DNA from: Labia minor
Lineage: Eukaryota; Arthropoda; Insecta; Dermaptera; Spongiphoridae
Assembly (NCBI GenBank): GCA_963082975.1
Contig: OY720348.1
Span: forward strand, 75,727,719 to 75,791,718
Direction: 5' to 3'
Length of the DNA: 64,000 bases
This document shows, in pieces, positions 1 through 64,000 of this stretch; position 1 is the first letter of the stretch, and the number at the start of each line of letters is the position of its first letter. Made by a program: the position numbers and the translations under genes. Below the pieces are notes generated by a model that was given only the letters and a program-made list of their open reading frames with translations, made no database searches and had not been told where the DNA came from.

Positions 1-933
1 TAGGGTGCACTTAAAAGAAGTGAGGTTAGGATTGATATAATTATGACAGTTGCTTTTATTGAATAAATACTTCCTAAATTGCTTATATCAAATGGTGCTT
101 ATAACGAGAGTTGCTAATATCATGGGGTGCTTACATCGAGAATTCACTGTATTACAAGTCAAATTCAGTTCTCCCGATTATACCTTTGTGAAAAGTGGAC
201 TAGACATTAAATAAATTGAAATTATTTTAAATTGCAATTTTTTTTCTTCTATTTTAGAAAATTCTATTCATATCCCTAAAAATTAATAATTTAATGTCAA
301 TCGATAATAGAATTGGTGGATATTTTTAAAGAGTTTTTTTTTTTTTTGTAGAAATAAAACATCAGTTCTCTGTTAACCATGTCTACTCAACCCACTTATA
401 ATCAAAGAGTACAAATATTAATTATTCTATGCATGTCTAAGTATATTTAGTATTTAGGTAGATATATTATCGAATTTCTTAACAGGCTCGAAGTTTAATA
501 TAGTCTAAATTACTGTGGACTAGATTTTCTTTTATTTGTAAAAGTATGTGTCGTTTGGAGACATGGGTTTAAAATTAATCGATGACCTAGAGAGAAATTT
601 ACATCCACGAATAATTAGTTATCAAGTTTCCACTCTAATGAGAGTTGGTCAATGGCTTCAAGAGACGGCCAGAATAGAGTGGACTTTTTATCATATTGAT
701 TAGTTAATGCTAGAGTTGCAAAAATATAATAGAAGGGTTCAGATAATTTACATGATATCATTAACCATATTGACATATTATTTAAAAAAAAAACAGTCGA
801 TTTCAGAAAAAGTTTATTATCTTTAAAAGTTTTTTTTGTTTTAATAATAAAAACCGTGAGAATAACTAAAATTTCTATTCACTATCCAAATTAGGGGGAG
901 GGAGAGAAAGCCATGATCGTTCTGGTTCTTATC
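1..933. other. AT-rich sequence without a recognised gene
   Basis: No open frame of note on either strand. Around 110-150 the text GTGCTTACATCGAGAATTC runs into CACTGTATTA. This resembles the right-hand terminus of a pogo-type DNA transposon (inverted ends of the form TACAGTGAA.. followed by a 'CTC-T-TAAGC' phrase). A similar end occurs at about 51762-51782. No partner end is visible because the window starts here, so this is only a hint. Confidence 0.3.
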
Positions 934-941
934 GTTTAAGT

Positions 942-1135
942 CAGTGGTTCTTAACCACCCTGGAGGTGCGGGAGAAGCCCCTATTTAACCATAAAAATTG
1001 TTAAATATCATTTATTAAATTTCAAATCATCAAAAAAATGTATTTTTCTATACTAAAAAATTAAACAACATTTTGCGGAGGATATATTTTCAGATTCAAA
1101 GGGATGCAACTCGCTGGAAAAGTTAAGAAACACTG
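942..1135. mobile_element. hAT-type MITE, 194 bp, perfect TSD
   Basis: A non-autonomous DNA element. The left end CAGTGGTTCTTAAC is mirrored by GTTAAGAAACACTG on the right. It is flanked by the exact 8-bp direct repeat GTTTAAGT at 934-941 and 1136-1143. An 8-bp duplication is the hAT hallmark, and GTT-TA-AGT fits the nnnTAnnn rule of Buster-type hATs. It has no coding capacity. The left tip matches that of the autonomous hAT at 11542, so that element or a relative could have mobilised it (inference). Confidence 0.88.
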
Positions 1136-1267
1136 GTTTAAGTCCAATGAAATCCAAAATTATATATAACTAATGTACTTTATTAGTATTATGATTACTA
1201 CTGAATTTTTCTATCGTTTTCATTCAATCATATAATTATTATTATTTCTGATTCTAGAGAGAAGAAG

Positions 1268-1552
1268 ATGGGAAAAGGTGGTGGCTGTCTCAGTGCAAAC
1301 TACTTAAAAAACACCATTCATGAAGCAATGACAAGCCTAACCGAAGCAATGTTAGTGATTGTTGGGAGAAAAGTTGATGATCGTTTGGACATTTGTCGAG
1401 AGACTAACGGCGCCCATATTGAAATTTATTAATTATGTAAAAAAACTGTATGAGACGACAAATTAGATTAATAAACAACATTAACTGTAAGTCATTCTGT
1501 TTTTTTTTAAACAATGTTCGAAACCGCACCATTCTTTTATGATAACCCTGTA
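1268..1552 (+). pseudogene. Tc1/mariner-like transposase relic, C-terminal tail
   Basis: A short open frame from 1268 to the stop at 1430-1432 ends with RLDICRETNGAHIEIY. This resembles the C-terminal 'R..CI...GGHFE' tail common in arthropod IS630/Tc1/mariner-type transposases. About 120 bp downstream the sequence ends in GATAACCCTGTAT, a familiar terminus of such elements. No upstream catalytic domain was found, so this is at best the 3' end of a dead copy. The family match is from recognition alone. Confidence 0.4.
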
Positions 1553-2499
1553 TGACCAGTTCCTTGTTTTTTATTAGGATATTAATTATTAAAGGGAGAG
1601 CATCTATGAACACTGATATTCGCAATCATTTTCTATTTTATTTTTTTTATAATCTAAAATCAATTTATCTGAAATTCAATCTATTGAAAATAGTTTAGTA
1701 ATTTATTTGTTTTGTAGCAAGTACATGGGCCTTCCTGTTGTAGGAGTATAAAAGAACATTTTCAAAAAAAAGCAAAGCAGTCGAGAATGTTGTCAAGTTC
1801 AATTAACAATTTAATTAGTATCCCAAATGTTGTCCTATTCATATCATAACATTCCGAGTGCATTCGGGGGTGAATTAATAGAGTCCCCATTCCGCCCCAT
1901 CCCAAACAGGTGAAAATCTATTCTCTTGAGATCTATATATACGGAATATATAGGAAATGGGGAGTAACTCTTTATTCGTCGATGGTAAAAAAAAGTTTTT
2001 TTTTCTCAATGGGGCCCCAGCTCCCATTCATGTCGAGCAACACGTGGCCATGGCACCCATTTAGCAACTTTAAACAAGAATTATATATTTTTTATGACTT
2101 TTCATATTCAAATGGAGAAAATTTTACGAGATATTTTTTATTGAGAAAAAAAACAAACTTTCCTTATATATATATATTTTGTATATTTAATTGGAATATA
2201 TCTAGAAATGGTATAAAAATGATCCTAACCAACATTTAGCACACCCTTACTTCTTGGAAACGATGTAGTTTTAAGAAGTGTTTAAAATTTAGTCGTTTGT
2301 GTGTGTGTGAAGTAAATTAACAGAAAAATATTGGATTTGATTTCAAGTTCGAAGAGATATTATAATCCAACATCTTGTTTTAAAACTAGAAGAGCAACTC
2401 AACAAATGGAGATATTTTCAAAATCGAAAAAAATAAATAAATAAATTAGTAAAACGAAGGAGGAAGATGAGTAAATTTTCTTAATATAATAAATGGTAT
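1553..2499. other. AT-rich sequence, nothing recognised
   Basis: The open frame at 1910-2239 is built largely from poly-A/T and TATA runs and has no recognisable domain. There is a short GC-richer patch around 1866-2060. I see no RNA gene or mobile element signature. Confidence 0.5.
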
Positions 2500-2521
2500 T
2501 CTCCTATTAAGCTTGATTTTT

Positions 2522-2969
2522 ACTATCTCGCCAGAAAATTTGGTACATAGGCATTATTCAAAATTCGTAGTTTTCGATAAACTTTTGGGAAATGTAGCTC
2601 AACCGGAAGAGGGTCATTACCTACAACGTTTTGATTTTTTTCCTCTAAAGTGACCGTAAAAATAAAGATATATGTTTGATAATTTTTCTCATGATTAACA
2701 ATTGTATAAAACTGCTATATATAGAATTTCAACTTGATTGAATCACTGAAAGTACCGGAATTAATTTTTTACATATTTTTTGCAAATCTCACGCGCCAAC
2801 ACGTGGCGTGGTGCCATCAACAAAGAACCAAACATGCGCTGGTTTAATAAATATTATTTATTAATTTTAATTTATAATTTATAATTAATTAAATTTAATT
2901 TAAATATTATATATTATGTTATTTAATCCAATTCAAATTGCGAGAGAGTCGAGTGGAGACACTCCAGCT
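2522..2969 (+). mobile_element. Helentron-like (HINE) family 1, copy a
   Basis: Starts at ACTATCTCGCCAG after a T-run. It ends with GCGAGAGAGTCGAGTGGAG then ACACTCCAGCT, the family's 3' inverted repeat plus terminal hairpin. Compared with copy b it lacks roughly 190 bp just inside the 5' end, jumping from CGCCAG straight to AAATTTGGTA. It lies in the T-run of repeat C: the left flank CTTGATTTTT matches the uninterrupted CTTGATTTTTTGAAGG at 36541. Confidence 0.78.
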
Positions 2970-3702
2970 AATTATTAAAGATGAGGGGGAGAGACTAGTA
3001 AAGGAAGATGGAGAGGATTCATAGGGTAAAGGACATGATTCTTCCATTGGATGCAGAAGAAATCATGAGCTCACGTGAGGGCAGGGGCGCAAATCCCTGA
3101 AACAGATTTCTTTTCTATTGGGTTTATAGAAAAAAATCTACCCGTTACCCGGAAAATTATTTTAAATTATTTAAAAATTAATTTTACATTTCATGAAATT
3201 TATCCAAATTTTTTTTTATCTGTTTTTAAATAGGTATGTAGATTAATAATTCGAGACACTACATAACAGTACCTGGTTCATCGAGCTGCCGTTAAAATAA
3301 TTTCAATTTAAAAGAACAAAAATAAAAAAAAATATTCATAAAACATACAGCGCTTAAACGTAATTATTAATTAACTCAAAAACAGAAAAGTATGTCCTGT
3401 GGATATAACATAATATATATTTCGTAATTGGATTACAAAATATTATTAAAATAAATATTTTTAATTTTATTTTAATTATATTTATAATATTTTGTTTTTA
3501 AGGAAGCGCTGTCTGACCTAGTTGCTGACTTCATTTAAATTTACTATTTTAAATTAAGAAAAAACTAACAAAGATTATTTTTCCCGATGCTGAAACCAAT
3601 ACAGATCGATTTTTCTTAATAAATATTATCTATGTTGTGAATTTCAAGCGGTTTAATATTTCAAAAATACAAATAAATGTATATACAATTTTTTTGCTAG
3701 TA

Positions 3703-3989
3703 CAAAAAAAAACCTCTTGACTTTGTACGTTTTATGCAAGAACAACGCCTATCCAGCCGGTTATATCAATGAGGTGTCCTATGATCAGTAGAACGGGTCC
3801 TCTCCACCTTTATGTTGATTTTCTTGATCGGAGGCACTATCAAGTAGCTTTTCCCCAAGGTTGTTCCCGGAGGCTGGGTTGACTCCGTACCATAGACCCC
3901 AGCTAGGGAAATTCCCTTGCTTACCCTTACTTGAATTCGGAACCATGTGAATGTGAGGCAGGTTCGCTGCCCACACACCCAATGGCGCC
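3703..3989 (-). mobile_element. tRNA-derived SINE, copy 1
   Basis: Antisense copy of a roughly 285-bp SINE. Read on the minus strand it begins GGCGCCATTGGGTGTGTGG, carries a degraded tRNA-like A box and B box, and ends CAAAGAGG-type sequence plus a T-run. Flanks TTTTTTGCTAGTA repeat on both sides (about 3690-3702 and 3992-4005), a target-site duplication. Uninterrupted target sequence is present at about 23170-23185 and 36280-36295. The B box is damaged here (GAATTCAAGT), so this copy is older than the one at 28891. Confidence 0.8.
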
Positions 3990-4020
3990 TTCTTTTTTGC
4001 TAGTATAATAAGATAAAATA

Positions 4021-5049
4021 ATTATTATATTTATGTAATGGTAAAGATTATCCGGGTAATTATATTGAAAATCATAAAGTGAGTTCCAATATTATATGAA
4101 TTCAAATAGGAGAATTGATATATTATTACCGGTAGATCGTTTATCAATAAATTTTCTCCCGAATATGTATTATTAATTATTTTTTCGTAAATGTAATGGA
4201 ACGCAATTGAATTGGAATGTGAAATTTAATTTTTAAAAAGTGATCCCATTATATAATCTATTCTTATGGAGTTGGCTGTTGTAGCTAAAACAAGTCATGT
4301 AATATTCTAAAATTGTAATTTCTCTCTCTCTCTCTCTCTTTCAGTTAATCCTTGCAAGCATCCGTCATCTCGCTGAGTGCACCTCCAAATTCATTCTGCC
4401 TTCCATCTTTTATGCTAATGAGCCATTTTCTGTGAAGTGTGTTGTATCATGGATCATTCTCATTCGGATTAACGGCACCCACCAACTAAAATACGGACAC
4501 AATAATCCTCTCTCTTTTGTCGTTTATTCTAATAGTTAAAATAATTAATAGTGTTAATTCAATGGACTCCAAAGATGACTTCCATAAATGCAACGAAAAC
4601 GATTTCATTCGATTTCATGTTTCCAATAGCAAAAGGTTTGTAGGAAAAAAGGGGAGAGTAGAAAGATGAAATAAATATGAAATTAATAATAATTCCGCCG
4701 TGATGCATGCTTTTTCATTTTTGATGGGATTTTATTAGAATTACTAGCAAAATAATATTTTTATTTTTTAGTTTTATAAATAATTCAATTCAATTTCATA
4801 TTTATTCCTTCCTTATAATAGAGAGAGAGAGATTTTCATAAAAACATTGATAATCAAAATAGGAATATGGATCAATACAATGGAATATGGAGGCACATTG
4901 TATTTAATGATAGATAAATAATAAAGTATTATAATTATAATAAAATAGGTATGCAATAGAAAAGTTTCAAAGCAATTAATTAATAATATAATAATTGGAA
5001 ATTGAATATTTTGATTATTAGTTCAATATTATGTTTTATAATTATTTTT
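4021..5049. other. AT-rich region with a possible cryptic exon
   Basis: Contains a (CT)n tract ending in TTTCAG at 4321-4344, which looks like a strong 3' splice site. It is followed by a 64-codon open frame ending at the stop 4537-4539. The peptide has no family I recognise and no downstream donor was established. A short (GA)n tract lies near 4821. Otherwise there is nothing. Confidence 0.25.
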
Positions 5050-5673
5050 ACTATCTCGCCAGAGATAGTATTGCGATCACGAAAATTTTCAATGTCGAGA
5101 TTTTGATGTTTTTATACGTTTTGAAAGTTCCTGATTCATTTTCACTAAGGTTGAGAAAAATGTGTGTGAATGTGTGTATATGTATATATATATGTGTATG
5201 TGTGTATGTAGACAAGATTACGCAAAAACGGTTTGAGCTGGAATCATGAAATTTGGTATACGGGCATTATTCAAAATTTGTAGTTTTCTATCAACTTTTG
5301 AGAAATGTAGCTCAACCGGAAGAGGGTCATTACCTACAACGTTTTGATTTTTTTTTTCCTCTAAACTGACCGTAAAAATACATCTTTGATAGTTTTTCAC
5401 ATGATTAAAAATTGTATAAAACTGCTATATATAGAATTTCAGCTTGATTGAATTGCTGAAAGTACCGGAATTAATTTTTTAACACTGCAAATCTCACGCA
5501 CCAACACGTGACATGGTGCCATCAACAAAGAACCAAAAACGCGCTGGTTTAAAAATTATTATTTATTAATTTTAATTTATAATTTATAATTAATTAAATT
5601 TAATTTAAATATAATATATTATGTTATATAATCCAATTCAAATTGCGAGATATTCGGGGGAGACACTCCAGCT
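5050..5673 (+). mobile_element. Helentron-like (HINE) family 1, copy b (fullest)
   Basis: The most complete copy, 624 bp. The 5' tip ACTATCTCGCCAGAGATAGT is itself a perfect hairpin (8-bp stem, loop GCCA). An internal TG/TA microsatellite lies at about 5161-5210. It is followed by the conserved phrases CAAAAACGGTTTGAGCTGG, GAAATTTGGTATACGGGC, GTAGCTCAACCGGAAGAGGG and a long AT-rich segment. The 3' end is GCGAGATATTCGGGGGAGA then CACTCCAGCTTA, slightly degraded relative to other copies. The short open frames inside are not genes. Confidence 0.82.
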
Positions 5674-6387
5674 TAGTTTAAATTTGATTCAATGTATACA
5701 CTTGGCCTATGAATGTAATTAATTATTTATTTTAAAAATAAATAATTTGGAATTATTTTCTAATATAATTATTGGAATGCAGTAAAGTGGTAACCAAATT
5801 CTCCAATCACAAATCTCAGCAAGTGAAAAAAAAAATTTAAAAAGAAATATAAAAGAATAACTACATAACATCCTAATTCAAATCAAATACCCTCTAAGTT
5901 AACTAAAAGTTAATTTTCTTAATGATCTATTTCCTATTGACGGATTCTAACACTAACTATCATAGTAGAGTGGTTGAGGAATTGAGCGAATTCCCCAAAC
6001 GCCGGGTGTTCCATTGCATGGGGAGCAGCAGCCAAAATATCCTATCATTAAAAATCCATTATCTCGGTATCACCGTCATCTAAGCTTTGCTTAATCATCA
6101 TTTTCAAAATTAGAATTTATTCCTAATTATTATTTACAGTGAAAGTAGAAACCAAAGAAACAAAGAGAGAACAATGACCGCCGATTTTCTGCAGCTATCC
6201 AATTACCAATTTGTAAATTCTTTTATTTAGAACATCATCGAACAGTGTGGCCGTTGCCGATAGTTTAAATAAATGCATTTTTTTCTTCTTAAATCCGGAT
6301 CTAAACTCACCTTCGCAATCATTTATGATATGTATTGTGACGGAAAAATGAAGGCGCTGCAGTCGGCAATCTACCGGTTGTGAAATT
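5674..6387. other. AT-rich spacer between two Helentron-like copies
   Basis: No gene recognised. A short unique patch around 5960-6030 (GCCGGGTGTTCCATTGCATG) and another around 6230-6370 are less AT-biased. The 74-residue minus-strand frame ending near 6195 overlaps the start of the next repeat and is not convincing. Confidence 0.4.
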
Positions 6388-6966
6388 AGCTGGAGTGTCT
6401 CCACTCGACTATCTCGCAATTTGAATTGGATTATATAACATAATATATTATATTTAAATTAAATTTAATTAATTATAAATTATAAATTAAAATTAATAAA
6501 TAAAATTTATTAAACCAGCGCGTTTTTGGTTCTTAGTTGATGGCACCATGTCACGTGTTGGTGGGTGAGATTTGCAGTGTTAAAAAATGAATTCCGGTAC
6601 TTTCAGTGATTCAATCAAGCTGAAATTCTATATATAGCAGTTTTATACAATTTTTAATCATGTGAAAAATTATCAAACATATATTGTTATTTTTACGGTC
6701 ACTTTAGAGGAAAAAAAATCAAAACGTTGTAGGTAATGACCCTCTTCCGGTTGAGCAACTTTTCTCAAATGTTGATAGAAAACTAAGAATTTTGAATAAT
6801 GCCCATGCACCAAATTTCATGTTTCTAGCTCAAACCGATTTTGCCTAATCTTGTCTCCATACATACACACAGACACACACAGACACACACAGACATTTTT
6901 TTCAACCTTAGTGAAGATGATTCAGGAACCTTCAAAACGTATAAAAACATCAAAATCGAGATAGTA
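6388..6966 (-). mobile_element. Helentron-like (HINE) family 1, copy c
   Basis: Reverse orientation. It begins on the plus strand with AGCTGGAGTGTCTCCACTCG then ACTATCTCGC (3' hairpin and inner inverted repeat). It ends with CGAGATAGTAAAAA, the reverse of the 5' tip. It contains an (AC)n tract near 6860-6893. The 5' interior is shortened: the segment with GATCACGAAAATTTTC seen in copies b and h is missing. Confidence 0.8.
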
Positions 6967-7131
6967 AAAATGGCTGTCAAAAGCGTCCCCATGGCGATAT
7001 GATTTTTTCATCACATACGTACAAACCCGGTTCGTTCACTGTGACCTTTAAACTATTGTCAGAATCCCATCAAATTTTGTGTAGTAATTTTATGCGCCTG
7101 GTAACAATAAGAATATATGGGTGAGATCAGA

Positions 7132-7166
<35 letters not shown>

Positions 7167-7834
7167 ATGTTTATTACTGCACCTCTACATTTCACTAGGG
7201 ACATAATTGTAAACAAAAAATTAATGCATTACGGTTTAATCAATAATCGTTTTATTTATTATGATTAATTGAATTTGATTTCAATTCGTATCATTTAGAC
7301 TAACTACAATTTAGTATGGATCTCTACTGTAATTGTAATTGCACACACACACACAATTATATATATTAAGTAATTTCTATTAAAACCGTCTAATTTGAAA
7401 TAGAGTTGTTATTTTAATGGCGGGTGATTAATTGAATCTTGAAATTATATCCATTTTTTTAACTCTCTCCTTGTCACCGAATTTTTTATTATATATTAAC
7501 GAAAAAATATAATCTATGCATGATCTACCCACCATAAGAGTTAATTTAAACAATAATTCCTGTAAATTTGATATCATATTTGTAATTAGAAATTATGTAA
7601 ATATTCAAATTAATAAATTATTTCATTTTCTCTCGTAGGTTTGTAATTAATCATTGTAAATGTGACTTATATACAAAAAAATAAATAAAAAGAATTAAAA
7701 GTATAAATCAATTTTTAATTAAATTATAGCTAATTTTAATTTATACTTGATTTGATTTAACAATTATTTATAATAAAGTTTACTTTAATAGAATAGCTTC
7801 TTAAGAAAGAATTTGTATGGTTATTATTATATAT
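6967..7834. other. AT-rich sequence with an (AT)n microsatellite
   Basis: A pure (AT)n run lies at about 7136-7163 and a short (CA)n at 7342-7353. The 6967-7130 stretch is less biased and not seen elsewhere in the window. No open frame or RNA gene is supported. Confidence 0.5.
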
Positions 7835-8111
7835 AAAAAAAAACCTCTGACTTTGTACGCCCTACGCAAGGACAACGCCTATCAAGTCAATGAGGTGTCC
7901 TATGATCAGTGGACGGGTCCTCTCCACCTTTACCTTGATTTTCTTAATCGGAGGCGCTATCAAGTAGCTTTTTCCCAATGTTGTTCCTGAAGGCTGGGTT
8001 GACTCCGTCCCATAGACCCCAGCTAGGGAAATTCCTTTGCCAGGCTCGGGACTTGAACCCGGGACCATGTGAATGTGAGGCAGGTTCGTTACCCACACAC
8101 CCAATGGCGCC
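7835..8111 (-). mobile_element. tRNA-derived SINE, copy 2
   Basis: Antisense copy. The minus strand starts GGCGCCATTGGGTGTGTGGG and has the B-box-like CCGGGTTCAAGTCCCG and the shared body phrases GACGGAGTCAACCCAGCC and AAGCTACTTGATAGCGCC. It ends with CAAAGTCAGAGG plus a T-run. The AT-rich flanks on both sides share an ATTATATATA-like string, probably the duplication. The 80-residue frame on the minus strand is only translation of the SINE body. Confidence 0.8.
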
Positions 8112-9620
8112 CCTATATTATATATATAAAAAAGATTAATTTTTTTTATTTATTTAAAATTTATAAGTTGAAATATTGTAATTTAATTCATTTTTCATTT
8201 GGTTCTAACTAATTTGAGAAAGTTATAAGACTTTATATAATGGTATTCTTACATCTACGATGTTTAATTTTAGTAAAGATTATACTTATGAGTTTAAGAG
8301 TAATGTTAATTAAGGTCATTAGTCACATATCAATCATCCATCTTCTATGTAGACCATGCATATTTCATTATTATTTCTATTTTAGAGAAAATCAGGATGG
8401 ATCGAGGCTGGGCAGAGCCAGGTCTGTACTCCATTGTATTATAATGGTAGATTCCTTTAGTATAGACTGTACTTACACTTTGTCACTCGACAGGTAGTCC
8501 AATAAAGGAAATTCATAATTTTAATAATAATAAAAATAAAATTTAGAAAATAAGTAATAAGAATGTTTCAATGAATAAAGTCAAAAAAAGAGAAATGATT
8601 GCTCATGTTTGTTTGTTTTCTATTAGTTTGTGGTTTAATCGGATGTGTTCATTAAGAGTCGTGGCGCTGCTTTCTTTTCTTGACAGATGTTTCGGAAATG
8701 TTAAGTGTTTCTTCATTGGCATTCATCGGAGGGTCACCAACCATCCGAGCCCCGCATCATTTCCAATCATTAACCATCTACAAAGGCATTCGTCTTAAAA
8801 AAAAGTACATCTCTGGCATACGAGTTAAGTGGTTCCAAGTTATTCGCTTTGGAGGGTTGTTTTTCCCTTACCCGGGTGGTGGGTGGAATGGATGAGGAGG
8901 AGGGGAACTGTCGGAAACATGAAAAAGCCTCTAAAAAATTAGACATGTCTCATTCACTTCCCTGATGAAAATCTTTCAATTATACGTAGATGGTTAGAAG
9001 AAGGTGGCAGGAGGGAAACCCGGGAGGAGGGGTGGGGGCGATGGGATTGAGAGAAGAGAGAAGAAATGCACGCCTCCTGACAAGCGCAACGAAAGGAGAT
9101 TTCAAAGTGAATCCGACAAGCGAGATTAGATGGCACACTGACTCTCATTCAACAATACCACTTTTGTCTTTTCAACAATATACAAAAGCGCACAGACACA
9201 TTGAAATATACATTTTCTCTAGATTGGAATGGAACTCGTCGAAATACTAGCATCATCATCCAAAAATGATAGAAAAAAAATCAAGATTAAAAAATGTATA
9301 ATTTTCGATTTTCTTTCAGTTCCCGCGATTAAGGAAAGAAATTAGACCAAAAAATACTCCCGATTGTAATTTCAAACATTGCTATATTGATATTTTTGTT
9401 AAAGTATACTAATTTGGTGGTCGTCACAAAAGCTTCAATCAAGTTTAAGTTATAATTTAGACTCAACTTGAGCAGAAACTTTGAAACCAGGCTCTTTTAT
9501 GTAAATGATATTATGGCTGCATTCAAATTCAAATTTTCATTATTTTTCCTAAGAATAGCAATCATAATATGATATATATATAATTATTCTGATTTGCTTT
9601 TTTCAATCCAAGAATACATT
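8112..9620. other. Unique region, locally GC-richer, no gene assigned
   Basis: Sequence from about 8390 to 9180 is noticeably less AT-rich than its surroundings and has no repeat partner in the window. Small open frames occur at 8571-8798, 8680-8895 and 8990-9250, and an antisense one at 8954-9148. None shows a domain I recognise. A TTTTCTTGACAG acceptor-like string at 8673-8684 precedes the 8680 frame. It could hold a regulatory element or a diverged exon; neither is demonstrated. Confidence 0.3.
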
Positions 9621-9745
9621 TTTTTCGTACCAAATTTTACATTTGGAGTTTTACATATCTTCACGAATCATGCATTTTAATAATAGAAAAAAGTATTTTT
9701 TATTGGTTGTGTATAGACGTGTATAGCTTTAACGGCTCAACATTT
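9621..9745 (+). mobile_element. Helentron-like family 2, decayed fragment
   Basis: Matches the 5' module of family 2: CACGAATCATGCATTTT, AAAAAAGTATTTTT, then a TATAGACGTGTATAGC / ACGGCTCAAC phrase equivalent to TAGATGTGTACAGCCTG / ACGGCTCAACCG in the full copies. The GTCC-type tetranucleotide array is absent and both termini are lost. Confidence 0.6.
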
Positions 9746-9954
9746 AAAAAGTATTAATTTTATAAATATAGTAGTAAATAAACCAAGATAATATAATTTA
9801 GTCATTTTAATTCAAATTTTAAAAATATTATTTTTTTTTATACTTTCTACACAAAACTGTACTGCAATATTTCTAATTACACGTTAAATCAATTCAGAGA
9901 AAAATTATAAAGAATTTAAAAATTTTAAACTCGCGCAAAATAGCTAATTCTCCG

Positions 9955-10043
9955 GGCCCAATGACGCAGCTAGCGTGCGAGCTGCGACTATGTACCTGGC
10001 GCTCGCTTCCCATGCGTCCGGTCGGGGCTTAAATATAATAATA

Positions 10044-10083
<40 letters not shown>

Positions 10084-10350
10084 TCAAATTAAAATGATAT
10101 AAAATTTAATTCGACCCCAATCCATTATTATTACATTAACTAACTGGTGAAATAAAAAATACATATATAGTATATATATAAATGTTGTTTTTAATTATTT
10201 TTAAATCGTCGGTCGGGTCTGCGCCCTCCCAAAGTTCCTTTTTGAAATAAATCTGCATTTTTATCACTTAAGTCTCTTAAAAATTATATATATATAATAT
10301 TGTAGAAATAAAAAGAAATTAAATAATAATTACAATAAACAATTAACATA
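9955..10350. repeat. Dispersed repeat F, copy 1
   Basis: Near-identical to 17097-17539. It starts GGCCCAATGACGCAGC with a GCAGCT..AGCTGC inverted repeat, then CATGCGTCCGGTCGGGGC, an (AT)n tract (10046-10081) and TAACTAACTGGTGAAATA. A CGTCGGTCGG motif also found at the 3' end of Helentron-like family 2 follows. The copies differ mainly in the length of three (AT)n tracts. Class not resolved; no coding potential. Confidence 0.75.
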
Positions 10351-11533
10351 AAAAGGATATTCGTGAAAAATATAAATAGAAAATACAACAACTATATATC
10401 AACTAACAAAACAAAGAAAAAAAAAGCGTCAGTCAAAGACATAATACATAGATAGTAAATTCTGAGAGACTTCTCATTCAAAACTCCTTTAAGTTCTGCT
10501 AAAACAATAATTTCAGGTTCAAGTAATAAGAGTCAAAAACAAATTTATTAAGAAAAAATAAAAACTTATGAGTTATTGAGTGTTTCCCAAATGTCTAGTT
10601 TTTAACAATGCACCTCTAATGATCAAAAACTGTCCAGAATTGAAAGTTTTACATTTTACACTGAAAAGATGCTGTCTCTTATTTGTCTGGCAAGGAAGGG
10701 AAATCTGTGAAAAAATGTCATACCAAGAAAAAAGAACAGGAAATCGGTTTCAGGCTATTTCCACAGCTATCCGGCTGGTGCCATCAAAGTCACAAACACC
10801 CCTTCCAAATTTGGTCAATTTTTTGCAAAAATGACCGTTTTTGATCTGTCAGTAGTTAATAACTTTATTAATAACCCTTTGCCCCCCCCCCCGAAGGGTG
10901 AACTAACAGAATATCATATGACCTGCTCTCATGGCAATGTGTCGTTAAATTACCTACAAATTCTAAAATTCTAAAAAATATTTTTTATTAAGAAATAAAT
11001 GGAACTGTCAAACACTGAAGTTTTTCTGTTTTTGTATTTCTCGAAAATTTGAATTCAAAATTTTTAAAGGTCAACTATTTGAATCTCAATGTTTTTGGTT
11101 AGATGATAGTAAAATCTATAAATACTCCAGTGTTGAAATGTAATTATCGGAATGAAATAATGCGTATTTTTATAATTGATTCATTCACAAAATTTAGCTA
11201 AACAAAAACATTCATTTCTTTTTGTGTTTTTATTCAAAATCTATTTTAATTTAATCAGTGAATTAATTATATATTAGCGGACCAGTGTGAGAGCCCTCAC
11301 ACGCAAAGAAATTGAAACGCAAATGATTGAAAAATATTATAAGATATAAGAGGCACTGGATGTGACGTCACAAATGACGCAAAAAAAAAAATAAAAAGTA
11401 AGAAAAAAATTATTTTTTCATTTTTCTCAAAAAGTATTGATTGTTTTCCAATGAATTTCACGCAATTAATAGATTAGCCCAAGGGCTATCCAATGGCATT
11501 GGAATGGCCCAAATCGCATAAGTCGTTTAGGTG
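10351..11533. other. AT-rich region without a recognised gene
   Basis: Holds an 84-residue plus-strand frame (10580-10834) with no recognisable domain, a C-run at about 10885, and a perfect small hairpin GTGTGAG-agcc-CTCACAC near 11287-11304. The segment 10640-10950 is less AT-rich and not repeated in the window. Confidence 0.35.
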
Positions 11534-11981
11534 AAGTAGGGCAGTGGTTCTTAAACTGTGGTCCGCGGACCCCTGGGGGTCCGCGAAGCCTTTACTGGGG
11601 GTCCGCGGTCCTCGGAAAAAAATCATCGTAAAAATATATACATATATAAATATTTAAAGTTCATTGTTTAACTATATCCTCCTAGAGAATTACGGCTATA
11701 ATTTAATACTATTAATAATACTATTTTATTTTATTAAATTGATAATTATGTCAATTAATTTTTTGTGAATAAATAAACATATATAAAAAACTATATATAA
11801 AATTTGAATTTTCATCCATTCATTCATTTAAAATCCCCTCTTAGGGGCTCGGAAGGGGAGGCATATAAGGGAATTTTCTTTCACTTTGTTATTGGGGAAA
11901 ACCAGGGGAGGGGACAGTCTTACCCGGAAAAACCCAAATTGTCAGCGTCCACTCTGGGGTTTTAAACAGTTTTAAAGCAAA

Positions 11982-12091
11982 TGTTAATTATAAGTTCATT
12001 TCTCAACGAGTTGTATCTTTAAATTATTTTTATTAATGTTAATTATAAGTTCATTTCTCAACGAGTTGTATCTTTAAATTATTTTTATTAA
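11982..12091. repeat. Tandem duplication, 2 x 55 bp
   Basis: The unit beginning TGTTAATTATAAGTTC and ending TTATTTTTATTAA occurs twice in a row (11982-12036, 12037-12091) with no difference that I can see. It lies in the 5' untranslated part of the hAT element. Confidence 0.9.
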
Positions 12092-12275
12092 TTTAATTAA
12101 TTATAATTAAATTATAGCTAATAATAGTTTATTATAGCTAATAATTTTTTTTAATTTTTAGTGTAATTTGCATGATCATTATTTTATAAAAACACTAAAC
12201 ACATTTTGCAATTTCCCAGAAAGGCTGTTTTTGAGAGTAAGTATAAGTTAGTTTTATGAATAAAAAATATTTATT

Positions 12276-12425
12276 TTAATAATATTTTAGAATCAAATTA
12301 CGAAATTAATAATATTTTAGAATCAAATTACGAAATTAATAATATTTTAGAATCAAATTACGAAATTAATAATATTTTAGAATCAAATTACGAAATTAAT
12401 AATATTTTAGAATCAAATTACGAAA
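12276..12425. repeat. Tandem array, 5 x 30 bp
   Basis: Five head-to-tail copies of a 30-bp unit (TTAATAATATTTTAGAATCA...) without spacers and apparently without mismatches. It lies between the left end and the transposase start of the hAT element. It may be a recent slippage product. Subterminal transposase-binding repeats are a possible role, not shown. Confidence 0.92.
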
Positions 12426-12655
12426 TATATTTATTATATAAATTAATATTCATTTAAAATGATATTAAATCATTTATTTAAAATTATTTAAAACATTTAT
12501 TAAAATGATTTAAAACATTCATTTAAAATGATATTAAAACATTCATTTAAAATCATATTAAAACATAGCTAGTAAATAATAATTCGTTATATTTATATTA
12601 TATTTATATTATATTTATATTATTGTAGTTCAATGTTAATAAATTACTCCATAAA

Positions 12656-14515
12656 ATGGATCGTTGGCTACAAACTGGTTCAACACAGAAACGGAAAGAA
12701 TCAGATGATGAGGCATCAACAGCAAACTCTACCAAGAAACGCAAAACTAGAAAATATTCGGATGATTATTTATCATTTGGATTTACTTATATTTGCAACA
12801 ATGATGTGGAAAGACCAGTCTGCGTTCTATGTCAGGAAAGTTTATCCAATGAAAGTATGAAACCTGCTAATCTCAGACGTCATTTACAAACAAAGCACAG
12901 CGAGCATGTTAGTAAGTCTATCGAATTTTTTAAAATGAAAAAAGAAGAACTTAATTCAAGTCAGAAATTGATGGTAAAGACGGGATCTGGTGGTATGAGT
13001 AAGAAAGCAGTAATGGCATCATATGAAGTAGCTCTACTTATTGCTAAAGCAGGAAAGCCGCATAATATAGCAGAGCAATTAATTCTTCCTGCTACAAAAG
13101 TAATTACAAATATAATGTTAGGAACTAAAGCAGCAAACGATATAAATTTGATTTCATTATCAAATGATACGGTTAAGAATAGGATTGAAGACATGTCATG
13201 TAATATAAAAGAAGAATTAATATCGAGAGTGCGCAAAAGTCACTATTACTCATTACAATTGGATGAAAGTACTGATGTCACTAATAATGCCAATTTGTTA
13301 GCTTTCATTAGATATGAGTTTGAAAATCAAATACAAGAAGATGTATTGTTTTGTGATTCACTACCTTCACGAACGACAGCTAATGACATATTTAACAGTT
13401 TGAATAATTTTATAACCGAAAATGAAATAGAGTGGCCAAAATGTGTTGGAATTTGCACTGATGGTGCTCGTGCAATGTCAGGTACAAGAACTGGATTGAT
13501 TGCTCTTATTAAAAATGTTGCGCCTCAGGTTGTTTGGAATCATTGCTGCATTCACAGAGAATCATTAGCAGCCAAAAATATGTCACCAGATTTGAAAAGA
13601 ACATTAGACGAAGTAGTTAAAATTGTCAATTTCATTAAGGCTCGTCCACTTAATTCCAGAGTTTTTAAAATTTTGTGTGAGGAAATGGGTAGTCAACATA
13701 CACATTTATTATTACATACAGATGTACGTTGGTTGTCCCGCGGGAAAGTACTCATTCGCCTTTTTGAGCTTCGAGATGAAATACGATTGTTTTTAATAGA
13801 TGCGCATTTTGAACTGACCGAATGTTTCAATGATTTTATCTGGTTAGCTAAGGTGGCTTACTTGACTGATATTTTTACAAAATTGAACGAACTTAATTTG
13901 AGCCTGCAAGGTACTGTTGTAAATATATTTAAAGTTGAAGATAAAATAGAAGCAATGATTAAAAAAATCGACTTGTGGTCGAAACGCATCCAGAACGGTG
14001 TATATGAGTCTTTTCCAACTCTCAATGATTTCATAGAAAGCTCCAGTGAAAAATTGCTTAATCAAACGCGTCAATTATTTGTTGAACATTTAATTACTTT
14101 GAAAAGCAACTTCAGGAAGTATTTTTCTACTCCTGATCCTTGCAATAACTGGATCAGAGATCCATTTAATATGGAAATTACAAATGCTAAACATTTATCT
14201 GCACCTGAACAAGATATTCTCGTGGAATTATCATGTGATACAACTTATAAACTAAAATTTAACAAAACTGAATTGAGCAACTTTTGGTTACTTCTCAGGT
14301 CAGATTATCCTGCGCTTGCAAATAAAGCACTTCAACACTTGATTCCATTCTGCACAACATATTTATGCGAACAAGCTTTTTCGGTACTATTTTATATTAA
14401 GTCTAAATATAGAAACAAATTAAATGTAGAGCCGGATCTTAGATTAAAAGTTTCCAATATTAAGCCAGATATTGAGATTCTTGTTTCAAGAAAACAACTG
14501 CATACATCTCATTAA
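12656..14515 (+). CDS. hAT-family transposase with BED zinc finger (ZBED5-like)
   Basis: DNA-cutting enzyme of the surrounding transposon, 619 residues, uninterrupted from ATG to TAA. The N terminus has a basic stretch, KKRKTRK at 27-33 (a likely nuclear localisation signal). A BED-type zinc finger follows (C56, C59, H76, H81). The RNase-H-like catalytic core shows LDEST with D203, CTDGARAM with D269, the CCIH motif at 297-300 and DVRWLSRG around W359. The C-terminal dimerisation/catalytic block has CEQAF with E572, followed by KYRNKLNVEPDLRL and NIKPDIE. Order and length match the ZBED5/FAM200-type proteins derived from Buster hATs. Start chosen: the first in-frame ATG, which keeps the basic region. 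An out-of-frame ATG at 12633 could act as an upstream reading frame. Catalytic roles follow from the family; activity is inferred only from intactness. The TSDs and ends (11542-14901) place it in a complete element. Confidence 0.93.
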   Translation: MDRWLQTGSTQKRKESDDEASTANSTKKRKTRKYSDDYLSFGFTYICNNDVERPVCVLCQESLSNESMKPANLRRHLQTKHSEHVSKSIEFFKMKKEELNSSQKLMVKTGSGGMSKKAVMASYEVALLIAKAGKPHNIAEQLILPATKVITNIMLGTKAANDINLISLSNDTVKNRIEDMSCNIKEELISRVRKSHYYSLQLDESTDVTNNANLLAFIRYEFENQIQEDVLFCDSLPSRTTANDIFNSLNNFITENEIEWPKCVGICTDGARAMSGTRTGLIALIKNVAPQVVWNHCCIHRESLAAKNMSPDLKRTLDEVVKIVNFIKARPLNSRVFKILCEEMGSQHTHLLLHTDVRWLSRGKVLIRLFELRDEIRLFLIDAHFELTECFNDFIWLAKVAYLTDIFTKLNELNLSLQGTVVNIFKVEDKIEAMIKKIDLWSKRIQNGVYESFPTLNDFIESSSEKLLNQTRQLFVEHLITLKSNFRKYFSTPDPCNNWIRDPFNMEITNAKHLSAPEQDILVELSCDTTYKLKFNKTELSNFWLLLRSDYPALANKALQHLIPFCTTYLCEQAFSVLFYIKSKYRNKLNVEPDLRLKVSNIKPDIEILVSRKQLHTSH

Positions 14516-14909
14516 ATATGTAAGTTATATTTAATGAGATAGATGCAGTTATTTTTTAAAATATTTCTTATTTAATATTTTCTGAAAAAAATTATAAAAT
14601 ATTTATATGAATTTAATGTAAGTACCCATTATAATTTGTGAGATTTGTTGCTATGACAATGTTTGTATTTTCTTTCTGCAATATTATAATTTCTAATAAA
14701 ATGTGTTCTACAATATGCAAAAAAATCGTTATTCACCAATCACTGTTAGAAATATTCATCATATATCCTTGTCCTTATGAGATCGTAAGCCAGAAATTAA
14801 TTAATAAAATGACGAAAAGTACCTAAAGTTGTGATGGGGGTCCGTCAAAAAAAATTTTTTCAAGTGGGGGTCCGTGGAGTACATAAGTTTAAGAACCTAT
14901 GAAGTAGGG

Positions 14910-16001
14910 GATAGAACTGTCTTTTCAATAGATAGATAAAACTTTTTCAAATTTCAAATTGATTGATTTATTAGCTTTATGCGCACTCGTTAAAGACACC
15001 ATTATCTAGTGAGTCCATTAAGCAGCAGGGTGTAACAATCAAAATGCGCATAAAGCAAATATATTACTAAATTAGAAATTTCACCAAGTGTTTAATTAAC
15101 AATTATTATTTATTAAGATTTATATTATTATTTAAATTAAATTTACATATAATATAATGAAAATGTATTCTTACCATTTAGAATAAATTAAATAATAATC
15201 TTTAAATAGGATTGTGTAGGCAAGTAAAAAAACTTACATTAAATAAATAAAAGTATGAATAAGTATACAGTTAGAGAAATTTCAATGATTGATAAATCAA
15301 ATGGGATAAAATTCTTTCATTTCCTTTCACTAAACCACCGTTTAATCATACAGAATAGAAACCTAAAAGAAAACAAAGAGAATCTTTCAAGAAGCATCAT
15401 TTATCATCAGCATTGATCAGCAATCAAAAAGGCCTTATTAAACAATTATTATTCTGTTTATCAAGAGAATTATGAAAAGAGACATTGAAATTGCTATTTT
15501 ATTATATTCCAATGAAGAATTAATATTTACGGGGGAGACGGTTATTTAATTCAAGGTTTTCCTTTTTCTTTCTCCCAAAGACATTCATTCATTCTTCATT
15601 TTGATTTTAAGCATTAAAACTTATTATTATATATTCATTCAATGTATTACATCCAAGATACTTATTTAAACTAATGTCCCTTTTGATTGGCTTCCTAAAA
15701 ATGAACTCCCACACCTAATTAATTTCAAAAATAGAAAAATTAATGGCTAACTTATACGATCGTTATTCTAAAGCTATAGTTATATTTTATTATGAAATTA
15801 TATTTTATATTTTATTATTTTTATAATTTATTATTTATTATTATTAAAATTATCCTTAGATAGAAGGAAGGGGATTTTTATAATTAGACAAATTATAAAT
15901 AATATTTGAAAAAAACATGCATGCTTAGGAAGGTGCGAGTACGTGGCATTTCAATTGAATTTCATTATTTGATATGATAAATAAGCATGACGAAAAGAAA
16001 A
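14910..16001. other. AT-rich region, nothing recognised
   Basis: No open frame of note, no inverted ends and no tRNA-like boxes seen. Short TTA/TAA-rich stretches dominate, especially 15775-15900. Confidence 0.5.
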
Positions 16002-16295
16002 AGCTGGAGTGTCTCCACTCGACTATCTCGCAAATTTGAATTGGATTAAATAACATAATATATTATATTTTAATTAAATTTAATTAATTATAAATTATAA
16101 ATTAAAAATAATAAATAATATTTATTAAACCAGCGCATGTTTGGCTCTTTGTTGATGGCACCACGTCACGTGTTGGCGCGTGATTTGCAATGTTAAAAAA
16201 TTAATTCTGGTACTTTCAGGGATTCAATCAAGTTGAAATTCTATATATAGCAGTTTTATACAATTTTTAATCATGTGAAAAACTATCAAACATAG
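16002..16295 (-). mobile_element. Helentron-like (HINE) family 1, copy d (5'-truncated)
   Basis: Plus strand begins AGCTGGAGTGTCTCCACTCG then ACTATCTCGC: the intact 3' hairpin and inner inverted repeat. The copy stops after CATGTGAAAAACTATCAAAC, so the microsatellite-bearing 5' half is missing. Confidence 0.75.
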
Positions 16296-17096
16296 GGTAA
16301 AGTATAAAAAGAAATTAAGATTGAAAATATGATCTAGAAATTATTTGTTGCAAAGTTGTAGTAGTTGAATTATAGAATATTAATTAGTTTTTCAAATAAA
16401 GTAGCTTTTTGTTACCTTGTTAAATATCTTTTCTGCGTTTCAATAGTTATTGATAATAGTTAGTTGATATATATATAATAAAATGGCTTGAGGGCCGTAA
16501 CTTAAGTTGAAAACCTATACATTATAATTATAAGTGGATTCGCATCTCCCCTCCTCCACACCCTCTTACCTCAGACCATAAACTCATTATGAAACAAACT
16601 AACTAAAGAATAACATTTCGATGATGGAATTATAAGTGAAATCTTTCCTACTTTGAAAATGTATGGCCGAGTTGAATACAATACCAAACAACAATGTAAT
16701 ACAAGATAAAATGGCAATTAATTTAATAGTAGATATTTCTTGTTTGGAAAATTGGAGTGGAGGAATGAATGGTTATTGTTTTGAATATTATTATATATAT
16801 TTTTAGGTGTACTTGAATTTATTCGTGTTTTTTTTTGGTTTAACTAATAATATTTTATTTTTTATATATAAAAATGCACATTGTAGATTATTTATTGGCT
16901 AGAATAGTATTAACATGTTGGAATAAATTTAAGAAAATAATTAATTAAATAAAATGGCAGAATATTAGTATTATACGTCTGTTCGTGGAACAAACTGAAG
17001 TTTATTAAGCTGTGATTCCCAAAAAGATGGCTCGACTTGAGCCATGAGGAAATTGCAGTTTGGTTCCATTTCTTTGCTTAGTGGAAATGAATGATA
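16296..17096. other. AT-rich spacer, nothing recognised
   Basis: Contains a modestly less biased patch (16530-16700) without a frame or repeat partner. No supported feature. Confidence 0.5.
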
Positions 17097-17316
17097 GGCC
17101 CAATGACGCAGCCAGCGTGCGAGCTGCAACTATGTACCTGGCGCTCGCTTCCCATGCGTCCGGTCGGGGCTTAAATATAATAATAATTGTATATATGAAT
17201 ATATATATATATATATATATATGTATAGGTCGAATTAAAAATGATATAAAATTCAATTCGACCCCAATCTATTATTATTACATTAACTAACTGGTGAAAT
17301 AAAAAATACATATACA

Positions 17317-17354
<38 letters not shown>

Positions 17355-17450
17355 GTTGTTTTTAATTATTTTTAAATCGTCGGTCGGATCTGCTCCCGAC
17401 CAGAGTTCTTTTTTGAAATAAATCTGCATTTTTATCACTTAAGTCTCTTA

Positions 17451-17491
<41 letters not shown>

Positions 17492-17539
17492 TAGAAATAA
17501 AAAGAAATTAAATAATAATTACAATAAACAATTAACATA
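17097..17539. repeat. Dispersed repeat F, copy 2
   Basis: Near-identical to 9955-10350 over its non-microsatellite parts, in the same orientation. It is longer because its (AT)n tracts at about 17197, 17322 and 17455 are expanded. The 5' block GGCCCAATGACGCAGCCAGC is conserved, as are CATGCGTCCGGTCGGGGC and TAAATCGTCGGTCGGATC. The 76- and 83-residue frames across it are translations of the repeat on each strand. Confidence 0.78.
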
Positions 17540-18859
17540 GGTAATTAATGATAGGTAATATTTAACAAACGAAACGATATCATTGTCGCCACTTACCTGT
17601 TTGGGTAAGAATTCTACTATTAAAGCAAATTTATAAACTATAATTAATGAAAAGGAATTAAGGTTATTAAACAAAGACGATAGTTAAAAAATGTAATTTA
17701 ATATAACGAGAAATAGTAATATTATCCAAGTCTTATGAACAAACTATAAAATATAAATTGTAAATGAATTGGTAAATTTGATGAAACGAATGAAGCGAAA
17801 TGGCGTCAAGCAAAGAACAAAGAAATTATAATCAAGTGTAAATAGAATGAAACGAATTAATTATATGTTTATAAATTAATAACGAACGAAACGGATATAT
17901 GAAAAAATAAAGAAAATGAACAAATTAATATAAACAACAAATCTAAGAGAAATAATATAAATGAAAAGATAATAAACAAAAATAAATACGAGATGAGATG
18001 AAACGGTGTTGTTACGAGAGCGATCGAGAAAAAATTGTCGTCTCTGAAGCAGACAGAACCCTTGAAAAATTACAGTTAATAGATGGCAGAGCGGAGCACC
18101 CAAAACGGCTCGAACAACGATTTTTGCATATTTTCTAAACTGGTAAGCAGATGACTTGTAATTCGTCTTCAGCTAAAAAATGACGTTCTTTGAATGAAAT
18201 GACCATTAACCCCGGGGGCAGCGAAACGAACAATCCCATTGGAAGAGCAAGAATTTGTCAACGGAACAAGAAAATTTGGGGAGATGAAGGTGGGGGGGGG
18301 GGGGAAGTCAACCAGGTTGGATGTCCAGGCAGTCAAACACAAGATACAACCACAGAACATGCATCCGATTAGCAAAATATGTTCTCGATCACACATCTCT
18401 TCTAAAATCAAAACTTATTTAAATAAATAAAACAAAACAAAAAAAAAGGAATTTTGCAAAAAAATTATTTATAGAAAAATATTTTAATCAAATTTTAACT
18501 CAAAGACAATTAAATTGTTATTGAATTATATATACAGGTAAATTATTCCAATTTCCTAACAAATAAATAGAAAAATAATTAATAATTTAATTTAAAAAAA
18601 ATAAAACTAATAATATTTAGACTGATATCATTGTAAAAATATCAAAAAGAAACTTTTCAATGGAAAAAATTCTTAGGTTCAATTAATAATTTTCTAATTA
18701 AACGAACAAAGGGTGTAGTGCTCACCCACATGGCGAGATAATAAAAATATTATAATTTTAATATATATAGAAAAAAAATAATTGTTTTATAAGATAAAAT
18801 AAGTAATTTTAAATGTAACAAAACAAATCTTGCAAAAAAATAGAATACACAATAATAAT
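17540..18859. other. AT-rich region with a G-run
   Basis: Includes a poly-G run at about 18292-18304 in a patch of mixed composition (18000-18400). Small overlapping frames on both strands there have no recognised domain. At 18731-18752 the string TGGCGAGATAATAAAAATATT resembles the 5' tip of Helentron-like family 1 in reverse, possibly a solo remnant. Confidence 0.35.
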
Positions 18860-18992
18860 TTAATGTGATGGTTGAGCTTGTTTTTTAGCATCCATTTTTT
18901 CAAATTTTAAAATCATGGAAGATATTGCTATTCTTAATTCTTTTTCAATTACTAAGCGAGAACGATACTTATTTAAAATCTTCACATAATTG
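18860..18992 (-). pseudogene. hAT transposase relic, C-terminal end
   Basis: On the minus strand the last 35 or so codons before a stop read NKYRSRLVIEKELRIAIS and end KKQAQPSH. This matches the C-terminus of ZBED5/FAM200-like hAT transposases (the same block in the intact copy at 12656 is KYRNKLNVEPDLRL...LHTSH). Just upstream LCED is in another frame, so a frameshift or deletion removed the block between CE and KYR. A dead copy from a different hAT lineage than the intact one. Confidence 0.65.
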
Positions 18993-20208
18993 TTCTATTA
19001 CATTCGCGCCCCCTGACAACAGTCGCCCCACAGCTTGGAAACATTAAGTATTTTCTTCAATAGAAATTGCAGCTCTTCTACAGCCACTAGAATGAGTGTC
19101 CATTTTGTACTAATCTATTTTTGCTTTGTTAATTTAGGTCCTATATACCAGAGTAACGTTTTCTATGAGGGTTTCTTATTTGTTTTATCTTATATAAACT
19201 AAAAACACAGACCTTAAATCCTAAAATTATTACTTATTTTAATAATTTTTTAGTTTAATGAATTACCAACTATCGTTTTTATTTGTGTTTTTTAATTCCT
19301 TTTTTTCCTTCCTTTTTCCATAATCACAATAATAGATTGTCCGGATATGAATAATTACCCTCTCACCATAAATTAATTCTAGGGTTAATCCTAATATAAC
19401 TCATCGTCGTTGATGGTCAGCTAATCTAATTGGACTGTCTAACTAATGCTTTGACAAACTATTCAAGATGAAAGCTCTTATCAACTCTAAGCACATAATA
19501 CATTTGATTATATTGATTATATCTCAATGGTTCTCTAAGCACAAGAACAATCGCTTGAATCAGGTAAACGTTATTTCCACACTCATGGAACACTCATCGA
19601 ACAAGTAAATTAAAGAAATACCAATCATGAAAGAATTTATTAATAAACAAAACGTTCCGTTCTTTAGGCAAATTTGAAAAAATGAATCTATTAGTATTAT
19701 TATTATTAATGTTAATATTAATAAAAGGAATGAATTCATTTATTTATGCATTGATAGAAGGCATATGAAATTGGACGTTCGGGAATATTTATTACATGAT
19801 ATCACCCTTCCTCCCTCATCCAGAATCATTTAGAGCTACTTTTAATTACGAGTATTATACCTCGCAAAAGATTATTTAAATATTGTCATTGAATAGAAAT
19901 AATAGTTAAGTACAAGGTAAGAATACTTATTACTTCACTTTAACTTGAATGATTTAGATGAGAGGTTTTACATGATTTCTGCAAAGTCGTAACATGAAAA
20001 GAACAACTTTTCTGCTTGCATTTGATTTTAAGCTTAAAACGTCTTCACTCTATTTAAGTTACTAGAATCCAAGCAATATTGGGTTAATTAGAAGTAAAAA
20101 GGGAGGAAAAAACTTTTTTTTTATATTAAAAATTGGAAGTAAAATTAGAAAATGTTAAGAAAGGTGGGTTCGTGATTTATTTAATTATTATTTTTTAAAT
20201 AGTATATA
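18993..20208. other. AT-rich region, nothing firmly recognised
   Basis: Adjoins the hAT relic, and its first 150 bp (GCGCCCCCTGACAACAG...) may be further decayed parts of that element. The remainder shows no frames, RNA genes or inverted repeats. Confidence 0.4.
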
Positions 20209-20315
20209 TAAAAAAAAACCTCTGACTTTGTACGTTTTACGCAAGGAGAACGCCTATCAAGTCGGTTATATCAATGAGGTGTCCTATGATCAATAGAACG
20301 GATCCTCTTAACCTT
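20209..20315 (-). mobile_element. tRNA-derived SINE, copy 3, 3' part only
   Basis: Matches only the 3' third of the SINE (plus-strand text ACCTCTGACTTTGTACG through TATCAATGAGGTGTCCTATG). It breaks off at ACCTTATAAATT, where Helentron-like sequence begins. The junction joins two repeats that both lost an end, suggesting deletion after insertion. Confidence 0.75.
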
Positions 20316-20799
20316 ATAAATTAAAATTAATAAATAATATTTATTTAACAAGCGCATGTTTGGCTCTTTGTTGATGGCACCACGTCACGTGTTAGCGCGT
20401 GATTTGCAATGTTAAAAAATTAATTCTGGTAATTTCAGGGATTCAATCAAGCTGAAATTCTATATATAGCAGTTTTATACAATTTTTAATCATGAGAAAA
20501 ACTATCAAACAGATATCTTTATTTTTGCGGTCAAAATCAAAACGTTGTAGGTAATGACCCTTTTCCGGTTGAGCTACATTTCTTAAAAGTTGATAGAAAA
20601 CTAAAAATTTTGAATAATGCCCATGTATCAAATTTGATGATTCTAGCTCAAACCGTTTTTGCGTAATCTTGTTTACATACACATACAGACATTTTTGAAA
20701 TTAGTGAAAATGATTCAGGAACCTTCAAAACGTATAAAAACATCAAAATCTCGACATCGAAAATTTTCGTGATCGCAATACTATCTCTGGCGAGATAGT
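20316..20799 (-). mobile_element. Helentron-like (HINE) family 1, copy e (3'-truncated)
   Basis: Carries the body and the full 5' tip: plus-strand GATCGCAATACTATCTCTGG then CGAGATAGTAAAAA at 20772-20804. The 3' hairpin end is missing because the copy starts inside the AT-rich segment at the SINE junction. The 79-residue minus-strand frame here is repeat translation. Confidence 0.78.
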
Positions 20800-21754
20800 A
20801 AAAAAGGGGGCGTCGGTTTAGAAAGGTTGGAAACCACGGACTTAGATTGATAGTTATGCAACTAACTTCAATCTACAAATTTAATATTGCATACGTGTCG
20901 AAAAATCATTATCATTCAAAGAAAATAACAAAAACTAATAATTTTAAAATATTCTTATATCACGGTATAAAATATATATTTTAATTTTTTTTTTTTTTGG
21001 CTATTTCATTTGTTATTATAAGCATTATAAAATTATAAAATGAATAGATCGAAAAAATTCGAAATTCGCCCTGGGAAAAGATGCTGTTTTAGATGTGTAT
21101 ATTTTTATTAGATATCCTATTTCATTGTCTAGAATCCATTTATTTAATTTGATTCCTCTCGTGTTGTTTATTTTGTTCATCCAGGTGGAACTTTTTAATA
21201 ACCTGTTAATTACAGGAGAAAATTCGGCGTTATCTTCTGATTACGCTTCTATTGCATCATCTAAAGGGACGTGAAAAGGTTTTACACTTGAGCATTTCTG
21301 GCTCATAATTAATTTGGTTTTGAGACTTTGATTTTCTGCTTCAAGTCCATTTATTTGTTTTCTGGGGCTTTTCGTTTCAGCTCTCACAGCAGTTGGATTG
21401 TTTTAACACTTCTACAATAGAGGTGTTATTTTTTTTGGAGAAAGTTATGTTTTTTGTTTTTTTACTAAAATATATTTAATTGATTTTTTTTTAATTATTC
21501 TTTAACGGAAAAATTGTTTTTGTATTTTTTATCAATAGAGAACTGTCTATATATTCTTTAAAGAATCGCATTTAAATACATTGGCAGCATATTGAGAAAT
21601 AATAGACTGAACACGGTTAGCTTCGGAATAGGCTTGAGATGACAATTTGTCAAGGACTGGAGCTGCAGGCAGATGGTCAAGACGAGACTGCTAGCTCCTA
21701 TAAGAGACAAGATTTCAATTGTTTATTTCATTTTAATGAATCTATGCTACAATT
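20800..21754. other. AT-rich region, nothing recognised
   Basis: A mixed-composition patch at 21590-21740 includes GAATCTATGCTA and CTCCTATAAGAGACAAGATTTC, echoing repeat C internal sequence (22430-22510). It may be a further decayed fragment of that family. Otherwise no supported feature. Confidence 0.4.
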
Positions 21755-23210
21755 ACTTCTTGATTGAGGGATGATTTCGGTGGCGAGGCCGGTCAACGTC
21801 TTCCACTGGAAGGGGAATGGCAACTGAATACGCTTGAAGCACACCGACAGGCAAGCAGGAAGGCGAGGAGGGAGGGGGTGGGAGGTGAGAGGAGGTGGCG
21901 GAGGGGTTCAACATGGCGGCAAATCTTTGCAATCTGTCAAAATTCAATAATTAATATTTAATTAACGAAGCACCGTAAAATTATATAATAGTAGTGAAAA
22001 GGAATCTACGTTTCATAATGAATCGATTCGTATAGGTTTTACCTGTTGTTATAATGCAAGATTTTTGTTCAACTGTAAAAATAAACCGATATTAAAATTA
22101 ATTAAAAATTTCCATTTCATGATACGAAAAATCGATTTTATTTAGAATCTGGCTAAAATTATGGTCAATGGATTGGTCTTGGTCACCATTTACAAGATTT
22201 AGTCAAAAATTTTAATAAAATGAAAAACCTTGATTTGCTTGGTTTTTTTAATTCTCCAAAATGTAATATAAATATGAGTTCCAAATTTTCTACTAATGAG
22301 GTGGGTCCTCTCAGAGACACATAAGACATGTCTTACCCGTGAATATATGGGGTTTTGCTAGTCGGAGAGTTGACATGATCTGGATATATTTGAATTAACC
22401 CCCCTTCGGGGGGTTAATTCAAATATATATAGGAGACTCTAAAGAGCCTCCTATAAGATACAAAGATTTCAATTTTTTTTTTCTTTTTACAGAATCTATG
22501 CTAGGTATTCTCCTTCATCCAAATAAATTTAATTTTTTGAATGATAAGGGAAGGGGGGAGAGTAAGAGTAAGGGAATGGATTGAAAGGAGTCAACGGGTA
22601 AAGGACATGATTCCTCCAGGCAGAAGAGTGATTTAGAAGAAATCATGAGCTCACGTGAGGGCAGGGGCGCGACTCCCTGAAGTAGAAATCTTTTCTATTG
22701 GGATCATAGAGAAGTGACTACCCGTTACCCGTGAAAATCTTTCTAATAAGTCTTATTATATATTTTTTCTCTTATTTAAGATTAAGATTATTATTTAAAA
22801 TAAATAAACAACAAAATATATGAAACAATTTATAAATTAAAAAAAAACCATAAAACATACAGGCCTTAAACCTACGTATTAATGCACCGAAAGACAGAAA
22901 AGTATGACCTGTGGATATATCATAAATATTTTTAATTTTATTTTATTTATAATATTTTCTATTTAAGGAAGGGCTGTCCGACGTTGCCCGGAACTATTTT
23001 TTTTATTATTATTATTAAAATTCCTATTTTAAATTAAGAAAAAACTAACAAAGAAGATTTTTTCAGTGGCTGCATTTGAATTTCTCTTCATAAAAATTAT
23101 CTATGTTGTGAATTTCAAAAAAATCCTTATCGCGGTTTAATATTTTAAAAATACAAATATATATATACAATTTTTGCTAGTATAATAAGATAAGATATAT
23201 ATGTTAAAAC
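21755..23210. repeat. Dispersed repeat C, copy 2
   Basis: From CTTGATTGAGGGATGAT onward this is nearly identical to 36820-37930 for about 1.1 kb, in the same orientation about 15 kb away. Its first 200 bp hold a purine-rich GC-richer patch and CAACATGGCGGCAAATC. A 45-bp palindrome lies in the middle. The right part ends ATTTTTGCTAGTATAATAAG, shared with copies 1 and 3. The 64-65-residue frames at 21753-21961 are not conserved in the partner copy because of indels. No coding function is supported. Confidence 0.8.
22384..22428. repeat. Perfect 45-bp palindrome, loop TTC
   Basis: Two 21-nt arms (outer ATATATTTGAATTAA, inner six C against six G) around a three-base centre, TTC. The partner repeat at 37450-37494 has identical arms but the centre is GAA, the reverse complement. 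Confidence 0.92.
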
Positions 23211-24049
23211 TATTATTTCAGTGAAAAGATATTTTGTATTGCATGTGTGCTGATGTTTCTAAAGCGTAAAAATTTTAAAAACATTGATTAGGCTTTTGAT
23301 GAAAAATAATAATAATAATCAATGGAAGAAATGACGAGCTAATGAAATCGGAAAACCCCGTACTTGAATGGAAATCCAAGATTATAGGGGAAAGTTATTT
23401 ATCACAACAGCGCCGGCGCTAGACAATTTGCCGCCACAGGTAATTTTAGTTGCCCCTGTCCGATGAGAAATATACTGATGGATCTTGAAACTTAATCCTA
23501 TTATTATTATAACATGAATGTCTGATTTTTCCTTTTTAATAAAAAAAAAAAAAAAGTTTTGTTTTAATATGAATCAACTGATTTTCCATTAATTACTTCC
23601 CCAAATAAAAATTAGATTTATCTTAATGAATAATTAATACTTAATCAATAATGTGTTTTCGTATAAATAATATTTATGTGCAGATTTCAATTTTTTAAAA
23701 ATCATCAATTTAATATCAGAACACATTCGATTTATGATTTATCTAATTTAAAAATAATCATGAATTTTATATGTTATTTTTGTCCAATTTTAGGTTAACA
23801 AAGCAAGAGAAGGAAGCTAATTATGCGCAAATGGCGAAAATGAAATAACTGATAAATTTAGTGCCCTACAACAATAAATAGAAAGCAATGGATACTCTAG
23901 ACAGGGTCACCTGGCTGTTTAGCCTACCTTGGCCTTAAATTTTAATTTTATTCTTTCAATGAAAGAGTGAATGCAGTTAAGCCCATTTAATGCTTTAAAA
24001 AGTTTATAGTAACAATGTTCTAAATTCAAAATGATGAATCTTGTAGGGT
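23211..24049. other. AT-rich region, possible hAT MITE tip
   Basis: At 23405-23470 the text CAGCGCCGGCGCTAGACAAT plus GCCGCCACAGG looks like one end of a hAT MITE, but no matching right end was found. A 67-residue minus frame (23919-24122) has no recognised domain. Confidence 0.3.
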
Positions 24050-24074
24050 TCGATGTCGACATTTTGATGTTTTT

Positions 24075-24736
24075 ACCGACCGACGATAGTAAGGGAGGTA
24101 TTGTTTTCACACCAAATTTCACATGTGGAGATTTTTACATATCTCCACGAATCATGCATTTTCTAAACAGAAAAAAGTATTTTTAGCATGATGTCTGTCC
24201 GTCCGTCCGTCTGTCCGTCCGTCTGTCCGTCCGTCTGTCCGTCTGTCCGTCCGTATAGATGTGTACAGCCTGAACGGCTCAACCGATTTTGATGAAATTT
24301 GGTATATTTACTTAATGCATCAGTGGGATGAATTGATCAACTTTTGGTGCAATTCCGGAAACCGGAAGTGGTAGTATTAGCGATCGACGATAGGAAGGAA
24401 AGGGTTATTTTCACACCAAAGGAGATTTTTTTATATATTACCACGAATCATGCACTTTGTATTGGTTTTATCCTCGAGAAAAATCATATTTATTAGTTTT
24501 TTCTTGATTTAAAATTATATGACGTCATCCAGCCATTCATGACGCCACAGCCTGGTCTTGCATATATATTATAAATAAAATAAAATTAAAAATGTTTATA
24601 TTTATTATTTATGTATCCATATCTGTTTTTTATTACATTAATAGATATATTAAAATTATTTGAAATTGTTTCTGTAGCTGGAAATTAATTTATTTCAAAC
24701 CGTCGGTCGGTTCGGACCTGGCCACAGGTCAACTTA
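24075..24736 (+). mobile_element. Helentron-like (HINE) family 2, copy a
   Basis: Begins ACCGACCGACGATAG after a T-run. It has a tetranucleotide array of CCGT/CTGT units (about 24193-24254), then ACGGCTCAACCG, ATGAAATTTGGTATATT and the phrase CCGGAAACCGGAAGTGG. It ends CGTCGGTCGGT (the 5' tip inverted), followed by the perfect hairpin GACCTG-GCCA-CAGGTC and AACTTA. The 5' module (CACACCAAA..CACGAATCATGCA) appears a second time near 24411-24460. Confidence 0.85.
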
Positions 24737-24795
24737 TTATGTTTTGAAGGCCCCTGAGTCATTTTCACTAAGGTTGAGAAAAATGTATGTATGTA

Positions 24796-24831
<36 letters not shown>

Positions 24832-24982
24832 CAAGAATACGCAAAAACGGTTTGAGCTAGAATCATGAAATTTGGTCACGGGCATTATTCAAAATTCGTA
24901 GTTTTCTTTAACTTTTGAGAAATGTAGCTCAACCGGAAGAGGGTCATTACCCCTACCACGTTTTCATTTTTTTCCTCTAAAC

Positions 24983-25231
24983 CAGTGATTCTCAACCACT
25001 GTGCAGCGGCACTTTAGTGTGTCGCGAGATTATGAGGCTCTCAAACATTTCCGACTATTTTTTCTAAATTTCTTCAATTTCGTTATTTTTTTTTAAAAAA
25101 AGGTAAACCGTTTTTGGAACAACTTTTTTTCAATATGGTAAACTTTTACACTTATCTTTTTTTTCGTGTGCCGCCAAATTTTCAAACCGTTAAAAGTGTG
25201 CCGCGGTAAAGCAAAAGGTTGAGAATCACTG
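24983..25231. mobile_element. hAT MITE, 249 bp, perfect TSD
   Basis: Ends CAGTGATTCTCAACC and GGTTGAGAATCACTG are exact inverted repeats. Flanking CTCTAAAC occurs at 24975-24982 and 25232-25239. The host family-1 element has a single CTCTAAAC at the same position in copy b (about 5358), which proves the duplication. CTC-TA-AAC fits nnnTAnnn. Confidence 0.93.
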
Positions 25232-25542
25232 CTCTAAACTAACCTTAAAAATAAACATAGATGTTTAATAGTTTTTCACATGATTAAAAATTGCTGTATA
25301 TAGAATTTCAGCTTGATTGTATCGCTAAAAGTACCGGAAATTTTTTAACACTTTGACTGTCAATCACGCCCCAGCAAGTAACGTGGTATTATTAACAAAG
25401 AGCTAAACACGCTCTGGTTTAATAATCATTATTTATTAATTTTAATTTATAATTTAATTAATTATATATTTGATTTAAATATAATATATGTTAATTAATC
25501 CAAATCAAATTTGCGAGATAGTCGAGTGGAGACACTCCAGAT

Positions 25543-26724
25543 TTTTTTAAAATAATTTTATAAACGCATTCCTCCTCCTAGTATTATATAATCTAACATC
25601 ATACAATGAATTTATTATCCTATTAATTACCTTTTTAAAAATTATTCGATTTATGTATTCATTATTTCTACTAATTTAATTTTTTATTATTAATTTGTGC
25701 CTAAAAAATAAAAATAAGAGTGACGCGAATAAATCGTATGATATAATAAATTGTTGTAATATATAATTAATGTCTACGCTACGCCCTTTTGCCATAATAT
25801 AGAATCTATATGGATTCATAAATGAAAGGAAAAAGTAATGTTTCCTATTTCCAAAAAAAGTTAACCGCAAATGAAACAAATCCATTCAAGATGAATAATA
25901 AAATTTCAACCACAGGAAAGAAAAATACAAAATAGGATGATCGCCCACTCAGAAAACTGGGACAATTCATTTTTATAATACCTCATAATTAATAGCACGT
26001 GATTCTTCATTGGTTTCTATAACTATATATCTATATAAATAAATCCAGCTGGGCTAATAAATGTTTAGGGCGTAATTAATACATGGCGCCCTTTCCCTCG
26101 GCGAGGCAATTCATTATGGCCGTAAATCAAACGATTAATCACATTTTCTTCTGTTTCCTCCTACAAATAAAGAGATTTTTCAAAATTAACTTAATTTCTC
26201 TCTCTCTTTCGGCTGAAAATAACTTTTCCTTGGATTTCTAACCTTTCTTTCTCCATCCAAATACGTAAACATTTTATCAAGTTTTCTATAGATAGGATGG
26301 GGAGTGGGAGGATAAGAACGAGTTCATGGATGTACAAGACAGCAATTTTAAATATTTATTTCAGAAAGAAAGATAAAAATTTTTATTAGAGTTACTTTTA
26401 TAGTGGTTTTCTAGCGAGGAGAAGATGAACGAGGGGATAAGAAGGAATGAAAGAAGGGTAGCACGGTTGGATACACAGAACCACAATCCAAAAAAAAAAC
26501 AACATTATCATTTTATAAATTTACTGGTAAATTATTTTTGAAAATGAATTAAAATTTTAAAAATTAATATATTATTTAATTTGTATATAAATTATATTAA
26601 TAAAATAAGGAAATATTATGGAATGAGTGATCAAAACAATTTTACGAAAATATTTTTTCAAAACTGTGTTTTATACATTTAAATTATTTTAATATTTTAA
26701 TATATTTATTGTTTTTCCTATGAG
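25543..26724. other. AT-rich region with a less biased middle
   Basis: The segment 25980-26250 is unique in the window and includes GGCGCCCTTTCCCTCGGCG and several TAAT/ATTA cores. It could be regulatory sequence, but nothing proves it. The 69-residue minus frame at 25676 has no recognised domain. Confidence 0.35.
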
Positions 26725-26986
26725 CACGGGTTCCCAAACTTTTTCGGTATACGGCTCCCAAAATATATCTTTTTTCCGCGGCTCCCTTAATTTGGGTGAC
26801 CATATTTCGAAAACACCAAACCGGAACAAACGGTTTACCTTTTTTTGTTTTTTAGAAGCATATCGAAAATAAACGAAAAAGAGTTCAAAAGTTTCCCCAA
26901 AAAATCATCTTACCCTTTTTTTTAGAACCAAAAAATTTCAAGTATTAGGAAATTTTTTCGCGGCTCCCCGGGGAGCCGAATCACTG
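26725..26986. mobile_element. hAT MITE debris (chimeric)
   Basis: Left side CACGGGTTCCCAAAC..CGGCTCCC and right side CGGCTCCCCGGGGAGCCGAA then TCACTG look like opposite ends of hAT MITEs. In between lies GGGTGACCATATTTCG, the tip of the MITE family seen intact at 63151. Ends do not match well and no 8-bp duplication was found, so this is probably one MITE broken by another. Confidence 0.5.
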
Positions 26987-27034
26987 GTCTAGTCCAATTT
27001 TCCCAAAGGTATATTCGTGATAGTTGACTTGTAA

Positions 27035-27133
27035 TATATATATATATATATATTTCCATGTATATATAGATATATATATTTCCATGTATATATAGATATA
27101 TATATTTCCATGTATATATAGATATATATATAA
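27035..27133. repeat. Tandem array, 26-bp unit
   Basis: TTCCATGTATATATAGATAT recurs at a 26-bp period (unit cores at 27054, 27080 and 27106) within an (AT)n tract. Simple-sequence expansion. Confidence 0.85.
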
Positions 27134-27439
27134 ATCTTAAGAAATTAGTATTAATGATGAATTAGTTGGTTATAATAACGGTGACATTTTCCAGTTGACA
27201 TTTGATTTAAAATATTGATAAACAATTGATTCGGTTCTAATAATAATTTATAATATAATTTTTGTTTTGTTTTTGTTTTTTTGCAATATAATTGAAAAAT
27301 CACTTGATAGTCAATATTTCATTTGGAAAGAGAAATACGAATGAAATAGGAAATAATTCACTGAATATATATTTCAAAATCTTATAGAGAAACATGGTCG
27401 TTTGCAGTGAGGCAGCGACCTTTTCCCACCCTCTTCTCT

Positions 27440-27662
27440 CTCAGATATAATATTTTTTTTTTAGAAGCAAATTGAAAAAAATGTTGAAGAAAAGTACGAA
27501 ATGTTCAAAAGCTTGGTCCAAAAAACGATTGAGCTTTTTTTTTTTGAATTGAAAAAATTTTAAAAATAATCGAAAATGTTCACAAGTTTACCTTTTTTTT
27601 AGGGCCAAAAAATTTCAAATGTTAGGGATTTTTTTCGCGGCTCACAGTTTGGGAATCACTAC
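27440..27662. mobile_element. hAT MITE fragment, right end
   Basis: Ends with TTCGCGGCTCACAGTTTGGG then AATCACTAC, the inverted form of a GTGATTCCCAAACTGTGAGC tip. The interior repeats the phrase 'AAAAAATTTCAAATGTTAGGGA' type sequence also present at about 26930. The left end is not identifiable. Confidence 0.45.
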
Positions 27663-28875
27663 TATTTAGAATAAACAAAAAAAAAAAACAAAAATTAGAA
27701 ATTTATTCAAACAACCAATTATATTATTTTCATTTAATAAAAAATGTGATTATAATGTTATTAATTCGATGATTATAATGCAGTTAAAATTTTCATTGAA
27801 AGAGTAAAATGTAAAATGTAAATAGAATTAATAAATAAATATTTCGTAATTAACAAACAATTTGAAAAGGATTGAAATGTCATTTAAAATACTTCACTTC
27901 TTTGAATATATCAACCGTTCTATTTTAATTAAATTAGAGAATAAAGATTTCCATTTCTAAAGGCCAAAAGAGAGGGTAAATGTAGTAAATATCTAGAAGT
28001 TAATATATTTATAAGAAGACATCGAGAAAATAATTACTACTGAACTATATAAATAAATAATTCTTGTTTTGGCGGTATGTGGAATCCTCTTGTTCCATTT
28101 AATTAATTAATCTCCTTCTAATTTTAACTCCATTGTCATAATGGATCATAACAACAGAGTAGAAAATAATTTTAGCCAAATAATGAAACAATTTCAATTG
28201 CGAATTTGTTAGTGAATGAATCATTCCAATTGGAACATGTCTAATTAATTCAATAGGTGGTATAGAAATAACAGGGCTAGAGCAAGACTCACCTACACCT
28301 ATAACTCGATTTCCTCCCCCCGCCGCACTATCCCTTCTCTTTTCTACCCTCGTCGGAATATATTTTCGTTAGGAAAAGCGCAACATGGCAGGCAATCCGA
28401 GGCCGTCATTCATTATACTTCTATTAATCATTTTATCAATCAATCAAGCAATTAAACAATCATTTCCAATGTGATCTGTTAGGATGTGCGTGAGAACTGG
28501 TGGAAAAAGAGAGGAAGGGAGGGGGTGTAGGTGGAGGCAACGAGCCAACCAACTTCAAAGGTGACACACACCACGAATAAAATAATCAGAATAATCAGTA
28601 AAACAACAATAATAACAACAAAAGCAAAATGATGGATCAAAGCCAGGAGTGTAGTTGATAGGTGAAGTGATCCGGAAACGGAACACACGATCATGTTAGT
28701 CGTTGCATTTAAATTTGGATCAGAATCTTATCGTATGGGATAATCATCGTATGTATATTTAATACGCAACCATTATAGCTTAAAAATGGATAGAATATAT
28801 TTAGAAAAATTCAATAATCGTGGAAGAAGTCTAGAATACATTTTATTACACCTGTAATTCTGTATTGTACAATTC
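27663..28875. other. AT-rich region with a less biased patch
   Basis: 28270-28690 is relatively GC-rich (CTCCCCCCGCCGCAC, GAGGAAGGGAGGGGGTG), unique in the window, and bears a 71-residue minus frame without recognised domain. Around 28100-28200 TTAATTAATTAAT clusters occur. No gene assigned. Confidence 0.35.
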
Positions 28876-28890
28876 TATGGATTCCATTAA

Positions 28891-29175
28891 AAAAAAAACT
28901 CTGACTTTGTACGTCCTACGCAAGGACAACGCCTATCAGGCCGGTTATATCAAAGAGGTGTCCTATGATCAGTAGAACGGGTCCTCTCCACCTTTACCTT
29001 GATTTTCTTGATCGGAGGCGCTATCAAGTAGCTTTTCCCCAAGGTTGTTCCCGGAGGCTGGGTTGACTCCGTCCCATAGACCCCAGCTAGGGAAATTCCC
29101 TTGCCAGGCCCGGGACTTGAACTCAGGACCATGTGAATGTGAGGCAGGTTCGCTACCCACACACCCAATGGCGCC
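28891..29175 (-). mobile_element. tRNA-derived SINE, copy 4 (best preserved)
   Basis: 285 bp between exact 15-bp duplications TATGGATTCCATTAA at 28876-28890 and 29176-29190. On the minus strand it starts GGCGCCATTGGGTGTGTGGG. The A-box-like TAGCGAACCTG follows, and about 30 nt later the B-box-like GTTCAAGTCC (plus positions 29111-29125). Then comes a 200-nt unrelated body and the 3' end CAAAGTCAGAG plus T-run. The arrangement is that of a tRNA-derived SINE transcribed by RNA polymerase III. The partner LINE is not identified. Overlapping 72-residue frames are not genes. Confidence 0.9.
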
Positions 29176-29190
29176 TATGGATTCCATTAA

Positions 29191-29539
29191 TTCCTGTTAA
29201 TTTTCAGCATATGCACGCCTGATAGATATGCAATCCAATTATCTTCTATAAAAATTCGAATGAAACAGGATAATTCTTTAGATAACACACACACACATAA
29301 TATTAATTAATTATAATTATTATTATTAATATATTCTATAATAAATACAATCTTTAGTGAAATATTTCTTTCAAATGGTAATGTTCAATTCTCTACAGAA
29401 TTTTTTTCAATAAATAAATAAAAATGATTGAATGATACAAGTTAAATTTGTTGTTATTATATTGGGTGTGTCATTTAGAGTTGATTAATGTTGAAATTTA
29501 TCTATCACGTGTGGGTTTGTAGTTTATTTCAGGAAAAAG

Positions 29540-29577
<38 letters not shown>

Positions 29578-30544
29578 GAAAGAATGTGGTGCAATGTTAG
29601 TGTCCTCATAAAAATATGTAATTTAAACAAAATAGAATAAAATATTTAATAAAATAAAGAAGCGCAGTCATTCAGGACAAATTGAACTAGAATGCTGAAA
29701 GCTACCAACCAACACCCACAGAATCTATTGTCTTAATACTATTAATGAATATATATATTTTTAGGTTATCTCTCTATAGATTTATAACGTTAAAAATATT
29801 AATTTTACTTTTATAAATTGTGGGAAGAATTTAAATTTAGATTTTCTTAAATTTCATTATAATTAAAAATATTCAATAAAAATTAAGCAATGAAAATAAA
29901 ATATCAAAAAGACATGATTAAGAATTATTATACTCTATTATAACATATACAATAAAATATATAATTAATTTATTGATTAAATTAAAATATATTTTAAATA
30001 AGAACACAAAAAGCAATGAATATTTTAATATGCTGATTGAAATAAAATGAATGAAAACCTTTTGCAAACAGACTTTCAACCAAATACTATGTATTACTTC
30101 GGGGATACAGGGGGCAGGCATGCATAAACAGGTTCCCTCATTTGATGCTTCGGATAAACAACGCTCTGCTCCCAGTAACTAGATATGTAAACCTACGTCG
30201 CTTTGCAACTCTCGACACAAATCCGTATAAAACGAACGATTTTTTACAGAATGCCCATTTAAATAACAATTTAAAAAAGGTTTTCGCGATTTATTGAGTC
30301 ATATATTGAATATAGAATAATTAAATCAAATAAAAATAAAGTTGTAATTAAAAATAAATAAATAAATATTAAAGTATATCTGTAATAAAGAAAACAAATT
30401 AAAAAAAAAAAATATAAACCATACTATAATAAAAAAATATAGTAAATTTTTTAATAAAATTTTTAAACAATAAATTCCTAATTATTAAGAGAATTTTTAT
30501 TAAAAGACCACATTATTTGTATAAAATTATTTATTAAATTAAAA
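29191..30544. other. AT-rich region with (AT)n
   Basis: Carries (AC)n at 29286-29297 and (AT)n at about 29542-29573. The 67-residue minus frame at 29918-30121 has no domain. A mixed-composition patch (30080-30250) has no repeat partner. Confidence 0.45.
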
Positions 30545-30690
30545 TAATTGTACAACGTTTCAACTGCTTATTCTGCAGTCGTTTTCAAGTAACCGCACGC
30601 TTGCTCCGATTCAAGCGGACTGATGCATGTTGGGACACGTCACCTCTTATATAGGCAGTGATATTGGCCAATAAATTCCTAACATTTAAA
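30545..30690 (-). mobile_element. Terminal fragment resembling a Penelope-like element
   Basis: On the minus strand: GCGGTTACTTGAAAACGACT, a small stem ACTGC-agaataa-GCAGT, then TGAAACGTTGTACAA. The 'stem then GAAACGTTG' phrase is familiar from the termini of Penelope-like retroelements. No reverse transcriptase is attached. Identification by phrase only. Confidence 0.35.
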
Positions 30691-31285
30691 TGATTAATAA
30701 AATAAGATTTTCTTAAAATGTATAAAAAAAATGAATTAATTAAATATAAAAATAAGAAAAATTAGCCCAGATGGAGAATTAAAATTAAAAATAAAATAAT
30801 TGCTGATTTATTGTGTGTGTGAGTTATAGGATTTTGCTGATCATAGAATACCTCTACCCCGCTTAAGGGGCAACCGACTTGATAAGCCAGCTTCAATCGA
30901 AGAATGTACAAGGGGGCAGGGTTTGTATATATATATATGTTAATTTTCTTTAACACACTTCGTTTTGAAACATTAAAAGGAAATTTTATTCTGGTTAATT
31001 AATCAAATCGAAAAATGATAGTAAAATTTTTTTTAAAAAATTCACCCCGCCCTTTTGCTTTGAAAATCACTTTTCTTCAATATGTTTATAATTAATTTTC
31101 ATCATTGACTGTGAAATTTAATCAACTGGCCGTCGAGTTATATTTGAAATTGAACAGAAACAAAATTTGAATAACAAATTTGTTTAGAAAGGGGAGGAGA
31201 GTAGGGAGGAGATTCAAAATGAATTTAATTTTACTAAAATAATATCAGAATATTAATGAAAGATTATGAATTCTGAATGGTTGTT

Positions 31286-31323
<38 letters not shown>

Positions 31324-31776
31324 TATTCCTCCTCCTGAAGTGTTACTTTCTAATAGATATTAGAGAATGATTTTTCCATTTAGATGATGGATTATTTTCG
31401 AAAGATTGAGTATGTCGATGAACATTTAAATTGTATTCAAATTTAAAACAAAAAAAAAAAAACAGTAAGTAAAATAAACAGGAAGGAAATTGAGATCTTG
31501 TTTGTCTCTGAAGGAAATAAATACATACGATTATTCTAAATTATGTTTTTTTAAATAAATTATAAGTTTGATGATAAGAATAATAATATAAAAAACAACA
31601 AAAGAAAAAAAGAAAAATGGAAGGAAACAAGATACAATTGAAACCATTTCTGTTCTTCTTATTATGAATATTATATTTACTTTTGATATATTATTTTTTT
31701 CATTTTTATTATTTAATTATAAAAACTAGAAAGTGTGATTAAAAAAAATTAAAAATAGATTAGACATCCAATGTTT
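30691..31776. other. AT-rich region with (AT)n
   Basis: (AT)n at about 31290-31322; a short mixed patch 30840-30930. No supported gene or mobile element. Confidence 0.5.
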
Positions 31777-32293
31777 ACTATCTCGCCATGCCTGTGTGTG
31801 TGTGTGTGTGTGTGCAGACAAGATTACGCAAAAACGGTTTGAGCTAGAATAATGAAATTTGGTATAAGGGCATTATTCAAAATTCGTGGTTTTCTATCAA
31901 CTTTCGAGAAATGTAGCTCATCTAGAAGAGGGTCATTACCTCCAACGCGTTTTGATTTTTTTTTCCTCTAAAGTGACCGTAAAAATAAAGATATATGTTT
32001 GATAATTTTTCACATGATTAAAAATTGTATACAACTGCTATATATACAATTTCAACTTGATTGAATCACTGAAAGTGCCAGAATTAATTTTTTACATATT
32101 TTTTGCAAATCTCACGCGCCAACACGTGACGTGGTGCCATCAACAAAGAGCCAAACATGCGCTGGTTTAATAAATATTATTTATTAATTTTAATTTATAA
32201 TTTATAATTAATTAAATTTAATTTAAATATAATATATTATGTTATTTAATCCAATTCAAATTACGAGATAGTCGAGTTGAGACACTCAAACTT
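31777..32293 (+). mobile_element. Helentron-like (HINE) family 1, copy g
   Basis: ACTATCTCGCCATGCC leads directly into a (TG)n microsatellite (31793-31814), then CAAGATTACGCAAAAACGG and the rest of the family body. It ends ACGAGATAGTCGAGTTGAGA then CACTCAAACTTA, where the terminal hairpin has two changes that weaken the stem. The 5' interior between tip and microsatellite is deleted. Confidence 0.8.
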
Positions 32294-32817
32294 ATTTTAT
32301 AGAATAAAATATGATTAATTTTTATGTTTAGAAATTGATTTTATGTTATTTCAATTTAGTTTAATCACATAATATGATAAATGATATTTACAAAATTTTA
32401 AAGTTTTCAGGCCAATTTTACGATACATTTTTAGACCATTTTTAAATTTTATTTTTGTCCACTGTTCATATGATTTATCACTGATATAAAGTATAAAATT
32501 GCTAATTTAATAAAAATAAAAATAAGAAAAATGAGCCCTTTATATCTTTGTGTAATGCTGCGATTTCACATATTCTTGTATAAAAAAAAATTTGTTTAGA
32601 ATGTGTATTTAAATTATATATCCTTTAAATAAATGATAATATTTGGAAATAAATATTTATTTAGTTAAAGATTTCAACGCCCGATAGGAAATTTTGTTTA
32701 ATAATCAGTGATATAAATTAACGAAATAATATGAATTTACTCTGTGTATATTTATATATAAACAAAATTTGAAAATTGTTAACTACAACATCTACTTGTT
32801 GTCCCATTTGTCATTTT
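32294..32817. other. AT-rich spacer between two family-1 copies
   Basis: No frame, repeat end or RNA gene recognised in the 500 bp separating copies g and h. Confidence 0.5.
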
Positions 32818-33376
32818 ACTAACTCGTCAGAGATAGTGTTGCGATCACGAAAATTTTCGATGTTGAGATTTTGATGTTGTTATACGTTTTGAAGGTTCCT
32901 GAATCATTTTCACTAAGGTTGAGAAAAATGTCTGTGTATGTATGTAGACAAGATTACGCAAAAACGGTTTGAGCTAGAATCATAAAATTTGGTATATTCA
33001 AAATTCGTAGTTTTCAATCAACTTTTGAGAAATGTAGCTCAACCGGAAGAGGGTCATTACCTACAACGTTTTGATTTTTTTTTCTCTAAAGTGACCGTAA
33101 AAATAAAGATAAATATTTGATAATTTTTCACATCATTACAAATTGTATCAAACTCCTATATATAGAATGTCAGCTTGATGAATCGCTGAAAGTACCGGAA
33201 TTAATTTTTTAACACGACTGCAAATCACGCGCTAACACGTGACGTGGTGCCATCAACAAAAAGCCAAACACGCGCTGGTTTAATAAATATTATTTATTAA
33301 TTTTAATTTAAATATAATATATGATATTTAATCCAATTCAAATTTGCGAGATAGTCGAGTGGAGACACTCCAGCTT
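32818..33376 (+). mobile_element. Helentron-like (HINE) family 1, copy h
   Basis: Near-complete. It starts ACTAACTCGTCAGAGATAG (tip with two changes), then GATCACGAAAATTTTCGATG, a very short TGTATGTATG array and the conserved core. It ends GCGAGATAGTCGAGTGGAGA plus CACTCCAGCTTA with the hairpin GAGTG-gaga-CACTC intact. The AT-rich 3' segment is shorter than in copy b. Confidence 0.83.
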
Positions 33377-34682
33377 ATTATAAAATAGAGTATAATTTAT
33401 TGAACTCAAAATTTCCTGCCGTAGCAATTGTTGAACTACATCCATTTAATTACAATTCTCTTTTAATTCTGCCATGTCTCTCTTTATATTGTGTCCATGT
33501 AAAAATAAAGTAAATGGAATGTCTTTTTATTTTTTTGATTGAAATTTTGATAAACTTAATACAGATTGGAGAGAAATTAATGCCCATTTGTACAGCAAAA
33601 ATCCTTTTTTTTTGTTTTGACTCCAAAGAATTTAATTTATGAATATATATGATAATTAAATAGATAATATATAAAATAAATAAAATATTCTGAGTTAATT
33701 TGATATATGCCTGTGAGTGAATGCCGAGTGGAGAGATCTGTGTATAATTTTTTTTAATAAAGAATTCATTGTTTCATTTATACATGACAATGAATGAATG
33801 AACAACATCAAAGTTCCAAACGAGCCTTTCCATTTTATTATTATTAGTTTTTTTTCTCTTTCTACTTCTTCTTCTCTCGACTGTTCAATAAGCTTCCTTG
33901 CATCAACATGAGAAAAGATAAAATGAATTGAAAACATTCCAATGATTTATCGGATGGTTCTGGAAGAAAATAATTTTTCCTGACTAAGCAGTGAAAGCAT
34001 CTCTAATAGGAATTTATTTATTGTTTATCAATAATTATTAAAATATATTTACAATCTTGTTTTTATTTAAGTATGAATTATTTATCTTAATTATAGTTAT
34101 TGCTATTTCTCTAGTAGAGATGAAACATCGACCGAGTCGAGTGTTAAGTATAGATTGCAAAGCTCATCATCATTTCAGTTCGGTTCGTGTTAAGATGCTT
34201 TCCATTTTAGTTTCGAATTGAACTTTTGGTTAATTACCAGTAATTATTATCTGTTGTGCTGTAAGATTTATTGACATCTCGGTGGGAAGTTTGTTCGTCC
34301 CCTCGGGTCAGCTACAACGTGGTTTAACGCCAACAACGATTACATCATACCTTCTTATAAACTCAACAGAAGAATTCCTTAACTGCATTGTGTCTATTTC
34401 AGAAAAACCAAATCCCTGGTTAATAATTAATCATCAAAAAAGTAACACTTCCTTCCATCGGCATTCATTCTTTTCTCTTTATAATACAATTCAGACAATA
34501 TTATTATGTATTTATTGTGCATTCTCATGTATTATTATTTGTATTCAATGACATAAAAAACAAACAAAACCAATTTCGTTAAAATCTTTGCATTGATTCA
34601 TGTAATTAAAGAGAAGCATGTTCTACTAAAATTTCTAAATATAATATTGTTTTTATTAATAAATATTACTAAGGTGACAATT
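33377..34682. other. AT-rich region without a recognised gene
   Basis: Small frames at 33695-33937 (minus) and 34282-34551 (plus) show no domain. 34120-34400 is a less biased unique patch. Nothing further supported. Confidence 0.4.
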
Positions 34683-35159
34683 ATTAACAATTATTTTACC
34701 GGTTGTATTATATAGGTGTGAGGCGTGGCCTATGTCTTTAGGTGACGAGAGTAGATTTAGAATATTTGAGAATAGGATTCTGCTAAGCATTTATGGGCCA
34801 AAGAAAGATGAGGTTACCGGAGAATGGCGAAGATTGCAAAACGAGGAATTGCATGACCTCTATGCATCTCCAGATATAGTTAGAATTATAAAATCGAGAA
34901 GGCTACGATGGGCTGGATACGTGGTTAGAATGGAAGAAGATAGAATGGCGAAAAATATATTGGTAGGGAGACCGAGTGGGAAACGTCCACTTGGAAGACC
35001 AAGGACACGGTGGGTGGATAATGTGGGAAGGGACGTGAGAGAGATGGGAGAGAATAGGGACTGAAAGGTTGTGGCTCAGAATAGGAATACTTGGAGGGGT
35101 GTGCTTGCTGCGGCCAAGAACTTTCGAGTTCCGTAGAGTCACAGAGATAGATAGATATA
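34683..35159 (+). pseudogene. 5'-truncated non-LTR retrotransposon, copy 1
   Basis: The reverse transcriptase C-terminal region is open from about 34700 to the stop at 35062-35064. In frame it reads ..LPVVLY.CEAWPMSLGD, then the zinc-knuckle-free tail RLRWAGYVVRMEEDRMAK and GRPSGKRPLGRPRTRWVDN. This tail is characteristic of endonuclease/reverse-transcriptase proteins of many invertebrate non-LTR elements. After the stop come a GAACT-ttcg-AGTTC hairpin and a GATA-repeat tail (35145-35159), as expected for an RNA-copied 3' end. The catalytic domain is absent, so it is a dead-on-arrival copy. Clade not resolved. Confidence 0.8.
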
Positions 35160-35418
35160 TAGAGGTGACCAACCCTCCTTTAGGGAGGACAGTCCTCCAT
35201 TTGTAACCTCTGTCCTCCTTTTTGATCTGTTCCGTTTTTTGAAATATTTAGGACATTTCGTACTTTTTTCAAAATTTTTTCATTTTGTCTCTAAAAAAAG
35301 GGTCAAACGTTTTCTGGACTACTTAAGCTTTTGACAATTTCCGAATTTTTTCCAAAATTTTTTTCAATTTGGTTCTAAATTCAATTCAATTTGGTGTTTT
35401 CGAAAAATGGTCACCTTA
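35160..35418. mobile_element. MITE with GGTGACCA ends
   Basis: Left AGAGGTGACCAACCCTCC and right TGGTCACCTTA are inverted ends related to the MITE at 63151. The interior shares GTCCTCC/GAGGAC inverted motifs and 'AATTTTTTCA' runs. It sits exactly at the 3' tail of the retrotransposon copy. No clean 8-bp duplication was found. Confidence 0.6.
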
Positions 35419-36240
35419 ATGTTACATAAATCTATATATTGATATTATTATTATTATTATTATTTAACAGTTGATAATAAGAAGAGAAATACTATAAAAT
35501 TTTGAACAATAATAAAATTAATACTTTTGTTTCCTTGTTCATATTTCATTAAATAATGATTAAAATAATGTAAATACGATTTTAAGTAATGTTATGAAAA
35601 TATTTGCTATTCATTTATCAATAAGTGTATTTATCAAATCATATAATATATAGTTTGATAATACACTTTCTCCAGTGAATTTACACCATTATCTGTAAAT
35701 GTCAATGAATTGAAAAAAAATTGCATTGATTTCCAATTTCATCACTCAAATATAGACAATTTTATTTTATTTTCGGTTCATTTCGAACATAAAATAATAT
35801 AAAATAAGGCAATAGAGACAACAGACAAAATAAAAAACGGAAACATTTTTTTCCACCCCTCTATATTTGTATTAAATAAATTTTCCTTCAATATTCAACT
35901 GTGATATTTGTCAATTGAGATGAAATCAATTATTATCGTCCAATGTTAAAGTGAAACAAAAGAGAGGGGCGTAAAGACCAGATCAAAGACAACCTGTAAT
36001 ACATTGGTTCCCATAACGGAGCGTTATTCTAATTCGTTAACAGATTTCTAAAATTATATATATAAATATATAGTACGTGGTTATAAACTTGAAAAATTTT
36101 ACAATTTTTTAATTATTTATTACAATTTTTAAATGGGTTTTCTAAAGATGACCCATTAAAAAAATTTTCCCTAAAATGGTAGAAATTAATTAAAATAACT
36201 TGATTTTCGTTTCAAGACGAAAAATATATTCAAATTTACT
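35419..36240. other. AT-rich region, nothing recognised
   Basis: (ATT)n at about 35446-35465. No frames, tRNA-like boxes or inverted ends seen. Confidence 0.5.
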
Positions 36241-36819
36241 TGATAAAATACTTGATCCTATATTATATATATACAAATTTTGCTAGTATAATAAGATAAG
36301 ATATAAAAAAATAATAAAAATACTGCTTTCTATTGCAATATAATATTTTAAGTTAATGAAATCAAATAATATATTAAAATTGAAGATACCTCTCACTCGA
36401 GGTTTTGAAAATGAGCGTAATCAGCTAAGGGGGGTTAATTCAAATATTTATAGGAGGCTCTTTATAGAGAGTCTACTATAAGAGCCAAGATTTCATTTTT
36501 TTTTTAATGAATCTATGCTAGGTATTTTCCTTCATCCAAACTTGATTTTTTGAAGGATCAAGGGAGGGGGGAAGAGTAAGAGTAAGGGAATGCATTTATG
36601 AATTAAAAAACAATTGTCGCCTTCAAGGTCACCGATAAGCAAAGCATTTGAATTGGCGGCCGATCGACATATAGCGGAGAAATTAATAAATATACTTTTA
36701 ATATAGTAGTAAAAAGTTATAAATCTAAAATTTATAAAATTAAATTTTTATTTGAATTTTTTCTAAAATTTATTAAACTTCATTTAAATTAATAGGAATC
36801 AATAAATTAACAATTAATT
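36241..36819. repeat. Repeat C fragments
   Basis: 36270-36305 (AAATTTTGCTAGTATAATAA) matches the right tail of repeat C. 36428-36600 matches its middle, from GGGGGGTTAATTCAAATAT (one arm of the palindrome) through CTTCATCCAAACTTGATTTT. Only one palindrome arm survives here. The piece gives the uninterrupted CTTGATTTTTTGAAGG used as the empty site for the insertion at 2522. 36600-36819 is unassigned. Confidence 0.65.
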
Positions 36820-37985
36820 CTTGATTGAGGGATGATTTTGGTGGTGAGGCCGGTCAACGTCTTCCACTGGGGAAAGGGAATGGCGACTGATTGCGCTCGA
36901 CGCTCACCGGCAGGCTAGCAGGCAGGCCAGGAGGGAGGGTGGGGGGGGGGGCGAGAGGAGGTGGCGGAGTAGGTTCAACATGGCGGCAAATCTTTGCAAT
37001 CTGTCAAAATTCAATAATTAATATTTAATTAACGAAGCACCGTAAAATTATATAAGAGTAGTGAAATGAATCTACGTTTCATAATGAATCGATTCGTATA
37101 GGTTTTACCTGTTGTTATCAGGCAAAATTTTTGTTCAACTGTAAAAATAAACCGATATTAAAATTAATTAAAAATTTCCATTTCATGATACGAAAAATCA
37201 ATTTTATTTAGAATCTGGCTAAAATTATGCTCAATGGATTGGTCTTGGTCACCATTTACAAGATTTAGTCAAAAATTTTAATAAAATGAAAAACCTTGAT
37301 TTGCTTGGTTTTTTTAATTCTCCAAAATGTAATATAAATATGAGTTCCAAATTTTCTACTAATGAGGTGGGTCCTCTCAGAGACACATAAGACATGTCTT
37401 ACCCGTGAATATATGGGGTTTTGCTAGTCGGAGAGTTGACATGATCTGGATATATTTGAATTAACCCCCCGAAGGGGGGTTAATTCAAATATATATAGGA
37501 GACTCTAAAGAGCCTCCTATAAGATACAAAGATTTCAATTTTTTTTTTCTTTTTACAGAATCTATGCTAGGTATTCTCCTTCATCCAAATAAATTTAATT
37601 TTTTGAATGATAAGGGAAGGGGGGAGAGTAAGAGTAAGGGAATGGATTGAAAGGAGTCAACGGGTAAAGGACATGATTCCTCCAGGCAGAAGAGTGATTT
37701 AGAAGAAATCATGAGCTCACGTGAGGGCAGGGGCGCGACTCCCTGAAGTAGAAATCTTTTCTATTGGGATCATAGAGAAGTGACTACCCGTTACCCGTGA
37801 AAATCTTTCTAATAAGTCTTATTATATATTTTTTCTCTTATTTAAGATTAAGATTATTATTTAAAATAAATAAACGACAAAATATATGAAACAATATCAA
37901 ATAATTTAAAAGAACATAAATTAAAAAAAATAATCATTAAACATACAGGCCACCGATAGACAGAAAAGTATGGCCTGTACAACAT
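36820..37985. repeat. Dispersed repeat C, copy 3 (near-identical to copy 2)
   Basis: Aligns with 21755-22850 almost base for base apart from a divergent purine-rich patch at 36860-36970. After about 37890 the two copies part, with this one deleted for the AT-rich linker and jumping to GACAGAAAAGTATGGCCTG. The low divergence implies recent duplication, gene conversion or transposition. Confidence 0.82.
37450..37494. repeat. Perfect 45-bp palindrome, loop GAA
   Basis: Same 21-nt arms as at 22384-22428 but the three-base centre is GAA instead of TTC, so the palindrome is present in the opposite orientation within otherwise same-orientation flanks. Confidence 0.92.
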
Positions 37986-38603
37986 AAATATTTTTAATTT
38001 TGCAATTAATAAATAATAGTTGAACTATAATTTATGAAAATACGTTCGGTAGAGTGATTACGAGATGTTAACTCTGAAAATAATTAGTCAGTTTTTGAAT
38101 ACAATAAAAACAAAAACATTAGAAAGATCAAAAATTAAAATAAACAAAAAGCTTTTTGTGTTAAATAAAATTCCATCCCTTATATCTGATAAAATAACAA
38201 ATGTAATAATTTAATAATTGTACTTCAATTAAATTAAAAAACAAATTCCTATACAACTTACTTATAAATTAAAAATAATTTTTATCAAAGATCTAATCCA
38301 TTTCTAATTATGAGAAAAATTCCGAAAGATGACGTTAATTAAATTTCATTTATTTATTTATTGTACTAATAAATAATCATATATTAAATAGTTTTAACAA
38401 AAAATAAATAAATAAATAATATAATTATTAAAATAAGAATAAGTAAACCCAGAAAATTATGTCTAGATACATATTACCATCAATAATATATATATATATA
38501 TATATATATAAGGTTGTATTCAAAAGAAAAGGTGAATTTTGAATCATTTGAAAAGTATTTATTTATTCATCAATATCGGATAACCCCACAGCAGACTATA
38601 TAT
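37986..38603. other. AT-rich region
   Basis: (AT)n at about 38488-38512. Nothing else recognised. Confidence 0.5.
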
Positions 38604-38885
38604 CAGCGGTCGGGGGACCGGGGTAAATTACCCCAAATGGGGTAAAAATGAAAATTTTGTGAGTAAAAAGTATATATTTTTAATCTGATATTTTTTTATA
38701 AACTAGTTAGTATTTTTACAAATTATTTTTTTGATATTGTTTTCTTTTCAAAATTATCATGGTGTGCTATAATAGGAAAGATGCTAAAAAGAGACGATTT
38801 TGTTTTTTTGCTCTTCACCGTGAGGTAATAACAACTTACATAAAAATATTTTGGGGTAATGATTAAAAAAGTTCCCCGATCGCTG
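38604..38885. mobile_element. hAT-type MITE, 282 bp
   Basis: Left CAGCGGTCGGGGGACCGGGG and right GTTCCCCGATCGCTG are inverted ends. A subterminal GGGGTAA motif is seen on both sides. The flanking octamers CTATATAT and TTACATAT agree at six of eight positions, a decayed duplication in an AT-rich target. Confidence 0.7.
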
Positions 38886-39486
38886 TTACATATATATATA
38901 TATACTTAAATTAAATAAATGAATTTTCATTATTATTTTCTTTTAAAATTATTAATGAAATTTTGATAGAGAGTCGATAAGTGTAGATAAAGGTAAAAAA
39001 TAGATAAAATAAAATTAAATAAAAATAGAGCAAAATCTATGTGGATTTCAATGGAATGAAGAATGGAGAAGAAAAATATCTAATATGTGTATATGAAAAG
39101 TTGGTGTTTGTTTAAAGATTTTGTTTACTGAAGGGTTTATAATATAAACAAGTAGAAAATAGGAGTGAGAGTGGCTCTCAGGGCTGTTTGACATGTCGTA
39201 AGTCTTGCAATAGAAGAACTAAGTACTCTTTCAGCGAGGGTTGCATATTTAAATAGTTTTCTATGTAAATAAACCTTTCGTCTAACGAAATACGTCTTTT
39301 CATTTAAAATTTATTTCCATTTCGATGCTGGAAAGAGCAACTTAAATGCCAATGATAGAGACACCGAATCCTTTGGAGCTCTTTCAAGATTTTTAATATA
39401 TTCTCATTTAGTTAACCTCGTATTTACTTTATTTAATATATATATATATATATATATGAATACATTTATGAACAATATCTAATTAC
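38886..39486. other. AT-rich region
   Basis: (AT)n at about 39438-39458. The stretch 39165-39400 is less biased but without frame or repeat partner. Confidence 0.45.
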
Positions 39487-40100
39487 TAGTGGCTTCGAGC
39501 GCCTTCGGCGCTCTCCACACCTAGACGGGGGCTCCGCCCCCTGTACCCCCCCGAGTGTCCCTATTCTGAGCTATAACTATCTAACACCTACCCTGTCCCA
39601 TCTCTCTCACGTTCCTTCCTACATTGTCCGCCCTGTTCACAATTGGTCTTCCAAACGGACGTTTTCTAATCGAACTCCCCACCAATATATTTTTCCTCTC
39701 CCATTCTAGCCATGTGCCCTGCCGATCCCAGCCTTCTCGCTTTTATAACCCTAACTATATCTAGAGATGCATAGAGGTCATGCAATTCCTTGTTATGCAG
39801 TCTCCGCCATTCCCCGGCGTCCTCATCTTTCTTTGGCCCATAAATGCTGGGATGAATCCTATTCTCAAATACTCTGAATCTACTCTCATCTCCCAGGGTT
39901 ATAGACCATGCCTCCCACCCATATAATACAATTAATAATTTAATAATTTTGATCCTCTTTGATAATAATTTCCAGATTGCAACCTCGATTTAAATTCTTT
40001 GCAAATATTATTCTCTCTGATACTAATTATATTTTGTCTTATCACTATTAATTTCAAACCCCATCAATTTTCCTGCCTCGATTAATTTTTTATGCTACTT
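39487..40100 (-). pseudogene. Non-LTR retrotransposon, decayed antisense copy 2
   Basis: On the minus strand, from about 40090, the sequence reads AGKLMGFEINSDKTKYN with stops following. This is the reverse-transcriptase block '..GL.IN..KTKYM'. It then jumps by deletion to the LYGWEAW-like region and the RRRL..GRP-type tail, and ends at the GC-rich 3' region (39497-39541). Several stops and frameshifts make it inactive. It preserves more of the 5' side than the copy at 34683. Confidence 0.75.
39497..39541. repeat. Two GC-rich hairpins at a retrotransposon 3' end
   Basis: GAGCGCC-TTC-GGCGCTC (39497-39513) and GGGGGC-TCC-GCCCCC (39527-39541) are perfect small hairpins in an AT-rich setting, at the 3' end (minus strand) of retrotransposon copy 2. 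They may be a reverse-transcription recognition structure, but the other copies do not show them. Confidence 0.8.
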
Positions 40101-41227
40101 TAAATGTTATTAATTTATTTAAAAAAAAATCAGAGTAAACAAAATAAAAATAAAATATAAAATTAGCATAACACTAAACTACTATAAAAATAATATTAAA
40201 AAATATATTATATATTAAAATCTTACGTGAAAATCCAATTATGAGATCAAATTTTCTTAATTAAAATAATTTACTCACATAATCTTAAAAATTAATAATA
40301 TTAAATTATAGCCGTAATGTGAATGTTTTTAAAGTTTAAAAGGCCAATAAGATCAATTGAGATATTGTAAATATCAATAGATATATAAAAAGATTTTTAT
40401 CTGCACATTGCTCAGAATTTAAATTACCGCCAAATTATCGCCACCAGCGCCTCTATGATCTAGTATGGTAACTAAACTATTTTTAATTAATATTCTTTAA
40501 AATTTTTCTAATTAAAAAATCGAAAATCGGGCTTCGAGGTCTGGTGGCCAGCCCCTTTGTGCTTCCGTGTAAAAAATTCCATGTCCCTGCGTGCGATAGA
40601 TTTGCCTGGAGAGCTCGGTCAGACACAGACAAACAGACACATTACACTTGCTTTTATTATTATAGATATTCATTATAATTATATTAAAATATTGAAATTG
40701 GCAGGTTTTGCTCTATCGAAAGCAATAGGAATATTTTTCAAATTTTCTCTTTTATAAACTATTTTAGCATAATGGGGATTTAATAGTAAAATTAATGAAA
40801 TGAATGAAAATTAGTGAAATGAAATATGTCATGGTTCAACATTTCAATTGATTCCTTTTCAAAACAAAAGCGAACAAACTTGATTGTCATATAAAATTAA
40901 AAAATTATATAATACAATATATAATAAAGTCCAGTGGAGTCACTCCAGCTTATTTTTATAAAATATATAAAGTTTTAAATACTTATCAGAGTAAAAAAGT
41001 GTTGATAATGAAGTAAATATATTCTGGTAAATACCTAAAAAAGAGAAAAGAAATAATTAGTAATTATACTAATAAATAATAATAAGAAGAAGAATAAAAA
41101 TGAATCATAAAGGGATAAAAATAAATAAAAAAAATGTTGACTATAAATGGCCTTCTAAAAATAATTTTATTTAGAAAATGAATACCTATAGCTAATATAT
41201 TGAGTAAAATAGTAGTACATATACAAT
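40101..41227. other. AT-rich region with repeat debris
   Basis: 40525-40640 is a GC-richer block (CTTCGAGGTCTGGTGGCCAG, GGAGAGCTCGGTCAGACACA, then CAGACAAACAGACAC) that looks like part of a dispersed element with a CAGACA array. 40932-40952 (CAGTGGAGTCACTCCAGCTT) resembles the 3' terminal hairpin of Helentron-like family 1 as a solo tip. Confidence 0.35.
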
Positions 41228-41875
41228 AAGTTGACCTGTGGCCAGGTCCGAACCGACCGACTGTTTGAAATAAATTAATTTCCAGCTACAGAAACAATTT
41301 CAAATAATTTTATATATCTATTAATGTAATAAAAAACAGATATGGATACATAAATAATAAATATAAACATTTTTAATTTTATTTTATTTATAATATATAT
41401 GCAAGACCAGGCTGTGACGTCATGAATGGCTAGATGACGTCATATAATTTTAAATCAAGAAAAAACTAATAAATAAGATTTTTCTCGAGGATAAAACCAA
41501 TACAAAGTGCATGATTCGTGGTGATATATAAAAAAATCTCCTTTGGTGTGAAAATAGCCCTTTCCTTCCTATCGTCGATCGCTAATACTACCACTTCCGG
41601 TTTCCGGAATTGCACCAAAAGTTGATCAATTCATCCCAGTGATGCATTAAGTAAATCTACCAAATTTCATCAAAATCGGTTGAGCCGTTCAGGCTGTACA
41701 CATCTATACGGACGGACAGACGGACGGACAGACGGACGGACAGACGGACGGACAGACATCATGCTAAAAATACTTTTTTCTGTTTAGAAAATGCATGATT
41801 CGTGGAGATATGTAAAAATCTCCACATGTGAAATTTGGTATGAAAACAATACCTCCCTTACTATCGTCGGTCGGT
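41228..41875 (-). mobile_element. Helentron-like (HINE) family 2, copy b
   Basis: Full-length antisense copy. The plus strand starts AAGTTGACCTGTGGCCAGGT (the 3' hairpin reversed), then ACCGACCGACTG, and ends CGTCGGTCGGT before a run of A, i.e. a T-run on the element strand. It contains the GACGGACA tetranucleotide array (41709-41755) and both copies of the CACGAATCATGCA module. Confidence 0.88.
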
Positions 41876-42315
41876 AAAAATGAATGGAAAATGGAAAATG
41901 ACCTACATAATTGAAATTGCAACTAGACAATTTTCATTGCATTACGCCGTTGACATTTATTATTATTAAAACTAAGAATGATTATTAGTTTTAGTCCTTT
42001 ATTTAAATATTTCAATACATTATTTATATTTTCTGATGGTTTTTCTACCCAGCAGGTCATGTATTTTTTGGGATAAGATCATTTTAATTAAAACGAATGG
42101 GTTTAATGGCGTTTGCACCCGCAGCCTCAGTCACTCCCAGGGGAATTGTCCCGCATAAAAACACGAAGCTCAATTAGTAGTAGCAGCAATGTTGGTGTCC
42201 GATCTTTACAGAGGTTTCGATTGGATTTGATCTTTCGAATATTATGGAAAATTTTCCCTCCATTTTTAGATAAGTCCAATAAAATAATATTTTGGTTGTA
42301 ATCTTATAATTAAAT
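41876..42315. other. Spacer between two family-2 copies
   Basis: Unique sequence with a mixed-composition patch 42100-42190 (CACCCGCAGCCTCAGTCACT). The 62-residue frame there has no recognised domain. Confidence 0.4.
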
Positions 42316-42922
42316 AAGTTGACCTGTGGCCAGGCACAGAACTGACCGACGGTCTGAAATAAATTAATTTCCAGCTACAGAAACAATTTCAAATAATTTA
42401 AATGTATCTATTAATTCAATAAAATCTGATATGGATAGAACATTAATATTTAAAATTTTATTTTATTTATAATATATAAGTAAGAGCTGGTTGTGACGCC
42501 ATGAAGGGCTGTCTGACTTCCTATAATTTTAAATTAAGAAGAAACTAATGAAGATGATTTTTCCGAGGATAAAACCAATACAAAGTGCATGATTTGTGGA
42601 GATATGTAAAAAAATCTCCTCGTGTGAAATTTGGTGTGAAAATAACCCTTCCCTTTCTATCGTCGCTAATACTACCACTTCCGGTTTCCGGATTTGCACC
42701 AAAAGTTGATCCATTCATCATACTGATGCATTAAGTAAATATACCAAATTTTATCAAAATCCGTTGAGCCGTTCAAGCTGTACACATCTATACAGACGGA
42801 CAGACGGACAGACATCATGCTAAAAATACTTTTTTTCTGTTAAGAATCGTGGAGGTATGTAAAAATCTCTACATATGAAAGTTGATGTGAAAACAATACC
42901 TCCCTTGCTATCGTCTGTCGGT
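42316..42922 (-). mobile_element. Helentron-like (HINE) family 2, copy c
   Basis: Antisense. Begins AAGTTGACCTGTGGCCAGGC and ends CGTCTGTCGGT. The tetranucleotide array is much shorter (about 42794-42812) than in copies a and b, and the hairpin stem has one mismatch. More diverged than copy b only about 440 bp away. Confidence 0.85.
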
Positions 42923-43654
42923 AAAATTATCCCTAATTATAGTGTGCTCCATTTTTAATTAGTTCTCACATTAAGTGTACAAATCTAAATGGAATAATTA
43001 TAAAGAAGAAAGGAACATATTTAGGTATATCCTATACATTTGAAGTTGTTGGGTACAGAAATGGATAATATTTAAATTAACCCTCTCTAAATATAAATAT
43101 CTATTATCTATATTCCACTGAATAGACAGAACGTAATCCATTTAGTTGTTTGTATAATACAATGTTATTTAAAATTAGCTAGTAAATAGAGACATAAATA
43201 GATATTTGGTAGATTCGTTTGCACATTTCATTTACCGAAATGACATCGAATTAATGCCAAGGGTCTCTTTAATGGTCTATTTCTTAAATTTTATCACGTC
43301 GCTAGAAAACAAAGTTGTTAGGGAAAAAGTAGCTAATAGGATAGTATTCCGCACGTACAACGAGATCCAGTCTGATTATTTTCCTTGATGTGGGGGTTGG
43401 TTCTCATTTCAATACATGCCATTGATTTAAAATTGTATTGAACATTAGTTAATAAAAAAAAAGATAAATCCGATGAACGATTAGAATACTTAATAAAATC
43501 TTGTGACTTGTGACCATCCATTCAACCTAATTTTTGCATTTCATGATTTTTATTTTTAAATAAAAAGAAATTTATTTTAATTTTTTATAAAAAAAAAAAA
43601 AACTAAAATAAAATAAAATAAAAAGAATAATAATATTCCAGAAGAATTTCAATT
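42923..43654. other. AT-rich region, nothing recognised
   Basis: Small frames at 43206-43388 and 43333-43521 (minus) without recognisable domains. Confidence 0.45.
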
Positions 43655-44332
43655 AAGGTTGCAATCGGGTAGCGCCTTTTATCATGCAGTAAAGGGGCGT
43701 ATCTCGTCAAAATTATTATCCAAGGAAATCAAAATTAAAATATATAACACTATTATTTTGTTGATTGTATTGTATGGGTGTGAGGTGTGGCAATGACTTT
43801 GTAGGTCGAGAGTATATTTGAGAAACCACTGTGCCGCTGTGAGGCATTTAAACATTTCCAACTTTTTTCTAATTTTTTTCAATTTGATTCTAAAAAAGTA
43901 TACCGTTTTTGATAGACTTTTACACTTATCTTTTTCTTTGTTTGCCGCCAAATTTTTAAACCATTAAAAGTGTGCCGCGGTAAAAAAAAAGTTGAGAATC
44001 ACTGATTTAGAGTCTTTGAAAATAGGGTTCTTCGCTGCATTTATAGGATAAAGAAGGAGGAGTTCACTAAGGAATAAACAAGGAATTGCATGACCTCTGT
44101 GCATCTCCAGGGGTCATAAATTCAAGAAGTTTACGATGGACAGGACACGTGGTAAGAATGGGAGAGAGACGACTGTCGAAAACTCTATTTGTGAGAGCCG
44201 ATTGAGAATTGTCCGGTTAGAAAATCATGCGAGAGGGGGGGGGGGGATTTAGGAAGAGGCGTAAGAGAGTTGACAGAAAATTGAAGTTGAATGGGTGTAG
44301 CACAGGATAGGACCATTATTTTTATTATTATC
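43655..44332 (+). pseudogene. Non-LTR retrotransposon, copy 3, disrupted by a MITE
   Basis: GGTTGCAATCGGGTAGCGCC leads into a frame encoding LLSKEIKIKIYNTIILLIVL then YGCEVW, the end of the reverse-transcriptase domain. The copy is interrupted by a MITE at about 43813-44005. The remainder matches copy 1 (AGGAATTGCATGACCTCTGT, CACGTGGTAAGAATGG) with frameshifts, and ends in an ATT-rich tail near 44318-44332. Inactive. Confidence 0.7.
43813..44005. mobile_element. hAT MITE inside the retrotransposon copy
   Basis: The left end has lost its first bases (GAGAAACCACTGTGCCGC); the right end GTTGAGAATCACTG is intact. The interior GTGTGCCGCGGTAAAA is as in the elements at 24983 and 59819. After the right end the text ATTTAGAG matches the retrotransposon's GATTTAGAA, the expected target. 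Confidence 0.75.
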
Positions 44333-44573
44333 CGATTTATTACACTTACTCAGTACTACGTACTGGTAAAATTTCACCTACCCTAATTGTTCTTTTCTTT
44401 TCTAAGGGTTAGGCTCGGGCGACCTGGGGAGGGATTTCACCCTATCCCAGACAATCCTCCGGACAATGTTCAATTGAGAAACTTTCGAACTATATGACAG
44501 GTTTGGAGCAAGATTGCTCTTTGGCCTATTTTCAGTAAGTTGTTGGGCATGGAAAGCTTCTCAAAGGATCTTG

Positions 44574-44612
<39 letters not shown>
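44333..44612 (+). repeat. Candidate retroelement 3' end with (ATT)n tail
   Basis: A less AT-biased block (TCGGGCGACCTGGGGAGGG, CAATCCTCCGGACAATG) ends GGATCTTG followed by a long (ATT)n (about 44570-44610). An (ATT)n tail directly downstream of a retrotransposon tail suggests a second retroelement insertion. No coding or tRNA boxes recognised. Confidence 0.4.
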
Positions 44613-44616
<4 letters not shown>

Positions 44617-46680
44617 TTTATTATTATAATTATTATTATTAATTATTCAAAAAATTCTATCAACTAAAGAATTTATTTTATATAAAGGCTTATTATTTTA
44701 TTTATCAAAATTATATTAAGATAGATTATATAGAATTTAGTACTCTCTTTTAAAAACTAGGAATCGTTGATTTTAATTTTTTTTTATTGTTTTTAGAATT
44801 TTCCAAAACTCTTTTGAAATAAAATAAAATGATAAATAAAGATTTTGTTATTTAGTCGGTCACTCAGGTATTTGTTCATGGATATATATATGGATGGCAT
44901 ATATATCTGGTGGGAGATTATAATTAAATACGATATGGTTTATCGCGATCAAATAAAATAGATATTATGATTCAAATTAATAATTAATTGATAAGAAACA
45001 GAGAGAGAGGGGAAGAGTAATATTATAATGATAATTAGACTCAAAAAAATTATTTTTACTTTATATATAAAAAAAAAATATAATTTTCTTATTAAATATT
45101 CATCAAATAGTAAAAACAGTTTAAATAACTTTTATCTTTATTGTGTATCAACAATAAATAATAAAGATTAATGTATTTTTTTGTTATCTGTTTATTTATA
45201 TAATTTTGACAGTGTTTTTATTCGTATTTTTTAGGGGAAGCCGAAGGAGATGGGGTGGAAAGTAAATAGAAATTCACGTAATAAGAGAATATTATTTTTT
45301 TGTTCTTGTATTGCCAAATGAAATAAAAATATTAATCAAAACAAATAGTAGAAATAATATCGGAGTTTAAAACAAACTGACTACGATTATTCATCAGAGG
45401 GGGGGGGGGGGAAGTTGGAAATCATTTCAAATTTATTGATATCTTTATAGAGATCTATCAATGAAGACATACTGGTTCACTGTCAAAGAATGGTCCCTTT
45501 GCCCTAAATAAAAATCGATATTGGTGTCGAACATGGTATACTCTGTCATGGTTTGACTGATTTTTATGAAATTTTACACATATATGTATTTTTTCATGGA
45601 GAAAGTTTAGGTTATCAAATTAGTTGTAGCTCGACACTAGATGGCGCTGAAGCACATTAACTTCTATACCGTCAAACGGATCGCTATGAAAATATATATA
45701 TATATATATATATATATTCAAAATTTTTAAATAAATCAACATATATATATAAACATAATAATCCTTCTATTATGTTGTATAGTCCGAAATTTAAAATCAT
45801 TTATCTTCTTAACAAGTAATTTTGTAATTTGTAACCGTTTTTTATATTGTCTCGAATTCTATCGTCAGAAAGCCAAAAGAGGTCAACCATCTATACAAAA
45901 TTTATTTCCATCCATTTTTTTAAATTTTAATTAATATTTTAAAAACTTTTCAATATATCATGTGGGGGTGGTGGCAAAGTCGCATCCTCGTCATGATTTT
46001 TATATATATATATATCACGTGACTTATCCAATTTCTCCAAGAAATTGTTCGAGTGTCTATAATTTATCAGGGCAATCAATGGAGGAACAATTCATTAAAA
46101 TATTTCTACTCAAAGAAAAACAAATTCTTTCACCCGTTCAGGAATGGTTTCTCTCGCCTTTACTTTGCGTGGATTTATTTCTTATCTAATCGTAATTGTA
46201 TATTCATAGTGTTGCTATGACATCAAACACAAGTTTTATATTTATATATTTATTTTTAAACTTTATCATCTGGTTCTTTTTATTTATGTTTAATAGATCG
46301 GTGCGAAGTGGATTCTTTGGAAACAAAATGGTCCACGGTAGACCGGTTTTGTTAAGTGGCCTAATAATCAATCAATCTCCATCCCCTTGAATATCGTCCT
46401 CTTATCAATTTCAAAGCTAACTTCCAAAACATTCAGCAACGTTTTTCTTTGGATGAAAGCAAAAATGTAATGTTTTTCGTAAATGCTGTTTCGTTAACAT
46501 AAAATTTGGCATGTTTAACGCAATAAAAATAGATTAATTACGCTTTAACGAATAGTAAGTAACCTGCAATTATAATATGAAATATTAGCACTTTAAAATC
46601 CCGTAAGTGCGGCTGTAAAAGAAAGTTAAATACAAAAGTTACCCCATCTCATAGAAAAACCAAAAAATGATTTTTTATTT
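44613..46680. other. AT-rich region with minor repeat hints
   Basis: G-run at 45390-45401 and (AT)n at 45691-45717. At 45540-45650 the text TTTGACTGATTTTTATGAAA and CTAGATGGCGCTGAAGC resembles the conserved core of other Helentron-like families. Short frames at 45962-46390 lack domains. No gene assigned. Confidence 0.35.
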
Positions 46681-46790
46681 CACCAGTTAGTTTAATGTAA
46701 TAATAATGGATGGGGTTGAATTAAATTTTAATTCGACCTATACATACATATATATATATATAATTATTATTATATATCAGCCCCGGTTGT
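46681..46790 (-). repeat. Dispersed repeat F fragment, antisense
   Basis: Plus-strand CACCAGTTAGTTTAATGTAA through GGGGTTGAATTAAATTTTAA, an (AT)n tract and CAGCCCCGG is the reverse of the middle part of repeat F. Confidence 0.7.
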
Positions 46791-47629
46791 AATATATATA
46801 TATATATATATAAAGTGAAATAGGTTTGTAGAATTGGTTTGTTGAAGATTCTGATTCAAAAATCCCTGTTGGAATAATAAAAAAAATTGAAAATAAAATC
46901 GCAAGAGTTATATAAAAAAATCTTGTTGGGCCATTTCAAGTAAACTTCTTATTTGAAGTGATGTGAATGGTTGAATTGGTGAAATAGTCTAAAACTGTTC
47001 AAAAAACGAAATCATCCATCCCTTTACACAGTAAAATAAATAATCATTGGTTTATAGGAATATTGCATTATTCTTTATTTGCCTGATGCTCCAATAATAA
47101 ACAATCCGCTAATTGTAGCCAACTATTAATTGACGAAAAGAATTTAATTCCATTTTATTTTGTGTGAATCGCTCCTCTCGAAAATGCTTTCTTATTATTT
47201 CCAAATCTCTTCTCTTAATTAAAAGAAAAAAAAGCTCACTCGCTCCATTCATTCTTTCTGTAATTCGGTTTAATTCATAAAGAAAGAAAAAATTATATTA
47301 AATTTGCATTTAACGGATGATCATTAAAAAGTTTTTAATCAAATTGACAGGAAAAATAAATTCAAGTTGTGACGAAGAAACTGAAATCAAATGCACTGGC
47401 GTCGTATTTAATGACAGTTACGAATGCGAACATCTTGTCTCCTTCCCTCTCCCACCAGCTTCCCAATTTTCAGCAACCCTGTCTTTTTCCAATTATTAAC
47501 TAAAATTACAAATGAACCATTTCATGTTGAAATCATATATATACACCTATATATATATAATAAACAAATATTCCTCGATTTACAGTAAGAATATTTTTGT
47601 AAATAAATTTTCTCTTAAATATAGATTTA
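46791..47629. other. AT-rich region, nothing recognised
   Basis: (AT)n at 46795-46812. The 60-residue frame at 47317-47499 has no recognised domain. Confidence 0.45.
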
Positions 47630-48098
47630 CGAGGAGTATCTAAAAAGTTCGGTGAATGGTATAATAAAAACATTAAAAAGAGAATGTTAGTTGTAAATAC
47701 CTTTATTAACCTTCAAAATTCTCTCCACTTGCCACAACCCACTTCTGACAACGTTCATATAACGCTTGAAAACTGTATGAGAATTCTTGATGTGGAATCA
47801 TTCTCAGAATAGCCGTCACAACGTTCAGGCCGGCAATCCACCAACAGGACACCAGAAAACATTACTTACTGTGTCTTTGCTAATACCCAATTCTTCGGAT
47901 ATTAGTCGCAGAGTCAATCGCCGAGAACGATTCCACATCAAGACTTCTTCAACAGTTTTCAAGCGTTATACGAACGTTGTCCGAAGTGGGTTCTGGCTAG
48001 TGGAGAGTACTTTGAAGTTTAATAAAGGTATTTACAATTAACATTCTCTTTTGAATGTTTTTATCAGACCATTCACCGAACTTTTTAGACACACCTCG
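47630..48098. mobile_element. mariner-type foldback element with HTH remnant
   Basis: 469 bp flanked by TA on both sides. Its two arms are inverted repeats of about 170 bp (start CGAGGAGTATCTAAAAAG; end reversed CGAGGTGTGTCTAAAAAG) with roughly one mismatch in seven or eight. The unpaired centre, read on the minus strand, encodes SRRLTLRLISEELGISKDTV, the helix-turn-helix that mariner transposases use to bind DNA. The catalytic domain is missing. The structure suggests two mariner ends joined head to head around a short transposase piece. Confidence 0.85.
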
Positions 48099-48100
48099 TA

Positions 48101-49249
48101 TATTTATATATATATATATATAAATTAGTGTAAAATATATACGAATATAAAATATAATAAAATTATATATATAAGATGTATATAATACAATGTATATACA
48201 ATATTTCTTTAGATTAAAATATAAAATAAATGAAATTTTTTAAATACTAGTATATTAAAAATATATTATAAAAATTATAGAATATCTTTTTTTTGTATTT
48301 TTGAATGCATGTTAGACAAGAATAATAAATTAAAAATTTATAAATAAAACAAATAAATAATATATTCTATTAATTTTAATATATTATCTATATCTATCAT
48401 CTATCTATTTATCTATCTATATATCTATATAAAGGAATCAGATTTGAGAATAAAGAAATTTTTTTGGTTTTATGAATAATATAAATTAATGTTTTCTATT
48501 TATACTAAAGTAGAAATAAGTATATTTATTTATCTACTTTCACGGTTTATATATATATATATATATATATAAAATTTATTGTTATTATAAAAGATACTAT
48601 TTTAGAATACGATATTTATTTAATCCAGGAAGGAAGTAAATGGGTGTGACATAAATTGAATCAGTTAAGGCGCAATAAAGAGATAAGATAACCTATTTTT
48701 ATGAACAATGCAAAAACTTTTTTCTCTTTCTTTAATTTTTTTTTTTTGTTTTTTGTTTTTTTTTGTTTTTGTGTTTTATATATTCATATACTAATACAAA
48801 GAATATTCATATTTTTGATTATAAAGCAAAATTATGTTTGTTGGTCTACGTATTTTTTTTTTTTTTTTTTGAGCGCCTCGTTGTTGTTTGGGTCTTTATG
48901 AATTTTTATTCTTCAAATATTCATTTAAAAAAGTAAAATCTGAATCCCTTGAGCAATTTAATGAGGAAATATAACGTTCTCGTAATAAAGATACTTTTAT
49001 TTTCTTCCAAAAAAAAGTAATTTTTTAATTTAGTTTCTTTTGTGTCATATAAATATATATATATATATATTATAGAGTGTAGTATAATATAGCCAGTTCT
49101 TTTATTTATATTAATGAAAATTATTATTATTATTATTATTTGAAAGTACAATATATTAACAAATTATTTTAAAATTGTAATAAAAAATAATAGTAATATA
49201 AAAAGAATTTATATTTATTAATAATATATATATATATAAATAAGAAATA

Positions 49250-49288
<39 letters not shown>

Positions 49289-49481
49289 TTAAATTATAAC
49301 TAATTCTATAACAATTAAATAAATAAAAACCATTTAATCTACAAGCAAATAAATAATAAAGGTTTGTTGTTGTTATTATTATTATTACACTGATTATTCA
49401 AAGTGCATTTAATCTAATCTTAAGTCCATTTAAGTGCCACCTTTTTTTATATCAATGTCAAGATTTTAATATAATAAGGAG
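48101..49481. other. Extremely AT-rich region
   Basis: Dominated by (AT)n, poly-T and ATT runs (48548-48572, 48850-48870, 49053-49070, 49254-49284). The open frames here are translations of these runs. Confidence 0.6.
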
Positions 49482-49712
49482 GTAGCTAGCCGAGAGTGTA
49501 GCGTGGCAATTTTTTACACAAGAAGTCGGCGTTCGATTCCAACTAAGAACAAATTTTTATAATAAATTCAATTTAATATCAGCTGCCTCCGGCTCGAGTA
49601 GTTGTCAGTTCCTGGTTCTATACATGCGGAAGGCAACGGAAAACCACCACATTAATATTCCCAAGTAAAATCATGATGATGACCAAACTCCGAATGGCAC
49701 ATTTAAGAAGAA
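49482..49712 (+). mobile_element. Second tRNA-derived SINE family
   Basis: The tRNA-like head GTAGCTAGCCGAGAGTGTAG, with B box GCGTTCGATTCC about 40 nt later, is followed by a body containing GGAAGGCAACGGAAAACCAC and ATCATGATGATGA. It ends with an AAG/AATAAT-rich tail. The body phrase is of a type common in invertebrate SINEs. Only one copy is in the window and no clear duplication was found. Confidence 0.65.
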
Positions 49713-51103
49713 GAATAATAATTACTATACATGTATGGTCATTTTTTTCTATTGGAATATTTTTTATCAGAGCTAATCCTAGGCTGGGGAGAGCAAGAGA
49801 AAGAGAGAGAGAGAGATCGTGGTCATCTTCTAAAAATAAATAAGCATTGATGAAATTCTATTCTTTCCAAATTTAAAATTTAATTGATTTAGGGTTATTT
49901 CTTTTATGTTTTGTTATTTATATGAAGTAAATTTTTCTTAATAATTATTATTAAATTAAATTATTTTATTTCTTCTTCTTCCTAATTTTTTTTTCTTTTT
50001 TTTGTTAATTTAAACCAATTCATTAAAAGTTCCATGTCAAATGAATGGAAAATATTTTCGAATAGAGCAACAAACAAAACAGCCCTGATCCCTCTTATCT
50101 TCTAAATAATGAATTTGTTTCGTTATATAATAAACGAGACTGAGTAATAACCATAATTAATTTCAGTTTTTTTTTCTCTCTCTCTCAAGACTGAGAAGTT
50201 GATCATAAAATAAGGACTTTATGCGACGAGAAGAGAAGCCTCTGCTGCTGCTGCTGTCTTTTTGGTATTTTTTTTTATTTTATCCCTGTCATCAAAGGTA
50301 TAGAAAGCTCTTCGAGCTGAAATGCTTTACATGAAGCCCCTTTACCCTTTCATCCGGGGGGCACTAAAAGATCGAACGAAACATTCTCCTAAGAAAAAAA
50401 AAAATTTTTTTTTTTTTTAAGTGGGAAAATGACATAAAGTCAAAAAAAACTATACATCTCCATATCTAGTCAATCCTTCACTGTCATAAGAACTTGACAA
50501 CATGGGCTTTCATTTAAGTTGACAATCGGGAGAGATTAACTGGATGGTTTGAACAAAGAAGGGATGATTAAAAAATTGGAGTCAGTAATATACAATTCGA
50601 GTTATAACAAATACGATAGATTATTGCTTGCAGTGAAAAAAGTATAATATCATTTTAATGCCTTAAAGAAAAAATAATTTATTTTTTCATTCATTTAAAT
50701 ATTTTTTTTATTAAATAAATACTATCAATAAATTGTAGATTGTAGATTCATAAATGTATATAACTAGAAAAATTTAAAAATTTATTCAGAAAAAAGAAAA
50801 ATGTTATTTAGGTTCCTGTCAAAGTTTTGATTATGAAAATTAATTCACGGTTTCACATATTTTTTTTGAGATTGGAATCTCAACGTTTCCGTGCCATTTT
50901 CTCTATATAAGCAATTCTATACAAGCATCTTTTTTAGTTCAACTGTTCTTTATAAGCAACTTATTTTTTTTAAAGCTAAATATTTAAGTTGACAGCTGTT
51001 AACAACTATATAACCTTAAATTGTAAATAGTTATTGGACTATTATTGTGTTTTGTGCTGCCAGTATTGAAGTTAATTTCTGTTAATTAGAATAGTTATTT
51101 ATA
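49713..51103. other. AT-rich region
   Basis: (GA)n at 49795-49816 and (CTG)4 at 50242-50253. 50880-51000 contains CTATATAAGCAATTC and TTCTTTATAAGCAAC, phrases resembling the pogo-like end at 51762-51782. The mariner at 51104 may thus sit inside an older pogo-like MITE. No gene recognised. Confidence 0.35.
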
Positions 51104-51619
51104 TTAGGTGGTTCTGAAAGTAATTTCGGTTTTTTCCGCCAGGGGATTTAATTATGTTTTCGAACACAACTTCACACTTTAGCCGCATAATCATTATGTT
51201 TGGAGAGTTAATATAGCAATCTTATGTGTGAAAAAGTTCAATTGAATCTACGCAGTAGTTGTATGGTGGGTGCCATTTTAAATACGAAAGCCATAAGCAG
51301 CATTTTCGTCCTATTTTAATTTTTTCCTATAGAATAGAGAAGATATTTTGACAATACGCCAGTGTCAGAACTGATTTGCAAAATTTAGATCCGGCAATTT
51401 TCATGTCGAAGATGCACCACCTACTGGAAGGCCGGTTGAAGCTGATAAAGACACGATAAAGGCATTCGTTGATATTTTAGATTGTAAAACCTTTACTTCA
51501 AATGAAGAGGTTAAAAAAATCATCTGGATCAGTTTTTTCCCAGCAAATTTTTATTCATTATACAAAGATTGTCTTTCAGTTTTACAAAAAAAGATGAAAT
51601 TACTTTTCGAATAACCTAA
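51104..51619 (+). mobile_element. mariner relic (TTAGGT-type ends), 516 bp
   Basis: Left TTAGGTGGTTCTGAAAGTAA and right (reversed) TTAGGTTATTCGAAAAGTAA are inverted ends, with TA outside both. The middle codes in broken frames for the mariner N-terminal segment (a 'KFRSGNFHVEDAP' then 'TGRPVEADKD' stretch around 51385-51450). The catalytic domain is deleted. The ends resemble those of the cecropia-type mariners (recognition, not search). Confidence 0.75.
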
Positions 51620-52009
51620 TATTTATTCTGACACAGTCTAGTTAGTAAAAGAAATAAGGAAAAATATTTTCCAGATTGTAAGTATTTTATACTCCTTTTT
51701 TCCCTATAAGCAACTTTTCCCAAAAATAATTTTTTTTTTAAGTTGGTTCAAATGAGTTCCTTATATAGAGCGTTCACTGTATTTAGATTCTAAGTCTTAG
51801 TTTCTGTGACCAAGACCCATAGTTGATATTTTTTGTTGAATGAATAAGTAATGTTTGATATTTTGAAGATCTGATAAATCCCAGGCATAGGCCTGGTATA
51901 GATACTAATAAACTTGGTGCGACTCATATAAGGAGAGAACATTACTCTACAGATCATCCAAAAATACCAGTAACGACTCTTGATCACCCAGCTAATACAC
52001 AGAATACGA
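51620..52009. other. AT-rich region with a pogo-like right end
   Basis: 51700-51782 ends GAGTTCCTTATATAGAGCG then TTCACTGTA, similar in layout to 110-152. The 65-residue minus frame at 51790-51987 has no domain. Confidence 0.3.
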
Positions 52010-52090
52010 AAATTCTCTTGAAGATGTCATGAAAACATGCACCGAAACGTTAAGATTCGTTTCTCACAAAAATACTTGAATACAATTTGG
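52010..52090 (+). mobile_element. Terminal fragment resembling a Penelope-like element
   Basis: CTTGAAGATGTCATGAAAAC followed by CACCGAAACGTTAAGATTCG resembles the 'GAAGATG..stem..CGAAACGTT' phrase of Penelope-like retroelement ends. Phrase-level evidence only. Confidence 0.3.
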
Positions 52091-53439
52091 AAATAACTCT
52101 TATATACCATACCTATATATAACTGACAGTTCATTGACTCAAAATCTAATCATGCCTGCTTAATGATTTTATTTTTTGTTTTATAGAATCTTTTTAATGG
52201 GTTGATATTTCTGGCTTCAAACTCTCAACGTTTCAATTTGGCAATAATATCGTTGCGACTATGCTATCCATGCATATCTATATATATATATATATATATA
52301 TGAATAAATGAAACACTTGATTTTCATTTAAAAACATATAATTATATTTATAGAAGATATTTTTTAACTGACTCTGATGTAAAAAGAGATCAAAAGATCA
52401 CACGCAACTAACTAATTATTCTTTGGAGAAAGACGAAGAATTTGATCTTTTTTTATTCTTAAGTTAAATAAATAAAAATATTTTAGAATTTTATCTAATA
52501 ATAAAACAAACATACAAACAAAAACCATTAATAAGATAATTACTAAAGAATTAATTTATTTGTTAAAAAAAATGTAGGTAGATAATATTACATTATCTTC
52601 ATTGTAAATAAATATTTTATGTTCCATTAAGAGAATAATTTTCTTGAAGATATTATACGATAATTTTTCCAATTCATAAGAAAAATAATTGGAATCGTCC
52701 CCGGGGATTCAAAATGATTAGATAGCATATTATCATAATCTGTCATCGGGAGATAATTTTAGGACCAATACCCAATTTATTAAGTATTTAAATATACAGC
52801 GGTTAAAATAAACAAATGTTCTTCTAGAAACCAAACTGAAATAAACAGAAAAGAACGTAACGATTTATTTTGTATCTCTCATTTTCTATTTTATCATTCT
52901 CACTGATAAAAATAGACTATTTCCAAAATTTAATCCAATTGATTGAAAATGTAGGTATATTTTTAATGAAACATGGAATTAGAATATGTTCCTATATTGC
53001 TATATATATATATATACACGTATATATATTTATACATATACATATATATATATATATATATATATTTGTATATAGTTTGCATGATACACACAACTACAAT
53101 ATATATGTAAATTAAATAAAAAGGAATTTGTTTGTTTTGTAATGATTCCGTTAATAAATACGCTAAGTTTATAAAATAATTTTTGACGTGTTTTAAGGTT
53201 GTACTTGCTGCCTTGCATAAATTCAACATGAAGTAAAGACAGACACGAATGGAGGAAATTATTGATTTTACTATAAAATTACAATAAACGAACAATTAAA
53301 TATGCGAGAGAGGAAAAAATTATTTTATAAAAACAATTGATCTCGCTTGAGAAATTCATTGAACACTCCAATGAGACAAAATAATGCATTTATTTATTAG
53401 AAAAAAATTTTAAAAAAATCGTGAATAACTTCTAAAAAA
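52091..53439. other. AT-rich region
   Basis: (AT)n at 52277-52302 and 52999-53066. The 81-, 110- and 62-residue frames around 52870-53295 run through the (AT)n and are not credible. Confidence 0.55.
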
Positions 53440-54043
53440 TAAGTTGACCTGTGGCTAGGCACAGAACCGACCGACGGTTTGAAATAAATTAATTTCCAGC
53501 TACAGAAACAATTTCAAATAATTTAAATTTATCTATTAATGCAATAAAAACAGATAGGCATAGAACATACATATTTTTAATTTTATTTTATTTATAACAT
53601 ATAAGGAGGCGCTGACTGTGACGTCATATAATTTTAAATTAAAAAAAAACTAATGAAGATGATTTTTTCCGAGGATAAAACCAATACAAAATGCATGATT
53701 CGTGGAGATATGCAAAAAATCTCCTCATCTGAAAATAACCCTTCCCTTCCTATCGTCGATCGCTAATACTACCACTTCCGGTTTCCGGATATACACCAAA
53801 AGTTGATCCATTCATCATACTGATACATTAATTAAATATACCAAATTTTATCAAAATCCGTTGAGCCGTTCAAGCTGTACACATCTATACGGACGGACGA
53901 ACGCACGGACAGACGGACGGAGAGACATTATGCTAAAAATCTTTTTTCTGTTAAGAAAATGCATGATTCGTGGAGATATGTAAAAATCTCCACATGTGAA
54001 ATTTGGTGTGAAAACAATACCTCCCTTACTATAGTCGGTCGGT
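53440..54043 (-). mobile_element. Helentron-like (HINE) family 2, copy d
   Basis: Antisense, full length. Starts AAGTTGACCTGTGGCTAGGC and ends AGTCGGTCGGT before A-run. The tetranucleotide array is partly decayed (GGACGGACGAACGCACGG, 53891-53925). The 3' interior is shortened around the TGACGTCA motif. Confidence 0.86.
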
Positions 54044-55277
54044 AAAAACATGAGTAATAATTATAATAAAATGATCATAATTAAAAACAAAACACGAATA
54101 AATAGATCATTTTTACTTTTTATTTATACATATAAGTATAGTTTAAATATATGTTTTAAATAAGTAAATAGATTAAATTAAAAACAATTAATATTATTAG
54201 AATAATTCAAAAAATTGGTTAATTTTTTAAATCATCACGGTACTGTACGATTCATACTTATCCATACAAATAAAACAAGAGTATGTAAAAAATAAAATAA
54301 AAATTATTTAAAAATACCTTCTTTCTTTGGATTTTATACATATTCTATAAAATTATCATTATTAAATAATAAAAATCAAGAAATATTGTAAAATCAAAGT
54401 CTGGTAGGAAAAAATGTATATTCCCAATAAAATTTATTTAATATAAACTATGATAATTTATTATTTTTTAACCTGTATCTAATAGAATAGAAAATAATGA
54501 TATACAGATCATTGGTACAAATTTGGTATAGATATAAATATATATATAGTATCATGAAACAAACAAAAAAAAATAGTATTTTGATAAGAACAAAAATGGT
54601 ATGTATTTGTGATGTTTTTTTTTTTGTTCCGGAAGATAAGGAATCAAAAAATAAGAGAGGCATGACCCGGACCGATTATATAGTTTTTGAATAAGTATAT
54701 TCAGTTATTGATCCACATCTGCGTAATGATTGATGACTTGGAAAACGTGACATAAGGATGGAAAGAAGGATAAAAATATTAAAATACAGTACCTAAATTT
54801 CCATGAATATTTATGGAGAAAACTAGAATTCAGTACCAGAGGGCATTAGCACATGGAAAGAAACAATGACTGGAATGCTGCTGTTGACATCCAAATTAAG
54901 ACCAGCCAAGCCAAAAATATATCCATTATTTTAAAGGGTGGAAGGAACAAGAATGGCAGCCAACAATAATGAATGATTAGTACAGGAAGTGAAGATCGAA
55001 ACAGACTTGGGAAGAATATAAGTAGCACGATAAAAAAATGAATAACATTAAAGAAAATAGTCGAATTAAGATAGAAAACAATAGAAAATAGTACTCAGAG
55101 CAATTTGAAAAGAGATTGAAATCTGTTCAATTCGGTTCTAAAACGGGTCACCGATGTTATTTATAAACCATGAAATGTAAAATGTGAAATAAAATTCGAA
55201 TATTATATAATTTTCCAAATGATTGATAGTTTACCAAATTTTATCAAAACTTTATTCGAAATCAACTTTTCTTCATT

Positions 55278-55321
<44 letters not shown>

Positions 55322-55692
55322 CTTGACGAAATTGATTGAGATTCAATCATTCAATTAAAACCAGTAGTTTATTTGTAGTACCCCCCATAAGACTTTACAA
55401 TCGAGATATACAGTAGTTGAATAATTATAATTTTATTTTTTTAAATAAATTATAATATGAAAAATTAATATATTTAAAGTTATATAGTTTAATGTTAAAA
55501 AATAACAATATTTTTAAAATTGTATAAAATGTAAAAGAAAAAAATATTTATTAAAGAGGGGACATTAAAACCATTAATAATAGGAATCGAATGATGAAAT
55601 AAAAATAATAGAAAAGTAAAATGAAGTAAGTGATGAAAAGCTAATTGTAATTCTGATTCACTTCCGATAGTCGATTTTTGACAAATCTCCAC
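54044..55692. other. AT-rich region
   Basis: (AT)n at about 55278-55319. 54840-55020 is less biased and carries a 60-residue minus frame with no domain. Nothing assigned. Confidence 0.45.
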
Positions 55693-55890
55693 GTTTCAAG
55701 TCATTTTGATTCCAAAAGAGTGGTTGAGTCCTGTTGACGTATGTATTGTCGGGGGGGGGGGAGGATAAATGTGATAAGAAGGAGGTGAATTTGTTCATAA
55801 AATGTCTGCACCCTCGGCAACACATACGTCAACGGGACTCCACCACTCTTTAGGAATCAAAATGACTTGAAATCTCTGGCGAGATAGTAA
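55693..55890. repeat. Long inverted repeat next to a Helentron-like 5' tip
   Basis: Arms 55693-55744 and 55822-55872 are inverted copies with only a few mismatches (TTTCAAGTCATTTTGATTCC / GACGTATGT), around a loop of about 77 bp that includes a 12-G run. The right arm runs straight into CTCTGGCGAGATAGTAAAAA, the reversed 5' tip of family 1, so a related element with a different body may start here. Confidence 0.75.
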
Positions 55891-58414
55891 AAATATTAAC
55901 GATATATTTCGGAAAGAATAAAAAATATATAACTCTGATCTGATAAGAGTAAACTTCTGGTTTGCTATTTCTTATGGAGGATGTTGAAATAAAATTTTAC
56001 AAATAGAAACCCAAGGGAAAATAATATCATTCCATCGATGCATACTAATCAGATTTTATAATCACATAGCAACGAGTTTATATTTATATTATATGTAGAT
56101 ACATACTCTTTTTTTAAGGTCCGTGGTAATGGAAGCAAAATTACCGTACTGGTTTGTCCATTCAATCTGAGAAGAGGACAAGGAATGATAAAAGCTACAG
56201 GGTGGTGGAAGGGTAGAAATAACAACCCGACACCCAAAGAACCATCTCTCCAAAAAATGACTGGATTTATGTTAATTATATAGAAGCTACCAGGTTAATA
56301 ATTTAGGAAGACCACCAAATGTTCTATTATGCAAAGGTATTTAGAAATCAATCGAAGTAGATGAATCAATGAATAAGACACAACATTTATAAATTCATTT
56401 ATTTATAAATTCACTGAAAGAATTATTGATAATTACCTATATTAGAAACTAGGAAAAAATAATTCATTAATTAAATATATAATTAAAATAGATCACAATA
56501 ATAAAATAAACATACAATGTGATTATCGAAATAATTTAATCTAAAATATATATTAAGCGTATAAATATATGTAATTTATATAATAAGTATGTATTTTTTA
56601 GCATCCTTATAATGAGTTTTCACTTTATCGAGTTATATATAAATAAGGTGTTGATTGTTGGTAAGATAGGAGTTTTAGGGTTATACGCGTAGCCCAGTCC
56701 GTCAAATTGAAGATCGAGGGATCGAAAATTAATTTATTTAATATTTCAATAATATTCTATAATAGTCTTGAATCTTGACATCCTATTAAAAAAAGGGTTG
56801 ATACAAATATTTTATAAGATGAAAAACAGCAAAAAGAGAAATGCTGTAAGGATCGTTGAAGAGCACGGCATATCTCGTGCAAAGCTGACAGAGTCTCTCC
56901 ATGTTAATCTCTGTTTTCTAGTACAGGTCAATTCTATTAACGTAGAGTATATATATCTTATATATACTTCTCGTGTCACGGTTTTAGAACACGTACTCCC
57001 CCGAAACGAACAGACCAATTGGAATGAAATTTTGTATGGGTGACGAGTAATAGAAGGAGAATAGAATATGATTTTTATCATATAATGCAATAATCAAAAT
57101 TACATTATATATTATTATTCTATTATCATTGTAAATGAAATTGATCATCCTATTGGAATCAATCTCTGTAGTGATACAGATACTTCAAAATACTTCACCA
57201 CACAACATCCCTAAGTTCAGCCACCTTCATCTAATATGCTCTCCAAATTCACTTTATATTGTTTCCCCAACGGCCTATCCACTGGTTTCCTTTTTGTTTA
57301 TTTCTGTAAACTATCTTCTCCCCTGCCTATTTTCACTCATTCAGTGGTGTCCAGCTGATTACAAGTTTTCTATATAATGAGCATATTTGGAGATGGATGG
57401 GTCTTAAGGATTTCCTCCATGCCTCTGTGATCCTATCTTATATCAGTTCATACATTTTGTTTAAATTACAAATAGTATAAAATTACGTTTTTAATGGTAG
57501 AAGTTTTATACAGTAAATGTTGTAGGATTTAATAGTAGCCTGGATAAATTATCTTCTTATATTTATATTTAAAATTAAATGAAGAGAAGAGAAAAGAGGC
57601 CGTTAATTTATTTGGTTAAAGAAAAAAAAACCTTTTAGAAGAAAAATAAGATGAAACAACTTAATTGTATGATTTTTTTTGTATGAGCCTGTGGAGGACA
57701 AATGACAAAAGTTGAGTCAAATCGACAATTTGAGACCCCCGCAAAAGAGAATTCGCTTCTCTTAACAATCAAAGTTGAAGCTCTAAGTCTTATGATTAAA
57801 CTTCGTGATGGTCTAGAATTTCGGAAGTTTTTATATTCGTATAGAAGGGAAGCAGTAAATTACTAGTCTTCATGTCTACGACGAAAATAACATGATCAGA
57901 GTCCATTGTTATATATATTCTTGTTTGAAATGTTAAGATTCTCCAATGATGAAAGAATATATAAAAACAAAAATTCCAAGTGTATAATGATTAAATCTTG
58001 TATTTAAAGTTTTTTTTTTGGTATAACCAAAGATATACAAATTGCTTTGTCGGAAGGGTTCTGAAATCTCTTTCAATGAATCCTTTCGAAACGGTGATAT
58101 TTTATATTTTATTACTAAATCCTTTCGGATTGTATCTAAAATAAAACCCCAGCATTGAATCATTGAAAGAATAATGAATATAATTTTCAGTGTTTGTTAG
58201 AATCATTTTTAATGTAATTTGACTAAGTATTATGGTAAAAGAAATCTTATTTAATTAGGAAATAGCATGATTGATAATTTTTTCATTCAAAAAAAAAAAA
58301 GAAGTCTATTCATTCGTCTAATGATAATTAATGATGTTATTGTTAGCACTCTATTAACATCAAGGGGTCCCCATTCAATGATTTGTGAGTTTCAGGTTAT
58401 ACCATTATAAAGTG
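55891..58414. other. AT-rich region with a possible further Helentron-like core
   Basis: 56965-57041 holds TCACGGTTTTAGAACACGTA and CGAAACGAACAGACCAATTG plus GAATGAAATTTTGTATGG, the kind of core phrase seen in both Helentron-like families, but no ends were recognised. 56690-56725 (TAGCCCAGTCCGTC) is weakly tRNA-A-box-like without a clear B box. Frames at 56768-57043 and 57135-57377 show no domain. Confidence 0.3.
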
Positions 58415-58520
58415 GGGGTCGGAGACCATTTGGCCTATGAAATCGTGGAACCTGCTGACATTCCGGGTTCGATTCGCTCCCACGACCAAGCTGCGAATCG
58501 CTATTCGTTGTCTCCTCATC
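58415..58520 (+). mobile_element. tRNA-like SINE head, third type
   Basis: GGTCGGAGACCATTTGGCCT (A-box region) and, about 45 nt on, CCGGGTTCGATTCGC (B box, close to consensus GGTTCGAATCC) form a tRNA-like unit. The body is short or missing. An authentic tRNA is unlikely because the acceptor ends do not pair. Confidence 0.5.
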
Positions 58521-59810
58521 GAAGAATTGAAAAATAGAAATAAATCCAAAATCTGATTAGCAAGTGTTGAATATTAAATGGATTGAATTCTCAGGAAGCC
58601 GTTTTTTGTTCAAACGAAGACGGCTCTTCCCTTGATCTCCTCTTTTTTACGTTCATAAATGTTATAAATAAATCATTAAAGAGATAATGGATAGATTATG
58701 AATACAATTTTTAGTATATACGAAATTTTTTTATTTCAGGATTTTTTTATTTATTTGGTCGTGAAGCCATATGTTAAACAGACTGCTGCCAGGACGCAAG
58801 CAGCTAGTTTAGTCTATCATTAAAAGAAAGGGCTTGGGATGAGTGATGGGGAGGAACTGGAAGGAAGGGCTGAAAACATCTTGGAGGAAGAGGGCGGCGC
58901 GTGCTTCAGGTCGCGCTGTCGCCTCTCATTTTAATTAGCACCAAACGTGAAGGGGAAAGAAATGCTGCACTCACTCAACAAGATTGAATTAAGTTTTTTT
59001 TTGCAGTGCAAGTCCAAAAAGAGTTTATAAAAAAAATAAATAAATGGAAAGATCGAGATTAACGTAGGCGGGTGGTCCTTCGGACGAATCAATCCAAAGA
59101 CTACTACTTGAATTCTTTGAATTCTATAACCAAATTGACTCCCATGCTGATATATAAAAAAAAGTCAAGGCAAAGTGGAAGTTGGTTCAATTTTATTATA
59201 TTTTTGAGTATATATATATATGAAATACTGTAAACGCCAAATGAAATTCATAGTTGTATGTTAATCCTGCCATGTGATATAATTCATTGATGTAAATTCA
59301 TATTATAGTATAATTGTTTTTTTTTTTTAGTTTTTTTAGTTTAAAAAGTATGTTTATTAGCCAAAAATATACAAATATATGTTTTTTTTCCATAACATAT
59401 AAAAGGGATTACATGACTTTTTCTTACAGCTAATTGGTGACTCCAAGGTCGTAATTATCTATACAATGTTTCTTTTTTATTATTACGCTAATAACTATAT
59501 TTAATATTACAATTTCAATGTGTAAATTAATTATTATTATTTTTTCTTTATCTAGGAAAAGGCTATATAAAATAAAAACCTAGACTATATAGTATAATTG
59601 TAAAGTTATCACAGAACAATTCCAATTTGAATGTTACAAATTCGATCCTTGTAGATATACGGTCAGAAACAAAGAAACTCACAGAAAACTGGTAACAATG
59701 GTGTTGTACCTACTCCAATACACATAATTAATTTAAAAAACAATATAGTAAATAATTAAATTATATTAATTAATTGTTTATTTAAGAATTTGCTTGCAGT
59801 TTATATATAT
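58521..59810. other. Region with a unique less AT-rich block
   Basis: 58780-59110 is relatively GC-rich (GAGGGCGGCGCGTGCTTCAG, GGCGGGTGGTCCTTCGG), unrepeated and without a frame I recognise. It could be regulatory or a diverged non-coding exon. The rest is AT-rich. Confidence 0.3.
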
Positions 59811-59818
59811 ATATAGAT

Positions 59819-60063
59819 CAGTGATTCTCAACCACTGTGCCGCGGCACTTTAGTATGCCGCGAGATTATGAGGGTCTTAAACATTTCCGACTTTTTTTTT
59901 CTAAATTTATTCAATTTGGTTCTAAAATAAAAAGGTAAACCGTTTTTGGGACCATTTTTTTTCCATATGATAAACTTTTACACTTATCTTAATCTTTGTG
60001 TGCCGCCAAATTCTTAAACCATTAAAAGTGTGCCGCGGTAAAAAAAAAGGTTGAGAATCACTG
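59819..60063. mobile_element. hAT MITE, 245 bp, perfect TSD
   Basis: Same family as 24983-25231: ends CAGTGATTCTCAACC and GGTTGAGAATCACTG with subterminal TGTGCCGCGGCAC / GTGTGCCGCGGTA. The exact duplication ATATAGAT lies at 59811-59818 and 60064-60071; ATA-TA-GAT fits nnnTAnnn. Confidence 0.93.
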
Positions 60064-60071
60064 ATATAGAT

Positions 60072-60887
60072 ATAAACTTAGAATAATGACATAAACTTAG
60101 AATCATTTTTCCGTTGCAATTAAAAAAAAAACACATTTGAATTATCCCAGTTTCCAAGTATGCCTTAAAACTTTTATTAAGATAATATTCAGCTACAACA
60201 TCGATGACGTACCTAATAGATCGGTCTTATATCAAAAAACTGACAAACCATTTATAAAAATATATTGCTATTTTCTATTGGGAAATGTTTGATATTTAAT
60301 TATTAAATATATTAAGTACATTTTTTAAGTTAAATAGAAATTATAATATTATTTTATTAATATTCTATTATATAACAGTTGATATTATAAATTCATGGAT
60401 ATCATTTTAAGATTTCTATGTTTTCTATTTTTTATCAATTTGATTAATTCCTATCAGTTAATGAATAAAATTAAATTAAATTATTAAGAACTTTTATTTT
60501 TTTTTTCTAATATAATATTCGCTAATTATTTAATTACACAGACAGATTGCGTGATTGATTGATTCATAAATTATGGATTGTGCTTCTGTCTTTGTTCATC
60601 TATCACACCCCCTAAAGGGATTTGGTTATATGGAATAAGGGTTCCATTGAGATCTAATCAGATTCAATATATATATACATATAGAATATTAGATATAGAT
60701 AGATATAGATATAGAATAAGATATATAATTAGGTCATTGTTCCTGACATCTCTAATTTGAGAGAAATAATTCTAATTATAGATGATAAGCAATCAGATTA
60801 CTAATTTAAGACGTCAAATTCACAGCTTTCCATATAATATAACAGGTGTTTTATAATAATTTATTTAATAGTGAAATAATGTGTTGA

Positions 60888-60922
<35 letters not shown>

Positions 60923-61433
60923 TTATATATATTTAATTATTGGAAATTATTAAATTAGACAGTAAAATATAAAATAACAAAATTTAAATGACAAAAACAC
61001 GTTCGATTAGATAAGTTATTTCTCACCTGAGGGTAATACTTGTAAATTAGACTTTTTTATTTTGTTTTATCAACAGGTTACGATCCCTTTATATAATACA
61101 GAAAGTTTAGATCTTAAGTGGATGACGGAAATATGGTTAAATATGCCTGAAGGAAGACGTCCAGAATCTTATATGCATATTTAATTTTCAACCAACTCCA
61201 CTTGAAATAGGATCCGAATTTCAGGATGGCAGGATGGTAGAATGACCAAATAATTTCACTAAATTATGTTTCAATAGGAAGGTGAAGGAGTATATTTTTA
61301 TTCATCCCTTCCATCCCTTATAAATATTATCATATTTTAGCACAAAAATCAGACCCAATAAAAAATGTGTATCTCTATTTTGGCTCTGTTTCCAGTGGAT
61401 CTGAAAGGAAATTTTCTTGTTTTTTAATATTAA

Positions 61434-61469
<36 letters not shown>

Positions 61470-61752
61470 CGAAATAATATAAATGATTAAAATGAAAAAA
61501 AAAATCTACAAACGAGCTGAAACAGAGAAAATAGTTTTTTATCTAATTTTTATCCAAGATTTTTTTTCATTAAAAATTTGGCAGCAATCTTCCCCTTGGA
61601 TACAGATAAATAAATCGAGAACAAACATCTGCTTTAAAAGATTCAAATACGGGCGATATTTTTTTGTCTTGAAAAAAATTGTCTTTTTAAGTTTTCTAGA
61701 AGAAAATTAGTTGAATAGAAACATTTTGATTAATTTTTATAAAGAAAAATAA
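60072..61752. other. AT-rich region
   Basis: (AT)n at 60892-60918 and (ATT)n at 61436-61470. Frames at 60578-60760 and 61483-61710 lack domains. Confidence 0.5.
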
Positions 61753-62109
61753 ACTGGAGTGTCTCCGCTCGACTATCTCGCAAATTGGAATTGGATTAAT
61801 TAATATATATTATATTTAAATTAAATTTAATTAATTATAAATTAAAATTAATAAATAATATTTATTAAATCAGCGCATGTTTAGCTCTTTGTTGATGGCA
61901 CCACATCACGTGTTGGCGGGTGAAATTTGCATTGTTAAAAATTAATTCTGGCACTTTCAGCGATTCAATCAAGCTGAAATTCTATATATAGCAGTTTTAT
62001 ACAATTTTTAATCATGTGAAAAACTATCAAACCTATATCTTTATTTTTACGGTCACTTTAGAAAAAAAAAATCAAAACGTTGTAGGTAATGACCCTCTGG
62101 CGAGATAGT
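61753..62109 (-). mobile_element. Helentron-like (HINE) family 1, copy i (internally deleted)
   Basis: Plus strand begins ACTGGAGTGTCTCCGCTCG then ACTATCTCGC, contains the body as far as GTAGGTAATGACCCTC, and then jumps directly to TGGCGAGATAGTAA, the 5' tip. Both ends are kept while the microsatellite half is lost, the pattern of a deletion derivative. Confidence 0.82.
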
Positions 62110-62165
62110 AATAAAAAATAAATCAACAAAAGAATGTCATTTATTTTAACTTTTAATTATGTATA

Positions 62166-62332
62166 CGAGGGGAAGTTGATAAGTCCGTGTCTTTTTGAAT
62201 GAAACACAGGTTTTTCGCTAAAAAATGATTATATTTTTCAACGTAGTCTCCTTTGGGCTCTATACACTTCATCCAACGTTTCCCCAATTTTTTTTATCGC
62301 ATAAAAGTCACTGACTTATTGACTTGCCCTTG
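62166..62332 (-). mobile_element. mariner MITE retaining the transposase C-terminus
   Basis: 167 bp flanked by TA. Left CGAGGGGAAGTTGATAAGTC and right (reversed) CAAGGGCAAGTCAATAAGTC are the inverted ends. The minus strand reads RWMKCIEPKGDYVEKYNHFL, the 'W.KCI...GDYVEK' C-terminal tail of mariner transposases. The catalytic part is deleted. Confidence 0.82.
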
Positions 62333-62334
62333 TA

Positions 62335-62699
62335 TTTAAATGATGAGGGAAGAGCTTTGACATTTGAATTTATAATTCATAATTATTTCTATTAAATTCC
62401 TATTTTATTCCTCAAAATATGCTTGGTTTAAAAAAAAAAGTTAACAAAGACTCCATTTGAACGGAAGAAGATTAAGATTTATCTACCTTTTTTCAGATTT
62501 TTTTTTATTCTTGTGTTAGTAAATAAAATGTAAAAATGTTGTGATTAAATTTATTTAATGTTACTAATTAATAATTACTAATTATTATACTTTCAAAAAT
62601 TTTCATTGTTAACTTACTGAGTCATTTTAGTGAACAAATAAATATAGATTTTAAGGATCATAATAAATAATAAAATATGATAACAAAAAATGATTCATT
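62335..62699. other. AT-rich spacer
   Basis: Nothing recognised on either strand. Confidence 0.5.
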
Positions 62700-62707
62700 T
62701 AATAGGA

Positions 62708-62901
62708 CAGTGATTCTCAACCTTTTGTTTTACCGCGGCACACTTTTAACGGAATATAAATTTGGCGGCACACAAAGAAAAAGATAAGTGTAAAAGTTTT
62801 TTACTTTTTACCTTTTTTTTACATACATTTTAAATAAATAAGTACTTTTTCTTAATTTGAACTTTACATTTGTAAAATTTGGCTTGGATTGAGAATCACT
62901 G
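62708..62901. mobile_element. hAT MITE, 194 bp, perfect TSD
   Basis: Ends CAGTGATTCTCAACC and ATTGAGAATCACTG, with the subterminal TTTTACCGCGGCACACTTTT block present only on the left. The exact duplication TAATAGGA lies at 62700-62707 and 62902-62909; TAA-TA-GGA fits nnnTAnnn. A shorter relative of the 245-249-bp copies. Confidence 0.92.
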
Positions 62902-63150
62902 TAATAGGAGATAATAGACTTAAGCTTATTTGTTTTTATTTTTAAGTATCCATTTTTTTCATTAATCTCATTTATTTATATATGTGCACAATTCAAATTC
63001 GATGTTTCTACAGAGATAAATATTAGGATTATAATTTAGAGCAGTTGCTGTGATTTGCTGTGGAATTTATTATCAATTATTATTATTTTTTTTTTTGGAG
63101 TATTTATTACCACCTAGCGCTAGTTTCAGAAATAGATTATATATTTAATT

Positions 63151-63365
63151 TAGGGTGACCATATTTCGAAAACACCAAACCGGGACAAACGGTTTACCTT
63201 TTTTTTAGAAGCAAATTGAAAAAATTTTGAAAAAAGTACGAAATATCCTAAATATTTAAAAAAAAAAAGGGACAATAAGATGTCCCAAAGACTTTGTTTG
63301 GGACGCCGGGACAGAGCACCTAAAAACGAGACAATCCCGGAAAAACGGGACGTTTGGTCACCCTA
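63151..63365. mobile_element. hAT MITE with TAGGGTGACCA ends, perfect TSD
   Basis: 215 bp. Ends TAGGGTGACCA and TGGTCACCCTA are perfect inverted repeats. The exact duplication ATTTAATT lies at 63143-63150 and 63366-63373; ATT-TA-ATT again fits nnnTAnnn. Subterminal CCGGGACA / CGGGACG motifs mirror each other. Confidence 0.92.
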
Positions 63366-63373
63366 ATTTAATT

Positions 63374-64000
63374 GTACAAAACTAAAATAGTGAAAAAGAC
63401 AAAGTTGTTCCGATAGTTAACAAATCAATCCTTGTTTTTTCTTATTTTTAATAATTCAATTAATATTTATAAGAGAAATAAATTTGTTGGAACAGATTTT
63501 ATTCATCGATACAGTCTCGATTATCAGCTTACCCCCACCCCCACCCCTGCTCCTGCCCCTACCCTATCTTTAGAGAAACTTGGCTCTGGCCATAGAATGA
63601 ATTATTCAATTGAGATCCATGATGGGGCCAAATCGCCCGCTTCTGCAAATCCCTCTGTTATTATACGACAAAATATTTCCCATCCCCACCATCTTCAATC
63701 ATCCCTGACATATCTACATAATTATCTGTATCTCTATATAGAACTTTTTATTATATTTCTTTGTTTGTAGGAAATTGGGTCATTAGTTGGGTTTGAGGGT
63801 GACCGAAAATACAAAAAAAAAATTCCTAAAATATTCCATTCAAAACATTTTTAATGTAAAATAGAAGCATCTTAATTAATAACCATGAAAATAACTAAGA
63901 TTTTGTATACAAGAACCGAAATAATCGATATTTACATAAACTAATGTTAATTTATTTTTGGTGCTTGGATTTTTCTCCGCTAGTCATTATTAGGTATGTC
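63374..64000. other. AT-rich region to the window end
   Basis: The 112-residue plus frame at 63432-63770 includes a PTPTPAPAPT stretch from a CCCCAC/CCTGCC-rich tract and shows no domain. At about 63796 GAGGGTGACCGAAAATAC resembles one tip of the 63151-type MITE. No gene assigned. Confidence 0.35.

Follow-up and report, generated by a model that had tools for sequence, protein, structure and literature searches.

Helentrons and the non-autonomous HINEs that accompany them have been described from mite, mosquito and Drosophila (Thomas, Vadnagara and Pritham 2014; PMC4067079). In the sections of that paper drawn on here, these elements carry subterminal inverted repeats (subTIRs), a palindromic 5' tip and a 3' hairpin, and lie in T-rich targets without target-site duplication (TSD), the number of Ts being variable (its sections 6 and 8). 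The Rep signature of Helentrons is a Ser between the Gly and Pro of the RGSPH-type motif (section 7), HINEs are deletion derivatives of elements encoding Rep, helicase and endonuclease, and families are defined by 11 identical bp (section 9). These features of ends and target, and the Rep signature, recur, and the origin is most likely the same, in the repeat that we call family 1, which is present in several copies in the window (the whole 64-kb stretch analysed, C10:75727719-75791718, from an assembly of 604 Mb in 71 contigs), taken together with a coding element, E, found elsewhere in the assembly. The kind of element is thus already known from the parts of that account used here, and family 1 and E are a new member of it.

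The differences are of detail. The family-1 subTIR of 10 bp is one short of the 11-bp family criterion and compares with 12-15 bp in mite, while the 3' subTIR is followed by about 20 bp as against 38-60 bp in mite; E may also have a C-terminal Ulp1-like domain, unlike the Helentrons in those sections of the paper. DINE-1/INE-1 of Drosophila, as portrayed there, similarly have a 5' subTIR that itself contains an inverted repeat, a microsatellite in the interior, a stem-loop at the 3' end and TT as target, a likeness by description alone, with a subTIR of 13 rather than 10 bp. Helitron2, again according to those sections, resembles family 1 in its asymmetric terminal inverted repeats and in having a palindrome at either end but is without an endonuclease, whereas E probably has one. 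Canonical Helitrons, represented in this genome by elements A and B (RGLPH), have an HUH Rep and a PIF1 helicase in common with E. However, they begin with TC, end with CTRR and insert between A and T, whereas family 1 has neither end (ACTATC... / ...CAGCT(AA)) and sits in T-runs.

Family-1 copies, their ends and their targets

A sequence-only reading of the window had listed at least nine copies sharing a 5' tip, the same ten bases inverted near the 3' end, and a terminal hairpin. The family is real, and the copy at 5050-5673, used as a BLAST query against the window, found matches at all nine places, but not every copy has every feature since tips and tails vary or are missing (Table 1). The exact 11-base 5' tip is present in five of the nine (2522, 5050, 20799c, 31777 and 62109c), altered in two (32818 and 6388c, the latter keeping about nine bases) and absent from two (16002c and the copy at 24050/24738/25232, where the match at 24050 is a 27-bp scrap and the remainder lies at 24738 and 25232). 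The 3' motif GAGTGNNGACACTCCAGCT is exact in four copies (2522, 6388c, 16002c and 32818), has one to three mismatches in four more and is missing from one (20316c). Allowing at most one mismatch, the window contains 12 matches to the 5' tip ACTATCTCGCC, where shuffles lead one to expect 0.22; allowing at most three, it contains nine matches to the 3' motif (0.00 expected), eight of them within the listed copies and the ninth, at 40932, outside. The query copy itself is 6.9% from the consensus, among the older copies, and its 3' end has decayed: GCGAGATATT stands in place of GCGAGATAGT, and GGGG in place of GAGTG, so that the hairpin stem is lost in that copy.

Table 1. Family-1 features in the window (positions within the 64-kb stretch; internal positions refer to the consensus)
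Feature	Position	Strand	Description
HINE copy, internal deletion	2522..2969	+	13-14 bp of 5' tip fused to about position 200; 3' tail intact except one subTIR change
Full-length HINE copy, 624 bp	5050..5673	+	3' subTIR and hairpin decayed
5' palindrome	5050..5069	+	ACTATCTC-GCCA-GAGATAGT; first arm belongs to the 5' subterminal inverted repeat
3' subTIR and terminal hairpin region, decayed	5645..5673	+	GCGAGATATT C GGGG GAGA CACTC CAGCT
HINE copy	6388..6965	-	about 9 bp of 5' tip fused to about position 50; intact 3' tail
HINE copy, 5'-truncated	16002..16293	-	positions 333-624; intact 3' tail
HINE copy, positions 1-533	20314..20799	-	5' palindrome exact; without 3' end
HINE copy split by other DNA	24738..25542	+	pieces 24738-24982 and 25232-25542; scrap 24049-24075; without 5' tip
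HINE copy	31777..32292	+	about 12 bp of 5' tip fused to about position 144; 3 mismatches in the 3' tail
HINE copy	32818..33375	+	altered 5' tip ACTAACTCGTC; intact 3' tail
HINE copy	61752..62109	-	about 15 bp of 5' tip fused to about position 272; 2 mismatches in the 3' tail

Isolated ends are also present in the window. At 40932-40950 a 3' tail with two mismatches (CAGTG-GAGT-CACTCCAGCT) is preceded by no recognised HINE body, and family-1-like 5' tips at 55878-55888 and 18732-18742 (both minus strand) adjoin DNA without a recognised HINE body; in the 200-odd bp that follow the first of these tips a long inverted repeat is discernible by eye. An open frame of 628 aa at 12629-14515 has what we take to be a resemblance to hAT/ZBED-type transposases. 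Finally, a dispersed repeat, seen in the window from 24076, in E at 4007-4568 and in locus L002 at 1-800, combines a (GTCC)n stretch with words GGATTTTGATGAAATTTGGTAT, which by eye resemble the HINE core GAGCTAGAATGATGAAATTTGGTAC.

Across the genome the exact word TTTTTACTATCTCGCC, in which TTTTT precedes the 11-base tip, occurs 13,794 times, the full 20-base 5' palindrome 9,600 times and the 30-base 3' end 11,606 times, the reversed control giving 0 in each case. Simple division of the tips over the assembly corresponds to one per 44 kb. The first 4.6 Mb of C1 contain 56 exact 5' palindromes and 100 exact 3' ends, of which 29 and 29, respectively, pair within 1.5 kb; in 25 of the 29 pairs tip and tail are separated by 563-634 bp. 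A consensus of 625 bp, with a GT-rich microsatellite at about 115-165, was derived from 22 full-length copies chosen for an exact 5' palindrome, exact last ten bases and a length of 560-660 bp. Divergence from it ranges from 0.5% to 10.7% with a median of 1.3% (no more than 1% in eight of the 22), in a sample biased towards young copies by the insistence on exact ends. Family 1 is a young, high-copy HINE, and we infer that its activity is recent or present.

The consensus begins ACTATCTC-GCCA-GAGATAGT and ends GCGAGATAGT-C-GAGTG-GAGA-CACTC-CAGCT, so that the tip, the inverted ten bases and the hairpin recorded from the window are all there. The subterminal inverted repeats, ACTATCTCGC / GCGAGATAGT, are perfect over 10 bp, the 3' one lying about 20 bp inside the element end with the hairpin tail, common to the copies, beyond it. 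As single-stranded DNA the 5' hairpin folds at -6.4 kcal/mol, better than shuffles (z -3.5) and in keeping with the folding proposed for this tip, while the folding energy of the 3' tail is unremarkable by the same measure (z -1.4). One detail of the sequence-only reading has to be corrected: it had CAGCTT at the 3' end, but in 24 of 31 copies CAGCT is followed by AATT rather than by T. The terminus is most likely CAGCTAA, inserted in a T-run.

The flanks are strongly biased. On the 5' side (34 flanks) T occupies positions -1 and -2 without exception, -4 and -5 in 97% and -3 in 82%; on the 3' side (31 flanks) A is found at +1 in 84% and at +2 in 87%, followed by T at +3 in 94% and at +4 in 100%. 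TSDs, which the sequence-only reading had named as a refutation, were not detected beyond the level of shuffled flanks in 32 copies: a flank match of at least 5 bp containing C or G was seen once (7 bp), compared with 0.62 in shuffled pairings, and another copy has a 4-bp match. Two insertions, L016 and L006, have paralogous empty sites that are about 72-85% alike, and comparison of filled and empty sites gave no clear duplication of non-T bases, the L006 site being A/T-rich and ambiguous. The filled L016 site has about nine Ts and the empty one six, and with some three extra Ts a duplication of Ts and Ts brought by the element look the same.

A coding Helentron with family-1 ends

The interpretation of family 1 as a HINE has held up. 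To its ends, its T-run flanks and the lack of TSDs beyond shuffles can be added a Rep/helicase element with the same ends, the likely autonomous partner, of the kind that the sequence-only reading had proposed to look for. This element, E, occupies 12,167 bp (C1:47862611-47874777, minus strand). It starts with ACTATCTCGCCAGAGATAGTATTGCG directly after TTTTT; its first part aligns with consensus positions 1-508 in 515 columns (95.7%), and positions 299-535 then recur as a partial duplicate (93.7%). Its 3' end is identical to consensus positions 587-625 (39/39). The 5' leader holds nested repeats, and the 3' leader a dispersed repeat of 720 bp. Between them a frame of 2181 aa without stops (C1:47863894-47870436, minus strand) encodes DUF6570, Helitron_like_N and PIF1 domains (PF05970, E=1.9e-31). 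Rep motif 2 reads VEFQMRGSPHEH / RGSPHEH, with Ser between Gly and Pro where A and B have RGLPH. The protein also contains GSAGVGKS and SYVLKYVSK, presumably the Walker A and tyrosine motifs, respectively. Among the other Rep proteins of the genome it scores 329 bits against D but 99 against B and 98 against A.

The region C-terminal to the helicase probably encodes an AP endonuclease, judging from a match to Exo_endo_phos_2 (PF14529, E=7e-5) that at 23.1 bits is below the cut-off of 27.4 and that lies at the position published for Helentrons. A GDFN sequence and neighbouring motifs there are, we assume from inspection by eye, endonuclease-like. An Ulp1-like protease at the C-terminus is possible, as suggested by 34 residues resembling Peptidase_C48 (E 8e-4; 19.7 bits, below the cut-off of 20.7) and by a resemblance to SENP8 in the PDB (E 0.016). 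No Helentron with a fused Ulp1 domain was reported in the open-access titles and abstracts searched.

Further copies of E were sought by protein search with its C-terminal 490 residues. E2 lies on C1 and matches in three pieces (93-97%); E3, on C10, has three pieces at 76-91% and a fourth at 38%. Both copies are broken. A related element on C1, at C1:55789425-55798477, is 39% identical. E2, which was compared at its 3' side, agrees with E at 99.2% along 249 bp, and the agreement breaks off 7 bp beyond CAGCT. Since this stretch has no HINE body, the 3' end belongs to the Helentron. In E3, whose frame DNA is 88-90% identical to that of E, a 5' tip (TTTT followed by ACTATCTCGCCAGAGATAGT) and consensus positions 1-267 (81%) lie in the same orientation 1.39 kb upstream of the start of homology to the E frame. 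On the 3' side of E3 homology to E ceases after 204 bp, and the 1.5 kb inspected there, of which roughly 1.35 kb is past the homology, contains no family-1 3' tail. The 3' link between HINE and Helentron is therefore strict and the 5' link good, with both ends present in E only of the three copies. We put at about 90% the probability that family 1 is the HINE of a Helentron, most likely derived from the 12-kb E by internal deletion.

An unlikely alternative is that the HINE sequence 5' of E and E3 was inserted independently, the true Helentron 5' end being different and the 3' end alone shared. The leaders of E and E3 otherwise differ, and the E leader contains nested repeats, making a separate upstream HINE conceivable; the missing E3 tail points the same way. 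HINEs are also common enough, at the density given above, to adjoin unrelated elements by accident. Indeed Helitron A (1652 aa), considered as a partner, has one copy flanked by a family-1 tip and a HINE, but comparison of A copies places A's own ends inside the flanking tips, which are therefore separate insertions. Against this alternative, E and E3 have diverged by some 10% and yet each has a correctly oriented tip, 1.4 kb upstream of the frame in E3 and 4.3 kb in E, and no further exact ACTATCTC intervenes.

We consider it quite improbable that family 1 is mobilised by a Helitron2-like Rep element without endonuclease, such as D, or by another Rep element, with E sharing the ends through descent or recombination. 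D (1785 aa) does have the RGSPH motif and a frame that stops soon after the helicase, and the endonuclease matches in E fall short of the Pfam cut-offs. Furthermore, Helitron_like_N (PF14214) matches 104 places genome-wide and ends were checked at a minority of these, namely groups A, B, D and E plus about 1.5 kb around the first 12 places, where no family-1 tips were seen. Nevertheless, family-1 ends are lacking from 10 kb around D (including 0.6 kb of its 5' side) and from 18 kb around B (2039 aa), neither of which was retained as a partner, while the endonuclease match in E is in the published place and E2 shares the E 3' end. That family 1 is instead a MITE of a cut-and-paste (DDE) transposon with terminal inverted repeat ACTATCTCGC is very improbable: its copies are short, numerous and non-coding and have a perfect 10-bp inverted repeat, but the 3' repeat is subterminal with the shared hairpin tail outside it, the TSD that with terminal inverted repeats defines a MITE is not seen beyond shuffles, and the coding element found with these ends is a Rep/helicase.

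If E or its relatives are the mover, we infer the following order of nicking and joining. The HUH Rep of the partner would nick at the shared ends, and the PIF1 helicase would displace a single strand, beginning at the 5' tip (ACTATCTCGCC) and finishing with the hairpin and CAGCTAA of the 3' end. The strand would then be joined into a T-run without duplication of other target bases, the T-rich target probably having been opened by the endonuclease domain.

One Helitron of the genome gave an observation of its own. At loci L045-L050 and related places there are seven copies, with frames of 1537-1652 aa and equal profile scores, six of which are more than 99.9% identical over 3.56 kb; this suggests very recent activity. 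Two copies of the same Helitron lie head to head at L065 (C9:43359000-43365300), where at about L065:1620 one breaks off straight into the other.

Copies broken within the 5' hairpin

The full palindrome is present in 45 of the 100 first-listed TTTTT tips on C1, and the first 20 of the remaining 55 were inspected. Twelve of these continue in register with changes to the hairpin (two sharing the same flank), three run into DNA without clear HINE similarity, and five switch, somewhere about bases 11-16, to the interior of the element, near positions 34, 88, 177, 185 and 272 (88 judged by eye). Within the window four of the six exact 11-base tips switch likewise. Break points thus seem concentrated in the 5' hairpin, in a sample where the requirement for the first 11 bases hides any earlier breaks. 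Some copies without the second hairpin arm retain a proper tip and tail, in which case the indispensable 5' signal would be the tip and not the hairpin. A palindrome-less form (L084 and L091) was considered as a mobile variant, but both copies have the same 20-bp flank and their independence is unsupported.

A different repeat, at L037:623-2382 and L022 (the C1:2937355 and C1:1134914 regions), has ends that look inverted by eye (GAAGTGAAACTTCTT / AAGAAGTTTCACTTC), carries an endonuclease-like frame of 206 aa and has a HINE embedded in it; the two places are 98% alike. Among the matches listed, which cover the first 6.64 Mb of C1 and include at least seven such frames, four lie 382-384 bp from a HINE tip; some HINEs may accordingly be multiplied by another element.

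Two features could be new, the fused Ulp1-like domain and the hot spot for breakage at the 5' palindrome. The joint proposition, of a Helentron lineage with an Ulp1-like (C48) cysteine protease fused C-terminally to Rep, helicase and endonuclease, and with a 5' palindrome that is a frequent break point, its first 11-21 bases rejoined to interior or foreign DNA, is a tentative one to which we give somewhat less than even odds.

The analysis connects a highly abundant repeat, apparently without a name so far, with its most likely mover. The 13,794 tips and 11,606 tails, over 25,000 exact end words in all, become assignable to family 1, an aid to annotation. With a frame still open in one partner copy and eight of the 22 HINEs within 1% of their consensus, a single genome offers the means to study the ends, the choice of target and what the endonuclease does.
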